A DNA stretch of 64,000 bases from positions 1-64,000 of the forward strand of contig JAGRGP010000001.1 of the NCBI GenBank assembly GCA_020445415.1, in the 5' to 3' direction. Position 1 is the first letter of the stretch, and each line of letters starts with the position of its first letter. The position numbers were made by a program, and so were the translations under genes. The DNA comes from Gammaproteobacteria bacterium (GTDB lineage: Bacteria; Pseudomonadota; Gammaproteobacteria; Chromatiales; Chromatiaceae). The notes beneath the pieces were generated by a model, which did no database searches, was not told the origin of the DNA, and saw only the letters and a program-made list of their open reading frames with translations. This document shows, piece by piece, positions 1-64,000 of this stretch.

Positions 1-1452
1 ATCTCCGGCTATCACATGCAGGAGGCGGGTGCTACCTGTGTTCAAGAACTGGCTTTTACGATTGCCGATGGGTTGGAGTATGTTCGCGCCGCGCTAAACA
101 AGGGGTTGGAGGTCGACAAATTTGCCCCTCGGCTGTCATTTTTCTTTGCCATCGGTATGAATTTCTTCATGGAGGTGGCAAAGCTGCGGGCGGCCCGTCA
201 GCTCTGGGCGGAATTGATGGAGCAGCATTTTCAGCCGCGAGATCCCCGCTCTAAAATGTTGCGCACCCATTGCCAGACCTCAGGAGTCAGTCTGACCGCG
301 AGGGATCCGTACAATAACGTGATCCGCACGACGATAGAGGCCATGGCGGCTGTGCTGGGGGGTACCCAATCGCTGCATACCAATGCCTTTGACGAGGCCT
401 TGGCGCTTCCCACCGACCGTTCCGCGCGAATCGCCCGTAATACCCAGCTAGTGATCCAAGAGGAGACCGGTATCACCAAGGTGGTGGATCCACTTGCTGG
501 TTCTTACTACATCGAGCGCCTGACTCACGAGATGGTCGAAGCGGCTCGGGCTCTTATTGAAGAAGTCGAGGAGTTGGGTGGGATGACTAAGGCGGTGGTG
601 TCGGGGATGCCCAAGCTACGGATCGAGGAGGCGGCCACCTTGCGCCAGGCCCGGATCGACCGGGGCGAGGAGGTGATCGTGGGTGTCAACAAATATCAGC
701 TTGCAGAGGAACCGGAGATTGATGTCCTCAATATTGATAACAGCGCGGTGCGTGAATCGCAGATCGAACGTCTCCAGCGGGTGCGCTCAAATCGTGATGA
801 CGCCGCTTGCCGCGGGGCACTCGCAGCCCTAACCGCCGCCGCCTCGGACGGCAGTGGAAATCTGCTTGCTCTGGCAGTAGATGCGGCTCGCCTTAGGGCC
901 ACGGTTGGAGAAATCTCCGACGCGCTGGAGACGGTGTACAGTCGCCATCGGGCCGTAACCCGCTCCATTTCCGGGGTATACGGGTCGGCTTATGTGGGTG
1001 ACGAAGGGTTCAACAAGATACGGAAGGATGTCGAGTCGTTTGCGGAAGAACAGGGCCGACGGCCACGTATGCTGGTGGTGAAGATGGGCCAGGATGGTCA
1101 CGACCGGGGGGCAAAGGTAATCGCCACGGCTTTCGCCGATCTGGGATTCGATGTGGATATCGGACCCTTGTTTCAGACCCCCGAAGAGGCTGCCCGGCAG
1201 GCGGCGGAAAACGACGTACATGTGGTTGGGGTATCGTCCCAGGCGGCTGGCCACAAGACCTTGGTCCCGCAGCTGATACAGGCCCTCAAAGACGAAGGGG
1301 CAGAGGAAATCCTCGTGATCTGCGGAGGGGTCATCCCTCCGCAAGACTATGCTGTATTGCGTGACGCGGGTGTCGCGGCCATCTACGGACCTGGAACCAA
1401 TATTCCGGTCGCGGCCGCCGAGATGATGTCGTTAATCCGTAGCGGAGGTTGA
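1..1452 (+). CDS. Methylmalonyl-CoA mutase, C-terminal part (5' end outside window)
   Basis: Adenosylcobalamin-dependent isomerase that interconverts (R)-methylmalonyl-CoA and succinyl-CoA in the cytoplasm. The reading frame is open from base 1 (Ile-Ser-Gly-Tyr-His before the first Met), so the gene starts upstream; about 483 of the usual 700 or so residues are here. Visible parts are the end of the TIM barrel, with RTHCQTSG carrying the family's catalytic His, a linker, and a C-terminal B12-binding domain. That domain shows DGHDRG (the DxHxxG cobalt-ligand motif), [10 protein letters not shown] and [12 protein letters not shown]. This is the single-chain ScpA/MutB type with the B12 domain fused. 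The genes that follow (carboxylase, MeaB, epimerase) confirm the pathway. The stop is followed by a 358-bp gap before pccB. Confidence 0.97.
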
Positions 1453-1810
1453 AACCCGCCCACACGTTGAGGATGGAATCGAGTCCGGAAGTTTTTTTTC
1501 GGATATCCGTGTGGAGCCTGTGAAACCTATGCTGTACTGCAGTAATATAGTTACTGCGGCAAGGTAAGGGGAGTAGTGGGAAACTGGCGGGGTGATTACC
1601 TTGGTGCCCAGGGGTCATCGGGCGGTAGCTCGCGTGGCCGGATGACAGTAGCCGGTTTATTGTGATCCGCTTCGATAACCCGAGGGATGGCGATCTGCTA
1701 CCACGGCGGGCCCGGCGTAGCCCACCGGGGAGACGACGGTTCATGGTTTTCAAATCCGCCCCAAGGTACCCGGAGATTGGACGGCTTTGGGGTAGGATCA
1801 GGAGATATCG
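1453..1810. other. Intergenic region between mutase and pccB
   Basis: This 358-bp stretch holds no convincing gene. It contains an inverted repeat at 1539-1557, listed separately, and a T-run at about 1492-1499 just after a GC-rich stretch that might mark the end of the mutase transcript. An ORF on the minus strand (1331-2287) crosses the gap but is antisense to both flanking genes and has no recognisable content. A promoter for pccB in this gap is likely from the spacing, but I cannot pick out convincing -35/-10 boxes. Confidence 0.5.
1539..1557. promoter_or_regulatory. Inverted repeat upstream of pccB, candidate operator
   Basis: Perfect 7-bp arms GCAGTAA and TTACTGC flank a 5-bp AT-rich spacer (TATAG). 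The left arm overlaps a second palindrome, TACTGCAGTA (1535-1544), so three TACTGC half-sites lie within 23 bp. The site is about 250 bp upstream of the carboxylase start, in the only long gap of the propionate module. This geometry suits a dimeric repressor or activator. No propionate regulator gene is visible in the window, so the binding protein is unknown. Confidence 0.4.
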
Positions 1811-3343
1811 ATGCATGAAATAATCAAACGACTCGATGAAAAGCGCGCTGCGGCACGCCTGGGGGGTGGTCAACAACGCATCGACAGACAGCATGCCAAC
1901 GGCAAGCTGTCTGCCCGGGAGCGTATCGAGCTTTTTCTTGATCCCGGTACCTTCGAAGAGTGGGATATGTTCGTGGAGCACGACTGTTCCGAGTTTGGAA
2001 TGGACAAACAGAAGATTCCTGGGGACGGTGTGGTGACCGGCTATGGTACGGTGGGAGGACGCCTCATCTTTGTTTTCAGTCAGGATTTTACGGTTTTTGG
2101 AGGCTCGCTTTCCCGGGCCCACGCAGCGAAGATCTGCAAGGTCATGGATCATGCCATCAAGGTTGGTGCGCCGGTGGTTGGTCTCAATGACTCGGGTGGC
2201 GCGCGCATCCAGGAGGGAGTCGATTCCCTGGCGGGTTACGCAGATGTGTTCCAGCGCAACGTGATGGCATCGGGGGTAGTGCCGCAAATCTCCATGATTA
2301 TGGGGCCCTGTGCCGGCGGAGCGGTGTACTCACCTTCGATGACCGATTTCATATTCATGGTCAAAGATACCTCCTACATGTTCGTCACGGGACCTGAGGT
2401 GGTTAAGACGGTGACCCACGAGGAGGTAAGCGCGGAGGAACTCGGCGGCGCCAAAACACATACTCACAAGTCGGGGGTTGCCGACTTGGCTTTCGAAAAC
2501 GATGTGGAAGCGCTGTTCATGCTGCGCCGATTTGTCAATTTTCTCCCCGCCAACAATCGCGAAAAACCGCCGGTCTGGCCGACCGATGATCCCGCGGAGC
2601 GAGTGATTCCGTCGCTCGACACCCTGATTCCGGATGACCCCAACAAACCCTACGATATGAAGGAGCTGATTTGCAAGGTGGTGGACGACCGCAACTTCTT
2701 TGAGTTGCAGAAAGATTATGCGGCCAACATCATCACCGGTTTCGGCCGTATGCAGGGTTCCACAGTGGGGTTTGTGGCCAATCAACCGATGGTTCTGGCC
2801 GGTTGCTTGGATATCGATTCGTCCAAAAAGGCGGCTCGTTTCGTCCGTTTTTGCGATGCCTTCAATATTCCAGTCGTCACCTTTGTGGATGTTCCGGGGT
2901 TTCTCCCCGGCACCAGTCAAGAATACGGTGGCATCATCAAGCATGGCGCCAAGCTTCTCTACGCCTATGCCGAGGCCACAATTCCCAAGATCACCATTAT
3001 TACCCGCAAGGCTTACGGCGGCGCGTACGATGTGATGTCGTCGAAACATTTGCGGGGTGATGTGAATTTGGCCTGGCCCTCGGCGGAGATCGCGGTCATG
3101 GGTCCCAAGGGGGCGGTCGAGATCATTTTCCGTCAGGATATGAAGGATCAGCAGAAAATCGACTTGCGTACCCAGGAGTACAAGGAGCGGTTTGCCAATC
3201 CCTTCGTGGCGGGATCCAGGGGTTTCGTCGACGATGTGATTCTTCCTCACAGCACCCGCAAGCGGATTTGCCGCTCATTGGCCATGCTGCGGGCTAAAAA
3301 GTTGGAGAATCCTTGGCGCAAGCACGGGAACATCCCATTGTGA
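1811..3343 (+). CDS. pccB: Propionyl-CoA carboxylase beta subunit (carboxyltransferase)
   Basis: Carboxyltransferase half of the biotin-dependent carboxylase that converts propionyl-CoA to methylmalonyl-CoA. At 510 residues it has the family's usual length and both crotonase-like halves. The N-terminal half carries GGARIQEG and [11 protein letters not shown]; the C-terminal half carries [20 protein letters not shown] and [11 protein letters not shown]. The Asp in GGAYDVM is the residue known in actinobacterial PccB to favour propionyl-CoA over acetyl-CoA. The ATG at 1811 follows an AGGATCAGGAG stretch. pccA starts 70 bp downstream, so the two subunits are probably co-transcribed. Methylcrotonyl-CoA carboxylase is the main alternative, but the mutase, epimerase and MeaB neighbours make propionyl-CoA the likely substrate. 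Confidence 0.96.
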
Positions 3344-3413
3344 ACCTTCAATGCAGCCTGCGGGTTACAGGTAAACCGAGGCTGTTGGCGACCAGCTTAT
3401 GCAGGGTTGAGAG

Positions 3414-5399
3414 ATGTTTAAAAAGATATTGATTGCGAACCGCGGCGAAATCGCCTGCCGGGTCATGAAAACCGCCCGCAAGATGGGTATCCAGACTGTG
3501 GCTGTTTATTCCGATGCGGACAAAGACGCGTTGCACGTGCAAATGGCGGACGAGAAGGTGCATATCGGACCTTCTCCTTCCTCCGAGAGCTACCTGGTGA
3601 TGGAGCGGATCATCCAAGCTTGTCGGGATACCGGAGCTGAGGCAGTCCACCCGGGGTATGGATTTCTCTCGGAGAATGCCGCTTTCTGCGAGGCACTGGA
3701 AAAAGCGGGCATCACCTTTATTGGCCCCGGTACCCTTGCCATCAACAGCATGGGGGATAAGATTACTTCAAAGCGTTTGGCGGAGAAGGCCGGGGTAAAT
3801 GTCATCCCCGGTTATACGGATGTGGTGAGGGATGCCGAGCACGCGCTGGAGATCGCCGAGGGGATCGGTTACCCGGTAATGTTGAAGGCGTCTGCAGGTG
3901 GCGGCGGTAAGGGCATGCGGGTTGCTTGGAACCGCGATGAATGTGCCGACGGCTTTGAGCGGGCTACCAACGAGGCACGATCGAGCTTCGGTGATGCCAG
4001 GGTATTTATTGAGAAGTTCATTGAGGAGCCTCGCCATATCGAAATTCAGGTGATGGCCGATACCCACGGTAATGTGATCTACCTGGGTGAGCGGGAATGC
4101 TCCATCCAGCGACGCCATCAAAAGGTGATCGAAGAGGCACCCTCTCCCTTCCTGGACGAGGCGACTCGCAGGGCGATGGGTGAGCAAGCGGTAGCCTTGG
4201 CGCGAGCGGTCAAGTACCGCAGCGCCGGGACGGTGGAGTTTATTGTCGACGCCAAGCGGAACTTCTACTTTCTGGAGATGAACACGCGTCTCCAGGTGGA
4301 GCATCCGGTTACCGAACTGGTTACCGGACAAGATCTGGTAGAGTTAATGATTCGAGTCGCCAACGGTGAGCATCTGCCGCTTGGGCAGGACGATGTAACG
4401 CTGACCGGATGGGCAATGGAAGCCCGGGTTTATGCGGAGGATCCATTTCGTAATTTCCTGCCCTCCACGGGACGGCTGGTTTACTATCAGCCACCCGATG
4501 GCTACAACGTCCGGGTGGATACCGGCGTTTACGAAGGCGGTGAAGTTTCCATGTTCTACGATCCGATGATTGCCAAGCTAATCACCTATGGTGACGACCG
4601 GCTCCAGGCCATCAAGCGGATGCAGCGAGCGCTGGATGAGTACTATATCCGGGGGGTTCAGCACAACATCAGTTTCCTCAATGCTCTGATGGTCCACCCC
4701 AGATTTATCGAGGGCAGGTTGAGCACCAACTTCATCGCCGAGGAATACCCTAACGGCTTCGATTCTGCCGATGTGCCGGAGGAAGATCCTGCCAAGTCCA
4801 TTGTGATTACCGCTTGCGTGCACCGGGGGTATACCGACCGTGCCGCGAAACTCAGCGGCCAGATGCCCGGCTATGAACGCAAGCACAGCGAAGCTTGGGT
4901 GGTAGTGCTGGAGGGTGGCACGCCACATCAAGTGGATGTCTATCCGAGCGAAAACGGTTACCGGGTGGACTACCAGGGTAGATCCTATGAGGTGATTACC
5001 GACTGGGGCATGGGGCAACCCCTGCTAAAAGGCACCATCAATGGCGAGTATGTGTGCTATCAAGTTGAGCGCACCGGTATCTGGTACCAATTGTATCATC
5101 ACGGCACCCAGATAAATGCCGTAGTGATGACACCAAAGGCCGCTGAACTCCATGCAAAAATGCCCGAGAAGGTGCCACCGGATCTCTCCAGATTCCTCAT
5201 CTCACCAATGCCCGGACTGCTGGTCAAGCTGTCGGTTTCCGAGGGGCAGGAGGTGAAGGCCGGTCAGGAGTTGGCTGTTATCGAGGCGATGAAGATGGAG
5301 AATGTGCTTCGCGCGGAACAAGATGCGGTAGTGCATCACATCCCCACCAAGGTGGGTGCCAGCCTGACTGTGGATCAGGTAATCATCGAGTTCGAGTGA
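3414..5399 (+). CDS. pccA: Propionyl-CoA carboxylase alpha subunit (biotin carboxylase plus biotin carrier)
   Basis: Carboxylates its own biotin with ATP and bicarbonate and passes the CO2 to the beta subunit. The protein has 661 residues. The biotin carboxylase domain fills about residues 1-445, with the ATP-grasp glycine loop GGGGKGMR and the catalytic EMNTRLQVEHPVTE. A linking domain occupies the middle. A C-terminal biotinyl domain ends the protein, with the biotinylation site EAMKMEN about 35 residues from the end. The length and middle domain match propionyl-CoA carboxylase alpha rather than the short AccC. The stop overlaps the GTG start of the next gene (GTGA), indicating translational coupling to the MeaB GTPase. 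Confidence 0.96.
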   Translation: MFKKILIANRGEIACRVMKTARKMGIQTVAVYSDADKDALHVQMADEKVHIGPSPSSESYLVMERIIQACRDTGAEAVHPGYGFLSENAAFCEALEKAGITFIGPGTLAINSMGDKITSKRLAEKAGVNVIPGYTDVVRDAEHALEIAEGIGYPVMLKASAGGGGKGMRVAWNRDECADGFERATNEARSSFGDARVFIEKFIEEPRHIEIQVMADTHGNVIYLGERECSIQRRHQKVIEEAPSPFLDEATRRAMGEQAVALARAVKYRSAGTVEFIVDAKRNFYFLEMNTRLQVEHPVTELVTGQDLVELMIRVANGEHLPLGQDDVTLTGWAMEARVYAEDPFRNFLPSTGRLVYYQPPDGYNVRVDTGVYEGGEVSMFYDPMIAKLITYGDDRLQAIKRMQRALDEYYIRGVQHNISFLNALMVHPRFIEGRLSTNFIAEEYPNGFDSADVPEEDPAKSIVITACVHRGYTDRAAKLSGQMPGYERKHSEAWVVVLEGGTPHQVDVYPSENGYRVDYQGRSYEVITDWGMGQPLLKGTINGEYVCYQVERTGIWYQLYHHGTQINAVVMTPKAAELHAKMPEKVPPDLSRFLISPMPGLLVKLSVSEGQEVKAGQELAVIEAMKMENVLRAEQDAVVHHIPTKVGASLTVDQVIIEFE

Positions 5400-6418
5400 G
5401 CGGCGTTTTGGACCATCAGCGCCTCGCAGAGCAGATCCTCGCCGGAAACCGGCGGGCACTTTCCCGGGGCATCACCCTGGTAGAGTCCACCCGGATGGAT
5501 CACCGGCGAGCAGCCACAGCGTTACTGAAAACCTTGAGTTCGCAGGCGGGCCGCTCGATCAGAATTGGCATCTCGGGCGTACCGGGAGTTGGAAAATCCA
5601 CGTTTGTTGAAGCCTTAGGCAACCGGGTCCTCGACCAAGGCAACCGCCTGGCTGTGCTGGCGGTGGACCCGTCATCGTCGGTGAGTGGCGGATCGATCAT
5701 GGGCGATAAGACCCGCATGGAGTCCCTCGCCCGCCGCCAAGACGCTTTTATCAGGCCGTCCCCTGCCGGACGAACCCTGGGCGGTGTCGCGCGGCGTACC
5801 CGGGAGACCATGCTGCTTTGTGAAGCCGGCGGGTTCAGCGTGATCTTCGTTGAGACCGTGGGCGTAGGGCAATCGGAGACAGCGGTCGCGGATATGACCG
5901 ACCTGTTCCTCCTTTTGCTACTGCCTGGAGGGGGTGACGACCTACAGGGAATCAAGCGCGGAATCATGGAACTGGCGGATATCATCCTCGTTAACAAAGC
6001 GGACGGCGATCTGGCGACAGCCGCCCGTCATTCTGCGGCGGATTACCGAATGGCGCTGACTTTGATCCACCCTCGGACGGAGGGTTGGCGGGTCCCTGTC
6101 ATGACTTGTTCCGCTCTGTCCAACCAAGGGATAGGCGAAGCTTGGGAGCAAATAGAAAAGTACCGTGATTTGATTGTCACGACCAGCGAGTATTCCCGTC
6201 GCCGGGCATCCCAGGCCAGGAGCTGGATGTGGAGTGAAATCAGTGAGGGGTTGTTGTCATCATTTGCACATGACGATGCGATAAAACATAAGTTGAAGGC
6301 AACCGAGCGCGATGTCTTGTGCGGCCGTCAGCCACCGACAGTGGCTGCCACGGAGTTGCTCTCACTGTTTTTGGAGCGACGAGAAGGTGAAAACGCAAGC
6401 CCGCTTCGCTCCCGGTAA
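5396..6418 (+). CDS. meaB: Methylmalonyl-CoA mutase-associated GTPase (MeaB/ArgK family)
   Basis: G-protein chaperone that loads intact adenosylcobalamin onto methylmalonyl-CoA mutase and protects it from inactivation. It has 340 residues, as usual for the family. Motifs are the P-loop GVPGVGKST, the Mg/switch segment FVETVGVGQSE and the base-recognition motif NKADGD. The start is GTG at 5396, overlapping the pccA stop by 4 bp. It was once called ArgK in the belief that it was an amino-acid-transport kinase. The setting between the carboxylase and the epimerase, with the mutase upstream, supports the mutase-chaperone role. Confidence 0.95.
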   Translation: MSGVLDHQRLAEQILAGNRRALSRGITLVESTRMDHRRAATALLKTLSSQAGRSIRIGISGVPGVGKSTFVEALGNRVLDQGNRLAVLAVDPSSSVSGGSIMGDKTRMESLARRQDAFIRPSPAGRTLGGVARRTRETMLLCEAGGFSVIFVETVGVGQSETAVADMTDLFLLLLLPGGGDDLQGIKRGIMELADIILVNKADGDLATAARHSAADYRMALTLIHPRTEGWRVPVMTCSALSNQGIGEAWEQIEKYRDLIVTTSEYSRRRASQARSWMWSEISEGLLSSFAHDDAIKHKLKATERDVLCGRQPPTVAATELLSLFLERREGENASPLRSR

Positions 6419-6465
6419 ACCAGTCAATCGGAACCCCATCAACCAACCAAGGGAGCATGATTACT

Positions 6466-6864
6466 ATGATCGGTAAACTGAACCACGTTGCCATCGTCGT
6501 CCCGGATCTTGAAGCCGGCACCGCGGTCTATCGCGATACCCTCGGCGCCAAGGTATCAGCGCCTCAGGACGTCCCGGAGCATGGCGTGACCACGGTATTT
6601 GTGGAGCTGCCGAATACCAAGATCGAATTACTGCATCCCCTGGGCAGTGGCTCTCCAATAGCCAAGTTTCTGGAAAACAACCCGAGCGGGGGAATCCATC
6701 ATGTATGCTACGAGGTTGAGGATATTGAAGTGGCGGCAAGTAGAATGGAAGCGCAGGGGGCCAGGGCGCTGGGAGGCATAAAAATTGGAGCTCACAATAA
6801 ACCGGTATTGTTTCTGCACCCAAAGGATTTCTGCGGCACCTTGGTCGAGCTGGAGCAGGCCTAA
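6466..6864 (+). CDS. mce: Methylmalonyl-CoA epimerase
   Basis: Interconverts (S)- and (R)-methylmalonyl-CoA, linking the carboxylase product to the mutase substrate. It is a small vicinal-oxygen-chelate (glyoxalase-fold) protein. Likely metal ligands are His in LNHVAIVV, His in GGIHHVCYE and Glu in GTLVELEQA. Two in-frame ATGs are possible. The one at 6457 lies only 1 nt after the AAGGGAG ribosome-binding sequence (6449-6455), while the one at 6466 is 10 nt away and begins MIGKLNHVAI, the usual family start. I therefore choose 6466 (132 residues). Confidence 0.95.
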   Translation: MIGKLNHVAIVVPDLEAGTAVYRDTLGAKVSAPQDVPEHGVTTVFVELPNTKIELLHPLGSGSPIAKFLENNPSGGIHHVCYEVEDIEVAASRMEAQGARALGGIKIGAHNKPVLFLHPKDFCGTLVELEQA

Positions 6865-6923
6865 CATAGTCTCGCAAAAAGGGCTTATCTAATTACCGAA
6901 CGACATCGTCGAGATGAGACACC

Positions 6924-7574
6924 ATGGCAGAATTGCTGACCCTGTTGAATAGCAATTTAGAGTGGGCCAAACGGATTAAGGCCGAGAATCCTCGATTCTT
7001 CAATATGCTGTCGGAGCAACAGGCACCGGAGTACCTGTGGATCGGGTGTTCGGACAGCCGAGTTCCCGCCAATACCATCGTCGGAATGTTGCCGGGTGAG
7101 ATTTTCGTACACCGCAACGTGGCCAATATGGTGATTCACACCGACCTCAATTGTCTATCGGTGATTCAATTCGCGGTAGAGGTGCTCCAGGTTAAGTACA
7201 TCATCGTATGTGGGCATTATGGATGTGGCGGCGTAGCGGCCGCGATCAAGAATAAACCCTTGGGGCTGATCGACAATTGGCTGCGCCATATCAAGGATGT
7301 CTATTACCATTATCGCACCGCCTTCGATAGCTGTATCGATGACGAGGAGCGGGTCGATATGCTGTGCGAGTTCAACGTGATCCAACAGGTTGCCAATGTC
7401 TGTCACACTACCGTGGTTCAAGATGCCTGGCAGCGCCAGCAGCCTCTCTCGATACATGGCTGGATTTACAGCATTCGGGACGGGATCTTGCGGGATCTCG
7501 GAGTCAACTACGATGCTCCCGAACAAGTGCCCGAGGTATACCGTAATCTGCCTGTAGCCCAGCCAGGCAAATGA
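6924..7574 (+). CDS. can: Beta-class carbonic anhydrase
   Basis: Zinc enzyme that interconverts CO2 and bicarbonate. It has 216 residues. The beta-class zinc site is clear: CSDSR (Cys plus the Asp-Arg pair) near residue 42, then HYGCGG with the second His and Cys near residue 98. It begins 60 bp after the epimerase and its stop overlaps the start of the next gene (ATGA-type). Bicarbonate is the substrate of PccA, so a supply role for the carboxylase is a reasonable inference, although the enzyme could serve general CO2 needs. Confidence 0.95.
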   Translation: MAELLTLLNSNLEWAKRIKAENPRFFNMLSEQQAPEYLWIGCSDSRVPANTIVGMLPGEIFVHRNVANMVIHTDLNCLSVIQFAVEVLQVKYIIVCGHYGCGGVAAAIKNKPLGLIDNWLRHIKDVYYHYRTAFDSCIDDEERVDMLCEFNVIQQVANVCHTTVVQDAWQRQQPLSIHGWIYSIRDGILRDLGVNYDAPEQVPEVYRNLPVAQPGK

Positions 7575-8029
7575 TGTGTTCGGGATTGGCTGCCCTGGAG
7601 CTGCGCCTGCATCGGGAGGTTCCGCTGACTCGACACATGGGCATTCGGCTTGACGAGTACCGGGATAAGGAGCTGGTAATCCGGGCGGATCTCGCCGCCA
7701 ATCTCAACATTCACGGCACAGCCTTCGGCGGGAGCCTATTCAGTGTTTGCGCGGTTGCCTGTTGGGGCTTGCTTCATTTGAGCTTCGAGCAGGAAGGATT
7801 GGAGGCACACACCGTACTGGGAGAGGCGTCTATCCGTTATCTGCGGCCAGTTCGGGAAGATCTGAGGGTCAGTTGCCGGATGCCCGAGGATGGGTCTTTC
7901 GATGTCTTCTTGCACCGCTTACAACGGGGAGGTAAGGCGTCCATCCAGCTACGCGCGACCGTCGGCCGCCAGGATGAGCCGGCAGTGGAATTTCGAGGGG
8001 AATACGCGGCCCAGCATACACCCGGCTAA
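7571..8029 (+). CDS. YiiD-type hot-dog fold thioesterase
   Basis: A 152-residue protein resembling the C-terminal thioesterase-like domain of E. coli YiiD (FabY-like hot-dog fold). Visible features are the central helix region NIHGTAFGGSLFSVCAVACWG, which follows the family pattern of a His-Gly before the hot-dog helix, and the strand segment EASIRYLRPVREDL. It overlaps the carbonic anhydrase stop by 4 bp, so the two are probably translated together. The substrate is unknown. Its position at the end of an acyl-CoA module suggests an acyl-CoA or acyl-ACP thioester. Confidence 0.85.
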   Translation: MMCSGLAALELRLHREVPLTRHMGIRLDEYRDKELVIRADLAANLNIHGTAFGGSLFSVCAVACWGLLHLSFEQEGLEAHTVLGEASIRYLRPVREDLRVSCRMPEDGSFDVFLHRLQRGGKASIQLRATVGRQDEPAVEFRGEYAAQHTPG

Positions 8030-8123
8030 TTCCGGCCGGCGGCCACCCCGGGAGACAGGTTGTCGCTGGCAACGTTCTGTTGGGAACCAGATCGTCTACG
8101 GGTTGGTGTGCCTGGTTTTGTGA

Positions 8124-8198
8124 TGCACTCTCAATGGGCTCTCTTGGGTGCAGCCGCCTTTTTTTGGTGCGGACGCTTCGCTCAGAATCAAACAATTT
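8124..8198 (+). promoter_or_regulatory. Candidate upstream activator half-sites and IHF-like site for urtA
   Basis: Two inverted half-sites, TGCAC (8124-8128) and GTGCA (8148-8152), plus a further GGTGC (8166-8170) resemble NtrC half-sites, although the 19-bp spacing of the first pair is longer than the canonical NtrC palindrome. An IHF-like sequence AATCAA-N4-TTT (8186-8198) matches the IHF core consensus at all but the last position. Activator sites, then a bend site, then a -24/-12 promoter is the normal order at sigma-54 promoters. The individual sites are weak and the call rests mainly on the arrangement. Confidence 0.35.
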
Positions 8199-8243
8199 CG
8201 AGCAGCTTTTGTTTAACAGATTGATTATTTAAATTTATTTGTC

Positions 8244-8261
8244 CTTGGCACATGGTTTGCT
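8244..8261 (+). promoter_or_regulatory. Sigma-54 (-24/-12) promoter for the urea transport and urease genes
   Basis: The sequence TTGGCACATGGTTTGCT matches the RpoN consensus TGGCACG-N4-TTGCW with one change, and the invariant GG (8247-8248) and GC (8259-8260) are exactly 10 nt apart. It lies about 55 bp upstream of the urtA ATG in an AT-rich leader. A strong GAGGAGA ribosome-binding site at 8297-8303 follows. Nitrogen-limitation control through NtrC and sigma-54 is the expected logic for urea uptake. Confidence 0.8.
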
Positions 8262-8314
8262 CTGTCTTTTCGGACGCCAGAATGGCTGGCTAATACGAGG
8301 AGAAGAAAGAAATC

Positions 8315-9610
8315 ATGTCGTCTAAAATCGGGCTCACCAAGATATCCCTTTCTATCGGTCTGGCCTCCGGGCTCTTCGTATCGTCGCTGGTACAGGCGGA
8401 GGACACCATCAAAGTTGGTGTTCTGCATTCCCTGTCCGGGACGATGGCAATCAGCGAAACCACGCTCAAGGACACCATGCTGATGCTTATTGAAGAGCAA
8501 AACAAGAAGGGAGGACTATTGGGCAAGAAACTAGAGCCGGTGGTTGTTGACCCGGCGTCCAACTGGCCGCTATTCGCAGAAAAGGCCCGGGAGTTACTGA
8601 GCCAACACCAAGTGGCGGCGGTTTTCGGGAACTGGACGTCGGTGTCACGTAAATCCGTACTGCCCGTATTCGAGGAGCTGAACGGCTTACTCTTCTACCC
8701 GGTTCAATATGAGGGCGAGGAGTCTTCAAAGAACGTGTTTTACACCGGTGCGGCACCCAATCAACAAGCGATTCCTGCTGTCGATTACCTCATGAACGAT
8801 ATCGGGGTCAAGCGCTGGGTGTTAGCCGGCACAGACTACGTTTATCCCCGCACGACCAACAAAATTCTTGAAGCCTATCTCAAGGATAAGGGCGTTAGCG
8901 AAGGCGATATCATGATCAACTACACACCGTTCGGCCACTCTGATTGGCAGTCGATTGTATCGGACATCAAGAAGTTTGGATCCGCCGGAAAGAAAACCGC
9001 TGTAGTCTCCACTATCAATGGCGATGCGAATGTGCCTTTCTATAAAGAGTTGGGTAATCAAGGGGTTTCAGCTGAGACGATCCCAGTGGTTGCATTTTCG
9101 GTGGGTGAAGAAGAGTTGTCGGGTATCGATACCAAACCTTTGGTGGGACATCTCGCCGCCTGGAACTACTTCATGAGTGTAGATAATGAGGCTAACGACT
9201 CGTTCATTGATGCTTGGCATGCCTATATCAAAGACGAAAATCGGGTAACCAACGATCCGATGGAAGCGCACTACATTGGCTTCAACATGTGGGTTAAGGC
9301 AGTGGAAAAGGCAGGTACCACCGATGCTTCGGCGGTGCAAGAAGCTATCATCGGTGTCTCGGTTCCCAATCTGTCCGGCGGTTATTCGGCAATGATGCCC
9401 AACCACCACATCACCAAGCCGGTGCTGATCGGAGAGATCCAAGACGACGGACAATTCGTGACAGTCTGGCAGACGTCTGGGTTGGTTGCGGGAGACGCGT
9501 GGTCGGATTATTTGCCTGGTTCGAAGGACTTGATCTCGGATTGGCGGATGCCGCTGGCTTGCGGTAACTACAACGTCAAAACGGGTAAGTGTTCCGGCCA
9601 GAATTTCTAG
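8315..9610 (+). CDS. urtA: Urea ABC transporter, periplasmic urea-binding protein
   Basis: Periplasmic binding protein that captures urea for the UrtBCDE importer. It has 431 residues and begins with a Sec signal peptide (MSSKIGLTKISLSIGLASGLF, cleavage near VQA-ED). A branched-chain-amino-acid-type binding fold follows, with family segments VGVLHSLSGTMAISE, VVDPASNWP and GLLFYPVQYEGEE. A stem-loop follows its stop, consistent with more binding protein being made than membrane components. It is first in a same-strand run through urease, downstream of a sigma-54 promoter. Confidence 0.97.
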   Translation: MSSKIGLTKISLSIGLASGLFVSSLVQAEDTIKVGVLHSLSGTMAISETTLKDTMLMLIEEQNKKGGLLGKKLEPVVVDPASNWPLFAEKARELLSQHQVAAVFGNWTSVSRKSVLPVFEELNGLLFYPVQYEGEESSKNVFYTGAAPNQQAIPAVDYLMNDIGVKRWVLAGTDYVYPRTTNKILEAYLKDKGVSEGDIMINYTPFGHSDWQSIVSDIKKFGSAGKKTAVVSTINGDANVPFYKELGNQGVSAETIPVVAFSVGEEELSGIDTKPLVGHLAAWNYFMSVDNEANDSFIDAWHAYIKDENRVTNDPMEAHYIGFNMWVKAVEKAGTTDASAVQEAIIGVSVPNLSGGYSAMMPNHHITKPVLIGEIQDDGQFVTVWQTSGLVAGDAWSDYLPGSKDLISDWRMPLACGNYNVKTGKCSGQNF

Positions 9611-9625
9611 TACTTGATCAGGGGA

Positions 9626-9651
9626 GGGCGCCAGCTCGTGTTGAGGCGCCC
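9626..9651 (+). terminator. Stem-loop between urtA and urtB
   Basis: Perfect 7-bp arms GGGCGCC and GGCGCCC enclose a 12-nt loop and are followed by a short pyrimidine stretch (CTTCT). There is no long T-run, so a partial terminator or an RNA-stabilising hairpin is more likely than a full stop. Such hairpins after the binding-protein gene are common in ABC importer operons and set its excess over the permease. Confidence 0.55.
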
Positions 9652-9749
9652 CTTCTGCATTAAACAAACATGGCTGGTCTTTGTCCGAGCGGGCGGGTGT
9701 TCGCTTCGCCCTAGGCGTGAATCATGGAACACAACGGTATACGGCTTCA

Positions 9750-11372
9750 ATGATGCGGATATTCATGATTTCAGGACTGCTCTTGGTGATGCTGGCTGTG
9801 GTTGTTCAGTCGGCCGGGGCGGGGTTGTCTCAAACTGAAGGGGATGGTGTCGATAGTGCCCTGGAATTGCTGAAAAGCACAAAATTTTCTGACCGTCTGC
9901 GAGGCGTAGAGCAGTTGGCAACAAGTGGTCATTCAGGGGTCCTCGGGCTATTAAGCGAATTGTTGGAAGGTCGTCTTTTCTATATCAAGAAGGGGCGGCG
10001 CTTGGTGATCGCCGAAGAGCAGGATGGTGATTACCGGATTCGTGATGCGCTGACCGGCGAGCCCCTCGGAGTTGAGAAGGCCCGTAAGCTCCGCAAGATA
10101 AACTTGAACAACGCCATGCGCAGCCGGATCAATGCACTAGTGGCAGCCATTGATCTTGCCAGCGACAGCCCGTCGACTCGATTAGACGCCGTCAACCGAA
10201 TTCTTGACCACTATGATGTGGATGCTGTGGCGGCGATTAGGCCGCTGCATGCAGTCGAACGTGACGAGCAAGTCAGGGACGCAATGGAGGTTGCTATCGC
10301 CTTGGCTGATCTGGAAACCGGTTCTTTTTCACAGCAGGTTCAGGCGGTGGCTGTGCTGCAGGAAAGTGTCCACCCTGCTGTTAGAAATGGGCTGGTGAGA
10401 TTGAAGGCACGAGCCGGGAATCCTGAGCTGGCAAGGATGATCGATAAATCGCTAGAGATTATTGATGCCAGGCTTAAAGTGTTCGCGGCGTTGGAAACCC
10501 TGTTTTTTGGTCTCAGTCTGGGATCGGTACTGGTGCTAGCGGCCATAGGGTTGGCCATTACCTTCGGAGTCATGGGAGTCATCAACATGGCTCACGGCGA
10601 ATTGATTATGCTCGGTGCTTACACGGCTTACGTGATTCAGCGCATGATGCCTGATCATATTGGTATTTCACTGTTAGTTGCGGTGCCCGCTGCGTTTTGT
10701 GTATCGGCGGTAGTTGGCATTGCCATTGAGAGAGGGATTATCCGGTTTCTGTATGGGCGCCCTCTTGAGACATTACTGGCTACCTTCGGAATTAGTCTAA
10801 TCCTCCAGCAGGGGGTGCGTACTCTTTTTTCACCTCTCAACCGATCCGTTGAAACACCTGAGTGGATGAGTGGTGCATTGCACATCAACAGCGCGCTTTC
10901 TCTAACCTATAACCGTCTTTACATTATTGCGTTTTGCTTATTGATCTTTGCCGGCCTGATTCTGGTGTTGAAGAAAACAGCGCTGGGCCTGCAGATTAGG
11001 GCGGTTTCCCAAAACCGCGCTATGGCGCGCGCCATGGGGGTGAGATCTGCCTGGGTGGATGCCATGACCTTCGGTTTGGGTTCGGGGGTTGCGGGTATGG
11101 CTGGCGTAGCCTTGAGTCAGCTCACTAACGTAGGCCCCAATTTGGGTCAATCCTACATCATTGATTCATTTATGGTCGTCGTGTTTGGTGGTGTAGGTAA
11201 TCTTTGGGGCACCTTGGTAAGTGGCATGACGCTTGGGGTTGCAAACAAGTTCATGGAACCTTGGGCAGGCGCAGTACTAGCTAAAATCCTGGTACTGGTG
11301 TTCATTGTTCTCTTTATTCAAAAACGCCCCCGTGGTCTTTTTCCCCACCGTGGCCGTGCGGCGGAGGGCTGA
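9750..11372 (+). CDS. urtB: Urea ABC transporter permease UrtB
   Basis: One of two integral membrane subunits of the urea importer. The frame is open from a TTG at 9681, but the ATG pair at 9750/9753 begins a clear signal peptide (MRIFMISGLLLVMLAVVVQS), so I start there (540 residues). About residues 30-235 form a soluble region with HEAT-like helices, presumably periplasmic. A LivH-type permease domain follows, including MGVINMAHGELIMLGAYTAY and VFGGVGNLWGTL. The N-terminal extension is typical of proteobacterial UrtB. No strong ribosome-binding site is visible at 9750. The stop is 3 bp before urtC. Confidence 0.95.
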   Translation: MMRIFMISGLLLVMLAVVVQSAGAGLSQTEGDGVDSALELLKSTKFSDRLRGVEQLATSGHSGVLGLLSELLEGRLFYIKKGRRLVIAEEQDGDYRIRDALTGEPLGVEKARKLRKINLNNAMRSRINALVAAIDLASDSPSTRLDAVNRILDHYDVDAVAAIRPLHAVERDEQVRDAMEVAIALADLETGSFSQQVQAVAVLQESVHPAVRNGLVRLKARAGNPELARMIDKSLEIIDARLKVFAALETLFFGLSLGSVLVLAAIGLAITFGVMGVINMAHGELIMLGAYTAYVIQRMMPDHIGISLLVAVPAAFCVSAVVGIAIERGIIRFLYGRPLETLLATFGISLILQQGVRTLFSPLNRSVETPEWMSGALHINSALSLTYNRLYIIAFCLLIFAGLILVLKKTALGLQIRAVSQNRAMARAMGVRSAWVDAMTFGLGSGVAGMAGVALSQLTNVGPNLGQSYIIDSFMVVVFGGVGNLWGTLVSGMTLGVANKFMEPWAGAVLAKILVLVFIVLFIQKRPRGLFPHRGRAAEG

Positions 11373-11375
11373 GGT

Positions 11376-12464
11376 ATGGGGATTTTCAACATACTCAAGG
11401 GTGACCGGGGGGGACAACTTTTTCTCGCGATCTTGCTTGTCGCGGTGTTGGCGGTGCCATACTTCAGCCTGGCCACCTCCCCTGACAGCCCCTTTCATTT
11501 CTCTATCTACAGTGTCACCTTGTTGGGCAAATACCTGGCGTTTGCGCTGCTGGCGATCGCCGTCGACCTGGCCTGGGGGTATCTCGGCATACTCAGTCTT
11601 GGACATGGTGCCTTTTTTGCCTTGGGTGGATATGCGATGGGCATGTATCTGATGCGTCAGATCGGTGATCGCGGCGTTTATGGCAATCCCCAACTCCCCG
11701 ATTTTATGGTGTTCCTCAATTGGGATTCCTTACCGTGGTTTTGGCTTGGGTTTGATATGTTCTGGTTTGCCATGCTGATGGTCGCATTGATACCGGGATT
11801 GCTGGCACTTCTATTCGGATGGTTAGCGTTTCGATCCCGGGTTACTGGCGTCTATCTCTCGATTATTACCCAAGCGCTGACCTATGCGCTGATGTTGGCG
11901 TTTTTTCGTAACGAAATGGGATTCGGTGGCAACAACGGGCTTACCGACTTCAAGGACATCATCGGTTTCAGTCTGCAGTCTGACAACACTCGCGTCGCGT
12001 TGTTTATTGCTACTGCTTTATTACTGGGGCTGGGCTACCTTGCCTGCCGGTTAATCGTTATGTCACGGCTTGGTAAGGTTGCGGTGGCGATCCGCGATGC
12101 AGAGGACCGTGTGCGGTTTATAGGTTACCGGGTCGAGCACGTTAAACTGGCCATCTTTACGTTTTCCGCGGTGCTTGCAGGTATCGCCGGAGCACTCTAT
12201 GTGCCTCAGGTAGGTATCATCAACCCGGGAGAGTTTTCTCCCATAAATTCGATTGAAATCGTAATTTGGGTGGCAATAGGTGGACGTGCAACTCTGTACG
12301 GTGCGGCGGCGGGTGCCATTTTGGTGAACTATGGCAAGAGTTACTTTACCGCGGCATTACCGGAGGTTTGGCTGTTTGCGCTTGGGACGCTGTTTGTGCT
12401 GGTTACCTTATTCCTCCCCAAGGGGATTGTCGGCGTGCTGGGTGGCAAGAGGGCAGCCAAGTGA
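11376..12464 (+). CDS. urtC: Urea ABC transporter permease UrtC
   Basis: Second membrane subunit of the urea importer, LivM-type, 362 residues. It has about eight to ten hydrophobic segments. The family signatures AVDLAWGYLGILSLGHGAFFALGG, near residue 65, and the cytoplasmic coupling stretch AIRDAEDRVRFIGYRVEHVK, near residue 235, are both visible. The ATG at 11376 has a good upstream sequence (GGAGGGCTGAGGT). The stop overlaps the GTG start of urtD by 4 bp (GTGA). Confidence 0.96.
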   Translation: MGIFNILKGDRGGQLFLAILLVAVLAVPYFSLATSPDSPFHFSIYSVTLLGKYLAFALLAIAVDLAWGYLGILSLGHGAFFALGGYAMGMYLMRQIGDRGVYGNPQLPDFMVFLNWDSLPWFWLGFDMFWFAMLMVALIPGLLALLFGWLAFRSRVTGVYLSIITQALTYALMLAFFRNEMGFGGNNGLTDFKDIIGFSLQSDNTRVALFIATALLLGLGYLACRLIVMSRLGKVAVAIRDAEDRVRFIGYRVEHVKLAIFTFSAVLAGIAGALYVPQVGIINPGEFSPINSIEIVIWVAIGGRATLYGAAAGAILVNYGKSYFTAALPEVWLFALGTLFVLVTLFLPKGIVGVLGGKRAAK

Positions 12465-13291
12465 AAACCCTGGATAGGCTGCGCACCGGTATGTCGCGCG
12501 ACCGGGTATTTGATTTCATGATGCCTACCACCGGTCTCGAGGTGGATGTTAGCCACGGCATATTGCTTTATCTGGAGGGTGTCACGGTTAGTTTCGACGG
12601 CTTTAAGGCCATCGATAATCTCAATCTATACCTTGAGGCTGGTGAGTTGCGTTGTATCATCGGGCCCAACGGTGCGGGTAAGACAACCATGATGGACATC
12701 ATTACCGGTAAAACCCGTCCACAACGAGGCAGTGTTCATTTCGGGCAAAACATCGACTTGTTACGTCTTAGCGAGCCGGAAATTGCTCAGGTAGGGATCG
12801 GCCGCAAATTTCAAAAGCCAACGGTATTTGAAAGTCACACGGTGTTCGAAAATCTCGAAATGGCCATGAGTGGGGATAAGCGTGTGTGGCCCACCTTTCG
12901 GGCTAGGCTGAACGGCGAACAGAAAGACCAGATCGACAAGATGCTGGAGACGATCGGCCTAGTCGACCAGCGGGCTGATACGGCGGGTTCTCTATCCCAT
13001 GGTCAAAAACAGTGGCTCGAAATTGGCATGTTATTGATGCAGGACCCACACTTATTGCTGGTGGATGAGCCGGTTGCGGGAATGACCCATCAAGAGATGG
13101 AACGCACCGCGGACCTGCTGACCTCGTTGGCGGGCCGGCACACGGTAGTGGTTGTGGAACACGATATGGATTTCGTGCGTTCTATTGCCCGCAAGGTAAC
13201 GGTCTTACATCAGGGCAGCGTGCTGGCCGAGGGTTCCATGGAGGAAGTGCAAAACGATCGGCGCGTGGTTGAAGTATACCTGGGGGGATAG
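12461..13291 (+). CDS. urtD: Urea ABC transporter ATP-binding protein UrtD
   Basis: One of the two ATPases of the urea importer, LivG-type, 276 residues from the GTG at 12461. An earlier in-frame start at 12266 would lie deep inside urtC and is rejected. Motifs are Walker A GPNGAGKTT, signature LSHGQKQ, Walker B LLLVDEP and the H-loop VVEHDMDF. The first 35 residues are a non-conserved lead-in before the ATPase domain begins at LLYLEGVTVSFDGF. The stop is 1 nt before urtE. Confidence 0.96.
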   Translation: MKTLDRLRTGMSRDRVFDFMMPTTGLEVDVSHGILLYLEGVTVSFDGFKAIDNLNLYLEAGELRCIIGPNGAGKTTMMDIITGKTRPQRGSVHFGQNIDLLRLSEPEIAQVGIGRKFQKPTVFESHTVFENLEMAMSGDKRVWPTFRARLNGEQKDQIDKMLETIGLVDQRADTAGSLSHGQKQWLEIGMLLMQDPHLLLVDEPVAGMTHQEMERTADLLTSLAGRHTVVVVEHDMDFVRSIARKVTVLHQGSVLAEGSMEEVQNDRRVVEVYLGG

Positions 13292-13292
13292 C

Positions 13293-13988
13293 ATGTTACG
13301 GATCGAGCAACTGAATCAGTACTATGGGGAGAGCCATACGCTTTGGGATCTAGATCTTCAGGTTACTGAAGGTGAGTGCACCTGCTTAATGGGTCGGAAC
13401 GGCGTCGGAAAGACCACGCTTCTGCAATGTATCATGGGGCTGTTACCGGTGAGGTCAGGCCAAATTCTATTTCGTGACCGGGATCTCAGCAGGCTAGCGG
13501 CTGAGCGTAGAGCGCCGTTGGGGATTGGTTATGTACCGCAAGGTCGGCAGATTTTTTCATCGCTAAGCGTTGAAGAGAATCTAATGATCGGCTTACCGGC
13601 TCGCCGTGATCGTAATCGTCAAATTCCCTCATTCGTCTTCGAACTCTTTCCGGTATTACGGGAAATGTTATCCCGACGGGGAGGGGATCTGTCCGGTGGC
13701 CAGCAGCAGCAGTTGGCCATCGCCAGGGCTTTGGCGCTAGATCCCCAATTGCTTATTCTGGATGAACCAACCGAAGGTATTCAGCCCAATATCGTACAAG
13801 AGATCGGGGGCATCATTCGGCGACTGAACCGGGAGATTGGGTTGACAGTGTTATTGGTGGAGCAGAAGTTGCCTTTCGCGCACCGGGTGGCCGACCGGTA
13901 TTGTCTCTTGGACCGAGGTCGGACGGTAGCGACGGGCATCATGGCCGAGCTGAGTGACTCGTTGATACAACGCTATTTGACGGTATGA
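13293..13988 (+). CDS. urtE: Urea ABC transporter ATP-binding protein UrtE
   Basis: Second ATPase of the urea importer, LivF-type, 231 residues. The ATG at 13293 is used; a TTG at 13269 would overlap urtD by 23 bp and add residues not seen in the family. The GGGGGGA upstream is a suitable ribosome-binding site. Motifs are Walker A GRNGVGKTTL, signature LSGGQQQQLAIARAL and Walker B LLILDEPTEGI. The stop overlaps the ureD start (ATGA), which couples urea import to urease assembly. Confidence 0.96.
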   Translation: MLRIEQLNQYYGESHTLWDLDLQVTEGECTCLMGRNGVGKTTLLQCIMGLLPVRSGQILFRDRDLSRLAAERRAPLGIGYVPQGRQIFSSLSVEENLMIGLPARRDRNRQIPSFVFELFPVLREMLSRRGGDLSGGQQQQLAIARALALDPQLLILDEPTEGIQPNIVQEIGGIIRRLNREIGLTVLLVEQKLPFAHRVADRYCLLDRGRTVATGIMAELSDSLIQRYLTV

Positions 13989-14842
13989 GAGAATTCGCCT
14001 CCCCTCCCTCCAATATACCTAAGGGTGAGAAAGCGAACGGGTGGCAGGCGAGTTTGTCGCTGGGGTTCGAGTTACGCCGGGAGCGCACGGTGTTAACCCG
14101 CCGCAGCCACCGGGGACCCTTGGTGGTGCAGCGTCCTTTTTATCCTGGAGACGGGGTCTGTCATCTTTATCTGTTACATCCGCCGGGCGGGGTCGTGGGT
14201 GGTGATCGGCTTAGTGTAGACCTGGACTTGGCACCGGGCTGTGCGGCACTGATTACCACACCGGGGGCGACAAAACTCTACCGCTGCAACGGATTACGGG
14301 CCTCATTGGAACACCGTATGCGGGTCGCTGACGGTGCTAGCCTCGAGTGGTTGCCACAAGAATGCATCCTGTTTCCCGGTGCCGCTGGAGATGTATCCAC
14401 TAAGATTCAGCTGGAGGGAACGGCGCGTGTTGCCGCCTGGGAGATCCAATGCCTGGGGCTGCCCGCCTTGGGGCAGCGATTCGATAACGGTGACATTGGG
14501 TTCAACCTGGAGATCTGGAAGGACGATAGTCCGCTATTGTTGGAGCGGTTGTCTTTGACCACGCAGGTGTTGGATAGTCTGAGCGGCATGCGGGGAATGC
14601 CGGTGATTGGAACGATGGTCGTTGGACCGGCAACCGATAGGGCTTGCGAGATGGCGCGGGGAGTCCTCGTTACCGCCCTGCCCGATTGTTGTGGGGCAAC
14701 GCTGGTTGATGGGTTATTAGTGGTCCGTTATCTTGGTGAATCGACCTCGCGGGTACGCCATCTGTTTTTTCGCGTCTGGTTGATTCTGCGACAATTGCTA
14801 CTCGGATGGCAGCCTTGTGCGCCCCGTATCTGGGCAACTTGA
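13985..14842 (+). CDS. ureD: Urease accessory protein UreD
   Basis: Scaffold protein that binds apo-urease and recruits UreF and UreG for nickel insertion. It has 285 residues and no catalytic motif. Family segments are GPLVVQRPFYPG, HPPGGVVGGDRL, ITTPGATKLYR and LEWLPQECILFPGA. The start overlaps the end of urtE by 4 bp, so import and urease genes form one translationally coupled unit. ureA begins 12 bp downstream. Confidence 0.95.
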   Translation: MREFASPPSNIPKGEKANGWQASLSLGFELRRERTVLTRRSHRGPLVVQRPFYPGDGVCHLYLLHPPGGVVGGDRLSVDLDLAPGCAALITTPGATKLYRCNGLRASLEHRMRVADGASLEWLPQECILFPGAAGDVSTKIQLEGTARVAAWEIQCLGLPALGQRFDNGDIGFNLEIWKDDSPLLLERLSLTTQVLDSLSGMRGMPVIGTMVVGPATDRACEMARGVLVTALPDCCGATLVDGLLVVRYLGESTSRVRHLFFRVWLILRQLLLGWQPCAPRIWAT

Positions 14843-14854
14843 GAGGATTGAATA

Positions 14855-15157
14855 ATGGAGTTGACACCAAGGGAGAAAGACAAGCTGATGCTGTTCACGG
14901 CGGGCTTGCTGGCAGAACGCCGCAAGGCGCGTGGACTCAAACTCAACTACCCCGAAGCTGTGGCATACATCAGCGCAGCCATTTTGGAGGGTGCACGTGA
15001 CGGACGCAGCGTGGCCGAACTCATGGAGTTTGGCCGTACCGTGCTTGCCCGTGATGAGGTCATGGAAGGTGTTGCCGAGATGGTTCACGAGGTGCAGGTG
15101 GAAGCTACCTTCCCTGATGGAACCAAGCTGATCACCGTGCATGACCCCATACTCTGA
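14855..15157 (+). CDS. ureA: Urease gamma subunit
   Basis: Smallest structural subunit of urease, 100 residues, the usual length. It begins [17 protein letters not shown] and includes the conserved [17 protein letters not shown] and ends [10 protein letters not shown]. It has no catalytic residues and packs around the alpha subunit in the (alpha-beta-gamma)3 enzyme. ureB follows after 10 bp. Confidence 0.97.
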
Positions 15158-15167
15158 GGAGGTCAAG

Positions 15168-15479
15168 ATGAAACCGGGAGAAGTGCTAACCGTTCCAGGA
15201 GATATCGAGCTAAACCACGGCCGCGAGACGGTCCGGGTGGAGGTGGCCAATGTTGGGGATCGCCCGATTCAGGTCGGTTCCCACTACCATTTTTTTGAGA
15301 CCAACCCGGCGTTGAGATTTCAACGGGAAGTAACATTGGGGTTTAGGTTGAATATACCGGCGGGGACCGCGGTACGATTTGAGCCAGGCCAGTCGAGGGA
15401 AGTGGAACTGGTAGCCTTTGCTGGGGAAAGACGTATCTTTGGCTTCAATGGCAAGGTAATGGGCGTGCTGGAGGATTGA
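15168..15479 (+). CDS. ureB: Urease beta subunit
   Basis: Structural subunit of urease, 103 residues. An earlier ATG at 15141 would overlap ureA, but GAGGAGG at about 15156-15162 sits just before the ATG at 15168, which begins [11 protein letters not shown], the usual family start. The protein includes [18 protein letters not shown] and [12 protein letters not shown]. Its stop lies immediately before ureC. Confidence 0.97.
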
Positions 15480-15481
15480 GG

Positions 15482-17185
15482 ATGGTAAGGATTTCGAGAA
15501 CGGCCTATGCGGAGATGTTTGGACCTTCCACCGGCGACCGAGTAAGGCTGGGTGATACCGATCTCTGGATTCAGGTCGAAGATGACCGCACCATCTACGG
15601 AGAGGAGGTCAAGTTTGGTGGCGGAAAGGTCATTCGGGACGGAATGGGACAATCGCAGTGTTTCGGGCCCGAGGTGGTGGATGTGGTGATTACTAATGCG
15701 CTGATACTGGACCACTGGGGTATCGTCAAGGCGGATCTTGGGATCCGCGGCGGGCGTATCAGCGGAATCGGCAAGGCGGGAAATCCGGATGTGCAGCCCG
15801 GGGTCGACATCGTGATCGGACCGGGTACCGAAGTTATCGCGGGAGAAGGAATGATTCTTACCGCGGGAGGCATTGACGCTCACATACACTTCATCTGTCC
15901 TCAGCAGGTAGAGGAGGCTGCAGCTTCTGGAATTACCACTATGCTGGGCGGAGGAACCGGACCGGCTGCCGGTACCAATGCCACCACCTGTACTCCCGGA
16001 TCTTGGAACATCAATCGCATGTTGCAGGCGGCGGAGGCTCTACCCATGAACCTGGGCCTTCTCGGTAAAGGCAACGCCAGTCTGCCCGAGCCACTGGATC
16101 AGCAGATTCAGTCAGGGGCGATGGGTTTGAAGCTCCACGAAGACTGGGGTACCACACCCGCCACGATAGATAACTGTCTCGCGGTAGCTGATCGGTTCGA
16201 TGTTCAGGTAGCCATACATACCGACACGCTGAATGAATCGGGCTTTGTCGAAAACACGCTGGCGGCAATTGGTGAGCGCACTATTCATACGTATCACACG
16301 GAAGGTGCGGGCGGCGGGCATGCCCCGGACATCATTAAGGCCTGTGGCCGCGCCAATGTTTTGCCCTCATCCACTAACCCTACCCGGCCCTACACCGTGA
16401 ATACTGTGGACGAACACCTCGACATGCTTATGGTGTGCCATCATTTAGACCCCGGAATTGCTGAAGACGTTGCATTTGCGGAGTCGCGGATTCGGCGTGA
16501 GACAATCGCTGCCGAGGATATTCTCCATGATCTGGGCGCATTCTCCATGATTGCCTCCGACTCCCAGGCGATGGGGAGAGTGGGAGAGGTGATTTGCCGG
16601 ACCTGGCAGACGGCACACAAAATGAAGATGCAAAGGGGGTCGTTGGAAGGGGATCCGAATGTTCATGACAACTACAGGGCTAAGCGGTATATCGCCAAGT
16701 ACACCATCAACCCTGCCATCAGCCACGGCATCGCCCATGAGGTGGGCTCGGTGGAGGTGGGGAAACTGGCAGATTTGGTGCTCTGGCGCCCAGCTTTCTT
16801 TGCGACTAAACCCAGCTTGATTCTCAAGGGCGGCATGATCTCCATGGCGCCCATGGGAGATCCCAACGCCTCGATTCCAACACCGCAACCAGTCCACTAT
16901 CGGCCGATGTTCGCGAGTTTGGGCGGGGCCCTGTCAGCGACCAGAATGACCTTTCTCTCAGCGGCGGCCATGAGCGCGGGGATTCCTGACAGACTGGGGC
17001 TGGGATCCCTAATCGGAGTGGTCGGTGGTTGCCGGGGAATTACCAAAGCCGACATGGTGCACAATGCCTATCTGCCCCATATCGAGGTAGATCCACAAAC
17101 CTACGAGGTGCGGGCCGATGGAGAGTTGTTGGTATGCGACCCCGCGGTTGAGCTGCCTCTGGCACAGCGTTACTTTTTGTTTTAA
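15482..17185 (+). CDS. ureC: Urease alpha subunit (catalytic)
   Basis: Catalytic dinickel subunit that hydrolyses urea to ammonia and carbamate. It has 567 residues from the ATG at 15482; a TTG at 15476 is also in frame. All expected active-site elements are present: the His pair in [10 protein letters not shown], the carbamylated Lys in GLKLHEDWG, His in [12 protein letters not shown], His in [15 protein letters not shown], the flap Cys-His in MVCHHLD and the metal-binding Asp in [10 protein letters not shown]. The enzyme should therefore be active. The ammonia can be assimilated and the CO2/bicarbonate used elsewhere in the cell. Confidence 0.98.
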
Positions 17186-17190
17186 TCGCC

Positions 17191-17625
17191 GTGCTCAAGT
17201 TGACCCAAGTGCTGGAGCATGAGGCAGAGGTGTCTCATACTTTGACGATGCGCTTTGAGCAACGCACTCGTGGCAGGCTGCGTGTTACCCTGGATAGCGG
17301 GATTCCGGCGGGATTGTTTCTGCCCCATGGTCATTGTCTGAAGGACGGTGATCTTTTAGCCGGTGACGACGGTGTGGTGGTGCGGGTGGTAGCGGCCCCC
17401 GAGCCGGTTTGCACGGTGCGCTGTGATCAGCCATTGCAGTTGGCGCGGGTCTGTTATCATCTGGGCAATCGCCATGTGCCCCTACAGATAGAGGCGGACA
17501 GGGTCCGGTTTCTGCAGGACCATGTGCTTGAGCAAATGGTGCGGAGTCTGGGGCTAGAGCCAACGCGGGAGCAGGCGCCTTTTCAACCAGAGGCGGGTGC
17601 GTACGGCAGACATGAGCATGGCTGA
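17191..17625 (+). CDS. ureE: Urease accessory protein UreE (nickel metallochaperone)
   Basis: Dimeric nickel carrier that hands Ni to the UreG/UreF/UreD complex. It has 144 residues with a GTG start at 17191, 5 bp after the ureC stop. The conserved core nickel-site segment CYHLGNRHVPLQIE lies near residue 90. The C-terminus (GRHEHG) has only two His, unlike the long His-rich tails of some homologues, so it likely binds nickel through the core site alone. It overlaps the ureF start by 14 bp. Confidence 0.95.
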   Translation: MLKLTQVLEHEAEVSHTLTMRFEQRTRGRLRVTLDSGIPAGLFLPHGHCLKDGDLLAGDDGVVVRVVAAPEPVCTVRCDQPLQLARVCYHLGNRHVPLQIEADRVRFLQDHVLEQMVRSLGLEPTREQAPFQPEAGAYGRHEHG

Positions 17626-18301
17626 CGTCACCGGTAATTCTGCACAGATCCGGCTGATGCACTTGGTAAGTCCATCGCTGCCGATCGGAGGGTTCACCTA
17701 TTCCCAGGGATTGGAGTGGGCGGTAGAAGCGGGTTGGATTAGAGGCGCGGAGGATCTGTCCAATTGGTTAGAAGGTTTGCTTGAGACCACCCAAGTGCGG
17801 GTTGATATTCCGATCCTGATCCGTTTATACCGCGCGTGGGCGGTAGCGGACGAGGTGGAGGCCAAATACTGGAGCCGGCAACTTCTGGCCTGGCGGGAGA
17901 CCCGCGAGCTACGGTTTGAGGAATCCAGTCGAGGGCGGGCATTGGCCAACCTGTTGATCAGCCTCGGGGTTGAAGGGGCTAATCGTTGGCAGTCCACACT
18001 GGCACTGTGCCAGCCCGCGGGATTTGCTTTGGCTGCACAGTGTTGGGGCATTCCTTCCAGCGATGCGGCGCGGGGGTACCTTTGGAGCTGGTTGGAAAAC
18101 CAGGTTATCGCCGCGATAAAGCTCGTTCCATTGGGGCAGACCGAGGGGCAGAGGGTTCTCCATGGCTTAGTGGACAGATTAGCTGCAGGCGTGGAGCAGG
18201 GGATGATACTGAAGGATCATGAAATTGGTGCCGCCTCTCCGTCCATGGCTATCGCGAGTTGCCTACACGAAACCCAGTACACACGATTATTCAGATCCTG
18301 A
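17612..18301 (+). CDS. ureF: Urease accessory protein UreF
   Basis: All-helical protein that joins UreD-urease to UreG and acts in GTP-dependent nickel delivery. It has 229 residues from the ATG at 17612; ATG 17618 or GTG 17597 are alternatives. Family segments are [27 protein letters not shown], near the N-terminus, and [15 protein letters not shown]. The start lies within the end of ureE and the gene ends 11 bp before ureG, as in a compact operon. Confidence 0.95.
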
Positions 18302-18312
18302 GAGTGCGTGTC

Positions 18313-18933
18313 ATGAATGATCAAAGATCACCGTTGAGAGTAGGAGTAGGAGGGCCGGTAGGCTCCGGCAAGACGGCGTTGTTGGACCGCCTCTGCAAGG
18401 CTATGCGGGACCGGTTCGAGATTGCTGTTGTTACCAATGATATCTATACCCAGGAAGACGCCCGTTTTTTGATTAACAGCCGGGCGCTAGAGGAGCGGCG
18501 TATTGTTGGTGTAGAAACCGGTGGTTGTCCCCATACAGCGATTCGTGAGGATGCGTCCATGAATCTTGCTGCCGTAGCAGACCTATCACAGCGTTTTCCA
18601 GAACTGGATATCGTTTTCGTGGAAAGCGGCGGCGATAATCTTGCTGCGACCTTCAGTCCAGAACTCGCCGATATTACCCTCTATGTGATAGATGTCGCGG
18701 AAGGCGAAAAGATTCCGCGCAAGGGTGGCCCGGGTATTACCCGCTCGGACCTACTGGTGATCAATAAGATTGACTTGGCCGAATATGTCGGTGCTTCCCT
18801 ACAGGTCATGGAGCAGGATAGTCGCCGCATGCGAGGTGATAGGCCCTTTGTGTTTACCAACCTCAAGACTGGCGATGGTGTGGATCAGGTGGTGGAATTC
18901 CTGATCGAGCAGGGGATGTTGCGGCCCAGTTAG
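18313..18933 (+). CDS. ureG: Urease accessory GTPase UreG
   Basis: GTPase whose hydrolysis drives nickel insertion into urease. It has 206 residues from the ATG at 18313; an in-frame start at 18259 would lie inside ureF. Motifs are P-loop [11 protein letters not shown], the nickel-binding Cys-Pro-His in [28 protein letters not shown] and the guanine-recognition motif NKIDLA. It is the last urease gene, and a CBS-domain protein follows 24 bp later. Confidence 0.97.
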
Positions 18934-18957
18934 CCGGACATGCCGGGGGAATGAAAC

Positions 18958-19473
18958 ATGTCAGTGGTGAGATGCAGCATCGAGAGCCTGATATCCGAGG
19001 CCCTCGATACCATGGATCAGTCCGCGACGGTGCAGCAGGGGGTGGCACTGATGGCGAAGAGGAATATCGGTTCGCTGATCGTCACCAACCGGGAGCAGGT
19101 TGTTGGCCTGTTTACCGAACGCGACCTCATTACCCGGGTGGTAGGAGTGGGTAGGGCAGTGACGGAAGTGACATTGGGAGAGGTCTGCACCCGGAAGCTG
19201 GTCTCCATTTCCAGCGGGAGCTCCTGCCATGATGCCATAGGTAGGATGGAAAAGAATAGATGCCGCCGCTTGGTGGTATATCGGGGCGACCATTTTATTG
19301 GTCTCGTCAACTTGACCGACGTGGCGGCGGCATTGGCTCGAAACAGAAAGCGCAACAACACAATGGTCAACTTGGTTGCTGGACTCAGTCTGGCGGCGAT
19401 CATCGTGGTTATCGCCCTGTTGCTCTACAACTTGCCTCGCATCCTACAACTCGCCGACCGGACCATGAGTTGA
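18958..19473 (+). CDS. CBS-domain protein with C-terminal membrane anchor
   Basis: A 171-residue protein with two CBS motifs (about residues 12-65 and 75-125), which as a pair usually bind adenine nucleotides. Recognisable segments are MAKRNIGSLIVTNREQVVGLFTERDL and the second-motif RRLVVYRGDHFIGLVNLTDV. A single hydrophobic helix at about residues 140-162 (LSLAAIIVVIALLLYNL) would anchor it with the CBS pair in the cytoplasm. It starts 24 bp after ureG and is probably in the same transcript. Its function is unknown. Control of transport or urease by energy charge is possible but unsupported. Confidence 0.85.
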   Translation: MSVVRCSIESLISEALDTMDQSATVQQGVALMAKRNIGSLIVTNREQVVGLFTERDLITRVVGVGRAVTEVTLGEVCTRKLVSISSGSSCHDAIGRMEKNRCRRLVVYRGDHFIGLVNLTDVAAALARNRKRNNTMVNLVAGLSLAAIIVVIALLLYNLPRILQLADRTMS

Positions 19474-19500
19474 GAACGGTGCGTAGTAGATTTACATTGG

Positions 19501-20187
19501 TCAACGGAGTGGTCGGCCGCAACCCATAAGGGTCGCGTCATGGAACTGAACCTCCACCTTTACGGGGTAGCTCTGGCCGGACATGCTATCCGTACAACTC
19601 CCGGGACTTAGCAATACGGATAAGGTTTGCCCGTCTGTTCGGGCAACATAGCGGGTGGAGGGAGAGGTATCATGGCGGTCGGTTCGTGACGGATGGGGAA
19701 ATAGCTGGCTGGTTTGCCCATAATCGGTAACCAGATGAATCGATACTCCTTCCCTAATTTCCATGTGCCAGCCCGGTTCGTTTCCCACCGCGCGAAAGTC
19801 CACACCATTTAGCCTGGCGTGTTCCCAGACAGCCAATGCGGGATCGTTTCGACATTGTCGGTGGTGCACGGTGTCGGTTACCAACAATGCCTCTTCTCCC
19901 TTGCTCCAGAACACGAGGCCAGCTGCGTCGCGGTATCGGGTGCCGGAAGCGGAAGGGACCCTGATAAGCCTCGCCGTTTGCTCAGGCAGGAACAGCCGGA
20001 GCTCGTTCCCTGACTCCAATCTGGCGACAAAGCGGTAGTTGTCCGGGCAGTTGTAGGCAAAGGTTTGCACGGGCGCTTCCGAAGGCGCGGTATCTGGTTG
20101 GTTTGACTCCAGCTCGGCCAAGCGGACACAGGTGCAGGCGCTCAAGACCGCCAACCCTAACATGGGCAACCGCCGCCAAGTGATCAT
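19501..20187 (-). CDS. Lipoprotein with MliC-type lysozyme-inhibitor domain and COG3650-like domain
   Basis: A 228-residue predicted outer-membrane or periplasmic lipoprotein. The signal peptide ends in the lipobox LSAC. Residues about 40-115 form an MliC-like domain (membrane-bound inhibitor of C-type lysozyme), with YNCPDNYRF and the signature region ASGTRYRDAAGLVFWSKGEEALL. Residues about 125-228 resemble the COG3650 (META-like) domain, with FRAVGNEPGWHMEI and a C-terminal CTDSMSGQSYPVKVEV then GCGRPL. Protection of the cell wall against host or protist lysozyme is the inferred role. It lies 33 bp downstream of the malonyltransferase gene on the same strand. Confidence 0.85.
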   Translation of the reverse strand: MITWRRLPMLGLAVLSACTCVRLAELESNQPDTAPSEAPVQTFAYNCPDNYRFVARLESGNELRLFLPEQTARLIRVPSASGTRYRDAAGLVFWSKGEEALLVTDTVHHRQCRNDPALAVWEHARLNGVDFRAVGNEPGWHMEIREGVSIHLVTDYGQTSQLFPHPSRTDRHDTSPSTRYVARTDGQTLSVLLSPGSCTDSMSGQSYPVKVEVQFHDATLMGCGRPLR

Positions 20188-20220
20188 GGCAAGCTACTTC
20201 GAATGCTTTTTTCGTGCCGG

Positions 20221-21204
20221 TTACTCGGGTTGGTGATTTGCGGCCTCCTTGATGGACTGGGTGTTGATAGCCGGGAGGTATCCTGGACGGGGCTTGGCCC
20301 GCCGGATGAATTTCTTGATGATTCCCTCGAGGTTTGGATGTTTTTCCGCTGGACTTTCTCCCCGGCCGATGCCTCCCCCAAATTCAACAAACAGGTCTGT
20401 ACCGTGATTCAAGGCAGTTTCCATGCAGCCTACCCAATTCACCGGGTGAAAAAGTTGAAAGAAGAGTCGGGATTTTATTGTTTCCCCATCGTCGGCGTGA
20501 AACCCTCCTGTGTAGTTTGAAAGCACCTGAATGGAGAGCGGATTGAAGCTGACTTTATTCAGGGCGTCACGAAATAATCGGGCCGCCGTAACCATATAAT
20601 AGGTATGGAAGGCGCCTTCGGTTTTAAGCCGAATCGCCCGCTTCTTGGGGTGGAGTTCCGTTAACGCTAACTCCAGCTTGTCCAAATCCGTTCCGGCGCC
20701 ACCGACTACCGTCTGGTCTGGTAGGTTGAGTCCCGCGATCCCGCAAAAATGCTTGTCGGCAAGGGGGCGGGCTGCATCAAGATCAAGGGTGAGGGCTGCC
20801 ATCTCTCCTTCCCCATGCTCCCCCATCAACTCTCCACGGCGGGCCACGAGCATGAGGGCATCCTCGAAGCTCAGTGCGCCGGCCACTACCAGCGCGCTGT
20901 ATTCCCCGAGACTGTGGCCCCCGGCGGCTACGGGTTGCAACGGATGCCCAGCCAGTTCCTGGTACACGGTAAGGCAGGCGATATGATGGGTAACCAACAC
21001 CGGCTGGGTATAGCGCGTCAGGTTGATCTGGCCATCGGGGTCTTCAAAAGAGAGTTTTGCCATGTCGTATCCGAGTACGTCGCTGGCCTGCTGATAAAGC
21101 CGACGAACCGACTCGAACTCTCGATAAAGATCGCTGCCGATCCCAGGGTACTGGGAACCTTGGCCGGGGAAGATGAAGATAGCGCGCTGTTGTGTTTCGG
21201 ACAT
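20221..21204 (-). CDS. Stand-alone FabD-like malonyl-CoA:ACP acyltransferase
   Basis: An acyltransferase of 327 residues from the ATG at 21204 (MSETQQRAIFIFPGQG); a longer frame reaches 21315 but adds unlike sequence. The catalytic Ser lies in GGHSLGEYSAL and the catalytic His in GAFHTYY; the oxyanion Gln is in FPGQGSQYPG. It is not inside a fab cluster: no ACP, FabH, FabG or FabF is near, so it is probably a second copy serving a polyketide, special lipid or biotin-type pathway. The C-terminal 35 residues beyond the core are hydrophilic and unusual. The acyl specificity (malonyl or other) cannot be decided from sequence here. Confidence 0.85.
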   Translation of the reverse strand: MSETQQRAIFIFPGQGSQYPGIGSDLYREFESVRRLYQQASDVLGYDMAKLSFEDPDGQINLTRYTQPVLVTHHIACLTVYQELAGHPLQPVAAGGHSLGEYSALVVAGALSFEDALMLVARRGELMGEHGEGEMAALTLDLDAARPLADKHFCGIAGLNLPDQTVVGGAGTDLDKLELALTELHPKKRAIRLKTEGAFHTYYMVTAARLFRDALNKVSFNPLSIQVLSNYTGGFHADDGETIKSRLFFQLFHPVNWVGCMETALNHGTDLFVEFGGGIGRGESPAEKHPNLEGIIKKFIRRAKPRPGYLPAINTQSIKEAANHQPE

Positions 21205-21444
21205 GTCATAACTCACGAATTGTTGGAGGGCAGCCGCGAGCATAGACATTTCATAAGGCAACGACAAGCGAAGGAACCGACCGTTGCTCGATGCCCGGAG
21301 GTTGAGCCTCGTCAAAGCGACGTCTCAAGGTACTACCGTAAACTGATGCCGAAACTAGAACGGAAACCCAAATGCCGCATTAAGTGGCAAACGGATTCCC
21401 TTTCTGTTCTCATGGGATGGTTAATTAAGTAATAAGGAGTAGGC

Positions 21445-21669
21445 ATGAGCGTGAGATTAATGGTGTTGCCGTCCCGCGAGGCTACGGCGATTCGAGTTGT
21501 CAGCATTCCCGCCGATGTGGAGGCCCAGGAAGCGTTTCGTCATGTCACCGGAGTTATCTCAGAGGTTGAGGAAGTACATCCCGATTATCGCTGGGAAGAT
21601 ATAGAGGATGCACTCGACGCGCATGGATACCAAACACAGGAATTTGTACTGGGCCCTACCCTGGGCTGA
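21445..21669 (+). CDS. Small hypothetical protein, 74 residues
   Basis: I do not recognise a family. The evidence for a real gene is a good ribosome-binding site (TAAGGAGTAGGC before the ATG), a balanced hydrophilic composition and an acidic stretch (GVISEVEEVHPDYRWEDIED). It has no signal peptide, membrane segment or Cys. It is divergent from the malonyltransferase, 240 bp away, so the two could share a control region. Confidence 0.6.
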   Translation: MSVRLMVLPSREATAIRVVSIPADVEAQEAFRHVTGVISEVEEVHPDYRWEDIEDALDAHGYQTQEFVLGPTLG

Positions 21670-22051
21670 TTACTGAGTTGCGTCGACCGGTTGCCATGGC
21701 CCATGGAGTTGGCACCGAGTATAGGCGCCCTTTGCCTGCAGCCGCTTCCGATGGATGGCCGATAGTATACCCAGCGCCTTGTTTCTCGAAGGGCAGACTC
21801 AGTAAGGTTTCACTCACGGCGGCCTCACTTGTGAGCGGGTAGTTCTGCGCATCCTGCCGCTGCTCCAGGTCTCGCAACTGACCGACCAGATCGAAGTGTG
21901 TGCTGATCGTTCTCCTCGGAGCAAGGTCTCGCCGAATCCACGGTATTTGCAACACCACGTAAAAGAAGGGTCTTTGAACTTATTGAAGGGACGGGCGGTC
22001 ACAGCTAAAGCCTATTGAAACGATCTTGAATAACCAAGAAGAGGAACGACT
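21670..22051. other. Intergenic region before msrA, with a possible coding remnant on the minus strand
   Basis: A 382-bp gap. On the minus strand a frame is open from about 21979 to 21656 with a GTG at 21958 (100 residues). Its middle (THFDLVGQLRDLEQRQ, then SEAAVSETLLSLPFEKQG) has a protein-like composition, but I recognise no family and see no ribosome-binding site. It may be a decayed gene end. No promoter for msrA stands out. Confidence 0.35.
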
Positions 22052-22714
22052 ATGTGGCTCTCGGGAAAGATACAGCGCATGCCGTCGCCAGAAGAGGCAT
22101 TGCCGGGCCGGAAGGAAGAAATGGTGGTGCCCGAAAAACACTATGTCATGGGCCAGGTATTACGCCCCCCCTTTCCCGAGGGAATGGAAACCGCCCTATT
22201 TGGGTTGGGTTGTTTTTGGGGAGCTGAGCGGCGTTACTGGGAAACTGACGGAGTGTTCAGCACCGCTGTGGGTTATGCCGGGGGATACACACCCAACCCG
22301 ACCTATGAAGAGGTTTGCAGCGGCCTCACAGGTCACAATGAGGTGGTGCGGGTGGTATTTGATCCCTCTCAGGTCAGCTACGAGAAGCTACTCAAGGTGT
22401 TCTGGGAGTCACACGATCCTACTCAGGGAATGCGCCAGGGAAACGATCGGGGCACCCAGTACCGCTCGGGAATCTATGTTGGCAGCGCGGTACAACGGCA
22501 GCTGGCGGAACAATCCAAGGCCCGTTACCAGGTTGCGCTATCTGAGCGGGGACTGGGTGAGATCACTACCGAGATCCTAGATGCGCCGGTTTTCTATTAC
22601 GCCGAGGCCTATCATCAGCAGTACCTGGCCAAGAATCCCGGGGGATACTGTGGCCTGGGAGGTACCGGGGTTGCCTGCCCTGGAACCGGCCGGGTGTCCG
22701 AAAGCGTCACCTAA
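22052..22714 (+). CDS. msrA: Peptide methionine-S-sulfoxide reductase
   Basis: Reduces methionine-S-sulfoxide in proteins and free form. It has 220 residues with the active-site motif GCFWGAE near residue 53 and the conserved GYAGG and [19 protein letters not shown]. Two resolving Cys lie in the C-terminal [14 protein letters not shown], as in the E. coli enzyme. The N-terminal extension of about 45 residues also matches E. coli-type MsrA. The ATG at 22052 follows AAGAGGAACGACT. It is a single gene with no obvious operon partner. Confidence 0.96.
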
Positions 22715-23186
22715 AGCTCGCCGCAAGGCGATAAACCGCGAGGTGTACGGTGGGGTAGGCCGTTACTAGTTGGTTGTACGACCGCTTGCACCTACTTTTC
22801 CGCTCAAAATGGGGGCGTGGGGCAGAGCGATCACAACCAAGCAGCTTTTTACATGCTACCGGTCCACCACAGAGCCTGGAATCCAGCGGGGTAGCAAGAA
22901 CGGCATTTCTCACCCGAAGACATCTGAAGGTCGCGGAAACGGGGTTTCCAGTGCGTCCATTACCTGCGATTTGCTGATGAAAAGTGTGTTCCCAGCCCTC
23001 CAGGCGCGAAGTATTTTCCTTTTAGTGTCAGTAGTTTTTACAGAAATACCTTATAGGAATTAATAAATTAGCTCAACTGATTGATAATTTGTCAAAAACG
23101 CGAAATGGCCCGGATATTGCTGAGCTTAAATTTGTAACTTGTTTGGCAATTTTGCGTTATGGCAGGTTTGATAGGGGCTATCGTAA
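22715..23186. other. Long AT-rich intergenic region upstream of the PEP-CTERM-like gene
   Basis: A 472-bp stretch whose second half (about 23010-23160) is clearly more AT-rich than the rest of the window. It contains the sigma-54-like promoter at 23106-23121, listed separately. Short frames in the first half have no recognisable content. Neither a tRNA nor a clear terminator after msrA is visible. The composition shift could reflect acquisition of the next gene with its leader or simply a regulatory region. Confidence 0.5.
23106..23121 (+). promoter_or_regulatory. Sigma-54-like promoter upstream of the PEP-CTERM-like gene
   Basis: TGGCCCGGATATTGCT fits the -24/-12 consensus TGGCACG-N4-TTGCW with one mismatch (A to C). 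The GG (23107-23108) and GC (23119-23120) elements are 10 nt apart, the invariant spacing. The -12 box is about 67 bp upstream of the ATG at 23187. PEP-CTERM genes in Zoogloea-type bacteria are known to be controlled by RpoN with the PrsK/PrsR pair, so the match is in a meaningful place. Confidence 0.55.
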
Positions 23187-24704
23187 ATGAAGTACTTTTG
23201 TTTGGAACCAAATTCGCCTGGTCTTTCCCCGGGGCACAAATGGCTGCTTTCCGGTATTGCCGTGCTTGGATCGGTTTCGCTGGTGGTCGTCGCATCAAGT
23301 CTGCTGGGAAATCATCAGGCGCCATCATACCGGCCTGCCATACCACTGGGCAAAGCTGTTTCAATTTCAGCTGCCACTGAGACGACTAACCCATCTAACA
23401 GCGCCCTGGAGGAGCTCGAACCCTATTCCGGCGCACCCGTTTGGGGTGAGGCGTTGGCGGACGACCCGGTAACGGGTGAGGCCGAAGAGGAGGAGCTGTT
23501 TGCGGGAATCGGTTATTTCGCTCCGGCGGACTTTATTGCCGGCAATGCTCCCCAGGGGGCTCCGGTAACCCAGCCGAATTATCAATTAAAAAAGCAAGCG
23601 ATAGCAGTGGAAACGGGACGCGGCTTTGGTCCTGGGAAGCGAATAGTAGCGGGACGACCGGCTAGCGGCGGTCTTCCCGTACTTGCAAGCCGCACTCCGG
23701 GCAAGCAGGCCGATGGGCCAGCGTCGTCGCCTGTTAAAGATGTCGCGGGAGATCCGTTGTATCCGGTGCAGAACTCCGCGGTTCCGGGGAGTGATCCTCT
23801 GCCCCAGTCCGTTTCCGTACCACCTGAGGACCCGGTCATCACCACGACCCCGGTTATACCTCCGATTCCGGAAGACGGCCACCCGACCGGGAATCCGGTG
23901 GCCGATTCTTCCCCGAACCATGCTCCAGTTAGTGGGACAGGGCATCCGGCCGATGAGGTGATTGGGGAGTCTCCTTCGGCTCCGAAATCGCCTGCCGTGG
24001 CAGGTAACCCAACCCCGGAAAACAACGGTGGCGGAGGCGGCGAGTCGAGTGATCCCCTCCCGCAGTTGACAGGGCCTGAAATCAGCCAGGTGACGGTTCC
24101 GGATGATGAGTGGTTTTCTCCCGGCAATTCCCCGGGTATCGCGCGGGTCGACGGTGATTTTTCGCTCGATGGAGGTACCTTGCTGTTCGAAATAATGGGT
24201 CCTCTGGTAGGTGACGAATATGATCAGCTGATCGTCGAGGGTATCGCGGAACTCAATTCCGGAAACGTGGTGTTTGCATTCATCAACGGGTACCGTCCGC
24301 TCGGGAGCGACATGTTCGACTTAATTCTCGCCGAGCAGATTCTGGTGAATCTGGATAACGTCAATTTTTACTACGGCCTGTTCGAAGATCCCTATACGTT
24401 GCATGCACCTAGAAATCTTGAGGTTTATAACACACTGGATCTCGGGGATGGGGTGGTAGATGAGATCACCCTTTACGATGGCATCCAAAATCCCAATATA
24501 CCTGGCCAGTTGATGTTTGATGACGTGATGAAGATTGGCTACATGGAGATTCGGGCGCTGGAGCGGGAGCCGGGGTCGGATGAAACATTTACTCCTTTGG
24601 AACTCGGCAGAGCCAATGTGCTGCCAGCACCTGAGTCGATTTTGCTTCTATTTACCGGATTACTGTTAATCGGTACGTTTTGGAGAGGTCGGCTGGACGT
24701 TTGA
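23187..24704 (+). CDS. Proline-rich PEP-CTERM-like surface protein
   Basis: A 505-residue predicted exported protein. A hydrophobic segment at about residues 18-42 (WLLSGIAVLGSVSLVVVAS) acts as signal or anchor. Residues about 150-300 are a low-complexity region rich in Pro, Gly, Ser and Asn with repeated DPV/NPV units. A beta-rich domain at about 305-410 follows, with SPGNSPGIARVDGDFSLDGG and NFYYG; it resembles the SPG-type repeats of autotransporter-like and PEP-CTERM proteins. The C-terminus has the tripartite sorting form: PAPES in place of PEP, a hydrophobic helix (ILLLFTGLLLIGTFW) and a basic end (RGRLDV). Exosortase cleavage and export into the extracellular matrix are inferred. No exosortase is in the window. 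Confidence 0.75.
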   Translation: MKYFCLEPNSPGLSPGHKWLLSGIAVLGSVSLVVVASSLLGNHQAPSYRPAIPLGKAVSISAATETTNPSNSALEELEPYSGAPVWGEALADDPVTGEAEEEELFAGIGYFAPADFIAGNAPQGAPVTQPNYQLKKQAIAVETGRGFGPGKRIVAGRPASGGLPVLASRTPGKQADGPASSPVKDVAGDPLYPVQNSAVPGSDPLPQSVSVPPEDPVITTTPVIPPIPEDGHPTGNPVADSSPNHAPVSGTGHPADEVIGESPSAPKSPAVAGNPTPENNGGGGGESSDPLPQLTGPEISQVTVPDDEWFSPGNSPGIARVDGDFSLDGGTLLFEIMGPLVGDEYDQLIVEGIAELNSGNVVFAFINGYRPLGSDMFDLILAEQILVNLDNVNFYYGLFEDPYTLHAPRNLEVYNTLDLGDGVVDEITLYDGIQNPNIPGQLMFDDVMKIGYMEIRALEREPGSDETFTPLELGRANVLPAPESILLLFTGLLLIGTFWRGRLDV

Positions 24705-25218
24705 TCAGGGCACCGTCCGTGTATGCCGAGTGGCCGCACGCACGCTACGCTAACAACAAGTCTTTAAGGATTGATCAGTTAGTCGTGCAGCCCCCACCCT
24801 TGAGACCACCGGCACAGGTTTCTTGCTAGCGTGGTACCTCCGAGCCCTTGTGCTCTCGATGGGTGGCTTCCGCTTACCGTGGCTGGAGACTCAGGGGGCG
24901 CGGCAGGTGCGGAAGATTTAGGGACGTCGCTTAGCACATCGATAAACGCAAAGGTTTCGAGAGGTTAATTGGTATCGATTGGCGCTGTGGTAACAGGCGG
25001 CAGCTTGTAGATCAGCGCCCTTTGAGTACCCAAGCTCGAACTCTCCTCACCGCCGTCCTGACGGGCTCTGGTTCTACTTCGACCACGATCAGGATTTAAA
25101 TCGGAGTGAGCCTAAATTCTTCAATGTGATGCACCGCTATCCGGCGTAGTTTGGCAAGCCGTTCTACCACAAACCGATTAAACTTGGATAGTGGGCTTGG
25201 AAGATGTCCCGGTTCGTT
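24705..25218. other. Intergenic region between the PEP-CTERM-like gene and azlD
   Basis: A 514-bp gap between convergent genes with no gene I can support. A frame from 24994 to 25149 (+) is open for 51 codons without a start codon. Its end encodes protein-like sequence (LWFYFDHDQDLNRSEPKFF), and the frame reopens after the stop as GKPFYHKPIKLG. This may be a fragment of a decayed gene. I see no repeat, terminator with a T-run or RNA gene. Confidence 0.4.
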
Positions 25219-25548
25219 TCAAATCAGTTGTTGTACGGCCACCATATAGAAGGCAGTGCCCACGCAGATACTGAGTAATGCATGACGCCAGAGCAGATGA
25301 GTGCCAACGGTAAGCATAGCGGCAGTCAGTTCCGGCAGGCCGAAGGGAGAGGTGGCGAATTCGACACTGCCGAAACTGTAGAGGACCAGCAGGGTCATGA
25401 TGGCGGGGGGGATGTAGCGAGCCAGGAACTGAAGCATGGGATGGTCTGCTTTTCCGCTCAGCAGGATGAAAGGGGCTGATCTGGTAAGAAAGGTAACTCC
25501 TGCCATGATCAGGATTACCGGCAGCAGTTCTTGGAGATTGGCCATCAT
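25219..25548 (-). CDS. azlD: AzlD-family small subunit of a branched-chain amino acid exporter
   Basis: A 109-residue membrane protein with about four hydrophobic helices, typical of AzlD/YgaH. It contains the conserved FLTRSAPFIL near residue 20 and the IPPAIMTLLVLYSF helix. AzlC-AzlD pairs (E. coli YgaZ-YgaH) export branched-chain amino acids such as valine. The start overlaps the end of azlC by 4 bp, so the two are made as a pair. The exported substrate is inferred from the family only. Confidence 0.92.
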   Translation of the reverse strand: MMANLQELLPVILIMAGVTFLTRSAPFILLSGKADHPMLQFLARYIPPAIMTLLVLYSFGSVEFATSPFGLPELTAAMLTVGTHLLWRHALLSICVGTAFYMVAVQQLI

Positions 25549-26219
25549 GAGTTACCCGAATAGCGGTACCTTAGCACTAACAGGATGAGCGATAGGCTAA
25601 TTGACACCAGTAGCATCTGGGTCTTGAAGTAAATCAAGGCTATCAAGCCGCAACTAGCCGCCACCAGAAAAGGAAAGACGGTACGCACTGCTTTCCATTG
25701 TTCTAACAGCAACACAAGAAATAGAGCTGTTAGGGCGAATTCCATGCCCGTACTGTCAAACTCGACTGCTGAGCCGGTAATCGCTCCCAGGGTGCATCCC
25801 ACGACCCAGTAACTCTGATTTAAGGCAGTGATGGCAAAGTAATAATCGCTGGGATCACCCGCTACCGGAGGAGTGGCGCTGGTAGCCAATGAATAGGTTT
25901 CGTCGGTCAGCCCAAAGATCAAATACAGCTTTTTTAGGCCACTGCAACGATAACGGTCTAGCATCGAGAGTCCGAAAAAGACATGGCGCAAGTTCAGCGC
26001 GAAGGTCGAAACCGCTATCTCTATGAGTCCGGCGTGGGCGGCTAGCAGTCCCACCGCCATGAACTGGGCGGCGCCGGCATAAACCAGCAACCCCATGAGT
26101 GTGGCCAGGTACCAAGGATATCCCAGGTCTTGAAACAGGATACCGAAGGCCATTCCAAGGGGTACGTAGCCGAACATCACCGGTAGGGATGCGCGCCAGG
26201 CGGCGGGCAAGACATGCAT
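25545..26219 (-). CDS. azlC: AzlC-family branched-chain amino acid exporter subunit
   Basis: A 224-residue inner-membrane protein and large partner of AzlD. It has the family N-terminal signature MFGYVPLGMAFGILFQDLG and the following AGAAQFMAVGLLAAHAG helix, then RHVFFGLSML and FGLTDETYSLA. About seven hydrophobic segments are visible. It is first of the two-gene azlCD unit, downstream of and co-oriented with the SIMPL-domain gene (68-bp gap). Confidence 0.93.
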   Translation of the reverse strand: MHVLPAAWRASLPVMFGYVPLGMAFGILFQDLGYPWYLATLMGLLVYAGAAQFMAVGLLAAHAGLIEIAVSTFALNLRHVFFGLSMLDRYRCSGLKKLYLIFGLTDETYSLATSATPPVAGDPSDYYFAITALNQSYWVVGCTLGAITGSAVEFDSTGMEFALTALFLVLLLEQWKAVRTVFPFLVAASCGLIALIYFKTQMLLVSISLSLILLVLRYRYSGNS

Positions 26220-26287
26220 TTCGATCTACAATTACTTGGCGACGAATGTTTGGGCAGCTACGTTTGTGGGGCCGGCAATCGGCCACA

Positions 26288-26974
26288 TTAAGGCTTCAAC
26301 TCTACGGTGCCGTTGATTCCAACCTCAATACGTTGTTTGCCGGCTTCCAGGGTTGGCGGCACGGCTTCGGCCTGCATCGACATGGCGACTCCCTTGGATC
26401 GGTAAAGGTGCGGTGAGGCCCCTGAGCTAGTGACGTGCAGCTCCACCAACCGGTAGTCCTTTCGGCCCCATTCCTTGGCGAGCAAGGTAGCGCGCTCCCG
26501 AAAGGCGGAAACAGCATCGGCAGTAAGCCGCTGCTCGGTATCATTTCTGAGTTTCGGAGATACTTCGTAAGAGATCGCCGACAGCATGAGCCAGCCTTGG
26601 AGTTCTCCAATCAGCTCGCTGAGCAAGGGCGCATCCAAACTCTTGAGCTGAATCGACTGTCGGACCCGCCAGCCACTCAGGTGCTGTTTGTTGTACACCG
26701 GACTGGTGTGGTACTCCAGCGTCTGAACGGCGATGGTCGGATGTTGTTTAGCCCGTTCCACCGCCTTTGAGATGGCTAGGTTAACGTTCCTCGACAACGA
26801 AGACGGATTGCTGCCCTCCTCTTGAGCGTAGAGAATTGCGATGAGCGTATCGTTTTCCACCTCCTCGCCACTGCTGACGGAGAGATGGATGCGGTCGTAA
26901 GTGAGCGGTTGGTCGGATAGTGCGGGATGGCAGGACAGCAGCAGTAAGAGCAGGACGGTAAATCTAGCACGCAT
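26288..26974 (-). CDS. SIMPL-domain (DUF541) periplasmic protein
   Basis: A 228-residue protein with a signal peptide (MRARFTVLLLLLLSCHPALS, cleavage near ALS-DQ). The Cys at residue 15 is probably within the signal peptide rather than a clear lipobox. The body fits the SIMPL family of predicted secreted proteins: an N-terminal strand-rich part (YDRIHLSVSSGEEVENDTLIAILYAQEEG), helices, then SAFRERATLLAKEWGRKDYRLVELHV and a C-terminal IEVGINGTVEL strand. The function of the family is poorly known (an envelope stress link has been proposed). Confidence 0.85.
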   Translation of the reverse strand: MRARFTVLLLLLLSCHPALSDQPLTYDRIHLSVSSGEEVENDTLIAILYAQEEGSNPSSLSRNVNLAISKAVERAKQHPTIAVQTLEYHTSPVYNKQHLSGWRVRQSIQLKSLDAPLLSELIGELQGWLMLSAISYEVSPKLRNDTEQRLTADAVSAFRERATLLAKEWGRKDYRLVELHVTSSGASPHLYRSKGVAMSMQAEAVPPTLEAGKQRIEVGINGTVELKP

Positions 26975-27042
26975 GGCGGTTCCTTATTCGGTCTGAGAAT
27001 CTGACTATTGGCCTGAGAGCATATCACTCCGTTCGCTTGGTA

Positions 27043-29097
27043 TCACAGGTGATCGAAACGGTCGAACTCGGTGCTGAATTGGCCGCGTCCTTGCGTCATA
27101 CTGCGTAGTACCGTTGTGTAGCCTAGGAGTTGAGCGAGTGCCATTTCGCAGGAGATGGCAGTCATGCCCACGTCGTTACGGGTATCCCGAATGACCGCAT
27201 GGCGCGCTTGCAGATCACCAAGCACGGTTCCCAGGTTTTGTTCTGGAACGACGATTTCCGCGACCATGATGGGCTGCAATAGAACCGGTGCTCCTGCTGC
27301 CAGAGCCATTCCTACAGCGCGTGACACGGCGGCTTCCAATATCTCGATAGGCGGTATAGACGAGCCAAAGAATTCCACTTCCGCTATTTGAATATCAACA
27401 TCTTCCAACGGCGCACCCTCAATGGGTCCGCCGCCCAAGGCAAACCGAACACCTCTTTCCAGTGCCTGCTGCTGTACTACCGTGAAATGAGTATTCTCCG
27501 GTAGGATCTTGGGGGAGATGGTGGTGTGGACACCCGTGCCGCGCTCGGCAGGCGTTACCCTGGCGACTACCCGCACGCGCAGCGGCTCACCTCTTCCGGT
27601 GGGTTCCAGGGGGGGTTGAAACAAGTGGTCGCCAAGACCCATGCTGGTTACCGTTTCACGCAGTGCCACCGCGGGCTTCCCAGTCTTTACTGGCAGGTTG
27701 AATTCCCGCTCCAGCCGCTCGACGACAATCTGCAGATGTAGTTCGCCCATGCCGCTAAGCAATCGCTGGCCGGTATCTGGATCTTCGGAAAATTTAAGAG
27801 TAGGGTCCTCTTCCTGCAATTTTTCCATAACCTCTAGAAACTTGTCTTCCTGATCGGATGAGGCGGGTTCTATCGATCGGCTGAGCACCGGTTTACGGGT
27901 TTCGATCCGCTCCAGAGATACCAGCTGTTGTGGGTCGCAGAGCGTATCCCCGGTGGCGGCATGGCGGAGCCCGGCCAACAGTACTATCTCGCCAGCATGG
28001 GCCTGGTCTATTCGTGTCTTTTTGGCCGCGTCCACGTCGAATATCCGCGCCACATTCTCGGTCAGGGTGCGCCCATCGGGTTGCTGAAAGCTCACCCTAT
28101 CTCCGGGTTTGAGCGTTCCCCGGTACAGGCGCGCAAATACGTGCCGCCTGCCTTCCCACATCTGCACCTTGAACGCCAGTGCGGTTAGCGGCCCTTTATC
28201 CGTCATTTCAATGCGTTGCTGGTCTCCATTCGCCAAGAAGGCAGTGGCGGGCGGACGGTCGAGGGGACAGGGTAGCAACTTTATCACGCCATCGATCACG
28301 GGCTGGACTCCCAGGTTGTGCAATGCTGAGCCGCCAAAACAAGGATAGAGCTTTCCGGAAAGCGTAGCCTGGCGAAGTGCCGCCCAGAGAGTTTCCCCAT
28401 CGGGTTGGCGCCCGGACAACACCTGATCGGCAAGGATGTCGTCAGTATCGGCGATGTCCAGCAATAGCGCCTCCCGTCGATCCGCAAACTGCCTCCAAAG
28501 CTGGGGTTCGCAAGGCTCTTCGATGGCCTGCTCCCCATGTACCCCCTCGAAACGTATCAGGGTTCCATTCAGTAGGTGTAGCACTGCGTTTTGACCAGGG
28601 AGAGGCAGGGTAATTGCGACTGGCCGCCCCCCTAGCCGCTTACCGATACTGGCCAAAACTTTATCGAAATCTGCGCCCGGTCGATCCATTTTGTTGATGA
28701 AAAATAGGCAGGGGAGGGCAAACTTCGCTCGCTGACGCCAGACCGTCTCTGTTTGCGGTTCGACACCCCGTACCCCGTCCAGCACCAGGACGCAGCCATC
28801 CAATACCCGCATACTGCGCTCTACTTCGATGGTGAAATCTACGTGCCCCGGCGTATCGACTATTTGTATCAAATGGTCGTGCCAAAGTGCCTTGGTGATA
28901 GCGGAGGTAATGGTAATGCCATGGCTCTGTTCTTCCGCCATATAGTCCATGTGGGCGGCCCCGTCGTGTACCTCGCCAATCTTGTAAAGGGCGCCCGTAT
29001 AAAACAGGATTCGTTCCGTTAACGTGGTCTTGCCGGCATCGATGTGGGCGGCAATCCCAATATTACGCACCTGACGCAGATCTCGAATGCTAGTCAT
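27043..29097 (-). CDS. Elongation factor G paralogue
   Basis: Translational GTPase of 684 residues with all EF-G domains. The G domain has [12 protein letters not shown], the switch-2 [12 protein letters not shown] and NKMDRPG; the later domains include the [27 protein letters not shown] segment. It stands alone, with no rpsL, rpsG or tuf next to it, so it is likely a second EF-G besides the one in the str operon. The switch-1 end reads [12 protein letters not shown] rather than the usual QERERGITITSA. Such paralogues may be specialised for ribosome recycling or stress; which applies here is unknown. Confidence 0.9.
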
Positions 29098-29173
29098 GGC
29101 CGTTGCCTGGGATGGCAGTTCGGCAGTTGATTGCGTGCGCCGATCGGTAAATACACAGTTGGGCGAGTTTCAC

Positions 29174-29641
29174 TTAGGCGCCCGAGCTGGAATAAAGTCT
29201 CTGGCCGGCTTCGCCCACCACTTCCACATCGATGGGAAAGCCCTCCCTGAGACTTGCGGTAACGACACAAAAATCCTCAAATAGGTCAAGGCAGCGTTTC
29301 ATGCGGGCAGCTTCTTCCAGTTCTCCATTGACCTTCAGGGTTACGTGGATGTTGCCTATCCGTAGGCGCCCTCCGGCATTGCGAGTAAGAGTGCAGGTAG
29401 CACGGGTATGCAGACTGCCCCCAGGCGGGGCATTTTTTGTTACACAGAAGAGCAGGCTGGCACTCAGGCAATTGGCCGCGGCCACGGCAAGCATGCGCGA
29501 AGGATTCGGCCCCTTTCCTTGACCAACCGGCGGCGTTTCATCGACCATCAAATCTTCTACGCCTTGGAGATTAAAATTCACCTTAAATTCATAGCCGTCC
29601 TGCTGATCCAACTCGATAGTGAATTTTCTTTCTTCCGACAT
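29174..29641 (-). CDS. OsmC-family protein
   Basis: A 155-residue OsmC/Ohr-superfamily protein. Family peroxiredoxin-like enzymes reduce organic hydroperoxides with two Cys. Here the central helix has ANCLSASLLFCV, and the position usually occupied by the second Cys reads DLFEDFCVVTASL. The Cys-Leu-Ser helix is close to the family pattern, so activity is possible, but I would not assign OsmC or Ohr. It is 76 bp upstream of the EF-G paralogue on the same strand. Confidence 0.85.
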   Translation of the reverse strand: MSEERKFTIELDQQDGYEFKVNFNLQGVEDLMVDETPPVGQGKGPNPSRMLAVAAANCLSASLLFCVTKNAPPGGSLHTRATCTLTRNAGGRLRIGNIHVTLKVNGELEEAARMKRCLDLFEDFCVVTASLREGFPIDVEVVGEAGQRLYSSSGA

Positions 29642-29808
29642 GATTGCCCCCTGGTGCCTTTGCTATCGGTTATGAGTGGCTAGCCCCGCTGCTTACGGCG
29701 GCTGTTGGTCATTACCTTAGCACCAAAGCCGGCTGGCTGTGCTCCTTGGCGTTGATTTGTATCAAAGTGGGCGCGCGTGACACCTTGCGTTGGACCAATA
29801 CAGGCCCA

Positions 29809-31143
29809 TTATTCTCCGGCAATGGTCATCGGTGCCATTAACCAGGATCCGGTTCGGATGCTGCCGCGACGCTCCTCGTCACGGCCAACGGACTGAAGTC
29901 CGGTAAACATCGCCTTGAGATTGCCGGCAATGGTGATTTCTTCTACCGGGTGTTGTATTTCCCCGCCCTTGATCCAAAATCCGGCTGCACCCCTTGAGTA
30001 GTCTCCGGTAACCAGGTTCGTTCCGCTTCCCATCATCTCGGTAACCAGCAAACCTTCTCCCATAGCGTCAAGCAGGCCGCTAAGATCCAAGTTTCCGGAT
30101 TCGATAATCAAATTGCGCACCCCCCCGGCATTGGCCGTGGTTTGCATGCCGAGCTTGCGAGCAGAATAGCTACCCAATAGGTAGCTCTGCAGGATCCCCC
30201 CGGTGACCAGATCTTTGGCGTAGGTAGCTACGCCTTCATTGTCGAAAGGGGCACTTGCCTGGCCTCTGGGTAGTCGTGGATTCTCCTGAATCCGAACAAA
30301 CTCGGGGAATACTGGCTGCCCCAGCTGATCCAGCAGAAAGGATGAATGACGATACAGGGCCGAGCCGCTGATCGCACCGACAAGACTACGCAATAGGCTT
30401 ACCGCTACTTCTGCCTGAAAGATGACGGGGGCTACTCTCGTGCCAATGCGCCGGGCGCCTAGTCTGGCCAACGTGCGCTCTCCTGCTCGGCGGCCCACGG
30501 CGGCTGGAGCCTCCAGCTCACCCGGAGTGCGTGCCGATGTATACCAGTAATCCCGCTGCATGCTGCCTCCCTGCTGGCCGACTACCGCACAGCTGAGACT
30601 GTGATGGCTGCTAGGATACCCGCCAATGAATCCGTGGCTATTACCGTATACTTGGAGTCCTCGCTGGGTATTCAGGGAGGCGCCCTCGGAATTGGTGATG
30701 CGTGGGTCCAGTTCACGGGCCGAATGCTCGCATTCCACGCATAGGGCGACTGCTTCATCCACCTCGATATCCCAAGGATGGAAGAGGTCCAGGTCGGGAA
30801 TTTCGGTCGCCATCAGCTCCGGATCCGCTAACCCGGAGCAGGGGTCGTCGGTGGTAAATTTGGCAATATTGCAGGCCGCCCGTACCGTGTCACGCAGGGC
30901 TTCAGGTGAGAAATCGGAGGTGCTCGCGGTGCCTTTGCGGTGACCGAAATAAACAGTGATGCCGATACCTTGGTCGCGGGTATGTTCAATGGTTTCGACC
31001 TCGCCCAGGCGGGCGGTGACAGACAGCCCCGAATCGCTACTGACCCCTGCTTCCGCTGCACTGGCTCCTAGCTTCTTGGCCTCTCCAAGCAGGTCATGAA
31101 CTAACTGTTGCAGATACTCCTGGCGTTCTATGGTGTCATTCAT
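29809..31143 (-). CDS. pmbA: Metalloprotease-like PmbA (TldE)
   Basis: Partner of TldD in a heterodimeric protease that trims unfolded peptides; in E. coli it matures microcin B17 and degrades CcdA. It has 444 residues, the usual length. Typical segments are GIGITVYFGHRKGTASTSDFSPEALRDTV and the C-terminal MMGSGTNLVTGDYSRGAAGFWIKGGEIQHPVEEITIAGNL. It lacks the HExxxH metal motif, which is in TldD. It starts 12 bp after the tldD stop, so both subunits come from one transcript. Confidence 0.95.
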   Translation of the reverse strand: MNDTIERQEYLQQLVHDLLGEAKKLGASAAEAGVSSDSGLSVTARLGEVETIEHTRDQGIGITVYFGHRKGTASTSDFSPEALRDTVRAACNIAKFTTDDPCSGLADPELMATEIPDLDLFHPWDIEVDEAVALCVECEHSARELDPRITNSEGASLNTQRGLQVYGNSHGFIGGYPSSHHSLSCAVVGQQGGSMQRDYWYTSARTPGELEAPAAVGRRAGERTLARLGARRIGTRVAPVIFQAEVAVSLLRSLVGAISGSALYRHSSFLLDQLGQPVFPEFVRIQENPRLPRGQASAPFDNEGVATYAKDLVTGGILQSYLLGSYSARKLGMQTTANAGGVRNLIIESGNLDLSGLLDAMGEGLLVTEMMGSGTNLVTGDYSRGAAGFWIKGGEIQHPVEEITIAGNLKAMFTGLQSVGRDEERRGSIRTGSWLMAPMTIAGE

Positions 31144-31155
31144 CGTGTGATTCGG

Positions 31156-32598
31156 CTAATAGTTGGTTCCACCCACGGTTAGTTCGTCCACCCTGAGGGT
31201 GGGTTGGCCTACCCCCACGGGGACACTCTGGCCCTCCTTGCCACAAGTTCCCACCCCCTCGTCCAGTTGCAGGTCATTGCCGACCATGCTGACTTTGGTT
31301 AGAACATCCGGCCCATTGCCGATCAAAGTGGCTCCCTTGACCGGATGCGTTACCTTGCCGTTCTCGATGAGATAGGCCTCGCTGGCGGAAAAGACAAACT
31401 TCCCGGACGTGATATCCACCTGCCCCCCCCCGAAATTTACCGCATAGAGGCCCTTAGCGACCGAGGCGATGATTGCTTCGGGCTCATGGTCTCCCGGCAG
31501 CATATAAGTGTTGGTCATGCGCGGCATAGGCAGGTGGGCATATGATTCGCGCCGCCCGTTTCCAGTTGATTGGGTACCCATTAACCGGGCGTTAAGTCGA
31601 TCCTGCATGTAACCTTTGAGGATGCCGTTCTCGATGAGGACTGTCCTCTGACCGGGGACTCCCTCGTCATCTAAGGTCAATGAGCCACGTCGGTTAGGTA
31701 AGGTCCCGTCATCCACCACAGTGCAGCCCTTGGCGGCAACTCGTTCGCCAAGCCTACCGGAAAATGCGGAGGTTCCCTTACGGTTGAAATCGCCCTCCAG
31801 CCCATGGCCGATGGCCTCATGGAGAAGTACTCCGGGCCAGCCTGGACCCAGTACTACCGGCATGGTGCCGGCAGGCGCATCCCTGGCTTCCAGATTGACC
31901 AGCGCTTGGCGGGTAGCCGTGCGGGCATAGGCGAGTGCCCGCTGATGATCGAGAAAGAACTGCAGCCCAGATCTGCCACCACCACCGCTCGATCCTTGCT
32001 CACGTTTGCCGTTCTGCTCAACGATAACGTGAACGTTACAGCGCACCAGAGGTCGTACATCGCCGTGCATGCTGCCGTCGCTACCTACTACGAGAATGAT
32101 ATCGTGGACGGCAACCAGGCTCGCAATTACCTGTGTTACGCGTGGGTCCTGAGACCTGGCTTCGGCATCAATGCTCCGCAGCAGTTCAATTTTCTCCACT
32201 TCGTTGAGACTCTGGAGCGGATTCATGGACGGGTAGTAAGCAGGAACGGAGGCGCCGCCAGAAACTTTGATGCGGCTATTTCCACCCCCTACGGCAATGG
32301 CCCGTGCGGTTCGTCCGGCCTCTAAGAGCCGGTTCAGTTCTATTTCATCGCTGTAAGCAAACCCGGTCTTTTCTCCGCTGATGGCTCTTACCCCCACGCC
32401 TTGTTCGATATTGTAAGAGCCCTCCTTGACAATACTGTCTTCCAGTACCCAGGATTCCAGGCGGCTACTCTGGAAATAGAGATCCGCCGCATCGACTTGG
32501 GTTGATAACAGATGATCCATTACCCGGTTCAGGTCAGACTCTTGGAGGTTGGCAGGGGTCAGCAAGGTGGCACGAGCGATTTCGCAGGGTGATGTCAT
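31156..32598 (-). CDS. tldD: Metalloprotease TldD
   Basis: Catalytic subunit of the TldD/TldE protease, 480 residues. The zinc motif HEAIGH is in [15 protein letters not shown] near residue 260. Other conserved segments are [17 protein letters not shown] and [18 protein letters not shown]. It sits in the classical maf-rng-yhdP-tldD order, here with a nitrilase gene between yhdP and tldD, as in pseudomonads. Confidence 0.96.
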
Positions 32599-32705
32599 GA
32601 CGGTCTAAGGTTGTCTCGCTGGTCTATCAGGTATGCAGGGAAAGATAAGGCTGGAATCCTCCAATTCAACCCCGCGGAATTAGCGGTGAATTTAGCTGGC
32701 TATGT

Positions 32706-33536
32706 TCAAGAACAGTGCAGCCGGCGGTGTTGGATAGTTGGAAAATTCCGCCGGGTATTCGTCAGGAAATCGAGGTCGATTACACCACTCACTGAGCCGG
32801 CATTGGTTGTTATCTGGTTGAGAATCGTTCCCCACGGATCAACGACCATACTATGGCCGTGGGTTTCCCGCCCGCTGATATGAAAGCCTCCCTGAGCCGC
32901 GGCGATAACGTAGCTAAGATTTTCGATGGCTCGGGCCCTGAGCAGGGTTTCCCAGTGTGCCTTGCCGGTGATGGCCGTAAAGGCCGCAGGCAGGCAAATG
33001 ACCTCCATGCCTTGATCCAGCATGGCACGAAACAGCTCTGGAAAGCGAAGATCGTAACAGATCGCGATTCCAAGCTTGCCGAATGGGGAGTCGACCACGA
33101 CAACGTGGTGGCCCGGTTCGATGCTGTTGGATTCTTTGTAGCGTTCGTTGGCATCCACGAGATTGACATCGAATAGATGCATCTTGTCGTAACGGGCAAC
33201 CCGCTTACCCTGGTCGTCGAAAACCAGGCACACCGAGCGCACCCGGGTATTGTCATCGGCCTCCAGTGGGATGGTTCCACCCACCAGCCAAATTCCCAGA
33301 CGCTTTGCCAACTGGCTCAGAAAGGTCTGGAGGGGACCGTTTTGGTCTGGTTCCGCCAGTGCGCAGACGTCGCGTTCTTTTTTTCCCATGAAGGCAAAAT
33401 TTTCCGGCAGGACGACCAGGCCGGCACCCTTCTTCACAGCCTTTTCCACCAGCTGTTCCGCCTTCAGGAGATTGGCGCTGACGTTAGGTCCGCTGGCCAT
33501 CTGGATGGCCGCGGCTAGTCGATGGCTCAGTGTCAT
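32706..33536 (-). CDS. Carbon-nitrogen hydrolase (NIT1-like omega-amidase family)
   Basis: Nitrilase-superfamily amidase of 276 residues from the ATG at 33536 (an upstream in-frame ATG at 33572 adds 12 residues). The Glu-Lys-Cys triad is visible: Glu in VLPENFAFMG, Lys in RYDKMHLFDV and Cys in IAICYDLRFPELFR. The combination matches the NIT1/YbeM group of deaminated-glutathione amidases, which repair a metabolite by-product. A specific substrate cannot be read from the sequence. It lies between yhdP and tldD on the same strand. Confidence 0.9.
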   Translation of the reverse strand: MTLSHRLAAAIQMASGPNVSANLLKAEQLVEKAVKKGAGLVVLPENFAFMGKKERDVCALAEPDQNGPLQTFLSQLAKRLGIWLVGGTIPLEADDNTRVRSVCLVFDDQGKRVARYDKMHLFDVNLVDANERYKESNSIEPGHHVVVVDSPFGKLGIAICYDLRFPELFRAMLDQGMEVICLPAAFTAITGKAHWETLLRARAIENLSYVIAAAQGGFHISGRETHGHSMVVDPWGTILNQITTNAGSVSGVIDLDFLTNTRRNFPTIQHRRLHCS

Positions 33537-33667
33537 GGATAGGACGTCGCTCCGGAAGTGGTTGTCAATCAACGCATAGAGGCTTGTGCTGGAGAGACTA
33601 GCACAGAAACTCGCCTGCAGGCAGCGCCACCAGTGCTATGAATTCTGGGAGCGGCTGCAACGCTGGG

Positions 33668-36600
33668 TTAGTCTACGCCTAGTGTTCCGTCTCGGGTTTC
33701 CTCAAAGGACGGAGATCTGGGCTTTAGGCTATTCTTCAGCCTTTGAAACAATCCCTCTTTGGGTTCCGGCTGATCGGCCGGGGAGAGGACTTCGCCGCTG
33801 TTACGCGATGAATCAGTATCCGGGTCGGCAGGCGGTTTCCTATTGTGCTGGGAGGCCGCTATCGGTTCCGGAGTATTGGGCTCTGCCGATGACCCCGGGG
33901 GTTGGGAAAGGGTGAAGACAGGTTCAGACCAGGGGCCCTTGACCTCATACTGACGTTGAGAAGCCTTGTCGAATTCGTCTCCAAAGAGGCCTTGGGCCAC
34001 CAGCATCGCCGCCCCGCCAATAGGCCCTCCGGCCAGGAATCCCGCCACCGGAAGGGCGCCGGATACTCTCGGCGTTATGGTGATTAACTGGTCGAGCTCC
34101 TCGGTGACCAGATCGGTCCGTCCCAAGATATCAATTTGCGCGGAAGGACCTGTAATACTCAGATTGGTGGTATAGGCGCTGCCGTCTTTCAGGCGAAAGC
34201 TACCCTCGATGTGGTCAAAGGCGAGACCCTTTTGGGTCAGATCGCTGAAGTCTAGCCTGAGGCGCCGCTGCAACGCAGTGAGGTTGAGCAATCCAAAGAT
34301 GCGCCCGACACCCGGCTCGACCTCGAGAAACCGGCCGTTTCCGAGCTGCAGATCGATGTTTCCGGCGAGCAGTTCCGTTCGATATCCTAGGGGATCACTC
34401 GGCCAATTCAACTCGGCACCGAACTCTCCCGGGGCGCCATCGATGTTCCGGGAGAATCCACATTTTTCCAGAAATTCCCCCAGTGAACGGGTGGCCAGGG
34501 AAAATTCCAGCTGAGTGAGCTGAGGGCTCGACACGGGGTGGATCCATTGCCCATGAGCGGCAATCTGTGCCAGCTCGGAGTTGAGGGAGAAATCTTGCAG
34601 TTTCAGCCCCTCCGGTAATTGGCTAGTAACCATCCGTAACTCCCCAAATGCGTGACCATTGATATTCACCTTCTTGATCGTTAGATCCGTGGCCGGGATT
34701 CGAGAAGGTTCCAGCGGGGCTGGGTTCGCTTCCGGTGGGTTTGTGGCTTCCGTAGCGAGCCAAGACGGATCGAATTCCAAATCGAGGCGTTCCATGGTTG
34801 CCTTCAGTGGCTGTGTGGACTGATCGAGGGGGATCTCGACAATCCCCTCCAAGCGCTGACTGCGAACGGTACCGGCCAGCCGCGCTCCTTCCCGGCGTAG
34901 ATCCACATCGAACTGGTTTAGGGTAATGTCACCAAATTGTGCGCGCTCCAAGTGCAGCTGGACATGCTGCAGGGGAGGGCTATTGGCGGATCCTGTTGGT
35001 TGATCTGCGAGTTTCCACCAGGCAGCCAGATCCAACGTCGGCAATGTTCCTCGAATTTCGATGCCAGGCGCATCCGCCAACTCGGCCGGGCCGCCACCCA
35101 ACTGAACGGTGGCTCGTTCGATGCCACCTTGGTCTTCCGGCAGCAGCAGCAGTTCGAAATCTGTTCCGTACCGGACTCTCACCGGCTGCGCTGTGGCTTT
35201 GCCGAGTGTGGTGGAGACCCTTATGTCGCCCGAATCCTTCGGGCTCTTACCCAGGGGAAGGGGCAAATCGATAGCGGTTCCGGTGAGGGCGGAGGTGGCC
35301 AGAATTTCGACGTCTTTGCGGCTGGCGGCGGCATGCGGGACATCAAGCCGCAGGTTCCAGATGCTGGATCCCGAAAATGGGAGGTTGGCGGTCTCCGGCG
35401 CGTATTGAGTCAGCGTCTCCCGGGAGATGGGACCACGGGCAGTGATACGCGTAGCTTGGTCCAATGTGGCCACGTCAACGGAAATACGACTGCCGAGCAG
35501 CGAGGCTTCGAGCCCCTGGGCCTTGACATGATCATGGCCAAATGCCAGCTCTCCGGTAATACCGGTGAGAGGTAAATGCCAATCTTCCAGGTGCAGGACT
35601 GCACCAGCGAGCTTGACGGCCCCGTCCAGGCGAAACGCATCCGAGGACGTGATTGGAACCTCCATGTCTATTCGGGTGTCGGCGCTCCCTTCGCTTCGTA
35701 AGCCTTCGGTAAGGGAAGAAAAGTTGCTCGCCAGGGGGGACTCGCGCAGTAACCGGAGGGTATCCTGAAGCGGCCCTCGGACATTGCCTGTGAACACCAC
35801 GGGCGATGAGCCCGCAAGGTCCGCGATACTGCCCTCCGCCTCGACTAGTTGGCTGTCGAAGATTGTTCCCTGGTCAATCCAGGTGTGGAAGCTGTTGTTT
35901 AGGAAGCGTACCTGCGCGGAGACATTGGTGAGGGGAGGCCATTGGGGCCAGTAGTCAATGGTCATTGCTCGGCAGCGAAAGAATACCTCGAACACACCGT
36001 TGTGAGTCTTGTGGTAGGGAAAATCGTCCAGCGGACCACGCACTACCGCGCTCCCCGAAACCACCTGGCCATCGACGATGCTCCGGTCCAGCCATTTCAC
36101 CACGGCCTCGGGCATGATTCCCACGGGGTAGTAATGGTGTGCATTGACCGCCAACCCATCCGAAAAGTCGGTATGCAGGTCCATTAACACAGGCTTTCCG
36201 GATTGTTCCGGAATCTCCATAGTCAGACGGGTGCGGGTGTGGATATCCCGGGTGACTGCCATGATGTTCCGTGAGTCGAGTCGCCAGCCACCCTCGGTTT
36301 CCCGGGTCCATGTCAGGTTTCCGCGTAACCGTTGCAGCTGTAAAGGATTGCGAAAGAGGTGGGGAAAACTCAGATTGGTATCCGTGCCGTCAAGTTGCAG
36401 TGCGCCCTTGTCTTGATCTATCCAGAAGCTGCCATCCAGGTGCGAGACTCCTGGAAGACGCTTCCATGGCTGGGTGGACAGGGTTGTGAATTTACCCTGC
36501 ATGGACCACAGGTTTTGGCCGTTTTGCTGCCGGAAGTTTAACCTAAAATCCCGCAGATCGGTGTGCGGGGCAAGCGATGCCACCCTATCTTTGAACTCTC

Positions 36601-37723
36601 CCCAGGGAAGGGGCAGGGTACTGGCGACTGCCATGGCATCTTCTACCCGCGCAAATTGGATACCGGCGGAGAGGTTAAGTTGGCGCCGGTTGTCGTGGTT
36701 TACCCGGAGGGCCCAACGAGTAGGCGGCCAGCGTTTTCCGTCCCGTGTGAGGGTCAGGTCTTCGAGGGTGAGTTGCCAACCCTCAGGTTGGCTCCGCCAG
36801 TCGAAGTCCCCCCCCGTTTGATCCAGGTAAACAAATCGGTTGTCGGTGGCGGCTTCTCCGGGATTTGCCGTCTCGACCTTTACCCCATGAAGATCCAGGC
36901 GGCCGGTTACCCGGGATAATTCACCCTTTGACCAGTGCCACCAGCTCTCCATGTTGGCCGTACCGTCCTGGATATTCGGGACATCCACCGGCGGGTACGC
37001 ATTCAGCAGTGTGGCGAGCGCGACATCCGTCCCCCTCAGATATAGGTCGGCATCCCACTGGCCAGAAGGGCTGATGCTACCCCGCAGATCGGCACGCAGC
37101 TCCAGCAGTCCCTTGGACTGGCCGGGAATAGGCAAGCGAGCATTCACCTGATGCCGGTTTACACCGCTGCGCAGTTCTGCCTGGATGCCGGTGTAGGACT
37201 GGGGCGGGGTTCCAGTCAGTTCGTTTTCCCAAACGATCTCACTCGCTTCTATACCAATCCGGTATGGGATCGGAGTCGACCCGCCATCCCTCGAGAGAAG
37301 CTCCAGTTTCTCCAGCCCAGTCACGCTTAGGGTTTTATCCTTCTTCAGCTTGAGGCCCAGGTGCACCTGGGAGAGGATGATTTGGCGCAACTTTATTTCT
37401 CTCGCCAGGATACTTTCCAGCAGGGCGACAGTGACTCGGACCTCCGGTAGTTTCAGCGCGGGATAATTCGGCCGATCTGGTGCGGAGACCGCGATGTCGG
37501 TAAAGATTAACTCGGGCCCTACACCATGCCAGCGTGCCGTTAGCCCACCTAAATGGACCGGCCTCTTGAGATTTTCCGATAACCAGTTTTCGGCTTCGGC
37601 GCGGTATTGGGACAAGTTTGGCAGCCACAAGCTGAAGACGACCAGCGCCAGGGCAATGAAGGAGAGGGCGATAGTCGAGATCTGCCTGAGTTTGATCGCG
37701 AGGTATTTAACTAAGGGGTTCAT
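33668..37723 (-). CDS. yhdP: YhdP, AsmA-like envelope phospholipid transport protein
   Basis: A 1351-residue protein with one N-terminal inner-membrane helix (ISTIALSFIALALVVFSLW) and a very long periplasmic beta-rich part. The C-terminal DUF3971/AsmA-like region includes LPVAGFLAGGPIGGAAMLVAQGLF. In E. coli YhdP, with TamB and YdbH, forms bridge-like conduits for phospholipid movement to the outer membrane. Length and position between rng and tldD agree with that assignment. The final 90 residues are Pro/Ser/Arg-rich and not conserved. Confidence 0.94.
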   Translation of the reverse strand: MNPLVKYLAIKLRQISTIALSFIALALVVFSLWLPNLSQYRAEAENWLSENLKRPVHLGGLTARWHGVGPELIFTDIAVSAPDRPNYPALKLPEVRVTVALLESILAREIKLRQIILSQVHLGLKLKKDKTLSVTGLEKLELLSRDGGSTPIPYRIGIEASEIVWENELTGTPPQSYTGIQAELRSGVNRHQVNARLPIPGQSKGLLELRADLRGSISPSGQWDADLYLRGTDVALATLLNAYPPVDVPNIQDGTANMESWWHWSKGELSRVTGRLDLHGVKVETANPGEAATDNRFVYLDQTGGDFDWRSQPEGWQLTLEDLTLTRDGKRWPPTRWALRVNHDNRRQLNLSAGIQFARVEDAMAVASTLPLPWGEFKDRVASLAPHTDLRDFRLNFRQQNGQNLWSMQGKFTTLSTQPWKRLPGVSHLDGSFWIDQDKGALQLDGTDTNLSFPHLFRNPLQLQRLRGNLTWTRETEGGWRLDSRNIMAVTRDIHTRTRLTMEIPEQSGKPVLMDLHTDFSDGLAVNAHHYYPVGIMPEAVVKWLDRSIVDGQVVSGSAVVRGPLDDFPYHKTHNGVFEVFFRCRAMTIDYWPQWPPLTNVSAQVRFLNNSFHTWIDQGTIFDSQLVEAEGSIADLAGSSPVVFTGNVRGPLQDTLRLLRESPLASNFSSLTEGLRSEGSADTRIDMEVPITSSDAFRLDGAVKLAGAVLHLEDWHLPLTGITGELAFGHDHVKAQGLEASLLGSRISVDVATLDQATRITARGPISRETLTQYAPETANLPFSGSSIWNLRLDVPHAAASRKDVEILATSALTGTAIDLPLPLGKSPKDSGDIRVSTTLGKATAQPVRVRYGTDFELLLLPEDQGGIERATVQLGGGPAELADAPGIEIRGTLPTLDLAAWWKLADQPTGSANSPPLQHVQLHLERAQFGDITLNQFDVDLRREGARLAGTVRSQRLEGIVEIPLDQSTQPLKATMERLDLEFDPSWLATEATNPPEANPAPLEPSRIPATDLTIKKVNINGHAFGELRMVTSQLPEGLKLQDFSLNSELAQIAAHGQWIHPVSSPQLTQLEFSLATRSLGEFLEKCGFSRNIDGAPGEFGAELNWPSDPLGYRTELLAGNIDLQLGNGRFLEVEPGVGRIFGLLNLTALQRRLRLDFSDLTQKGLAFDHIEGSFRLKDGSAYTTNLSITGPSAQIDILGRTDLVTEELDQLITITPRVSGALPVAGFLAGGPIGGAAMLVAQGLFGDEFDKASQRQYEVKGPWSEPVFTLSQPPGSSAEPNTPEPIAASQHNRKPPADPDTDSSRNSGEVLSPADQPEPKEGLFQRLKNSLKPRSPSFEETRDGTLGVD

Positions 37724-37736
37724 CCGGGCGTGGGGC

Positions 37737-39197
37737 CTAGATCAAGACGATATCGTAATGCTCCTGGGTGTAGAGCATCTCTACCTGTAGCCTGATACGT
37801 TTTCCGATAAATGCCTCGAGTTCCGCCAAGTAGGTGGATTCTTCGTCCAGTAGCCGGTCGATCACCTCCTGGGAAGCAAGCACCAATAGCGATTCCACAT
37901 CAAATTGCCTTGCCTCGCGGTGGATTTCCCGGAAGATTTCGTAGCAGGTAGTCTCGGCGGTTTTGAGGGAGCCACGTCCGTTGCAACAGGGACAAGGCTC
38001 GCAAAGCACATGCTCCAGCGATTCGCGGGTACGCTTGCGGGTCATCTCCACCAAGCCTAACGAGGAGACCTCGGTGATCTGAGTCTTGGCATGGTCCCTT
38101 GCCAGACATTTTTCCAGTGCCCGCATTACCTGCCGCTTGTGTTCGTCATTAATCATATCGATGAAGTCGATAATGATGATGCCGCCTAGGTTACGCAGGC
38201 GCAGTTGCCGGCAGATGGCCTGCGCGGCCTCCATGTTGGTCTTGAAGATCGTTTCTTCGAGATTTCGATGCCCAACGAATGCTCCGGTGTTCACATCGAT
38301 GGTGGTCATCGCTTCTGTCTGATCGATAACCAGATGTCCTCCGGACTTGAGATCCACCTTACGCTGCAATGCTTTTTGGATCTCGTCCTCAACGCCGTAG
38401 AGATCGAACAATGGCCGTGCCCCGGGGTAGTACTCTACTTTGATACCAAGATCCGGGATTAGCTTGTCGGCAAACTGCCTGGCCTTTTGCCAAGCATCCC
38501 GAGAATCGATGCGGACCCGTTCCACCTCAGGATTGACCAGGTCGCGCAATGCCCGGAGAAACAGCGGCAGGTCTTCATGCAACAGGGTCCCTGGGGAGGT
38601 AGCTTGACGCCGGTCCTGAATCGACTGCCAAAGGCGCAGCAGAAACTGCATGTCAGCGATGAGGGTCTCTTCTCCCACGCCTTCTGCCGCCGTCCTGGCG
38701 ATAAATCCCCCAGGTGCATTGGCCGATTCCACGTGCTGGTCGATTATGCCCCGCAGGCGCGCCCTTTCCTCCAGATTTTCGATTTTTTGGGATATTCCGG
38801 TGTTGATGAGAGAGGGCATGAATACCAGGTAGCGGGAGGGAATGGAGACATTGGTGGTGAGCCGGGCACCTTTGCTGCCCAGGGGTTCTTTCACAACCTG
38901 AACGACAACCTCGCCACCCTCTCGCACCAAGTCGGTGATATTTTCGGTGGATTCATCTCCCTCGCGATGGCTGTAGGCGATATCCGAGGCATGCAAGAAG
39001 GCGGCACGCTCGAGGCCGATCTCCACGAAGGCAGCCTGCATTCCCGGCAGTACCCGACAAATACGGCCTTTATAAATGTTACCCACCAGGCCTAGCCGGT
39101 CCATGCGCTCGACGATGATCTCTTGGGCGGTGCCATTCTCGATGACCGCGACCCGGGTCTCGGGGGGGCTGACGTTGACCAGGATTTCTTCACTCAT
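37737..39197 (-). CDS. rng: Ribonuclease G
   Basis: Endoribonuclease that matures 16S rRNA at the 5' end and takes part in mRNA decay. It has 486 residues, shorter than RNase E and without its C-terminal scaffold. Visible parts are an N-terminal S1 domain (VGNIYKGRICRVLPGMQAAFVEIG), the DNase-I-like catalytic region with Asp in TIDVNTGAFVG and IIIDFIDM, and the zinc-link CEPCPCCNGRG. It lies 4 bp from maf and 13 bp from yhdP, in the conserved maf-rng-yhdP order. Confidence 0.97.
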   Translation of the reverse strand: MSEEILVNVSPPETRVAVIENGTAQEIIVERMDRLGLVGNIYKGRICRVLPGMQAAFVEIGLERAAFLHASDIAYSHREGDESTENITDLVREGGEVVVQVVKEPLGSKGARLTTNVSIPSRYLVFMPSLINTGISQKIENLEERARLRGIIDQHVESANAPGGFIARTAAEGVGEETLIADMQFLLRLWQSIQDRRQATSPGTLLHEDLPLFLRALRDLVNPEVERVRIDSRDAWQKARQFADKLIPDLGIKVEYYPGARPLFDLYGVEDEIQKALQRKVDLKSGGHLVIDQTEAMTTIDVNTGAFVGHRNLEETIFKTNMEAAQAICRQLRLRNLGGIIIIDFIDMINDEHKRQVMRALEKCLARDHAKTQITEVSSLGLVEMTRKRTRESLEHVLCEPCPCCNGRGSLKTAETTCYEIFREIHREARQFDVESLLVLASQEVIDRLLDEESTYLAELEAFIGKRIRLQVEMLYTQEHYDIVLI

Positions 39198-39201
39198 CGA
39201 G

Positions 39202-39816
39202 CTATGCTTGCCTTGATGCCGCTAACGGTTTAAACAGTTCGATACCCGCTTGTTGCAGCAGTTCCGCAGTTTCAAACAGGGGGAGCCCCATGACACCGGA
39301 GAAACTGCCCTGTAGATTCGAGACAAAGATTGCCCCCATGCCTTGTATACCATAACCTCCTGCCTTGTCACGGGGTTCGCCGGTCTCCCAATAGGCTTGG
39401 GCTTCCCCGGGCAGTATCTCTCGAAAGGTTACCTGACTCACGCTCAGGCGCGTGTATACCAGGGTGCCCACCAAGGCGACCCCAGTGATCACCTGGTGGG
39501 TACGCCCTGAAAGGCGCTCCATCATTTCCAAAAAAACCTCCCGGGTTAGCGGCTTGCCAAGAATCCTCCCGTCCACGGCAACCGTCGTATCGGCCGCTAG
39601 CACCGGCTGGGTCGCGGTCGAAGGGCGGAATCTGGCACCTGCCTCCGCCTTTGAAACCGCCAACCGCAGAACATAGTCGGCGGCAGCCTCCCCGGGCAGT
39701 GGTGTTTCGTCCAGGGCGACGTCGAGGGTCTCGTGAAACAGCCCGATCTGCTCCAACAATTTTCGCCGGCGAGGTGACCCCGATGCCAGCAGGACGCGGG
39801 GACTTACCGGCTCCAT
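39202..39816 (-). CDS. maf: Maf nucleotide pyrophosphatase (YhdE type)
   Basis: House-cleaning enzyme that hydrolyses dTTP/UTP and modified nucleotides. It has 204 residues from the ATG at 39816, which begins MEPVSPRVLLASGSPRR; earlier in-frame ATGs up to 39903 add residues unlike the family. The signature ASGSPRRRKLLEQIG, the catalytic-base region AADTTVAVDGRILGKP and the RTHQVITGVAL segment are present. The DKAGGYGIQGMG segment matches the dTTPase/YhdE subgroup. It is followed 4 bp later by rng. Confidence 0.95.
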   Translation of the reverse strand: MEPVSPRVLLASGSPRRRKLLEQIGLFHETLDVALDETPLPGEAAADYVLRLAVSKAEAGARFRPSTATQPVLAADTTVAVDGRILGKPLTREVFLEMMERLSGRTHQVITGVALVGTLVYTRLSVSQVTFREILPGEAQAYWETGEPRDKAGGYGIQGMGAIFVSNLQGSFSGVMGLPLFETAELLQQAGIELFKPLAASRQA

Positions 39817-40020
39817 GAGGGGTTTCGGTTGGGTTTTGAAGAGGGCATGTCCGTTGTTTCCTATATGATCGGGCCGATGGCTGGTTCGTCCGGGAGACAT
39901 CAAATTACATCAGTGTGGTGATGAAAGACAGCCAGGTTTGCGTCGGGTTGAATTTTCTTCGAGGTCTCTGGTGTTTGGATCCCGATTGACCCCGTTACTA
40001 CGGAGGGCCAGGAAGGGTGG

Positions 40021-40491
40021 CTAGCCCCGGTGATAAGGATGGTTGTGCAGCAAGCTCCAAGCCCGGTATAGCTGCTCCGCGACGACGACCCTGACCAGCG
40101 TGTGAGGCAGTGTAAAGGAGGACAGAGACCAACGTTCATCGGCCCTTGTCAGGCATTCTGCCGCCAGTCCTTCGGGGCCTCCTACCAACAGGGCGATAGG
40201 CTGTCCACCGGCGAGCAGCCGCTCCAAATGGTTGGCTAACTGTTCGGTGCTGAATGTCCGGCCCCCTACATCCAATGCAACCACTCGGCTCCCCTTGGGG
40301 AGCGCCTCCAGCATGAGGGCGCCTTCTTGGCGTAATATCCGCGGAATATCGGCGTTCTTCCCCCGTTTTACCGGAGGGATCTCGGTAAGCCGCAGCTGGC
40401 ATTCTCCGGTGAGTCGTTTAGCATAGTGCCGATAGCCCTCATCCACCCAACGAGGTATCCGGGTGCCAACGGAAATGAGATGGATATCCAT
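40021..40491 (-). CDS. rlmH: 23S rRNA (pseudouridine1915-N3)-methyltransferase RlmH
   Basis: SPOUT-family methyltransferase that methylates pseudouridine 1915 of 23S rRNA in the assembled 70S ribosome. It has 156 residues starting MDIHLISVGTR at the ATG at 40491. The S-adenosylmethionine-binding knot includes ALLVGGPEGLA, and the C-terminal RAWSLLHNHPYHRG is typical. RsfS and RlmH are usually adjacent; here the WYL and cytochrome genes separate them. A gap of about 204 bp lies between it and maf. Confidence 0.96.
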   Translation of the reverse strand: MDIHLISVGTRIPRWVDEGYRHYAKRLTGECQLRLTEIPPVKRGKNADIPRILRQEGALMLEALPKGSRVVALDVGGRTFSTEQLANHLERLLAGGQPIALLVGGPEGLAAECLTRADERWSLSSFTLPHTLVRVVVAEQLYRAWSLLHNHPYHRG

Positions 40492-40758
40492 GGCGGAATC
40501 TTAATGATGCTCGGATGCTAGAGTCAAAAGCACAGCCTTCGGAGAGCGCCTTGATCAGCGGGATGATTCCGACTAGCTCGTCATGGGCTGCTGGAGAATA
40601 GGCGGATAAGGGCGGGAGGTTCGAGCCTGGAGAGTTCCACCGAGTCGCACTCCTGTGTGCCGAAACGAGTTAGGTTGTGGGCAGGGAAAGCGCCATGGAT
40701 GGTGGAACATTTGCAGTGATTGTTTATGATGGCCGGTGTTAACGGGGGTGAAAATGCT

Positions 40759-41187
40759 ATGAATAGAGTGCCGTTCCTAATTATGTTGGTACTCCTGGCA
40801 AGTTACGGTGTTCAGTCGTTTGGGGCGGATGACCCACGACAGCACGTTCAGATACCGGAGCCGATGGAGCGCCACATGCTGTCAAACATGCGTGACCACT
40901 TGGCGGCAATCAACGAGGTGTTGGTGAATATGGCCGACGGAAAGCTGGAAGAGGCGGCGGCGATTGCCGAATTCCGTCTTGGCATGAGTTCACTAGAATC
41001 TCATGGCGCAAGCCATCTTGCCGGTTTCATGCCCGAGGAGATGCGCCAGATGGGAACGGCCATGCACAGAGCGGCGAGCCGTTTCGCATTGCGGGCCCAG
41101 GAGGGTGAGCCGTTACCGGCGTACCGGGCATTGGGAGATATCACCTCGGCTTGCGTTGCTTGCCATTCCAATTTTCGCACGCGGTAA
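40759..41187 (+). CDS. Cytochrome c' / c556-like c-type cytochrome
   Basis: A 142-residue exported protein. The start at ATG 40759 follows GGGGGTG and begins a signal peptide (MNRVPFLIMLVLLASYGVQSFGA). The mature part is helical. A single heme-binding motif CVACH at the C-terminus (in TSACVACHSNFRTR) matches the c'/c556 class, in which heme sits at the end of a four-helix bundle. An earlier in-frame ATG at 40720 is less likely. It is on the strand opposite to both neighbours. Roles of this class include gas binding (NO, CO) and electron transfer; none is shown here. Confidence 0.85.
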   Translation: MNRVPFLIMLVLLASYGVQSFGADDPRQHVQIPEPMERHMLSNMRDHLAAINEVLVNMADGKLEEAAAIAEFRLGMSSLESHGASHLAGFMPEEMRQMGTAMHRAASRFALRAQEGEPLPAYRALGDITSACVACHSNFRTR

Positions 41188-41241
41188 CCCGGTAACGCAG
41201 ATCCTGAGACCCTAACCGGGGTTAACGTAGGCTGAGCAAGG

Positions 41242-42228
41242 TCAAGGCCCCGATCCTTTTGCGTAAATGGATGTCGCCGCTTCCAGCCGTGCCGCCACGG
41301 TCTCTCTTAGGGAGGGAGGTGCGACCACCTCCACATCGGGGCCATACTTGAGAATATCCATGATCAGCTCATGAGGCTGGTGGTAAGGGATATGAAGTTC
41401 GTAGCGGCCATCTTCCAGCCAGTGACTCTGTTGTTTGGGATGCCACTGTTCATGGGCAACCCAGCGGGCACGGGCCGGTAGAAAGCGCAGGACAGCGGAT
41501 TTGTCGGCGTTTCCGGAGAAGATTCCATAGGCACTGTGGTAGTAATCATCCAGCCGCTGCTCGGATAATTCGGTAGCCGATTCTTCTAAGACCTTCGCAG
41601 CACGGATCGCATCCAGGGCGAAAGTCCGCAACCCTTCGCGCAGATGGCACCAGGCGTCCAGATACCAATTATCACGGTAGTGGGTTAGGCGCTGAGGTGA
41701 AATGCGGCGTTGGGTAGTTTGAGCGTCACCCCGCTTGAAGTAGTCGATCTGCAAACACCGGAGCTGGGATAGGGCACTGGCCACAACTTGGAAAAACTCA
41801 CCTGATGGGCGTGCTCCTGCACGCATGATGCGGATGCGGCGGCTGAGTGCTTCGCCACCGGTGTGTTGGGCCTTCAGCAACTGATCGATGCGACCTTTCA
41901 GGGGAGACAACTGGCGTTCCAGCAGGCCCGGTTGCACCTCTGCGAGGAGTTGTTGAACGCTGAGCAGGGCAAGGAGTTCCGAGGCATTGAACCACACGCC
42001 GGGAAGCTCATACATCCTGCCGTATTGACTTTCCCGATCGTAGTAGTAGCCGTTGCGCTTACGGTCGTACTCAATCGGCGCATTGAGGTAGTCGCGCATA
42101 TTTTCGATCAGGCGCTTAGCAGTTGCCCGTGAACACTCCAGAGCTTGTTCGATCTTTTGTCGGGAAACGGGATGACGGCTACCGCTCAGCAGCTGGTGAA
42201 GCGCAAAGATACGATCGAACCGATCCAC
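41242..42228 (-). CDS. WYL-domain transcriptional regulator
   Basis: A 328-residue regulator with an N-terminal helix-turn-helix (about residues 5-60, HPVSRQKIEQALECSRATAKRLIENMR) and a C-terminal WYL domain. The WYL motif occurs as NWYLDAWCHLREGLRTFALDAI near residue 190; the family uses this fold to sense nucleotides or small ligands. It starts 4 bp after rsfS and is likely co-transcribed with it, but it faces the cytochrome gene convergently. Its target is unknown. WYL regulators often control defence or DNA-damage genes, but no such gene is near. Confidence 0.9.
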   Translation of the reverse strand: MDRFDRIFALHQLLSGSRHPVSRQKIEQALECSRATAKRLIENMRDYLNAPIEYDRKRNGYYYDRESQYGRMYELPGVWFNASELLALLSVQQLLAEVQPGLLERQLSPLKGRIDQLLKAQHTGGEALSRRIRIMRAGARPSGEFFQVVASALSQLRCLQIDYFKRGDAQTTQRRISPQRLTHYRDNWYLDAWCHLREGLRTFALDAIRAAKVLEESATELSEQRLDDYYHSAYGIFSGNADKSAVLRFLPARARWVAHEQWHPKQQSHWLEDGRYELHIPYHQPHELIMDILKYGPDVEVVAPPSLRETVAARLEAATSIYAKGSGP

Positions 42229-42232
42229 CTGG

Positions 42233-42589
42233 TCAGGGTGAGCCAGCAGCCTGGCTAGTACCGGGGATATCCATTTCCCAAAGACGCTCTAGCTGATAGA
42301 AATCCCTGATCTTTGACTGCATGATATGAACTACGGCGTCGTTGAGATCGATAAGCGCCCATTCACCTTCTTGTGTACCCTCGGAGCCCAGCGGTACCAC
42401 ACCGGCCTCCTTGGCACGGAAGGCGACAGCCTCTGCCATGGCCTTGACATGGCGGTCCGAGGTTCCGCTGGCGATGATCATTACATCGGTGATGCTGGTC
42501 TTCCCCCTTACATCGAGCAACTTGATCTCTCTTGCCTTCATGTCTTCCAAAACGCCTACCACTAAGTCGCAAAGCTGTTCTACCTGCAT
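42233..42589 (-). CDS. rsfS: Ribosomal silencing factor RsfS
   Basis: Binds ribosomal protein L14 and blocks subunit joining in starved cells. It has 118 residues and fits the RsfS/YbeB family: EIKLLDVRGKTSITDVMIIASGTSDRHVKAMAEAV, then VVPLGSEGTQEGEWALIDLNDAVVHIM. It begins 88 bp after nadD in the same direction, which is the standard nadD-rsfS order, with the WYL gene immediately downstream. Confidence 0.97.
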   Translation of the reverse strand: MQVEQLCDLVVGVLEDMKAREIKLLDVRGKTSITDVMIIASGTSDRHVKAMAEAVAFRAKEAGVVPLGSEGTQEGEWALIDLNDAVVHIMQSKIRDFYQLERLWEMDIPGTSQAAGSP

Positions 42590-42677
42590 GCTGTTTCCTG
42601 TTTACATTGAATCACGATAGATTCTAGTCGAAATGAAGGGGTTGCCCCAGTGAATACCTGCCAATTAGTGGGGAAAC

Positions 42678-43310
42678 TCAACGCTGGGCACCAGCAGGGT
42701 ACTGGTAGTAGCCCCGTGCTTGGATGTGTTCTAAGACCCGGTCGGGGAGCAGGTAGCGGGGCGAACGCTTCTCGACAACCAACCGGCGAATGGAGGTGGA
42801 CGAGATATCCAGGGCGGTGACTGGTTGGAGCAAGATCAGTCCGGCTAGCGTGTTACTCAGACACGCGGGATCCTGGGTGATTCGGTCGGCGTAACTTCCG
42901 CGGAGACCGGCGTAGCCCGGGCGGGTCATGACCACCAGGTGAGCGAGCTCGAGTATCCGTTGTGGCCGCCGCCAGCTGGAGAAGCTCCGGAATGCGTCGC
43001 CTCCCATCAAGAGACACAGGGGGACCTCCCCCAATTCCTCCCGCAGTGAACTCAAGGTATCAACGGTATAGGATTTGCCCGTGCGCATGAGCTCCCGGTC
43101 GTCTACCCGGAAGCGGGGGTTGTCCGCCACGGCCAGCCGCACCATCTCCAGGCGTTGCTGGGGAGAGGTCAGGGGTGATTCCCGGTGTGGAGGATCACGT
43201 AGGGGTACCAATCTAATCTCGTTCAGGCACAGCGCCTGCTGTACGTCCAACGCGGTGCGCAGGTGCCCATAATGGATCGGGTCGAAGGTGCCCCCGAGGA
43301 TGCCGATCAT
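42678..43310 (-). CDS. nadD: Nicotinate-nucleotide adenylyltransferase
   Basis: Adenylates nicotinate mononucleotide in NAD synthesis. It has 210 residues with the nucleotidyltransferase signature [13 protein letters not shown] and the C-terminal SSTSIRRLV motif. The start overlaps the proA stop by 4 bp (ATGA-type), so the two are translationally coupled. The order holA-proA-nadD-rsfS is a common gammaproteobacterial arrangement. Confidence 0.97.
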
Positions 43311-44581
43311 GACTGCCTGATATGGCCGTCGCCGAGAACGATGTACTTGACCGAGGTCAACCCTTCCAGACCCACCGGACCGCGGGCGTGGAACTTGTCA
43401 GTGGAGATGCCGATCTCCGCGCCCAGTCCATACTCGAAACCGTCGGCGAAGCGGGTGGAGGCATTGACCATCACGGAACTGGAATCCACTTCGGTCAGGA
43501 ATCGCCGGGCCCTTGTGTAGTTCTCGGTCACGATGCTGTCAGTATGTTGGGAGCTGTGCCGGTTGATATGGTCAATCGCATCGTCCAACCCATCAACCAC
43601 CCGGATTGATAGGATCGGCGCCAAATACTCGGTATCCCAGTCCACCGCGTTCGCGGGGTTGCAGGTGGGGATCAGAGCCAGGGTGCGCGGACAACCCCGC
43701 AATTCCACGCCCTTTTCCAAGTAGGCGGAGGCAAGGCGGGGAAGAATTTCCCCGGCGATGCCGTCATGAACCAGCAGGGTCTCCATGGTATTGCAGGTCC
43801 CAAAACGCTGGGTTTTCGCGTTCAGGGAGATATCAAAGGCCTTGGTCAGATCTGCCTGATCATCGATGTAGACATGGCAGATGCCATCGAGGTGTTTGAT
43901 AACAGGCATCCGGGCTTCACGGGAGATACGCTCGATCAGCCCCTTGCCGCCTCTGGGGATGATTACGTCCACATATTCAGGCATGGAGAGCATGCTGCCC
44001 ACGGCGGCGCGGTCGGTGGTGGCGATCACCTGAACCGCGTCGCCGGGAAGGTTAGCCGCTTCAAGTCCCCGCCTAATGCTTTCCGCGATGGCCTGATTGG
44101 AGTGATATGCCTCCGAGCCACCCCGTAGCAAGGTCGCATTCCCAGACTTCAAGCACAGGGCGGCGGCATCTCCGGTGACGTTGGGGCGCGACTCGTAGAT
44201 GATACCGACCACGCCAAGGGGTACCCTCATCCTGCCGACCTGTATTCCGCTGGGCCGGTAACGCAAATCGAAGATCTCACCGATCGGATCTGGCAGTGAA
44301 ATGATCTGGTGCAGTCCCTCGATCAAGTTGTCAATGCGGGCGCCGGTTAGCTCCAACCGGTCGAGTAGTGCACTATCCAGACCCTTCTCAGCCCCGGCAT
44401 TCAGGTCCTTGGCGTTGGCGGCAGACAGGGTATCTCGCCTGCCGTCCAGGTCATCGGCAATGGCGCCCAGCGCGACATTTTTCTGGTGGCTGCTGGCGGC
44501 AGCCAGGATCCGGGAGGCGGTGCGGGCCTTTTGGCCAACCGCCGCCATATAGCCGGCGATATCGGTGATGTTCTCGGACAT
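43307..44581 (-). CDS. proA: Glutamate-5-semialdehyde dehydrogenase (gamma-glutamyl phosphate reductase)
   Basis: Second step of proline biosynthesis: reduces gamma-glutamyl phosphate to glutamate semialdehyde with NADPH. It has 424 residues from the ATG at 44581 ([12 protein letters not shown]); the frame is open to 44863 but that part overlaps holA. The active-site Cys lies in [13 protein letters not shown]. Conserved segments include [20 protein letters not shown] and [18 protein letters not shown]. ProB is not in this window. Confidence 0.96.
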
Positions 44582-44673
44582 GGATTGTTCCGGTGCGCTC
44601 GGTTCAAGTGGTGAAATGATATCAGATCCAGCGGGATCGATAGCGGATTGGTAATCAGACCCGCTGCGCGGAC

Positions 44674-45699
44674 TCAGCCTGGCAACGTCAGCTCGACGCC
44701 AGCCATGCGCAGCACCGTATCTTCCATGAGGTGCCAGGGATCTTCTTGTCCCCGGCCCTTGATGGCGCGGTCGATACGCGCACAGCGTTTTAGCAGCGAG
44801 CGCCAAGCCCTGGTGTCTAACCGCCGCAAGCCCTTTACCACGATGGGCTTGCGCTTTTCCCATACCGCGCGGTTTGCCGCAACTACTTGCCGGACTGGGC
44901 GCTTGGGAGTGACTTCACTGGCCAGGGTGGTTAGCAACCGCAGCTCGCGAGCCAGTGCCCATAACACCACTGGGGCGGGAATCCCCTCTGCTCGTACCCC
45001 GTCGAGGATGCGCAAGCAGCGGCCAGCACGGCCTTCCAGGGCGCTGTCTACCAAGGCGAAGACATCAAACCGGGCGCTATCGGCGACACAGCTCAACAGC
45101 TGTTCCGAGGTTATGCGGCCTGGTCCAAACAGCAGCACCAGTTTTTCGATTTCCTGACGGGCAGCCAACAGGTTGCCTTCGCAGCGCTCCACTAGCATTG
45201 GAATTACTTCCGGTGCGGGTTTCAGCTCGGCATGTCGCATGCGGTGTTCGATCCAGCCGGGTAACTGCTGCTCTTCCACCGGCCAGATTTGCACGCTGAT
45301 ACCTATGTTATCCAGCGACCTGTACCAGGTGCTGCTGAGCTGTGCCCGTTCCAACTTTGGCATTGTGATGAGCAAAAGTGCGTCTTCCGCAGGGCGCTTC
45401 GCGTAATTCACAAGTGCCTTGCTTCCGTCACTGCCAGGCTTACCTGACGGGATGCGCAGATCGATGATTCGCTGCTCGGCGAACAACGATAGGCTATTGG
45501 CCGATTCCGCCAAGCGCCCCCAGTCGAACTGATTATCCACGTCCAGCAGTTCCCGGCTCAGGAATCCCTGGCGGCGCGCTTGGCCACGGATCAGATCGGC
45601 GGCCTCGCCCATCTGCAGTGGCTCATCGCCAGCAAGCAAGTAGAGAGGCTTGAGTTCGCGCGATAGTTGGGCATTGAGTTGGTGATATGCCAATTTCAT
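44674..45699 (-). CDS. holA: DNA polymerase III delta subunit
   Basis: Clamp-loader subunit that opens the beta clamp. It has 341 residues from the ATG at 45699 ([12 protein letters not shown]); the frame is open to 45759 but adds unlike residues. Family segments are [21 protein letters not shown] at the N-terminus, [29 protein letters not shown] in the middle and a C-terminal helical domain. It lies between lptE (63 bp upstream) and proA. Confidence 0.95.
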
Positions 45700-45762
45700 C
45701 CCGGGTCCACCAAACAATAATCCGCCTGATTTTCGGCTAAGCGCATCGCCGAGAAACAACCG

Positions 45763-46278
45763 TTAGCGCAGTTGGGCGGCCAGCCTGCGAATGATCTGGT
45801 CGGCCATGCTGCGCCACATATCCTCCCGCAGACTGCGTTCTTCCTCTTGTGCCCCCAGCACTTTCTCCTCGGGATTAATGTAGGACTGGGACAGGTCGAT
45901 TGACTGGGGGGCAACCTGATTGCCGCCGTTCTTGGCGGAGAGCGAAAAAGTCAATTTCTCTGTCAGTAGGTACTCGATTACCTTGCCCCGGCTGTCGACA
46001 GCGAGCACCCGGCGATTGCTTTTGGGGCCATTGACATGGAGGGTGGCGGCGGCCTCCGGGGGAGCGTCGGTGAGCTGGATTCCCGCATCCACGAGGCGAT
46101 TTTCAAGTTGGATCTTGAGATAACTCCCCGCGCCGAGCCCAGACAGGTAGAGGGGGCTAATGGATTGGGGCAGGGAAAAGGCCGTGGACTGTGTCCCCCG
46201 TAGATGAAAACCACAACCTTGGATGGTCAAAGTCAGACCGATCAGCAGCAGGCCACTAAGGCACAGACGGGCTTGCAT
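45763..46278 (-). CDS. lptE: LPS-assembly lipoprotein LptE
   Basis: Outer-membrane lipoprotein that plugs LptD and helps insert lipopolysaccharide. It has 171 residues from the ATG at 46278. The signal peptide (MQARLCLSGLLLIGLTLTIQ) ends in the lipobox IQGC, followed by GFHLRGTQ. The frame is open to 46323, but that upstream start lacks a signal peptide. It is in the standard leuS-lptE-holA order, 31 bp after leuS. Confidence 0.95.
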   Translation of the reverse strand: MQARLCLSGLLLIGLTLTIQGCGFHLRGTQSTAFSLPQSISPLYLSGLGAGSYLKIQLENRLVDAGIQLTDAPPEAAATLHVNGPKSNRRVLAVDSRGKVIEYLLTEKLTFSLSAKNGGNQVAPQSIDLSQSYINPEEKVLGAQEEERSLREDMWRSMADQIIRRLAAQLR

Positions 46279-46309
46279 GGCGATTATCTCCCTGTTCAAC
46301 TGGAGCAGT

Positions 46310-48898
46310 TTATCCGGTAACAATGTTGATCAGTTTGGCGGGCACCACAATGACCTTGCGCACCTGCCTGCCGCTGATGAAACGCTGCGCATTGGCATCA
46401 TCAAGGGCGATTGCTTCGATAGTCTTGCGATCGGCACCGGCGGCAACCTGGATCTTTGCCCGCACCTTCCCGTCAACCTGAACGACGTACTGGAGGTATT
46501 CTTGCGCAAGTGCCGCTTCATCCGCTTGGGGCCAGTCGCTGCGCAGGATGTCCGCTCCGTAATCCAGTTCCCTCCAGAGTTTGTGGGTTACGTGCGGCGC
46601 AATCGGTGCCAGCAATTGTAGCAGCAGCCCAAAACCCTCCCGTAACAGCGCTTGGTCGGACTGATGATCGCCGAGCTTATACAGGGTGTTGGTAATCTTC
46701 ATGCAGGCGGACACCACGGTGTTGAACTGTTGGCGCTGGTAGTCGAAGCAGGCCTGTTTCAAATCCTGGTGAATCTCCCTGCGAGCCGCTTTCTGGATAT
46801 CGTTGAATACCGGCTTTGCCATGGACGCGCCAAGGGTAATCTGTTCACGGCGGCTCCAGGCCAGGTTCCATACCCGGCGGATGAATCTGTGTGCGCCTTC
46901 TACCCCCTCATCGTTCCATTCGAGGGATTGGTCCGGAGGGGAGGTGAACATGGTATAGAGGCGCACCGTATCGGCGCCGAAGCGATCAACCATGGACTGG
47001 GGATCCACGCCGTTGTTCTTGGACTTCGACATTTTCTCGATGCCGCCGATCTCGACTTGTCCGCCGTCGCTGGCCAGTTTGGCGCTGACTACCTGGCCCC
47101 GTTCATCCCGCTCGGTTTCTACATCCGCTGGGTTGTACCAGGTGGTTGTACCATCGGCCTGGCGTCTGAAGTAGGTTTCCGCAACGACCATTCCTTGGGT
47201 CAGCAACCGGGTAAAGGGTTCGTCCGAGTTCAAGAGGCCGGCGTCTCGCATCAGTTTATGATAGAAGCGAGCGTAAAGAAGGTGCAGTATGGCGTGTTCG
47301 ATACCTCCGATATAGTGATCTACCGGCAGCCAATAATCGGCCCGCTTATCCAGCATGGCCTGATCGGCATCGGGGCAGCAGTAGCGAGCGTAGTACCAGG
47401 ACGACTCCATGAAGGTATCAAAAGTGTCGGTTTCGCGCTCTGCCTCGCCGCCGCATTCCGGACAGGCGGTGCGGTACCACTCGGGCATTTTTTTGATGGG
47501 TGACCCGCCGCTGGCGTCAAATTCGATGTCCTCGGGTAATACCACCGGTAGCTGATCTTCCGGAACGGGCACAATCCCACACCGGTCACAGTGAATCATC
47601 GGAATTGGCGCCCCCCAGTAGCGTTGGCGCGACACTCCCCAATCGCGCAGGCGAAAATTGACTTGTTTGCCGCCCTTGCCTCGTTCGCTCAAATATGCGG
47701 CGATGGCATCGACTGCCTGTTCGGAGGTGAGGCCGTCGAATTGGCCGGAATTAATCAACACCCCCTTTTTCGTGTAAGCCCCCTGGCCGAGATCACAATC
47801 CGAGCCGTTGGCGGGAGCGATGACTTGGACGATCGGCACACTGTAGCGGTGGGCAAATTCCCAGTCGCGCTGATCGTGCCCCGGGACCGCCATTACCGCG
47901 CCGGTGCCGTAGCCCATGAGCACGAAGTTGGCGGCGAACACCGGAACCGGTTCCCCGCTGATCGGATGCAGCGCCTCGACGTCAAGCCGCATGCCTTTTT
48001 TCTCCATGGTTTCGATATCCGCTTCCGTGGTACTGCCTCTGCGGCACTCGTCGATAAAGGCGCTAAGGGCGGGGTCGTGATCGGCTTGGCTCAGGGACAG
48101 TGGGTGCTCGGCAGCGACCGCCATGTAGGTGACTCCCATCAGGGTGTCGGGTCGGGTGGTATAGATGGTGAGCTTCTCTTCAGATCCCCTGATTCCGAAA
48201 TCCATTTGCACCCCTTCCGAGCGTCCGATCCAGTTGCGTTGCATGGTACGCACCTGTTCCGGCCAGGCGTCCAACCGATCCAACTCCTGCAGCAGCTCAT
48301 CGGCATAGGCGGTTATCTTGACAAACCATTGGGGTATTTCTCGGCGCTCTACCAGTGCCCCCGAGCGCCAACCTCGGCCGTCTATCACCTGCTCGTTGGC
48401 AAGCACGGTTTGATCCACGGGGTCCCAGTTCACTACCGAGTTTTTTCGGTACACCAGACCTTTCTTGAACAATCCGGTAAACAGCCATTGTTCCCAACGG
48501 TAGTATTCGGGGCGACAGGTTGCCAGCTCCCGCTGCCAGTCGTACCCGAAACCGAGTCGACGCAACTGGTTCTTCATGTACGTGATATTGGAATAGGTCC
48601 AGGCCGCCGGGGGCATGCGATTCTTGATTGCTGCGCCCTCGGCCGGAAGCCCGAAGGCGTCCCAACCCATTGGTTGCAATACATTGCGCCCCAGCATCCG
48701 CTGGTAACGGGAGATCACATCACCGATGGTGTAGTTGCGGACGTGGCCCATGTGCAGTTTGCCACTGGGATAGGGAAACATGGAGAGACAGTAGTATTTC
48801 TCCCGGGAGGGATCCTCGAAGGTCCCAAAGGATTGGTTTTCTTGCCAGTAGGACTGGGCCTCGATCTCAATATCGGCCTCGTTGTAGTGCTCTTGCAT
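46310..48898 (-). CDS. leuS: Leucyl-tRNA synthetase
   Basis: Charges tRNA-Leu. It has 862 residues, the normal size for the bacterial enzyme. The HIGH motif is present as [13 protein letters not shown] near residue 45 and the KMSKS motif as [13 protein letters not shown] near residue 620. Between them lie the CP1 editing domain ([21 protein letters not shown]), the zinc region ([11 protein letters not shown]) and the leucine-specific insert. It starts at the ATG at 48898, facing away from the YbeL-type gene. Confidence 0.98.
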
Positions 48899-49109
48899 AG
48901 TCTTAGTATTGGGTGCGGGGTTCTCGAATGGCTTAATCGCGCAAGGATAACCCAGCCGGGGTCTTACAGAAAGGCGTGGTCTGAGGTGATTGTATCCCGA
49001 GAGCTTGTGTTCTGCGTTTATTGGTACAAACTTAAAGGTATCTGGGGCGGCTAACCGTAGGGGGTACAGTCCCTCAGGTGGGCGGTAGACGGGAATGAAG
49101 GAGTAATCG

Positions 49110-49631
49110 ATGACCGACCATGAGATTAAAGACCCGATCGAGCGGATGGCCGATGCTTATGAGCAGATGCTCGAACGCGTCAATCAAATGCTGGAGAAAG
49201 CGGAGAAAAGCACCTTACCCAGTTTGCGCAAGGCACTGGATCAGGCCCGTGAAAAGGCGGTGGCGCTCAATGAGTTAACCCGTGAAGAGGCAGAGAGGTT
49301 GTCTGACTATTTGGAGCGCGATATGAAGGATGCGGCCCGGTATTTGTCGGAAACGGGAGACGAGTTCCGCAACTGGTGGCGTTTTGATGTGGAACTTATC
49401 GAGCAGCGACTGATGGAGATGTTCGCCAACGTAGCGGACCAGACGAAGTTAGAACTTGAGGGGCTGGCGGAGCGGGCTCGTGAAGCTTCCCGCTACCATA
49501 CCGGGGAGGTCACGGGCCCCGGTACCCTAGTATGCGACAGCTGTGGCAAGGAGATTAGCTTCCACAAGGCGGGACATATTCCCCCCTGCCCCGCTTGTCG
49601 CGGAATTTCCTATCGGCGCCAATCCAAGTAA
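49110..49631 (+). CDS. YbeL-type zinc-ribbon protein (DUF1451)
   Basis: A 173-residue protein of unknown function. The first about 120 residues are strongly helical and charged (probable coiled coil), beginning with the family-typical [17 protein letters not shown]. The C-terminus has a zinc ribbon with two Cys-x2-Cys pairs (CDSCGKEI and CPACRG). In E. coli the same family (YbeL) is the divergent neighbour of leuS, and that arrangement is kept here. Confidence 0.9.
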
Positions 49632-49647
49632 TCAGCGGTGAGGTGGA

Positions 49648-50853
49648 TTAGTGCAGTAGGTTGTCACGCTCTTGAAAGGCCAGCGAGGTGGCATGGTTAT
49701 ACAATTCCTGAATAGTGTTGGCGGTAAGATCTTGGAAAGCGGCCTGGTCCCAGTCACAATTCTCGAAGGCCAGCGCGCAGCTCAGCGCTTTACCCAATAT
49801 TCCCCGCCGTTCCAACAGTGCCTCCCGAATCGTATCTGCGAGGGGTATCTGAGCGATGATCTCGGCCAGTGTACAGTCCATCAGACTGTCCATAATCGAC
49901 AACAGGCCTGTAGTTAAAGCCTGGTCAACCAGGCTGTTGTCGATCTTGCCGATCAAGCCGGCACACATATGGGCGCGAACCAGTGCCGTAGTAAACATTT
50001 CTTCGGGCTTGTCGTCGATGCGTGACAGGATGAGCAGGCTGGCCCAAGCCTTTAAACGGTTGAGGCCCATGTAGACGATGGCCTGTTTAATGGATTCCAC
50101 TTTGCGTGGAAGGGCGATGGCCGCGGAATTCAGATAGCGTAAGATGTTGAGTACGAGCCCAGGGTCTTGCCTGATCAATGCCTCAAGCTGAACCGGCGTA
50201 ATCGCGGTGTCGTTTAGGTTGGCCAGCAGTTTGAGGATAAACAGTTGGTTTCCATTCAGCCGCTTGCCGGAGATGATTTGAGGGCGCGAGAAGTAGTAGC
50301 CCTGGAAAAGGTCGAATTCCAGTTCTCGGAGCTTGGTGAACTCGGATTTCGTCTCCACCTTTTCTGCCAGCAGTAGCACTTGGTGCTGTTTGAGTTTGTG
50401 GACACGCGCTTCCAGGTTGTCCCAATCCAGGGTAGGAACTTCGACCTTGACGATACGGGCATGGGGTAACACCGGCTCCCATTTGGGCTCGAATTCGAAA
50501 TCATCCAGGGCTAAGACGTAACCTTCTCCCGCCAGGGATTTGAGACTGTGGATTAGCTCTGTATCGAGCTCTATATCCTCCAATATTTCCAATACCACTC
50601 GTTCCTTGTCGAAAGGGATGGGGGGTTGTTCAAGTAATAGTCTTCGGGTGAGATTCAGAAATACCCGATGATCACCGGCTATTTTTTCCAGGCCGATCTC
50701 CATGAACGCATTAAGAATGAGTCGTGAAGAGGCGAGATCCCCGTCGCTGAGGTGTGCCCTGTTATCGAGGCTTTTCCGGTACAATAACTCGTAAGCGTAA
50801 AGCCTTAAGTCGCGGTCATAGATGGCCTGCCTGCCTACGAATATGTTTTGCAC
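49648..50853 (-). CDS. EAL-HDOD domain protein (YuxH type)
   Basis: A 401-residue signalling protein with a degenerate EAL domain (about 1-200) and an HDOD domain (about 205-400). The EAL motif is YELL; FLNLT, LEILED, VKVEV, AEKVET and FQGYYF are present, but the catalytic loop that reads DDFGTG in active phosphodiesterases is DDFEFE. Cyclic-di-GMP hydrolysis is therefore unlikely and a binding role more probable. HDOD domains act in signalling and cell-cycle or motility control. It is convergent with the YbeL-type gene (16-bp gap) and lies beyond the rpmG terminator. Confidence 0.9.
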   Translation of the reverse strand: MQNIFVGRQAIYDRDLRLYAYELLYRKSLDNRAHLSDGDLASSRLILNAFMEIGLEKIAGDHRVFLNLTRRLLLEQPPIPFDKERVVLEILEDIELDTELIHSLKSLAGEGYVLALDDFEFEPKWEPVLPHARIVKVEVPTLDWDNLEARVHKLKQHQVLLLAEKVETKSEFTKLRELEFDLFQGYYFSRPQIISGKRLNGNQLFILKLLANLNDTAITPVQLEALIRQDPGLVLNILRYLNSAAIALPRKVESIKQAIVYMGLNRLKAWASLLILSRIDDKPEEMFTTALVRAHMCAGLIGKIDNSLVDQALTTGLLSIMDSLMDCTLAEIIAQIPLADTIREALLERRGILGKALSCALAFENCDWDQAAFQDLTANTIQELYNHATSLAFQERDNLLH

Positions 50854-50921
50854 CCGATAGCCTCTTGCTGGTCTGTTGCCAATGATCGGCCTGTACCGGG
50901 GATTCTGAATGCGACCACAAT

Positions 50922-50950
50922 AAAAAAACCCGCATGGACGATGCGGGTTT
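50922..50950 (-). terminator. Intrinsic terminator after rpmG
   Basis: On the minus strand, arms AAACCCGCAT and ATGCGGGTTT enclose a 5-nt loop, and the right arm runs on into a T-run (7 T in total). This is a textbook rho-independent terminator about 30 bp after the rpmG stop. It separates the ribosomal protein genes from the EAL-HDOD gene downstream on the same strand. Confidence 0.9.
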
Positions 50951-50980
50951 GGCGGTGTTCTGCAGATTTGCAGAGACAGG

Positions 50981-51136
50981 CTACTTGATCTTGGCTTCTT
51001 TATAAATCACGTACTTCCTGATCTTGGGATCAAATTTCTTGATCTCCATTTTGCCTGGCATATTCCTTTTGTTTTTGGTGGTGGTGTAGAAGTGGCCGGT
51101 GCCGGCACTTGATACCAATCTAATCTTATCTCGCAT
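50981..51136 (-). CDS. rpmG: 50S ribosomal protein L33
   Basis: A 51-residue ribosomal protein beginning [20 protein letters not shown] at the ATG at 51136; the open frame to 51238 runs into rpmB and is not coding. It is the Cys-free type of L33 (no zinc-ribbon Cys pairs), with the family end [19 protein letters not shown]. It follows rpmB by 13 bp and ends in an intrinsic terminator. Confidence 0.97.
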
Positions 51137-51149
51137 GGCCTTGTCCTCC

Positions 51150-51386
51150 TCAGACCTTTTCACCCCGGGCGCGCAGATCCGCAACGACCGCATCGATACC
51201 CTTCTTGTCGATGATACGCATGCCGCTGGTAGAGACACGCAGGCGAACCCAGCGATTTTCGCTTTCTACCCAAAACCGGTGATAGTGCAAATTGGGCAGG
51301 AAGCGACGCTTGGTCTTGTTGTGCGCATGGGAAACATTATTCCCCGTCACTGGCCGTTTGCCTGTGACCTGACATACTTTGGACAT
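51150..51386 (-). CDS. rpmB: 50S ribosomal protein L28
   Basis: A 78-residue ribosomal protein starting [21 protein letters not shown] at the ATG at 51386, the same length as in E. coli. It contains the typical [17 protein letters not shown] and the end [14 protein letters not shown]. The frame is open to 51650 but the upstream part is not conserved. rpmB-rpmG follow radC in the same direction, as in pseudomonads and enterobacteria. Confidence 0.98.
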
Positions 51387-51576
51387 CGTCGAACCTCGAA
51401 AATTCCTTGCTTGGGCCCTCGTTGCAGAAGCCCACATAACAGTGACTGCACCTAATAGGTGCGCGGAAGAGGCGGATTTATAGCAAAAAGATTTGCGGAT
51501 TACAAATTTTTCTGCATCCGTTCCATTTTGCCGGGGCAGTGGCTGGAGCGCTCTTCGCACCGCCACCCAACTCTGT

Positions 51577-52251
51577 TTACAGCAGTCCCGATTCTGCCAG
51601 GGAAGCGGTTTCTCCCGCGCCGACCACGATGTGGTCAAGTACCCGGACATCGATCATCGCCAGCGCATCCCGCAGGTAATGGGTGATGCGGGTATCCGCC
51701 ACGCTGGGCTCAGCCACGCCCGAGGGGTGATTGTGGGCAAAGATAACCGCCGCTGCATTGTGAGCGATCGCCCGGCGAACCACCTCCCGGGGGTGAATGC
51801 TGGCGCCGTCGATAGTACCGCGAAACAGCTCTTCAAAATCGATTACCCGGTGCCGGTTGTCGAGGAATAGGCAGGCAAAGACCTCATGAGGATAACCGGA
51901 CAAGCGGCTTTGCAGGTAATCCCGGGTTAGCTCTGGGCTGGTAAGGATGTCGATGCGTTCCAGCGACGTCCGAAGATAGCGCCTGGACATCTCCAGCACC
52001 GCTTGCAGTAACGCGTACTTGGCGGTGCCCAGGCCTGGCATGGCACAGAACGTCTTGCGTTCCGCCATGAGTAGGCCAGAAAGACTTCCGTGCCGGTGCA
52101 ACAACTCTTTGGCGAGGGTCACGGCACTTTTACCCTTGACTCCACAGCGCAAAAAAATCGCCAAGAGTTCGGCGTCCGTCAGGGCGTTGGCACCACGTTG
52201 CAGCAGTTTTTCCCGAGGCCGCTCATCCACCGGCCAATCTCGGATTGCCAT
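51577..52251 (-). CDS. radC: RadC/YicR JAB-domain protein
   Basis: A 224-residue protein from the ATG at 52251, chosen because AAGGAGATCGAT lies just upstream and the product begins [17 protein letters not shown], the usual start. An N-terminal helix-hairpin-helix region ([18 protein letters not shown]) is followed by a JAB/MPN metal site ([14 protein letters not shown]). The name radC persists though a repair role was withdrawn in E. coli; its function is unclear. It is divergent from coaBC. Confidence 0.94.
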
Positions 52252-52399
52252 ATCGATCTCCTTATCGATGTTTTCCTGGTAACTCCAGGGTGGGGTATAA
52301 CTCAGGCGTATGCAAGAGAGATTCCCTTTCCGCACATAGCGCATTGAGTTACCCTTCAGCAGTGGACTTTGGGAGCAATGGACAACCGATGTGGGGCAG

Positions 52400-53620
52400 A
52401 TGGCTGGCGTGAGGGGAAAAAAGGTATTGTTGGGCATCACTGGCGGGGTCGCAGCCTACAAGTCCGCCGTGTTAACCCGATTGCTGGTTAAGTCAGGTGC
52501 CGAGGTCCAGGTCGTTATGACAGCGGCGGCGGCCGAGTTTATTACGCCAACGACATTGCAGGCACTGTCGGGAAGATTGGTTCGCCAGTCGCTATTCGAT
52601 CCTGCCCATGAAGCAGCCATGGGGCATATCGAATTGGCGCGTTGGGCGGATCTTATTCTCGTGGCTCCGGCAACAGCGGATTTTTTGGCAAGAATGGCGG
52701 CCGGTATGGCCGACGATCTCTTGGCAACGCTGTGTTTGGCCACTAGCGTACCGATCGCCGTGGCGCCCGCCATGAATCAGGGCATGTGGAGTAATCCGGC
52801 CACGGAGGATAATCTACGGCGGCTCGCGACTCGTGGGGTGCTCGTGTGGGGACCTGATTCTGGACTCCAGGCGTGTGGAGAACAAGGCCCTGGAAGGCTG
52901 CTTGAACCGGAACGACTGCATCAGCTGGTAAATGATTTTTTCGTTGGGGGCGATTTGGCCGGTGTACGGGTAGTGCTGACCGCCGGACCCACCCGGGAGC
53001 CGATCGATCCGGTTCGTTACTTAACTAATCGAAGTTCCGGAAAAATGGGGTTCGCGCTGGCGGCGGCGTTTGCCAATCGCGGGGCGGACGTCGTTCTTGT
53101 GACTGGTCCGGTTGCGCTAGCCACCCCTAACGGGGTGGAGCGGGTGGATGTGGAGACCGCACGGGAGATGGATGAGGCTGTTATGGGCGCCCTTGCTGGA
53201 TGTAGCATTTTTGTGGGTTGCGCGGCGGTTGCAGATTATCGTCCGGCGGTAGCCGCCGGCCAAAAAATCAAGAAACTGGAAGAGCACCGTACCCTAGAAC
53301 TCGTTCGCAATCCGGATATCCTAGCCAGGGTGGCCGCGCAGCCTTCTCCGCCCTTTACGGTTGGGTTTGCCGCAGAAACCCAAAGTGTTGCCGAGTACGC
53401 CGAGCAAAAACGACGGGCCAAGGGGGTGGATATAATTGCCGCCAATCTGGTTGCCGGAGAGGAGGGGGGATTCGAGCGCGACCAAAATGCCCTCACGGTG
53501 CTCTGGGAGGGTGGGATGCGGGAATTACCCCTTGCCGACAAGGGACAGCTTGCGCGGGAGCTAGTGACACTCATTGTGAATGAATATGGAAAAAGATATC
53601 CAACTGAAGATCCTCGATAA
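52400..53620 (+). CDS. coaBC: Bifunctional phosphopantothenoylcysteine decarboxylase / synthetase
   Basis: Two successive steps of coenzyme A synthesis. It has 406 residues from the ATG at 52400; a GTG at 52391 is in frame. The N-terminal flavin domain has [14 protein letters not shown] and the catalytic Cys in [10 protein letters not shown]. The C-terminal CoaB domain (from about residue 195) has [25 protein letters not shown] and KKLEEH. Its end overlaps the dut start by 41 bp, and radC lies divergently 148 bp away. Confidence 0.96.
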
Positions 53621-54044
53621 GCGTATCGGAGAAGAGTTTCCCCTGCCCGGCTATGCCACCGAAGGCGCGGCGGGGGTGGATCTGCGTGCGATGTTACACA
53701 CTCCCCTGGAGATCGAACCCGGGCAAACGCACCTGATTCCAACCGGAGTCGCTATCTATATTGGGGATCCTGGCGTGGCGGCCATCATCTTGCCGCGTTC
53801 CGGATTGGGCCATAAACATGGGATCGTGCTGGGTAACCTGGTTGGATTGATCGATTCAGACTATCAGGGACAGCTGTTCGTCTCTTGCTGGAACCGTGGT
53901 GGCGAGTCATTCCGCATTGAGGTGGGGGAGCGGATTGCTCAGTTGGTCATGGTGCCGGTGATCAACGCGGCTTTCACGGTGGTTTCCGATTTCGAGGAAA
54001 CGCTTAGGGGGGGTGGGGGATTTGGCCATTCGGGTAGGCACTAG
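53580..54044 (+). CDS. dut: Deoxyuridine 5'-triphosphate nucleotidohydrolase
   Basis: Hydrolyses dUTP to dUMP, keeping uracil out of DNA and feeding dTTP synthesis. It has 154 residues and the five trimeric dUTPase motifs, including [21 protein letters not shown] and the C-terminal lid [10 protein letters not shown]. The ATG at 53580 (or 53586) lies within coaBC, a 41-bp overlap that also occurs in related genomes and suggests translational coupling. Confidence 0.97.
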
Positions 54045-54110
54045 GGGTGGGTCGGCCAGGGCGCCGCGGCATGGTGGATGGTAGACCTGGGCACGGAGGA
54101 GGGCAGTATA

Positions 54111-56582
54111 ATGGCTGGCGCACGTAAACTGGTCGTGGGGAGTACGGTTAACCGGCTTGCCATTAGGGCGATCTTCTGGTTGATCCTGATAATGGGCGTG
54201 AGTGGCGTATTACTGGTGACCTTGGAATTTCAGGAGGAGCGCCAGAAGGGGATCGACCAGGCGCGAGCGGTCTCCGAGATTGTGGCTGACAAGCTGGCCG
54301 GGACGCTCCGCATGTACTCACAGGTCATCGAACGCCAGGTCGCTGGCAATCCGCGTATCGGTAGTGTACTGAGCGAGGAGGCCTGGCCGGAAATAAAAAA
54401 GTACGAGGCTTGGTTGACGCGGTTGCTGCCGGATGCATTACAGGTGCGTATTCTTCCCCGGGAGTGGGACAAGCTCGATCCGGGTTCAAATCCACCGGTT
54501 AGCTTCGCGACACTGGAGATGTTGCGGGGCGTAGAGCGTACCGGCCGTCCGTCGGTCGCCGAAGTGCATCAGTTTGGTCGTATTCACCCCCATGTTGCAC
54601 TCGCGGTTCCCGTTCGAAGTGGTGCCGGTGGTGATGTCGTCGGCGTGGTTCAGTTGGCATTGCCTATGCATTTGCTGGAAAGGTCGATAGCCAGTGGGAT
54701 AGGCGGTGGACGTATCGAGTTGCAGCAGGTAGTGCAGGGCGAGTCCGTCGTACTGTTCGCCTCCGGTCCCAGCCCCTTTGGTGCCGGTGATGGCGAGCTG
54801 CCGGTTAGAGGCACCTTGTGGCAGGTGGTGTACTGGGGGAAGCGGGGTGGCCTCAATCCCATGGCTTATTGGGATACTTGGGGCATATTGGCCCTTGGAA
54901 CGCTAGTCAGCGTGTTGGTGATCTGGCTGCTTTTCCGCTCGCTGAGACTCAAGTTTCGCCGCGATCTGAGTGCGTTGGCATCCCTCGCGAAGGGGTTGGC
55001 TCAGGCTGAGGGACCCATCACTCCGCCGCAGGCGGCGATTCAGGAACTCCAGGGGTTTATGGAGTTTCTGGCCCATTCCGGAAGGGCTCGGGGGAAAAAA
55101 GCGTCACTCGACATCCCGACAAGTGAATCTGAGGCAAAGTCGGATACAGCCGCCCCCACCACTCCAACCCAGGGATCTTTACCGGACCAGGATAGTCCGT
55201 CTGGCTCCAGTTCTGTTTCGGCAACCCTATTTCGTGCCTACGATATCCGGGGTGTGGTCGGCGACACGCTCGATACCGATATCGTTTACCTGCTTGGCCG
55301 TGCAATCGGCAGCGAGGCTCAGGCGTGTGGCGAGCAGACGGTTATTATCGCCCGCGACGGGCGTCATTCCAGCGAGTTGCTGAGCGAGGCCTTGAGCCGC
55401 GGGCTGGTCGAAAGCGGGCGGGAGGTTGTCGACCTAGGGCTAGTGCCGACACCGGTAGTCTATTTTGCAACCCATTTCCTTGGTAGTAACTCTGGGGTTA
55501 TGGTAACCGGCAGCCATAATCCGCCCGAATATAATGGCTTGAAGATCGTTATTGGGGGAGAGGCTCTGGCCGAGGGGCGAATCAAGGATCTTCACCGCCG
55601 TATCCAGGAGGGTGATCTGGTCAGTGGAACAGGGGCGCGGAGGGAGCAGGATCTGCTTCCCGATTATATCAGCCGTATTAGCGAGGATGTTCAGCTCCTG
55701 ACCCCGATGAAGGTGGTGGTTGATTGCGGTAACGGGGTTTCATCGGTGGTGGCGCCGGCGTTGTTGAGAGTTCTGGGGTGCGATGTTGTCGAACTTTTTT
55801 GCCACGTCGATGGAAACTTCCCTAATCACCATCCTGATCCCGGTGATCCTCGTAATTTGCAGGCACTTATCGACTGCGTGAGAAACGAGGGGGCGGATTT
55901 GGGGATTGCCCTGGATGGCGACGGAGACCGGCTAGGGATAGTGGACTCCCAGGGCAATATCATTTGGCCGGATCGCTTGTTGATGTTGTTAGCCAGGGAT
56001 GTTTTGCTACGGCAGCCTGGGGCGGACGTAATCTACGATGTCAAATCGAGCCGCCATCTGGCCAGCGAAATACTCACGTACGGGGGGCGTCCCATCATGT
56101 GGAAATCGGGTCACTCCCTGATCAAGGAAAAGATGCGGGAGACCGGTGCGGTACTGGCGGGAGAACTCACGGGCCATATCTATTTTCAGGAAAGATGGTA
56201 CGGTTTTGATGATGGATTATATGCGGCCGCCCGGTTGTTGGAGGTGCTCTCTGGCGAGGGTGTGAGTTCCGCGGAGGTATTTGCACAGCTTCCGGAGAGT
56301 GTTTCAACAGCGGAGCTGCACGCTCCGGTGGGTGAGGGTCGGGGTCCCTCGTTGGTTGGGGCGTTACTCGAACGGGGACAATTTCCCGATGCGAAGTTAG
56401 TCACTATCGACGGTATTCGAGCGGAGTTCCAGGACGGTTGGGGGTTGGTACGGCCCTCCAATACGGGCCCTAACCTGGTGTTCCGTTTCGAGGCGGACGA
56501 CAAGGTAGCGTTGACCCGTATCCAAGGGATCTTTCGAGACCAGTTGTCGGTGATCGACACCACTCTCGAATTGCCGTTTTGA
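54111..56582 (+). CDS. algC: Phosphomannomutase/phosphoglucomutase AlgC with membrane sensor-like N-terminal extension
   Basis: Converts hexose-6-phosphates and hexose-1-phosphates for lipopolysaccharide, alginate-like and other exopolysaccharides. It has 823 residues from the ATG at 54111, preceded by GGAGGAGG. The first about 285 residues form a separate module: a membrane helix (LAIRAIFWLILIMGVSGVLLV), a presumably periplasmic Cache-like region and a second helix (WGILALGTLVSVLVIWLLF). A disordered linker rich in Ser, Pro and Thr follows. The catalytic domain starts near residue 370, with active-site Ser in TGSHNPPEYNGLK and the metal loop DGDGDR. Pseudomonas AlgC is known to have a similar long form in some species. 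Confidence 0.94.
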   Translation: MAGARKLVVGSTVNRLAIRAIFWLILIMGVSGVLLVTLEFQEERQKGIDQARAVSEIVADKLAGTLRMYSQVIERQVAGNPRIGSVLSEEAWPEIKKYEAWLTRLLPDALQVRILPREWDKLDPGSNPPVSFATLEMLRGVERTGRPSVAEVHQFGRIHPHVALAVPVRSGAGGDVVGVVQLALPMHLLERSIASGIGGGRIELQQVVQGESVVLFASGPSPFGAGDGELPVRGTLWQVVYWGKRGGLNPMAYWDTWGILALGTLVSVLVIWLLFRSLRLKFRRDLSALASLAKGLAQAEGPITPPQAAIQELQGFMEFLAHSGRARGKKASLDIPTSESEAKSDTAAPTTPTQGSLPDQDSPSGSSSVSATLFRAYDIRGVVGDTLDTDIVYLLGRAIGSEAQACGEQTVIIARDGRHSSELLSEALSRGLVESGREVVDLGLVPTPVVYFATHFLGSNSGVMVTGSHNPPEYNGLKIVIGGEALAEGRIKDLHRRIQEGDLVSGTGARREQDLLPDYISRISEDVQLLTPMKVVVDCGNGVSSVVAPALLRVLGCDVVELFCHVDGNFPNHHPDPGDPRNLQALIDCVRNEGADLGIALDGDGDRLGIVDSQGNIIWPDRLLMLLARDVLLRQPGADVIYDVKSSRHLASEILTYGGRPIMWKSGHSLIKEKMRETGAVLAGELTGHIYFQERWYGFDDGLYAAARLLEVLSGEGVSSAEVFAQLPESVSTAELHAPVGEGRGPSLVGALLERGQFPDAKLVTIDGIRAEFQDGWGLVRPSNTGPNLVFRFEADDKVALTRIQGIFRDQLSVIDTTLELPF

Positions 56583-56654
56583 TACCGGCGGCAGTGGTTG
56601 AATGTCCGATTCCCCGGAACAGCAGTGCGTCCAAGCCAATAGCAGACAAGGTAA

Positions 56655-57554
<900 letters not shown>

Positions 57555-57558
57555 TGTA

Positions 57559-58155
57559 ATGGTGGGGCGCAGCAAGGTACCGCGCAGGCAAGTCATTCTG
57601 GAAGCGTTGGCGGGCGAACTGGAGAAGAGCCCCGGCGGCAGGATAACGACAGCGGCATTGGCTCGGGCCACTGGGGTCTCCGAGGCGGCGCTCTACCGTC
57701 ATTTTGCCAGCAAAGCGAAAATGTTCGAAGGTTTAATAGCATTTGCGGAAGAGAGCGTATTCGCGCGGATCAATCAGATCCTTGCGGGAGAGAAATCCAC
57801 CCGCGCCCGCTGCGCCAAGGTCCTCTATCTGTTACTCGCCTTTGCCGACCGGAATCCGGGAATTACCAGGGTGCTGCTGGGGGATGCGCTGGTAGGGGAA
57901 CAGGCGCGCCTACATGCCCGGGTCGAGCAGTTTTTCGCTCGAATCGAGACGCAGTTAAAGCAGATCTTGCGGGAGTCCCGAATGCGGGAGGGAGAGCATC
58001 GCAATCCCAACGATATAGAACGTGGTGCTACCCTTATGCTGGCGCTGGTCGAGGGGCGTATGCACCGCTACCTCAGAACCCGCTTCAAGGTTTCTCCGCT
58101 GGAGAAGTGGGACGGGGAGTGGGGGTTGATCGAGCCGGCCCTGTTTCCGGATTGA
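57559..58155 (+). CDS. slmA: Nucleoid occlusion factor SlmA
   Basis: TetR-family DNA-binding protein that blocks Z-ring assembly over the nucleoid. It has 198 residues from the ATG at 57559; a longer frame at 57520 overlaps argB. The helix-turn-helix reads ITTAALARATGVSEAALYRHFASKAKMFEGLI, followed by the family IEESVFSRIN-like segment AEESVFARINQIL. The last 71 bp overlap the 3' end of the DUF4124 gene on the opposite strand. Confidence 0.95.
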   Translation: MVGRSKVPRRQVILEALAGELEKSPGGRITTAALARATGVSEAALYRHFASKAKMFEGLIAFAEESVFARINQILAGEKSTRARCAKVLYLLLAFADRNPGITRVLLGDALVGEQARLHARVEQFFARIETQLKQILRESRMREGEHRNPNDIERGATLMLALVEGRMHRYLRTRFKVSPLEKWDGEWGLIEPALFPD

Positions 58156-59152
58156 CTTTGCCTGCCGCCGTATCATCGATCAGGAAATTCCGAAAGCCAG
58201 TTCGGATCCCGTCCACAGCCTCGGTTTTACAAAAATCTTTTCCCCGTGGGGATTCTTTGCACTGCAGATCCATGAACAGGCGGACATCCGCCACATCCTT
58301 TTCCTCGATACGGGACACCGTGATACTGATATCGTCGTCCTTGGCGGGAGCTGCGGTCATGATGATGCTTGCTGCTAGTAACTGCATGCGGGTAGTGGCG
58401 TGCTGGCGGACATAGCGCTCTGCTTTCTCCCATAGCTGGTCGCATTGCTCCGCGCTACCGCAGACCACCACGGTCTCGAGCAAGGTGTAGGTCTTAGCCG
58501 CGTTTTCCTGCTCATCGGTATCGGGATTCAGGTTCTTCAACTCCCGAAACCGTTTTAGATCAGTGTTGTGTTTTTCCCGGATTAGCTCTTTGGCCTGCTC
58601 TTTGTGGATAATCTCCGCATAGTTGTCTTTCAGCTGATTGCGGGTGCGTTCGATCTCCTTGAGGTGGTTCTTAGAGATGGTCTGACCCCGGCGTTCCGAG
58701 TCGGCGGCTTGCCGCTGCAGTGCTTCCAGGTTCTGTTTCAATCGGCGTATGTTGCTGCGTACGATCTGGATCGACGTGTCGATGGAGTTCAACTTGCCAT
58801 CCCGGGTGAGGATGATGTCGTCCTCGTACCGAAAGGTGCGCAATAATACCCGGTCTCGCTCCCGTTGTTCTTCGATAAGCCGCTGTTCGTGTTCCTTGAG
58901 GCGCTGCAGCTCCGCCTCCTTGGCAAGCTCTTCGGCGGTTTTGGCCGCCTCGGTGTGTTCGGTTTCCAGGCCCCGACTATCCAGAATACTCCGTGCTTGA
59001 TCTATATGCTCGGCGGGCACCCGATCCGAGTAGTGCACGGTGCCGTCGCTGTCCACCCAGCGGTAGGTCTTGGCGTGCACGCCGGAAATGATCCCCGACA
59101 AGGCGCTGGTCAATAACACGGCTGGAATAAGATTTTTCGTAGCTAAAGGCAT
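58085..59152 (-). CDS. DUF4124-domain exported protein
   Basis: A 355-residue protein with a signal peptide (MPLATKNLIPAVLLTSALSG, cleavage near VHA-KT). A DUF4124 domain (about residues 28-60, KTYRWVDSDGTVHYSDRVPAE) is followed by a long charged coiled-coil region (about 75-215, rich in Glu, Lys, Arg and Gln). A globular C-terminal part has four Cys (VCGSAEQC, LQCKESPRGKDFCK) that may form disulfides. The function of DUF4124 is unknown. Its 3' end overlaps slmA antisense by 71 bp. Confidence 0.85.
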   Translation of the reverse strand: MPLATKNLIPAVLLTSALSGIISGVHAKTYRWVDSDGTVHYSDRVPAEHIDQARSILDSRGLETEHTEAAKTAEELAKEAELQRLKEHEQRLIEEQRERDRVLLRTFRYEDDIILTRDGKLNSIDTSIQIVRSNIRRLKQNLEALQRQAADSERRGQTISKNHLKEIERTRNQLKDNYAEIIHKEQAKELIREKHNTDLKRFRELKNLNPDTDEQENAAKTYTLLETVVVCGSAEQCDQLWEKAERYVRQHATTRMQLLAASIIMTAAPAKDDDISITVSRIEEKDVADVRLFMDLQCKESPRGKDFCKTEAVDGIRTGFRNFLIDDTAAGKVNPETGPARSTPTPRPTSPAEKP

Positions 59153-59228
59153 TCGTGAGTGTCGGCAGCTATGAGGCTTTAAGTACTATCGTTACCAAAC
59201 GAGGATTATTTAGGGTTAGTCCAGTTAA

Positions 59229-59873
59229 TCACTCCACTCCATAGGTCGTTTGGTAGGTTTCGATACTTCGGAGCGACTCCGCCGACTCCGGCTTATCCCG
59301 AAGGTAGTCGACAATGTGTTCGAGTTTAACGATGGCAGCCACCGGAATCCCAAAATCCTGCTCGACTTCCTGAATCGCAGACCGTGCTTCAGTGCCGCGC
59401 TCTTGTCGGTCGAGAGCGATCACTACTCCGCCGGGGGTAGCCTGTTCCCGGGAGATGATATCTATTGACTCACGGATCGCGGTGCCGGCGGTGATGACAT
59501 CGTCTACAATCATCACCCGGCCGGTGAGGGAGTGCCCCACGATACTTCCGCCCTCGCCATGGTCCTTCGTCTCTTTGCGGTTGAATGCGTAGGGAACATC
59601 GATACCGTGCTGCCGGTAGAGTGCCGCAGCGGTAACGGCAGCTAGAGGAATGCCCTTGTAAGCGGGACCGAACAATAAATCGAATTCGATCCCGGAATCG
59701 ATGATTGCCCGGGCGTAGAAATCTCCTAACCTGGCTAAGCTGGCGCCGGTATTGAACAGTCCGGCATTGAAAAAATAGGGACTGACCCGTCCTGATTTCA
59801 GGGTGAATTTCCCAAATCGGAGCACGCCCGTCTGCAGGGCGAAATCAAGGAATTCGTATTGATAGTCGTGCAT
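59229..59873 (-). CDS. pyrE: Orotate phosphoribosyltransferase
   Basis: Attaches orotate to PRPP in pyrimidine synthesis. It has 214 residues; the PRPP-binding motif is [14 protein letters not shown] and the flexible-loop region is [14 protein letters not shown] short inverted repeat, CCTCA and TGAGG with a 5-bp loop (59886-59900), lies 12 bp upstream of the ATG at 59873 and includes the GAGG that could serve as its ribosome-binding site. This may affect translation, but its short arms make that uncertain. It is divergent from the AmpG-like gene. Confidence 0.96.
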
Positions 59874-60204
59874 TGTTTGAGAAACCCTCAGCTAGTGAGG
59901 TCTATTTTCCGCAGCTCTTTGATGGTATGCAAGATGCGGCTTTGGTAATCGGGCCGTGGTTCTCATCTGCGATTCGGCGAGAGCCTCTGCGCAAGGATAG
60001 TTTCCGGTTGCCACACGCCCAGATTGTGGCCTTCGGTTCCACTACTCCCGGGTGAGGTTAGTGGCCGGAAGCGGCCTGATCTCGAAGTTCACCCAGAGGC
60101 GGCGGCAACCAGCCAACCGAATCTGGAGCAGAATATCAGGTAGGCGCGGCCTGTCGGCTAAGCAGGTATAATTTAGCAACCAATCTCAGGTCCGGAGGCC
60201 GGTA
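59874..60204. other. Intergenic region between pyrE and the AmpG-like gene
   Basis: About 330 bp between divergent genes. A frame at 59873-60055 (+) encodes 60 residues with no recognisable content and is probably chance. The region holds the short inverted repeat near pyrE (59886-59900), a TATAAT sequence (60167-60172) and a GGAGG ribosome-binding sequence (60194-60198) for the next gene. I see no RNA gene. Confidence 0.5.
60167..60172 (+). promoter_or_regulatory. Possible -10 element for the AmpG-like gene
   Basis: TATAAT, an exact -10 hexamer, sits about 33 bp upstream of the proposed start. The segment 17 bp upstream is GC-rich and has no TTGACA-like box, so the promoter is only partly supported. 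Confidence 0.35.
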
Positions 60205-61566
60205 ATCAACCAGGAAACAAAGAGCTGGCGTGAGTCACTGCGGGTATACACAAACCCGCGAGTCCTGGGGATGATCTTCCTCGGTTTCTCGGCGGGCCTG
60301 CCATTTTTGCTGGTTTTCTCGACACTTTCGGCCTGGTTGCGAGACGAGGGTGTCTCGCGGACTCTGATTGGATATTTCAGTTGGGTTGGCGTCACTTATT
60401 CCATCAAGGTCTTCTGGGCACCGGTCATCGACCGGTTACCGCTACCCCTGCTGACCCGGCGGCTAGGAAGGCGACGCAGCTGGATGCTGGCAGCCCAAGT
60501 TGGGATTGCCGCGGGCCTGGTTGGAATGGCGTTCACAGATCCAATTGCCAACACCTCCACTATTGCCATGTTTGCATTGATTGTGGCGTTTGCTTCCGCC
60601 ACGCAAGACATCACGATAGACGCCTATCGTATCGAGTCGGTGAGCAGCAACCTGCAGGGAGCGATGGCGGCGACCTATGTTTTTGGGTATCGGGTGGCGC
60701 TGCTGACAGCGGGCGCTGGCGTATTCTACCTGGCGGAATTCAGCTCCTGGCCGGCTGCCTATCTGGTAATGGCGTTGTTGATGACGGTTGGTATGGCCAC
60801 CACGCTGTTGATCCGGGAAACCTCAGCCTCTCCATTAGGCAGCGCTAGGTGGCTGGAGGCTCGAGTGGAGGATAAGCTCGGCATTGGGCGGCGATCAAAT
60901 GGCCGGATGGTCCGATTAGCGGCCTGGTTTGCGGATGCGGTAGTTAGCCCGTTTGTCGATTTCTTTACACGGAACGGTCACTTGGCAATGACCATTCTAT
61001 TGCTGATCGGACTCTACAAGGTTAGCGATATCACCATGGGGGTGATGGCCAATCCCTTCTATTTGGACCTGGGTTTCAGTAAGACACAAATAGCCGATGT
61101 CACCAAGATCTTCGGGTTTTTCATGACCATTGCCGGGGCGGCGCTGGGTGGGGTATTGGTGGTTCGGTACGGAATCATGCGGCCCCTTCTGCTAGGCGCG
61201 GTCATGGTGATGCTGACCAACTTGTTGTTCGCTTTGCTGGCGGTTACCGAACCCTTGGTATGGCGGTTAGCACTGGTAGTCAGTGCTGATAACCTTAGCG
61301 GTGGGATTGCCACTTCGGTCTTTATCGCCTATTTATCGAGCCTGACCAATACTGCCTACACGGCGACTCAGTATGCGCTGTTCAGTTCATTGATGACCCT
61401 GCCGGCAAAGTTGCTGGGAGGCTTTTCCGGCGTGATAGTGGATGGTTACGGTTATCCCTCCTTCTTCGTCTACGCAGCGCTAACCGGACTTCCCGCCATC
61501 TTTCTGGTGGCTTATTTGTTGGCGAATCAACCGCTTGGAGCTGCCGGGCGAGACGGGCCGAATTGA
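60205..61566 (+). CDS. ampG: AmpG-like MFS permease, apparently with a non-AUG start
   Basis: A 12-helix transporter of the AmpG family, which imports muropeptides (anhydro-MurNAc peptides) for cell-wall recycling. The first ATG is at 60271 (431 residues), but homology-like sequence runs further up: the codons before it read Ser-Trp-Arg-Glu-Ser-Leu-Arg-Val-Tyr-Thr-Asn-Pro-Arg-Val-Leu-Gly, the usual AmpG N-terminus. The frame is open back to a stop at 60169. No ATG, GTG or TTG occurs upstream; an ATC at 60205 lies 6 nt after GGAGG and a CTG is at 60238. From 60205 the protein would have 453 residues. AmpG or a close relative is well supported; muropeptide specificity is inferred. Confidence 0.85.
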   Translation: MNQETKSWRESLRVYTNPRVLGMIFLGFSAGLPFLLVFSTLSAWLRDEGVSRTLIGYFSWVGVTYSIKVFWAPVIDRLPLPLLTRRLGRRRSWMLAAQVGIAAGLVGMAFTDPIANTSTIAMFALIVAFASATQDITIDAYRIESVSSNLQGAMAATYVFGYRVALLTAGAGVFYLAEFSSWPAAYLVMALLMTVGMATTLLIRETSASPLGSARWLEARVEDKLGIGRRSNGRMVRLAAWFADAVVSPFVDFFTRNGHLAMTILLLIGLYKVSDITMGVMANPFYLDLGFSKTQIADVTKIFGFFMTIAGAALGGVLVVRYGIMRPLLLGAVMVMLTNLLFALLAVTEPLVWRLALVVSADNLSGGIATSVFIAYLSSLTNTAYTATQYALFSSLMTLPAKLLGGFSGVIVDGYGYPSFFVYAALTGLPAIFLVAYLLANQPLGAAGRDGPN

Positions 61567-61587
61567 CTGTGCCGAGGAGAGCGTAAA

Positions 61588-62265
61588 TTGTTTGAAACGG
61601 CTTATATGGCCGCCTTTGCCGCGGGGCTGCTTGGCGGGGTGCATTGCGTTGGTATGTGTGGCGGGATCGTGGGGGCGCTTACCTTTGGCCTCGCGGATAA
61701 TCGGCGCATGAAATTGACAGATTCCATGCCGTATCAGTTAGCTTACAACGCCGGAAGGATCTTCAGCTATGTGCTCGCCGGTGGGCTGATGGGCGGGCTG
61801 GGCATGTTGCTCGCGCAATTGATGCCGGTGTATTACGCCCAGCGAGTGTTGCTAGCGATTGCCGGCGTCTTCATGGTGTTGCTCGGATTTTATCTCGCTG
61901 ATTGGTGGCGGGGCTTGAGTGTTATCGAGCGTCTGGGTAGCCGCATCTGGCAAAGGATAGAACCGGTTGCCCGCAGGATGTTACCGGTACGCTCGGTTTG
62001 GCAGGCCGCGAGCGTCGGAATGCTCTGGGGCTGGCTCCCTTGTGGCTTGGTCTACAGTATGCTCGTGATGGCGGTGTCTGCCGGGAGTGCGCTGGAGGGT
62101 GCGGGAGTGATGCTGGCATTTGGGTTGGGTACCTTACCGAACTTACTGGCGATCGGCGCCCTCACGGGTGCGATGGCCCATCTGTCCCGCTCGGCCTCCA
62201 TGCGGCGGGTGGCCGGTGTATCGGTTGTTTTGTTGGGCCTTTACACGTTGTGGCAGGCTTGGTAA
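61588..62265 (+). CDS. Sulfite exporter TauE/SafE-like membrane protein (COG2836 type)
   Basis: A 225-residue inner-membrane protein with about six helices. Cys-containing motifs HCVGMCGG near residue 20 and WGWLPCGL near residue 150 resemble DsbD-like and HupE-like Cys pairs seen in this group, linked in some bacteria to copper or cytochrome oxidase assembly. Substrate unknown. The start is TTG at 61588 after GAGGAGAGCG; an ATG at 61606 is the alternative. It lies 21 bp after the AmpG-like gene and 2 bp before the next. Confidence 0.8.
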   Translation: MFETAYMAAFAAGLLGGVHCVGMCGGIVGALTFGLADNRRMKLTDSMPYQLAYNAGRIFSYVLAGGLMGGLGMLLAQLMPVYYAQRVLLAIAGVFMVLLGFYLADWWRGLSVIERLGSRIWQRIEPVARRMLPVRSVWQAASVGMLWGWLPCGLVYSMLVMAVSAGSALEGAGVMLAFGLGTLPNLLAIGALTGAMAHLSRSASMRRVAGVSVVLLGLYTLWQAW

Positions 62266-62267
62266 CC

Positions 62268-62753
62268 GTGGCGGGGCGGCTGGTGATTGGTGCCAGAGGC
62301 TGGGACCATCCCCAGTGGGCAGGATCGTTTTTTCCTGACGATCTGCCCGAAGATTGGCGGTTGACGTACTATTCCAATGAGTTTAGTGGCGTCTTGGTAC
62401 CGGTATCGCTATGGCGGGTGGCAGATGCCAAATCAGTGCGCGCTTGGAAGGAAGCGGTGGCTGAGGAGTTTCTGTTCTACCTAGAATTCGGTACTGCTGA
62501 GGATTACCGGCACGTGGAGCGCACGAGACAGTCTTTGCATCCCCACTTTGGTGGGCTGGTGCCACCAGGCCCTAATATTATGCATGCCAACGAGCCTTGG
62601 GATTTACGGAAATTGGGGCAACGGTTGACACAGCTGGCGGGTGAAACGGGGGGCGCCGCTGAATTTGCACCCGGGTTCTTTCTGGCCGGGTATCCCCCCG
62701 ACATCGCGCGTTTACGCGAAGTGCGTCTGCTGACGGATTTGCTGATGCTGTAG
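62268..62753 (+). CDS. Short DUF72-like (YecE-type) protein
   Basis: A 161-residue protein from the GTG at 62268, 2 bp after the preceding stop. The N-terminus (LVIGARGWDHPQWAGSFFPDDLP, then YYSNEF) matches the opening of DUF72/YecE proteins, and SLWRVADAKSVRAWKEAV follows the family pattern. The usual length is about 240-280 residues, so this is a shortened or diverged member. It has no membrane segment. Function unknown. It may be co-transcribed with the TauE/SafE-like gene. Confidence 0.7.
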   Translation: MAGRLVIGARGWDHPQWAGSFFPDDLPEDWRLTYYSNEFSGVLVPVSLWRVADAKSVRAWKEAVAEEFLFYLEFGTAEDYRHVERTRQSLHPHFGGLVPPGPNIMHANEPWDLRKLGQRLTQLAGETGGAAEFAPGFFLAGYPPDIARLREVRLLTDLLML

Positions 62754-62844
62754 TTTCAAGCCACCTAGGGTTACTTGACGCTGTTGGCCGCCAGGGAGAG
62801 AATCAGACCCTTTATACTGGCTGCAAGCGGGGCAGCGATTCCCC

Positions 62845-63654
62845 ATGGGAACCGAAAAAAATCTAGTCACTATCAAGGGACTTCATTATTCCCGCGGGGA
62901 CAAGGTGATATTCGATGGCGTGGATATCGAGATTCCGAGGGGTGGGATCACCGCTATCATGGGGCCAAGCGGAACCGGTAAGACGACGCTGCTGAAGCTC
63001 ATCGGCGGGCAGCTTCGCCCGGCGGCGGGAACCATTCATGTTGACGGTGAAGATGTGCACCGGTTGAGCAGCAGTGAGCTTTATAAACTGCGCATCAAGA
63101 TGGGGATGCTGTTTCAGACGGGAGCGCTGCTCACCGATATCAGTGTTTTCGACAATGTGGCCTATCCGTTGCGGGAACACACCAACCTTCCTGAGTCCAT
63201 GATCCGCAAGTTGGTGCTGCTCAAGTTGGAGGCCGTGGGGCTGCGAGGGGTGTGGAAGCAGATGCCGAATCAGCTTTCGGGGGGGATGGCAAGGCGGGTA
63301 GCGTTGGCGCGGGCGATCGCCCTGGATCCGATGATGATCATGTACGACGAGCCATTTACCGGACAGGACCCGATCTCCATGGGCGTCCTGATCGAGTTAA
63401 TCCGCGCACTGAATGATGCCAGCGGATTGACTAGCGTTATCGTTTCTCATGATGTGGAGGAGACCGCGAGTATCGCCGATCTAGTTTATGTCATCGCCAA
63501 TGGCAGGGTTGTTGAATGCGGTGGCTCCAAGGAGATTCTGGGATCAAGTAACGCGTGGACCCGGCAGTTCATGCGCGGGCTGGCGGATGGACCGGTGCCT
63601 TTTCACCAGGATGCCCCACCCTTGGTTGAAGATCTCCTGGGGGGCGGTCAGTGA
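62845..63654 (+). CDS. mlaF: Phospholipid transport ATP-binding protein MlaF
   Basis: ATPase of the Mla ABC complex that keeps outer-membrane lipid asymmetry by moving phospholipids between outer and inner membranes. It has 269 residues with Walker A GPSGTGKTTL, signature LSGGMARRVALARA, Walker B MIMYDEPFTGQDP and the H-loop VIVSHDVEE. mlaE follows 52 bp later. The rest of the operon (mlaD and beyond) lies outside the window. Confidence 0.95.
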   Translation: MGTEKNLVTIKGLHYSRGDKVIFDGVDIEIPRGGITAIMGPSGTGKTTLLKLIGGQLRPAAGTIHVDGEDVHRLSSSELYKLRIKMGMLFQTGALLTDISVFDNVAYPLREHTNLPESMIRKLVLLKLEAVGLRGVWKQMPNQLSGGMARRVALARAIALDPMMIMYDEPFTGQDPISMGVLIELIRALNDASGLTSVIVSHDVEETASIADLVYVIANGRVVECGGSKEILGSSNAWTRQFMRGLADGPVPFHQDAPPLVEDLLGGGQ

Positions 63655-63706
63655 ACTCCGAAGCCTATCATCCCGGGTGGCGATCCCTAGGGGTTGAGGT
63701 GCGGGG

Positions 63707-64000
63707 ATGACCGCGCCGGTAAAGGCACTGATGGATCAGCTTGCCCGGCTGGGGAGGAGTGGGGTCGGCGTGCTGGAGCACTTGGGCCGCGCGCACTTAT
63801 TGCTGCTATCCATCCTGGGAGGATTGGGTGATTTGGTGCGCCGCCCCCGATTGCTGCTTATCCAGTTGTTTTCGGTCGGGGTACTTTCCGCCTTGATCGT
63901 GGCGGTATCGGGTACCTTTGTCGGCATGGTGCTTGGGTTGCAGGGTTACTATATCTTGTCCCAGTTCGGCGCCGAACAGACCCTGGGTGTCATGGTGGCC
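63707..64000 (+). CDS. mlaE: Phospholipid transport permease MlaE, N-terminal part (3' end outside window)
   Basis: The first 98 residues of the Mla inner-membrane permease, beginning at the ATG at 63707 and cut by the window end. Residues show the membrane-proximal helix (GRAHLLLLSILGGLGDLVRRP) and the first MlaE segments (QLFSVGVLSALIVAVSGTFVGMVLGLQGYYIL then FGAEQTLGVMVA). Its position directly after mlaF supports the call. Confidence 0.93.
   Translation, partial: MTAPVKALMDQLARLGRSGVGVLEHLGRAHLLLLSILGGLGDLVRRPRLLLIQLFSVGVLSALIVAVSGTFVGMVLGLQGYYILSQFGAEQTLGVMVA

Follow-up and report, generated by a model that had tools for sequence, protein, structure and literature searches.

A gene with a variant PEP-CTERM-type tail behind a predicted PrsR/sigma-54 promoter element in a gammaproteobacterial genus

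A 505-aa ORF with an ATG start (23187-24704, + strand), located in the 64,000-nt stretch of DNA analysed here (the window; positions 1-64000 of contig C70 of a 3.79-Mb draft genome), very probably belongs, judging from its sequence, to the PrsK/PrsR-RpoN regulon of the XrtA/PEP-CTERM system. On the best reading, the regulatory system would be one that is already known, and this single gene for a PEP-CTERM-type protein would be a further member of it with an ordinary variant of the sorting tail.

The upstream neighbour ends at 22714, so that an intergenic region of 472 nt precedes the gene, and the next ORF of at least 100 aa outside it lies at 25219-25548 on the - strand. The protein consists of an N-terminal hydrophobic segment (approximately residues 20-42, read by eye), a Pro/Gly-rich middle, a beta-rich domain and the sorting tail. 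It had no match in Pfam and NCBIfam, PEP-CTERM models included, even at E 10, and none in plasmid records. Among 92 relative genomes, any match was found in only six, including its own, and a long match only in the genus genome G002. Approximately residues 290-405 (24054-24401, + strand), with the motifs SPGNSPG and GDEYDQL, represent a widespread SPGxSPG...GTEYDQL domain, which was matched in 17 genome contigs from several phyla at an E-value of 1e-3 or lower; five of the 17 proteins that share it have a PEP-CTERM-like tail by eye (L128, L131, L133, L136 and L142). An AlphaFold2 model of residues 285-480 was all-beta with a mean pLDDT of 68. Against the PDB, this model matched a beta-helix best (E 0.02); pieces of autotransporter passengers came next at E >1, and no match was at E 0.001 or below. 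Because the pLDDT is middling and the PDB matches are weak, a beta-helix-like fold is only suggestive. The gene product is probably a surface or matrix protein. In the literature, searched by titles and the beginnings of abstracts, we recognised no description of the gene or the genus.

Haft et al. 2006 (PMC1569441) describe a two-part element that precedes 99 of 167 proteobacterial PEP-CTERM genes, i.e. a 17-nt motif 1 ending in TTTACA, a spacer of 32-92 nt and a sigma-54 motif 2. All parts are present on the + strand ahead of the window gene: motif 1, a predicted PrsR enhancer site (TGTCAGTAGTTTTTACA, 23026-23042; 17 nt with TTTACA at its 3' end), a spacer of 63 nt (23043-23105) and motif 2, a predicted sigma-54 promoter of the -24(GG)/-12(GC) type (TGGCCCGGATATTGCT, 23106-23121). 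A stretch of 65 nt (23122-23186) separates motif 2 from the ATG, and transcription would be expected to start approximately 12 nt after the GC of motif 2.

The pattern TTTACA-N48-78-TGGCN8TGCW occurs at eight sites in the same genome, five in G001 and 13 in G002, compared to 0, 0 and 1, respectively, for the pattern read backward. Motif 1 opens with TGTC or CGTC in 18 of the 26 composite sites from these three genus genomes, and the spacers of these 18 sites measure 63-65 or 73-75 nt. The two spacer classes thus differ by about one helical turn, a difference that would suit contact with an activator by DNA looping. Because the frequencies in our initial sigma-54 matrix were general consensus values, the argument rests on matrices built from the genus; these were trained on 16 of the 26 composite sites, leaving out the site under study, the CGTC-type site L083 and the eight sites without TGTC or CGTC. 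With these matrices, motif 1 ranked first of 127,968 positions in the window and motif 2 sixth of 127,966. Together, the two motifs scored 35.7 bits, whereas the highest score was 20.4 bits in 20 simulated windows of 64 kb and 11.1 bits in 204 600-nt stretches taken from both strands in the rest of the window; none of 2000 simulated upstream regions attained 35.7 bits.

The closest relative of the protein in the 92 genomes, encoded by G002 (L067/L128), is 48% identical over residues 148-475. The two are alike in architecture and in having an element with a 63-nt spacer, which in G002 reads TGTCGAGCTATTTTACA, 63 nt, TGGCACCTTGTTTGCA. The G002 gene differs in its stronger -24/-12 site (TGGCACCTTGTTTGCA) and in its canonical VPEP tail, which ends in VPEPGPLMLLMASSLLLLHRFGKRNKG; over their last 30 residues, the two proteins align only loosely.

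The tail of the window protein (LPAPESILLLFTGLLLIGTFWRGRLDV, 24624-24704, + strand; ORF C-terminus VLPAPESILLLFTGLLLIGTFWRGRLDV) has a PxP motif, a hydrophobic stretch and a basic end. It reads LPAPES, i.e. E is replaced by A and the Pro-Glu-Pro of the tail start is absent, while the hydrophobic stretch and the basic cluster are present at the extreme C terminus (ILLLFTGLLLIGTFWRGR). The family model TIGR02595 did not detect it, giving no match at E 10, nor at E 1 when the genome was searched, and no other Pfam or NCBIfam model reached it either. By contrast, with a tail model derived from the genus, it scored higher (10.3 bits, E 0.004) than any other of the 166 window ORFs, PAPES aligning to PEPAT. 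For the genus set, drawn from the loci of the best-scoring matches rather than of all matches, 37 tails were gathered; L125 gave none, L100 and L118 were mis-extracted, and 34 were scored (25 PEP, five PAP, two PVP, one PLP and one PES, where L120, mis-anchored in scoring but reading IPAP, is counted as PAP). PxP with a middle residue other than E accounts for 8/34, all from matches above the family cut-off. Moreover, the same element precedes genes for one protein with a PAP tail (in G001) and for proteins with PIP tails (in G001 and G002). PxP variants are thus common in the genus and are found behind the element, and we conclude that the tail variant is ordinary for the genus. The variant signal, to which the initial annotation would extend the regulatory link, is therefore not peculiar to this gene. 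We also weighed whether another enzyme sorts the variant tail; among exosortases, the genome encodes just the one.

Alternatively, the gene could still lie in the PrsR/sigma-54 regulon while its tail has decayed, such that the product, once a PEP-CTERM protein and now drifting, is poorly sorted or remains in the inner membrane. The failure of TIGR02595 to match and the VPEP retained by the G002 relative would fit such a history. However, the tail has kept both its hydrophobic stretch and its basic end, 8/34 scored tails of the genus have PAP, PVP or PLP in place of PEP, and the PAP and PIP tails of relatives sit behind a matching promoter; we therefore consider decay unlikely.

The machinery for the preferred reading, a PrsK/PrsR-RpoN regulon member with a variant tail, is encoded in the same genome, where prsK, prsR and an exosortase gene were all found, as was rpoN. 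The one exosortase is exosortase A (XrtA) with an EpsI domain. PrsK and PrsR score above their cut-offs, and their genes are adjacent on contig C17 and adjoin a gene for the TIGR03013 XrtA-system glycosyltransferase. RpoN is present in two pieces at contig ends (L057 and L058, on C174 and C46) that cover model positions 2-364 and 357-434, and the split is most likely an assembly break.

Seven PEP-CTERM tails in this genome are above the cut-off, and upstream matrix scoring took in six of the seven genes; the gene on C102 was omitted because its start codon is unclear. A full element precedes the PEP-CTERM genes on C7, the score of which is biased upward because the site belongs to the training set, and on C34, where the nearest copy of motif 1 has diverged (TCTGATGATTTTTTACA). 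On C44 (L145:343-2695), the element lies ahead of a gene pair, probably a two-gene operon, of which the second gene encodes the PEP-CTERM protein; the product of the first carries a thrombospondin type 3 repeat. Ahead of the genes on C31 and C20, motif 1 and a sigma-54-like site, the latter scored with the initial matrix of consensus frequencies, are both present but at unusual distances; in the upstream matrix scoring, the gene on C75 had neither. Not every PEP-CTERM gene of the genome fits the pattern.

That a sigma-54 promoter at the window gene is served by an activator other than PrsR is conceivable in a genome with many NtrC-type regulators: besides PrsR, 18 matches exceed 160 bits against the PrsR model, all of them under its cut-off. 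Against this, the upstream motif is motif 1, which is specific to PEP-CTERM genes, has a phylogenetic profile matching that of PrsR (PMC1569441) and is common to the canonical PEP-CTERM genes of this genome. We regard a different activator as very unlikely.

The initial annotation had started from the -24/-12 site, and this site is indeed present at 23106-23121: TGGCCCGGATATTGCT has a GG-to-GC gap of 10 nt and departs from TGGCACG-N4-TTGCW at a single position, the fifth base, where C takes the place of A. It is among the weaker motif 2 sites, with CCC where most sites of the genus show CAT or CAC. Matches with at most one mismatch numbered two in the window against 0.67 expected, a count reached by 12 of 100 shuffles; genome-wide, there were 45 against 26 for the pattern read backward. 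Because these counts are near chance level, the -24/-12 site by itself proves little, and we rejected the match alone as evidence since the genome count is less than twice that of the backward control. With motif 1 at the published spacing, the site becomes convincing and the pair lies far beyond chance.

The second one-mismatch match in the window, TGGCACATGGTTTGCT at 8246-8261, is separated by 53 nt from the ORF downstream of it, which starts at 8315, by eye encodes a substrate-binding protein of a urea or branched-chain amino acid ABC transporter and precedes transport and urease genes; it is possibly an NtrC-type nitrogen promoter.

The least probable explanation we weighed, and a highly improbable one, is that the -24/-12 match arose by chance and transcription depends on a common sigma-70 promoter within the AT-rich leader, for although the -24/-12 site alone is near chance level and a 9/12 match to such a promoter (TTAATA-17-GATAAT) lies at 23060-23088, the three sigma-70-like matches in the region are hardly more than in shuffles (mean 1.6, sd 1.2), motif 1 lies at the published spacing and the G002 relative's gene is preceded by a matching element.

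Under control by PrsK/PrsR and RpoN, the sensor kinase PrsK would activate PrsR, which would then bind 23026-23042. With the 63-nt spacer looped out, PrsR would drive sigma-54 RNA polymerase at 23106-23121 to form the open complex. From the transcript of this single gene, an exported protein would be made that is held by its hydrophobic tail; exosortase A would cut the tail at or near the PAP motif, and the cut protein would be passed to the surface or the exopolysaccharide matrix. The element, its spacing, genes for each component and the matching arrangement in the G002 relative are visible in the sequence. Such control had been proposed for this gene initially, and we infer it from motif 1 at its spacing, the machinery genes and the element of the G002 relative. 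A link of this promoter type to PEP-CTERM genes, for the Proteobacteria in general, was already published in 2006 (PMC1569441). With this gene, the regulon gains one more probable member in a genus of Gammaproteobacteria represented here by draft genomes. Moreover, PEP-CTERM-type proteins overlooked by the standard tail model can be recognised by their two-part promoter.

The element also precedes genes of other kinds. In all three genus genomes, it lies ahead of a gene for a conserved protein of approximately 65 residues that ends in DP(D/E)(A/S)YRM(I/V)(I/V)YSWA (L150:1459-1659 on C132 of the same genome, G000; L149:1501-1701 on C88 of G002; L151 on C125 of G001). The element at C132 scored 28.5 bits with a matrix trained without it. 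Two of the three sequences were scanned and had no Pfam or NCBIfam match; a partial match was found in one other member of the family (55 genomes searched), and a search of 369 genomes sampled from the class matched just the genome of the window itself. A DUF5658 membrane protein (PF18902) is encoded behind the element in the same genome (L083, G000:C64:23470-23555) and in G002 (L076, G002:C44:1404-1488), and in G002 the element also precedes a gene for the PEP-CTERM/exosortase system-associated acyltransferase (TIGR03694, 246 bits; L097, G002:C289:80311-80395). Finally, two full elements have no clear ORF close downstream (L146:116-200, i.e. G000:C128:7415-7499, and L093 on G002:C244). At C128, a hairpin and then a T run follow approximately 170-190 nt after the site (by eye), and this element possibly serves a small RNA.

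Tentatively, and with more doubt than confidence, we suggest that the PrsR/sigma-54 element may mark exosortase cargo and accessories better than the tail model does, in which case it would, within this genus, bring to light both proteins whose degenerate PxP tails the single exosortase A still accepts and partners that are not PEP-CTERM proteins, among them the undescribed ~65-residue protein, the DUF5658 membrane proteins and possibly small RNAs. Such targets of the promoter could name new parts of a system for matrix formation that is important in flocs and biofilms.

Two known systems resemble the one described here. In the PEP-CTERM/EpsH system with PrsK, PrsR and PrsT (PMC1569441), motif 1, spacer and motif 2 are shared with the window gene; the spacer is 63 nt here and 62.8 nt on average there, and the distance from promoter to start codon is 65 nt compared to a mean of 71 nt. 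Also shared are XrtA, PrsK and PrsR in the genome and the single-gene arrangement, here behind a 472-nt intergenic region, as most PEP-CTERM genes stand alone in that account. The window gene departs from the near-invariant PEP of that system with a PAP tail that falls below the family model. For pepA of Aquincola tertiaricarbonis RN12, the published account (PMC9850573) shows RpoN dependence, maps the transcription start behind TGGCAC/CTGCTT and calls control by PrsK/PrsR probable. Both are PEP-CTERM genes with a -24/-12 promoter and a predicted enhancer upstream; however, while pepA adjoins prsT with an intergenic region of approximately 85 nt, the window gene is a lone gene on a different contig from prsKR.
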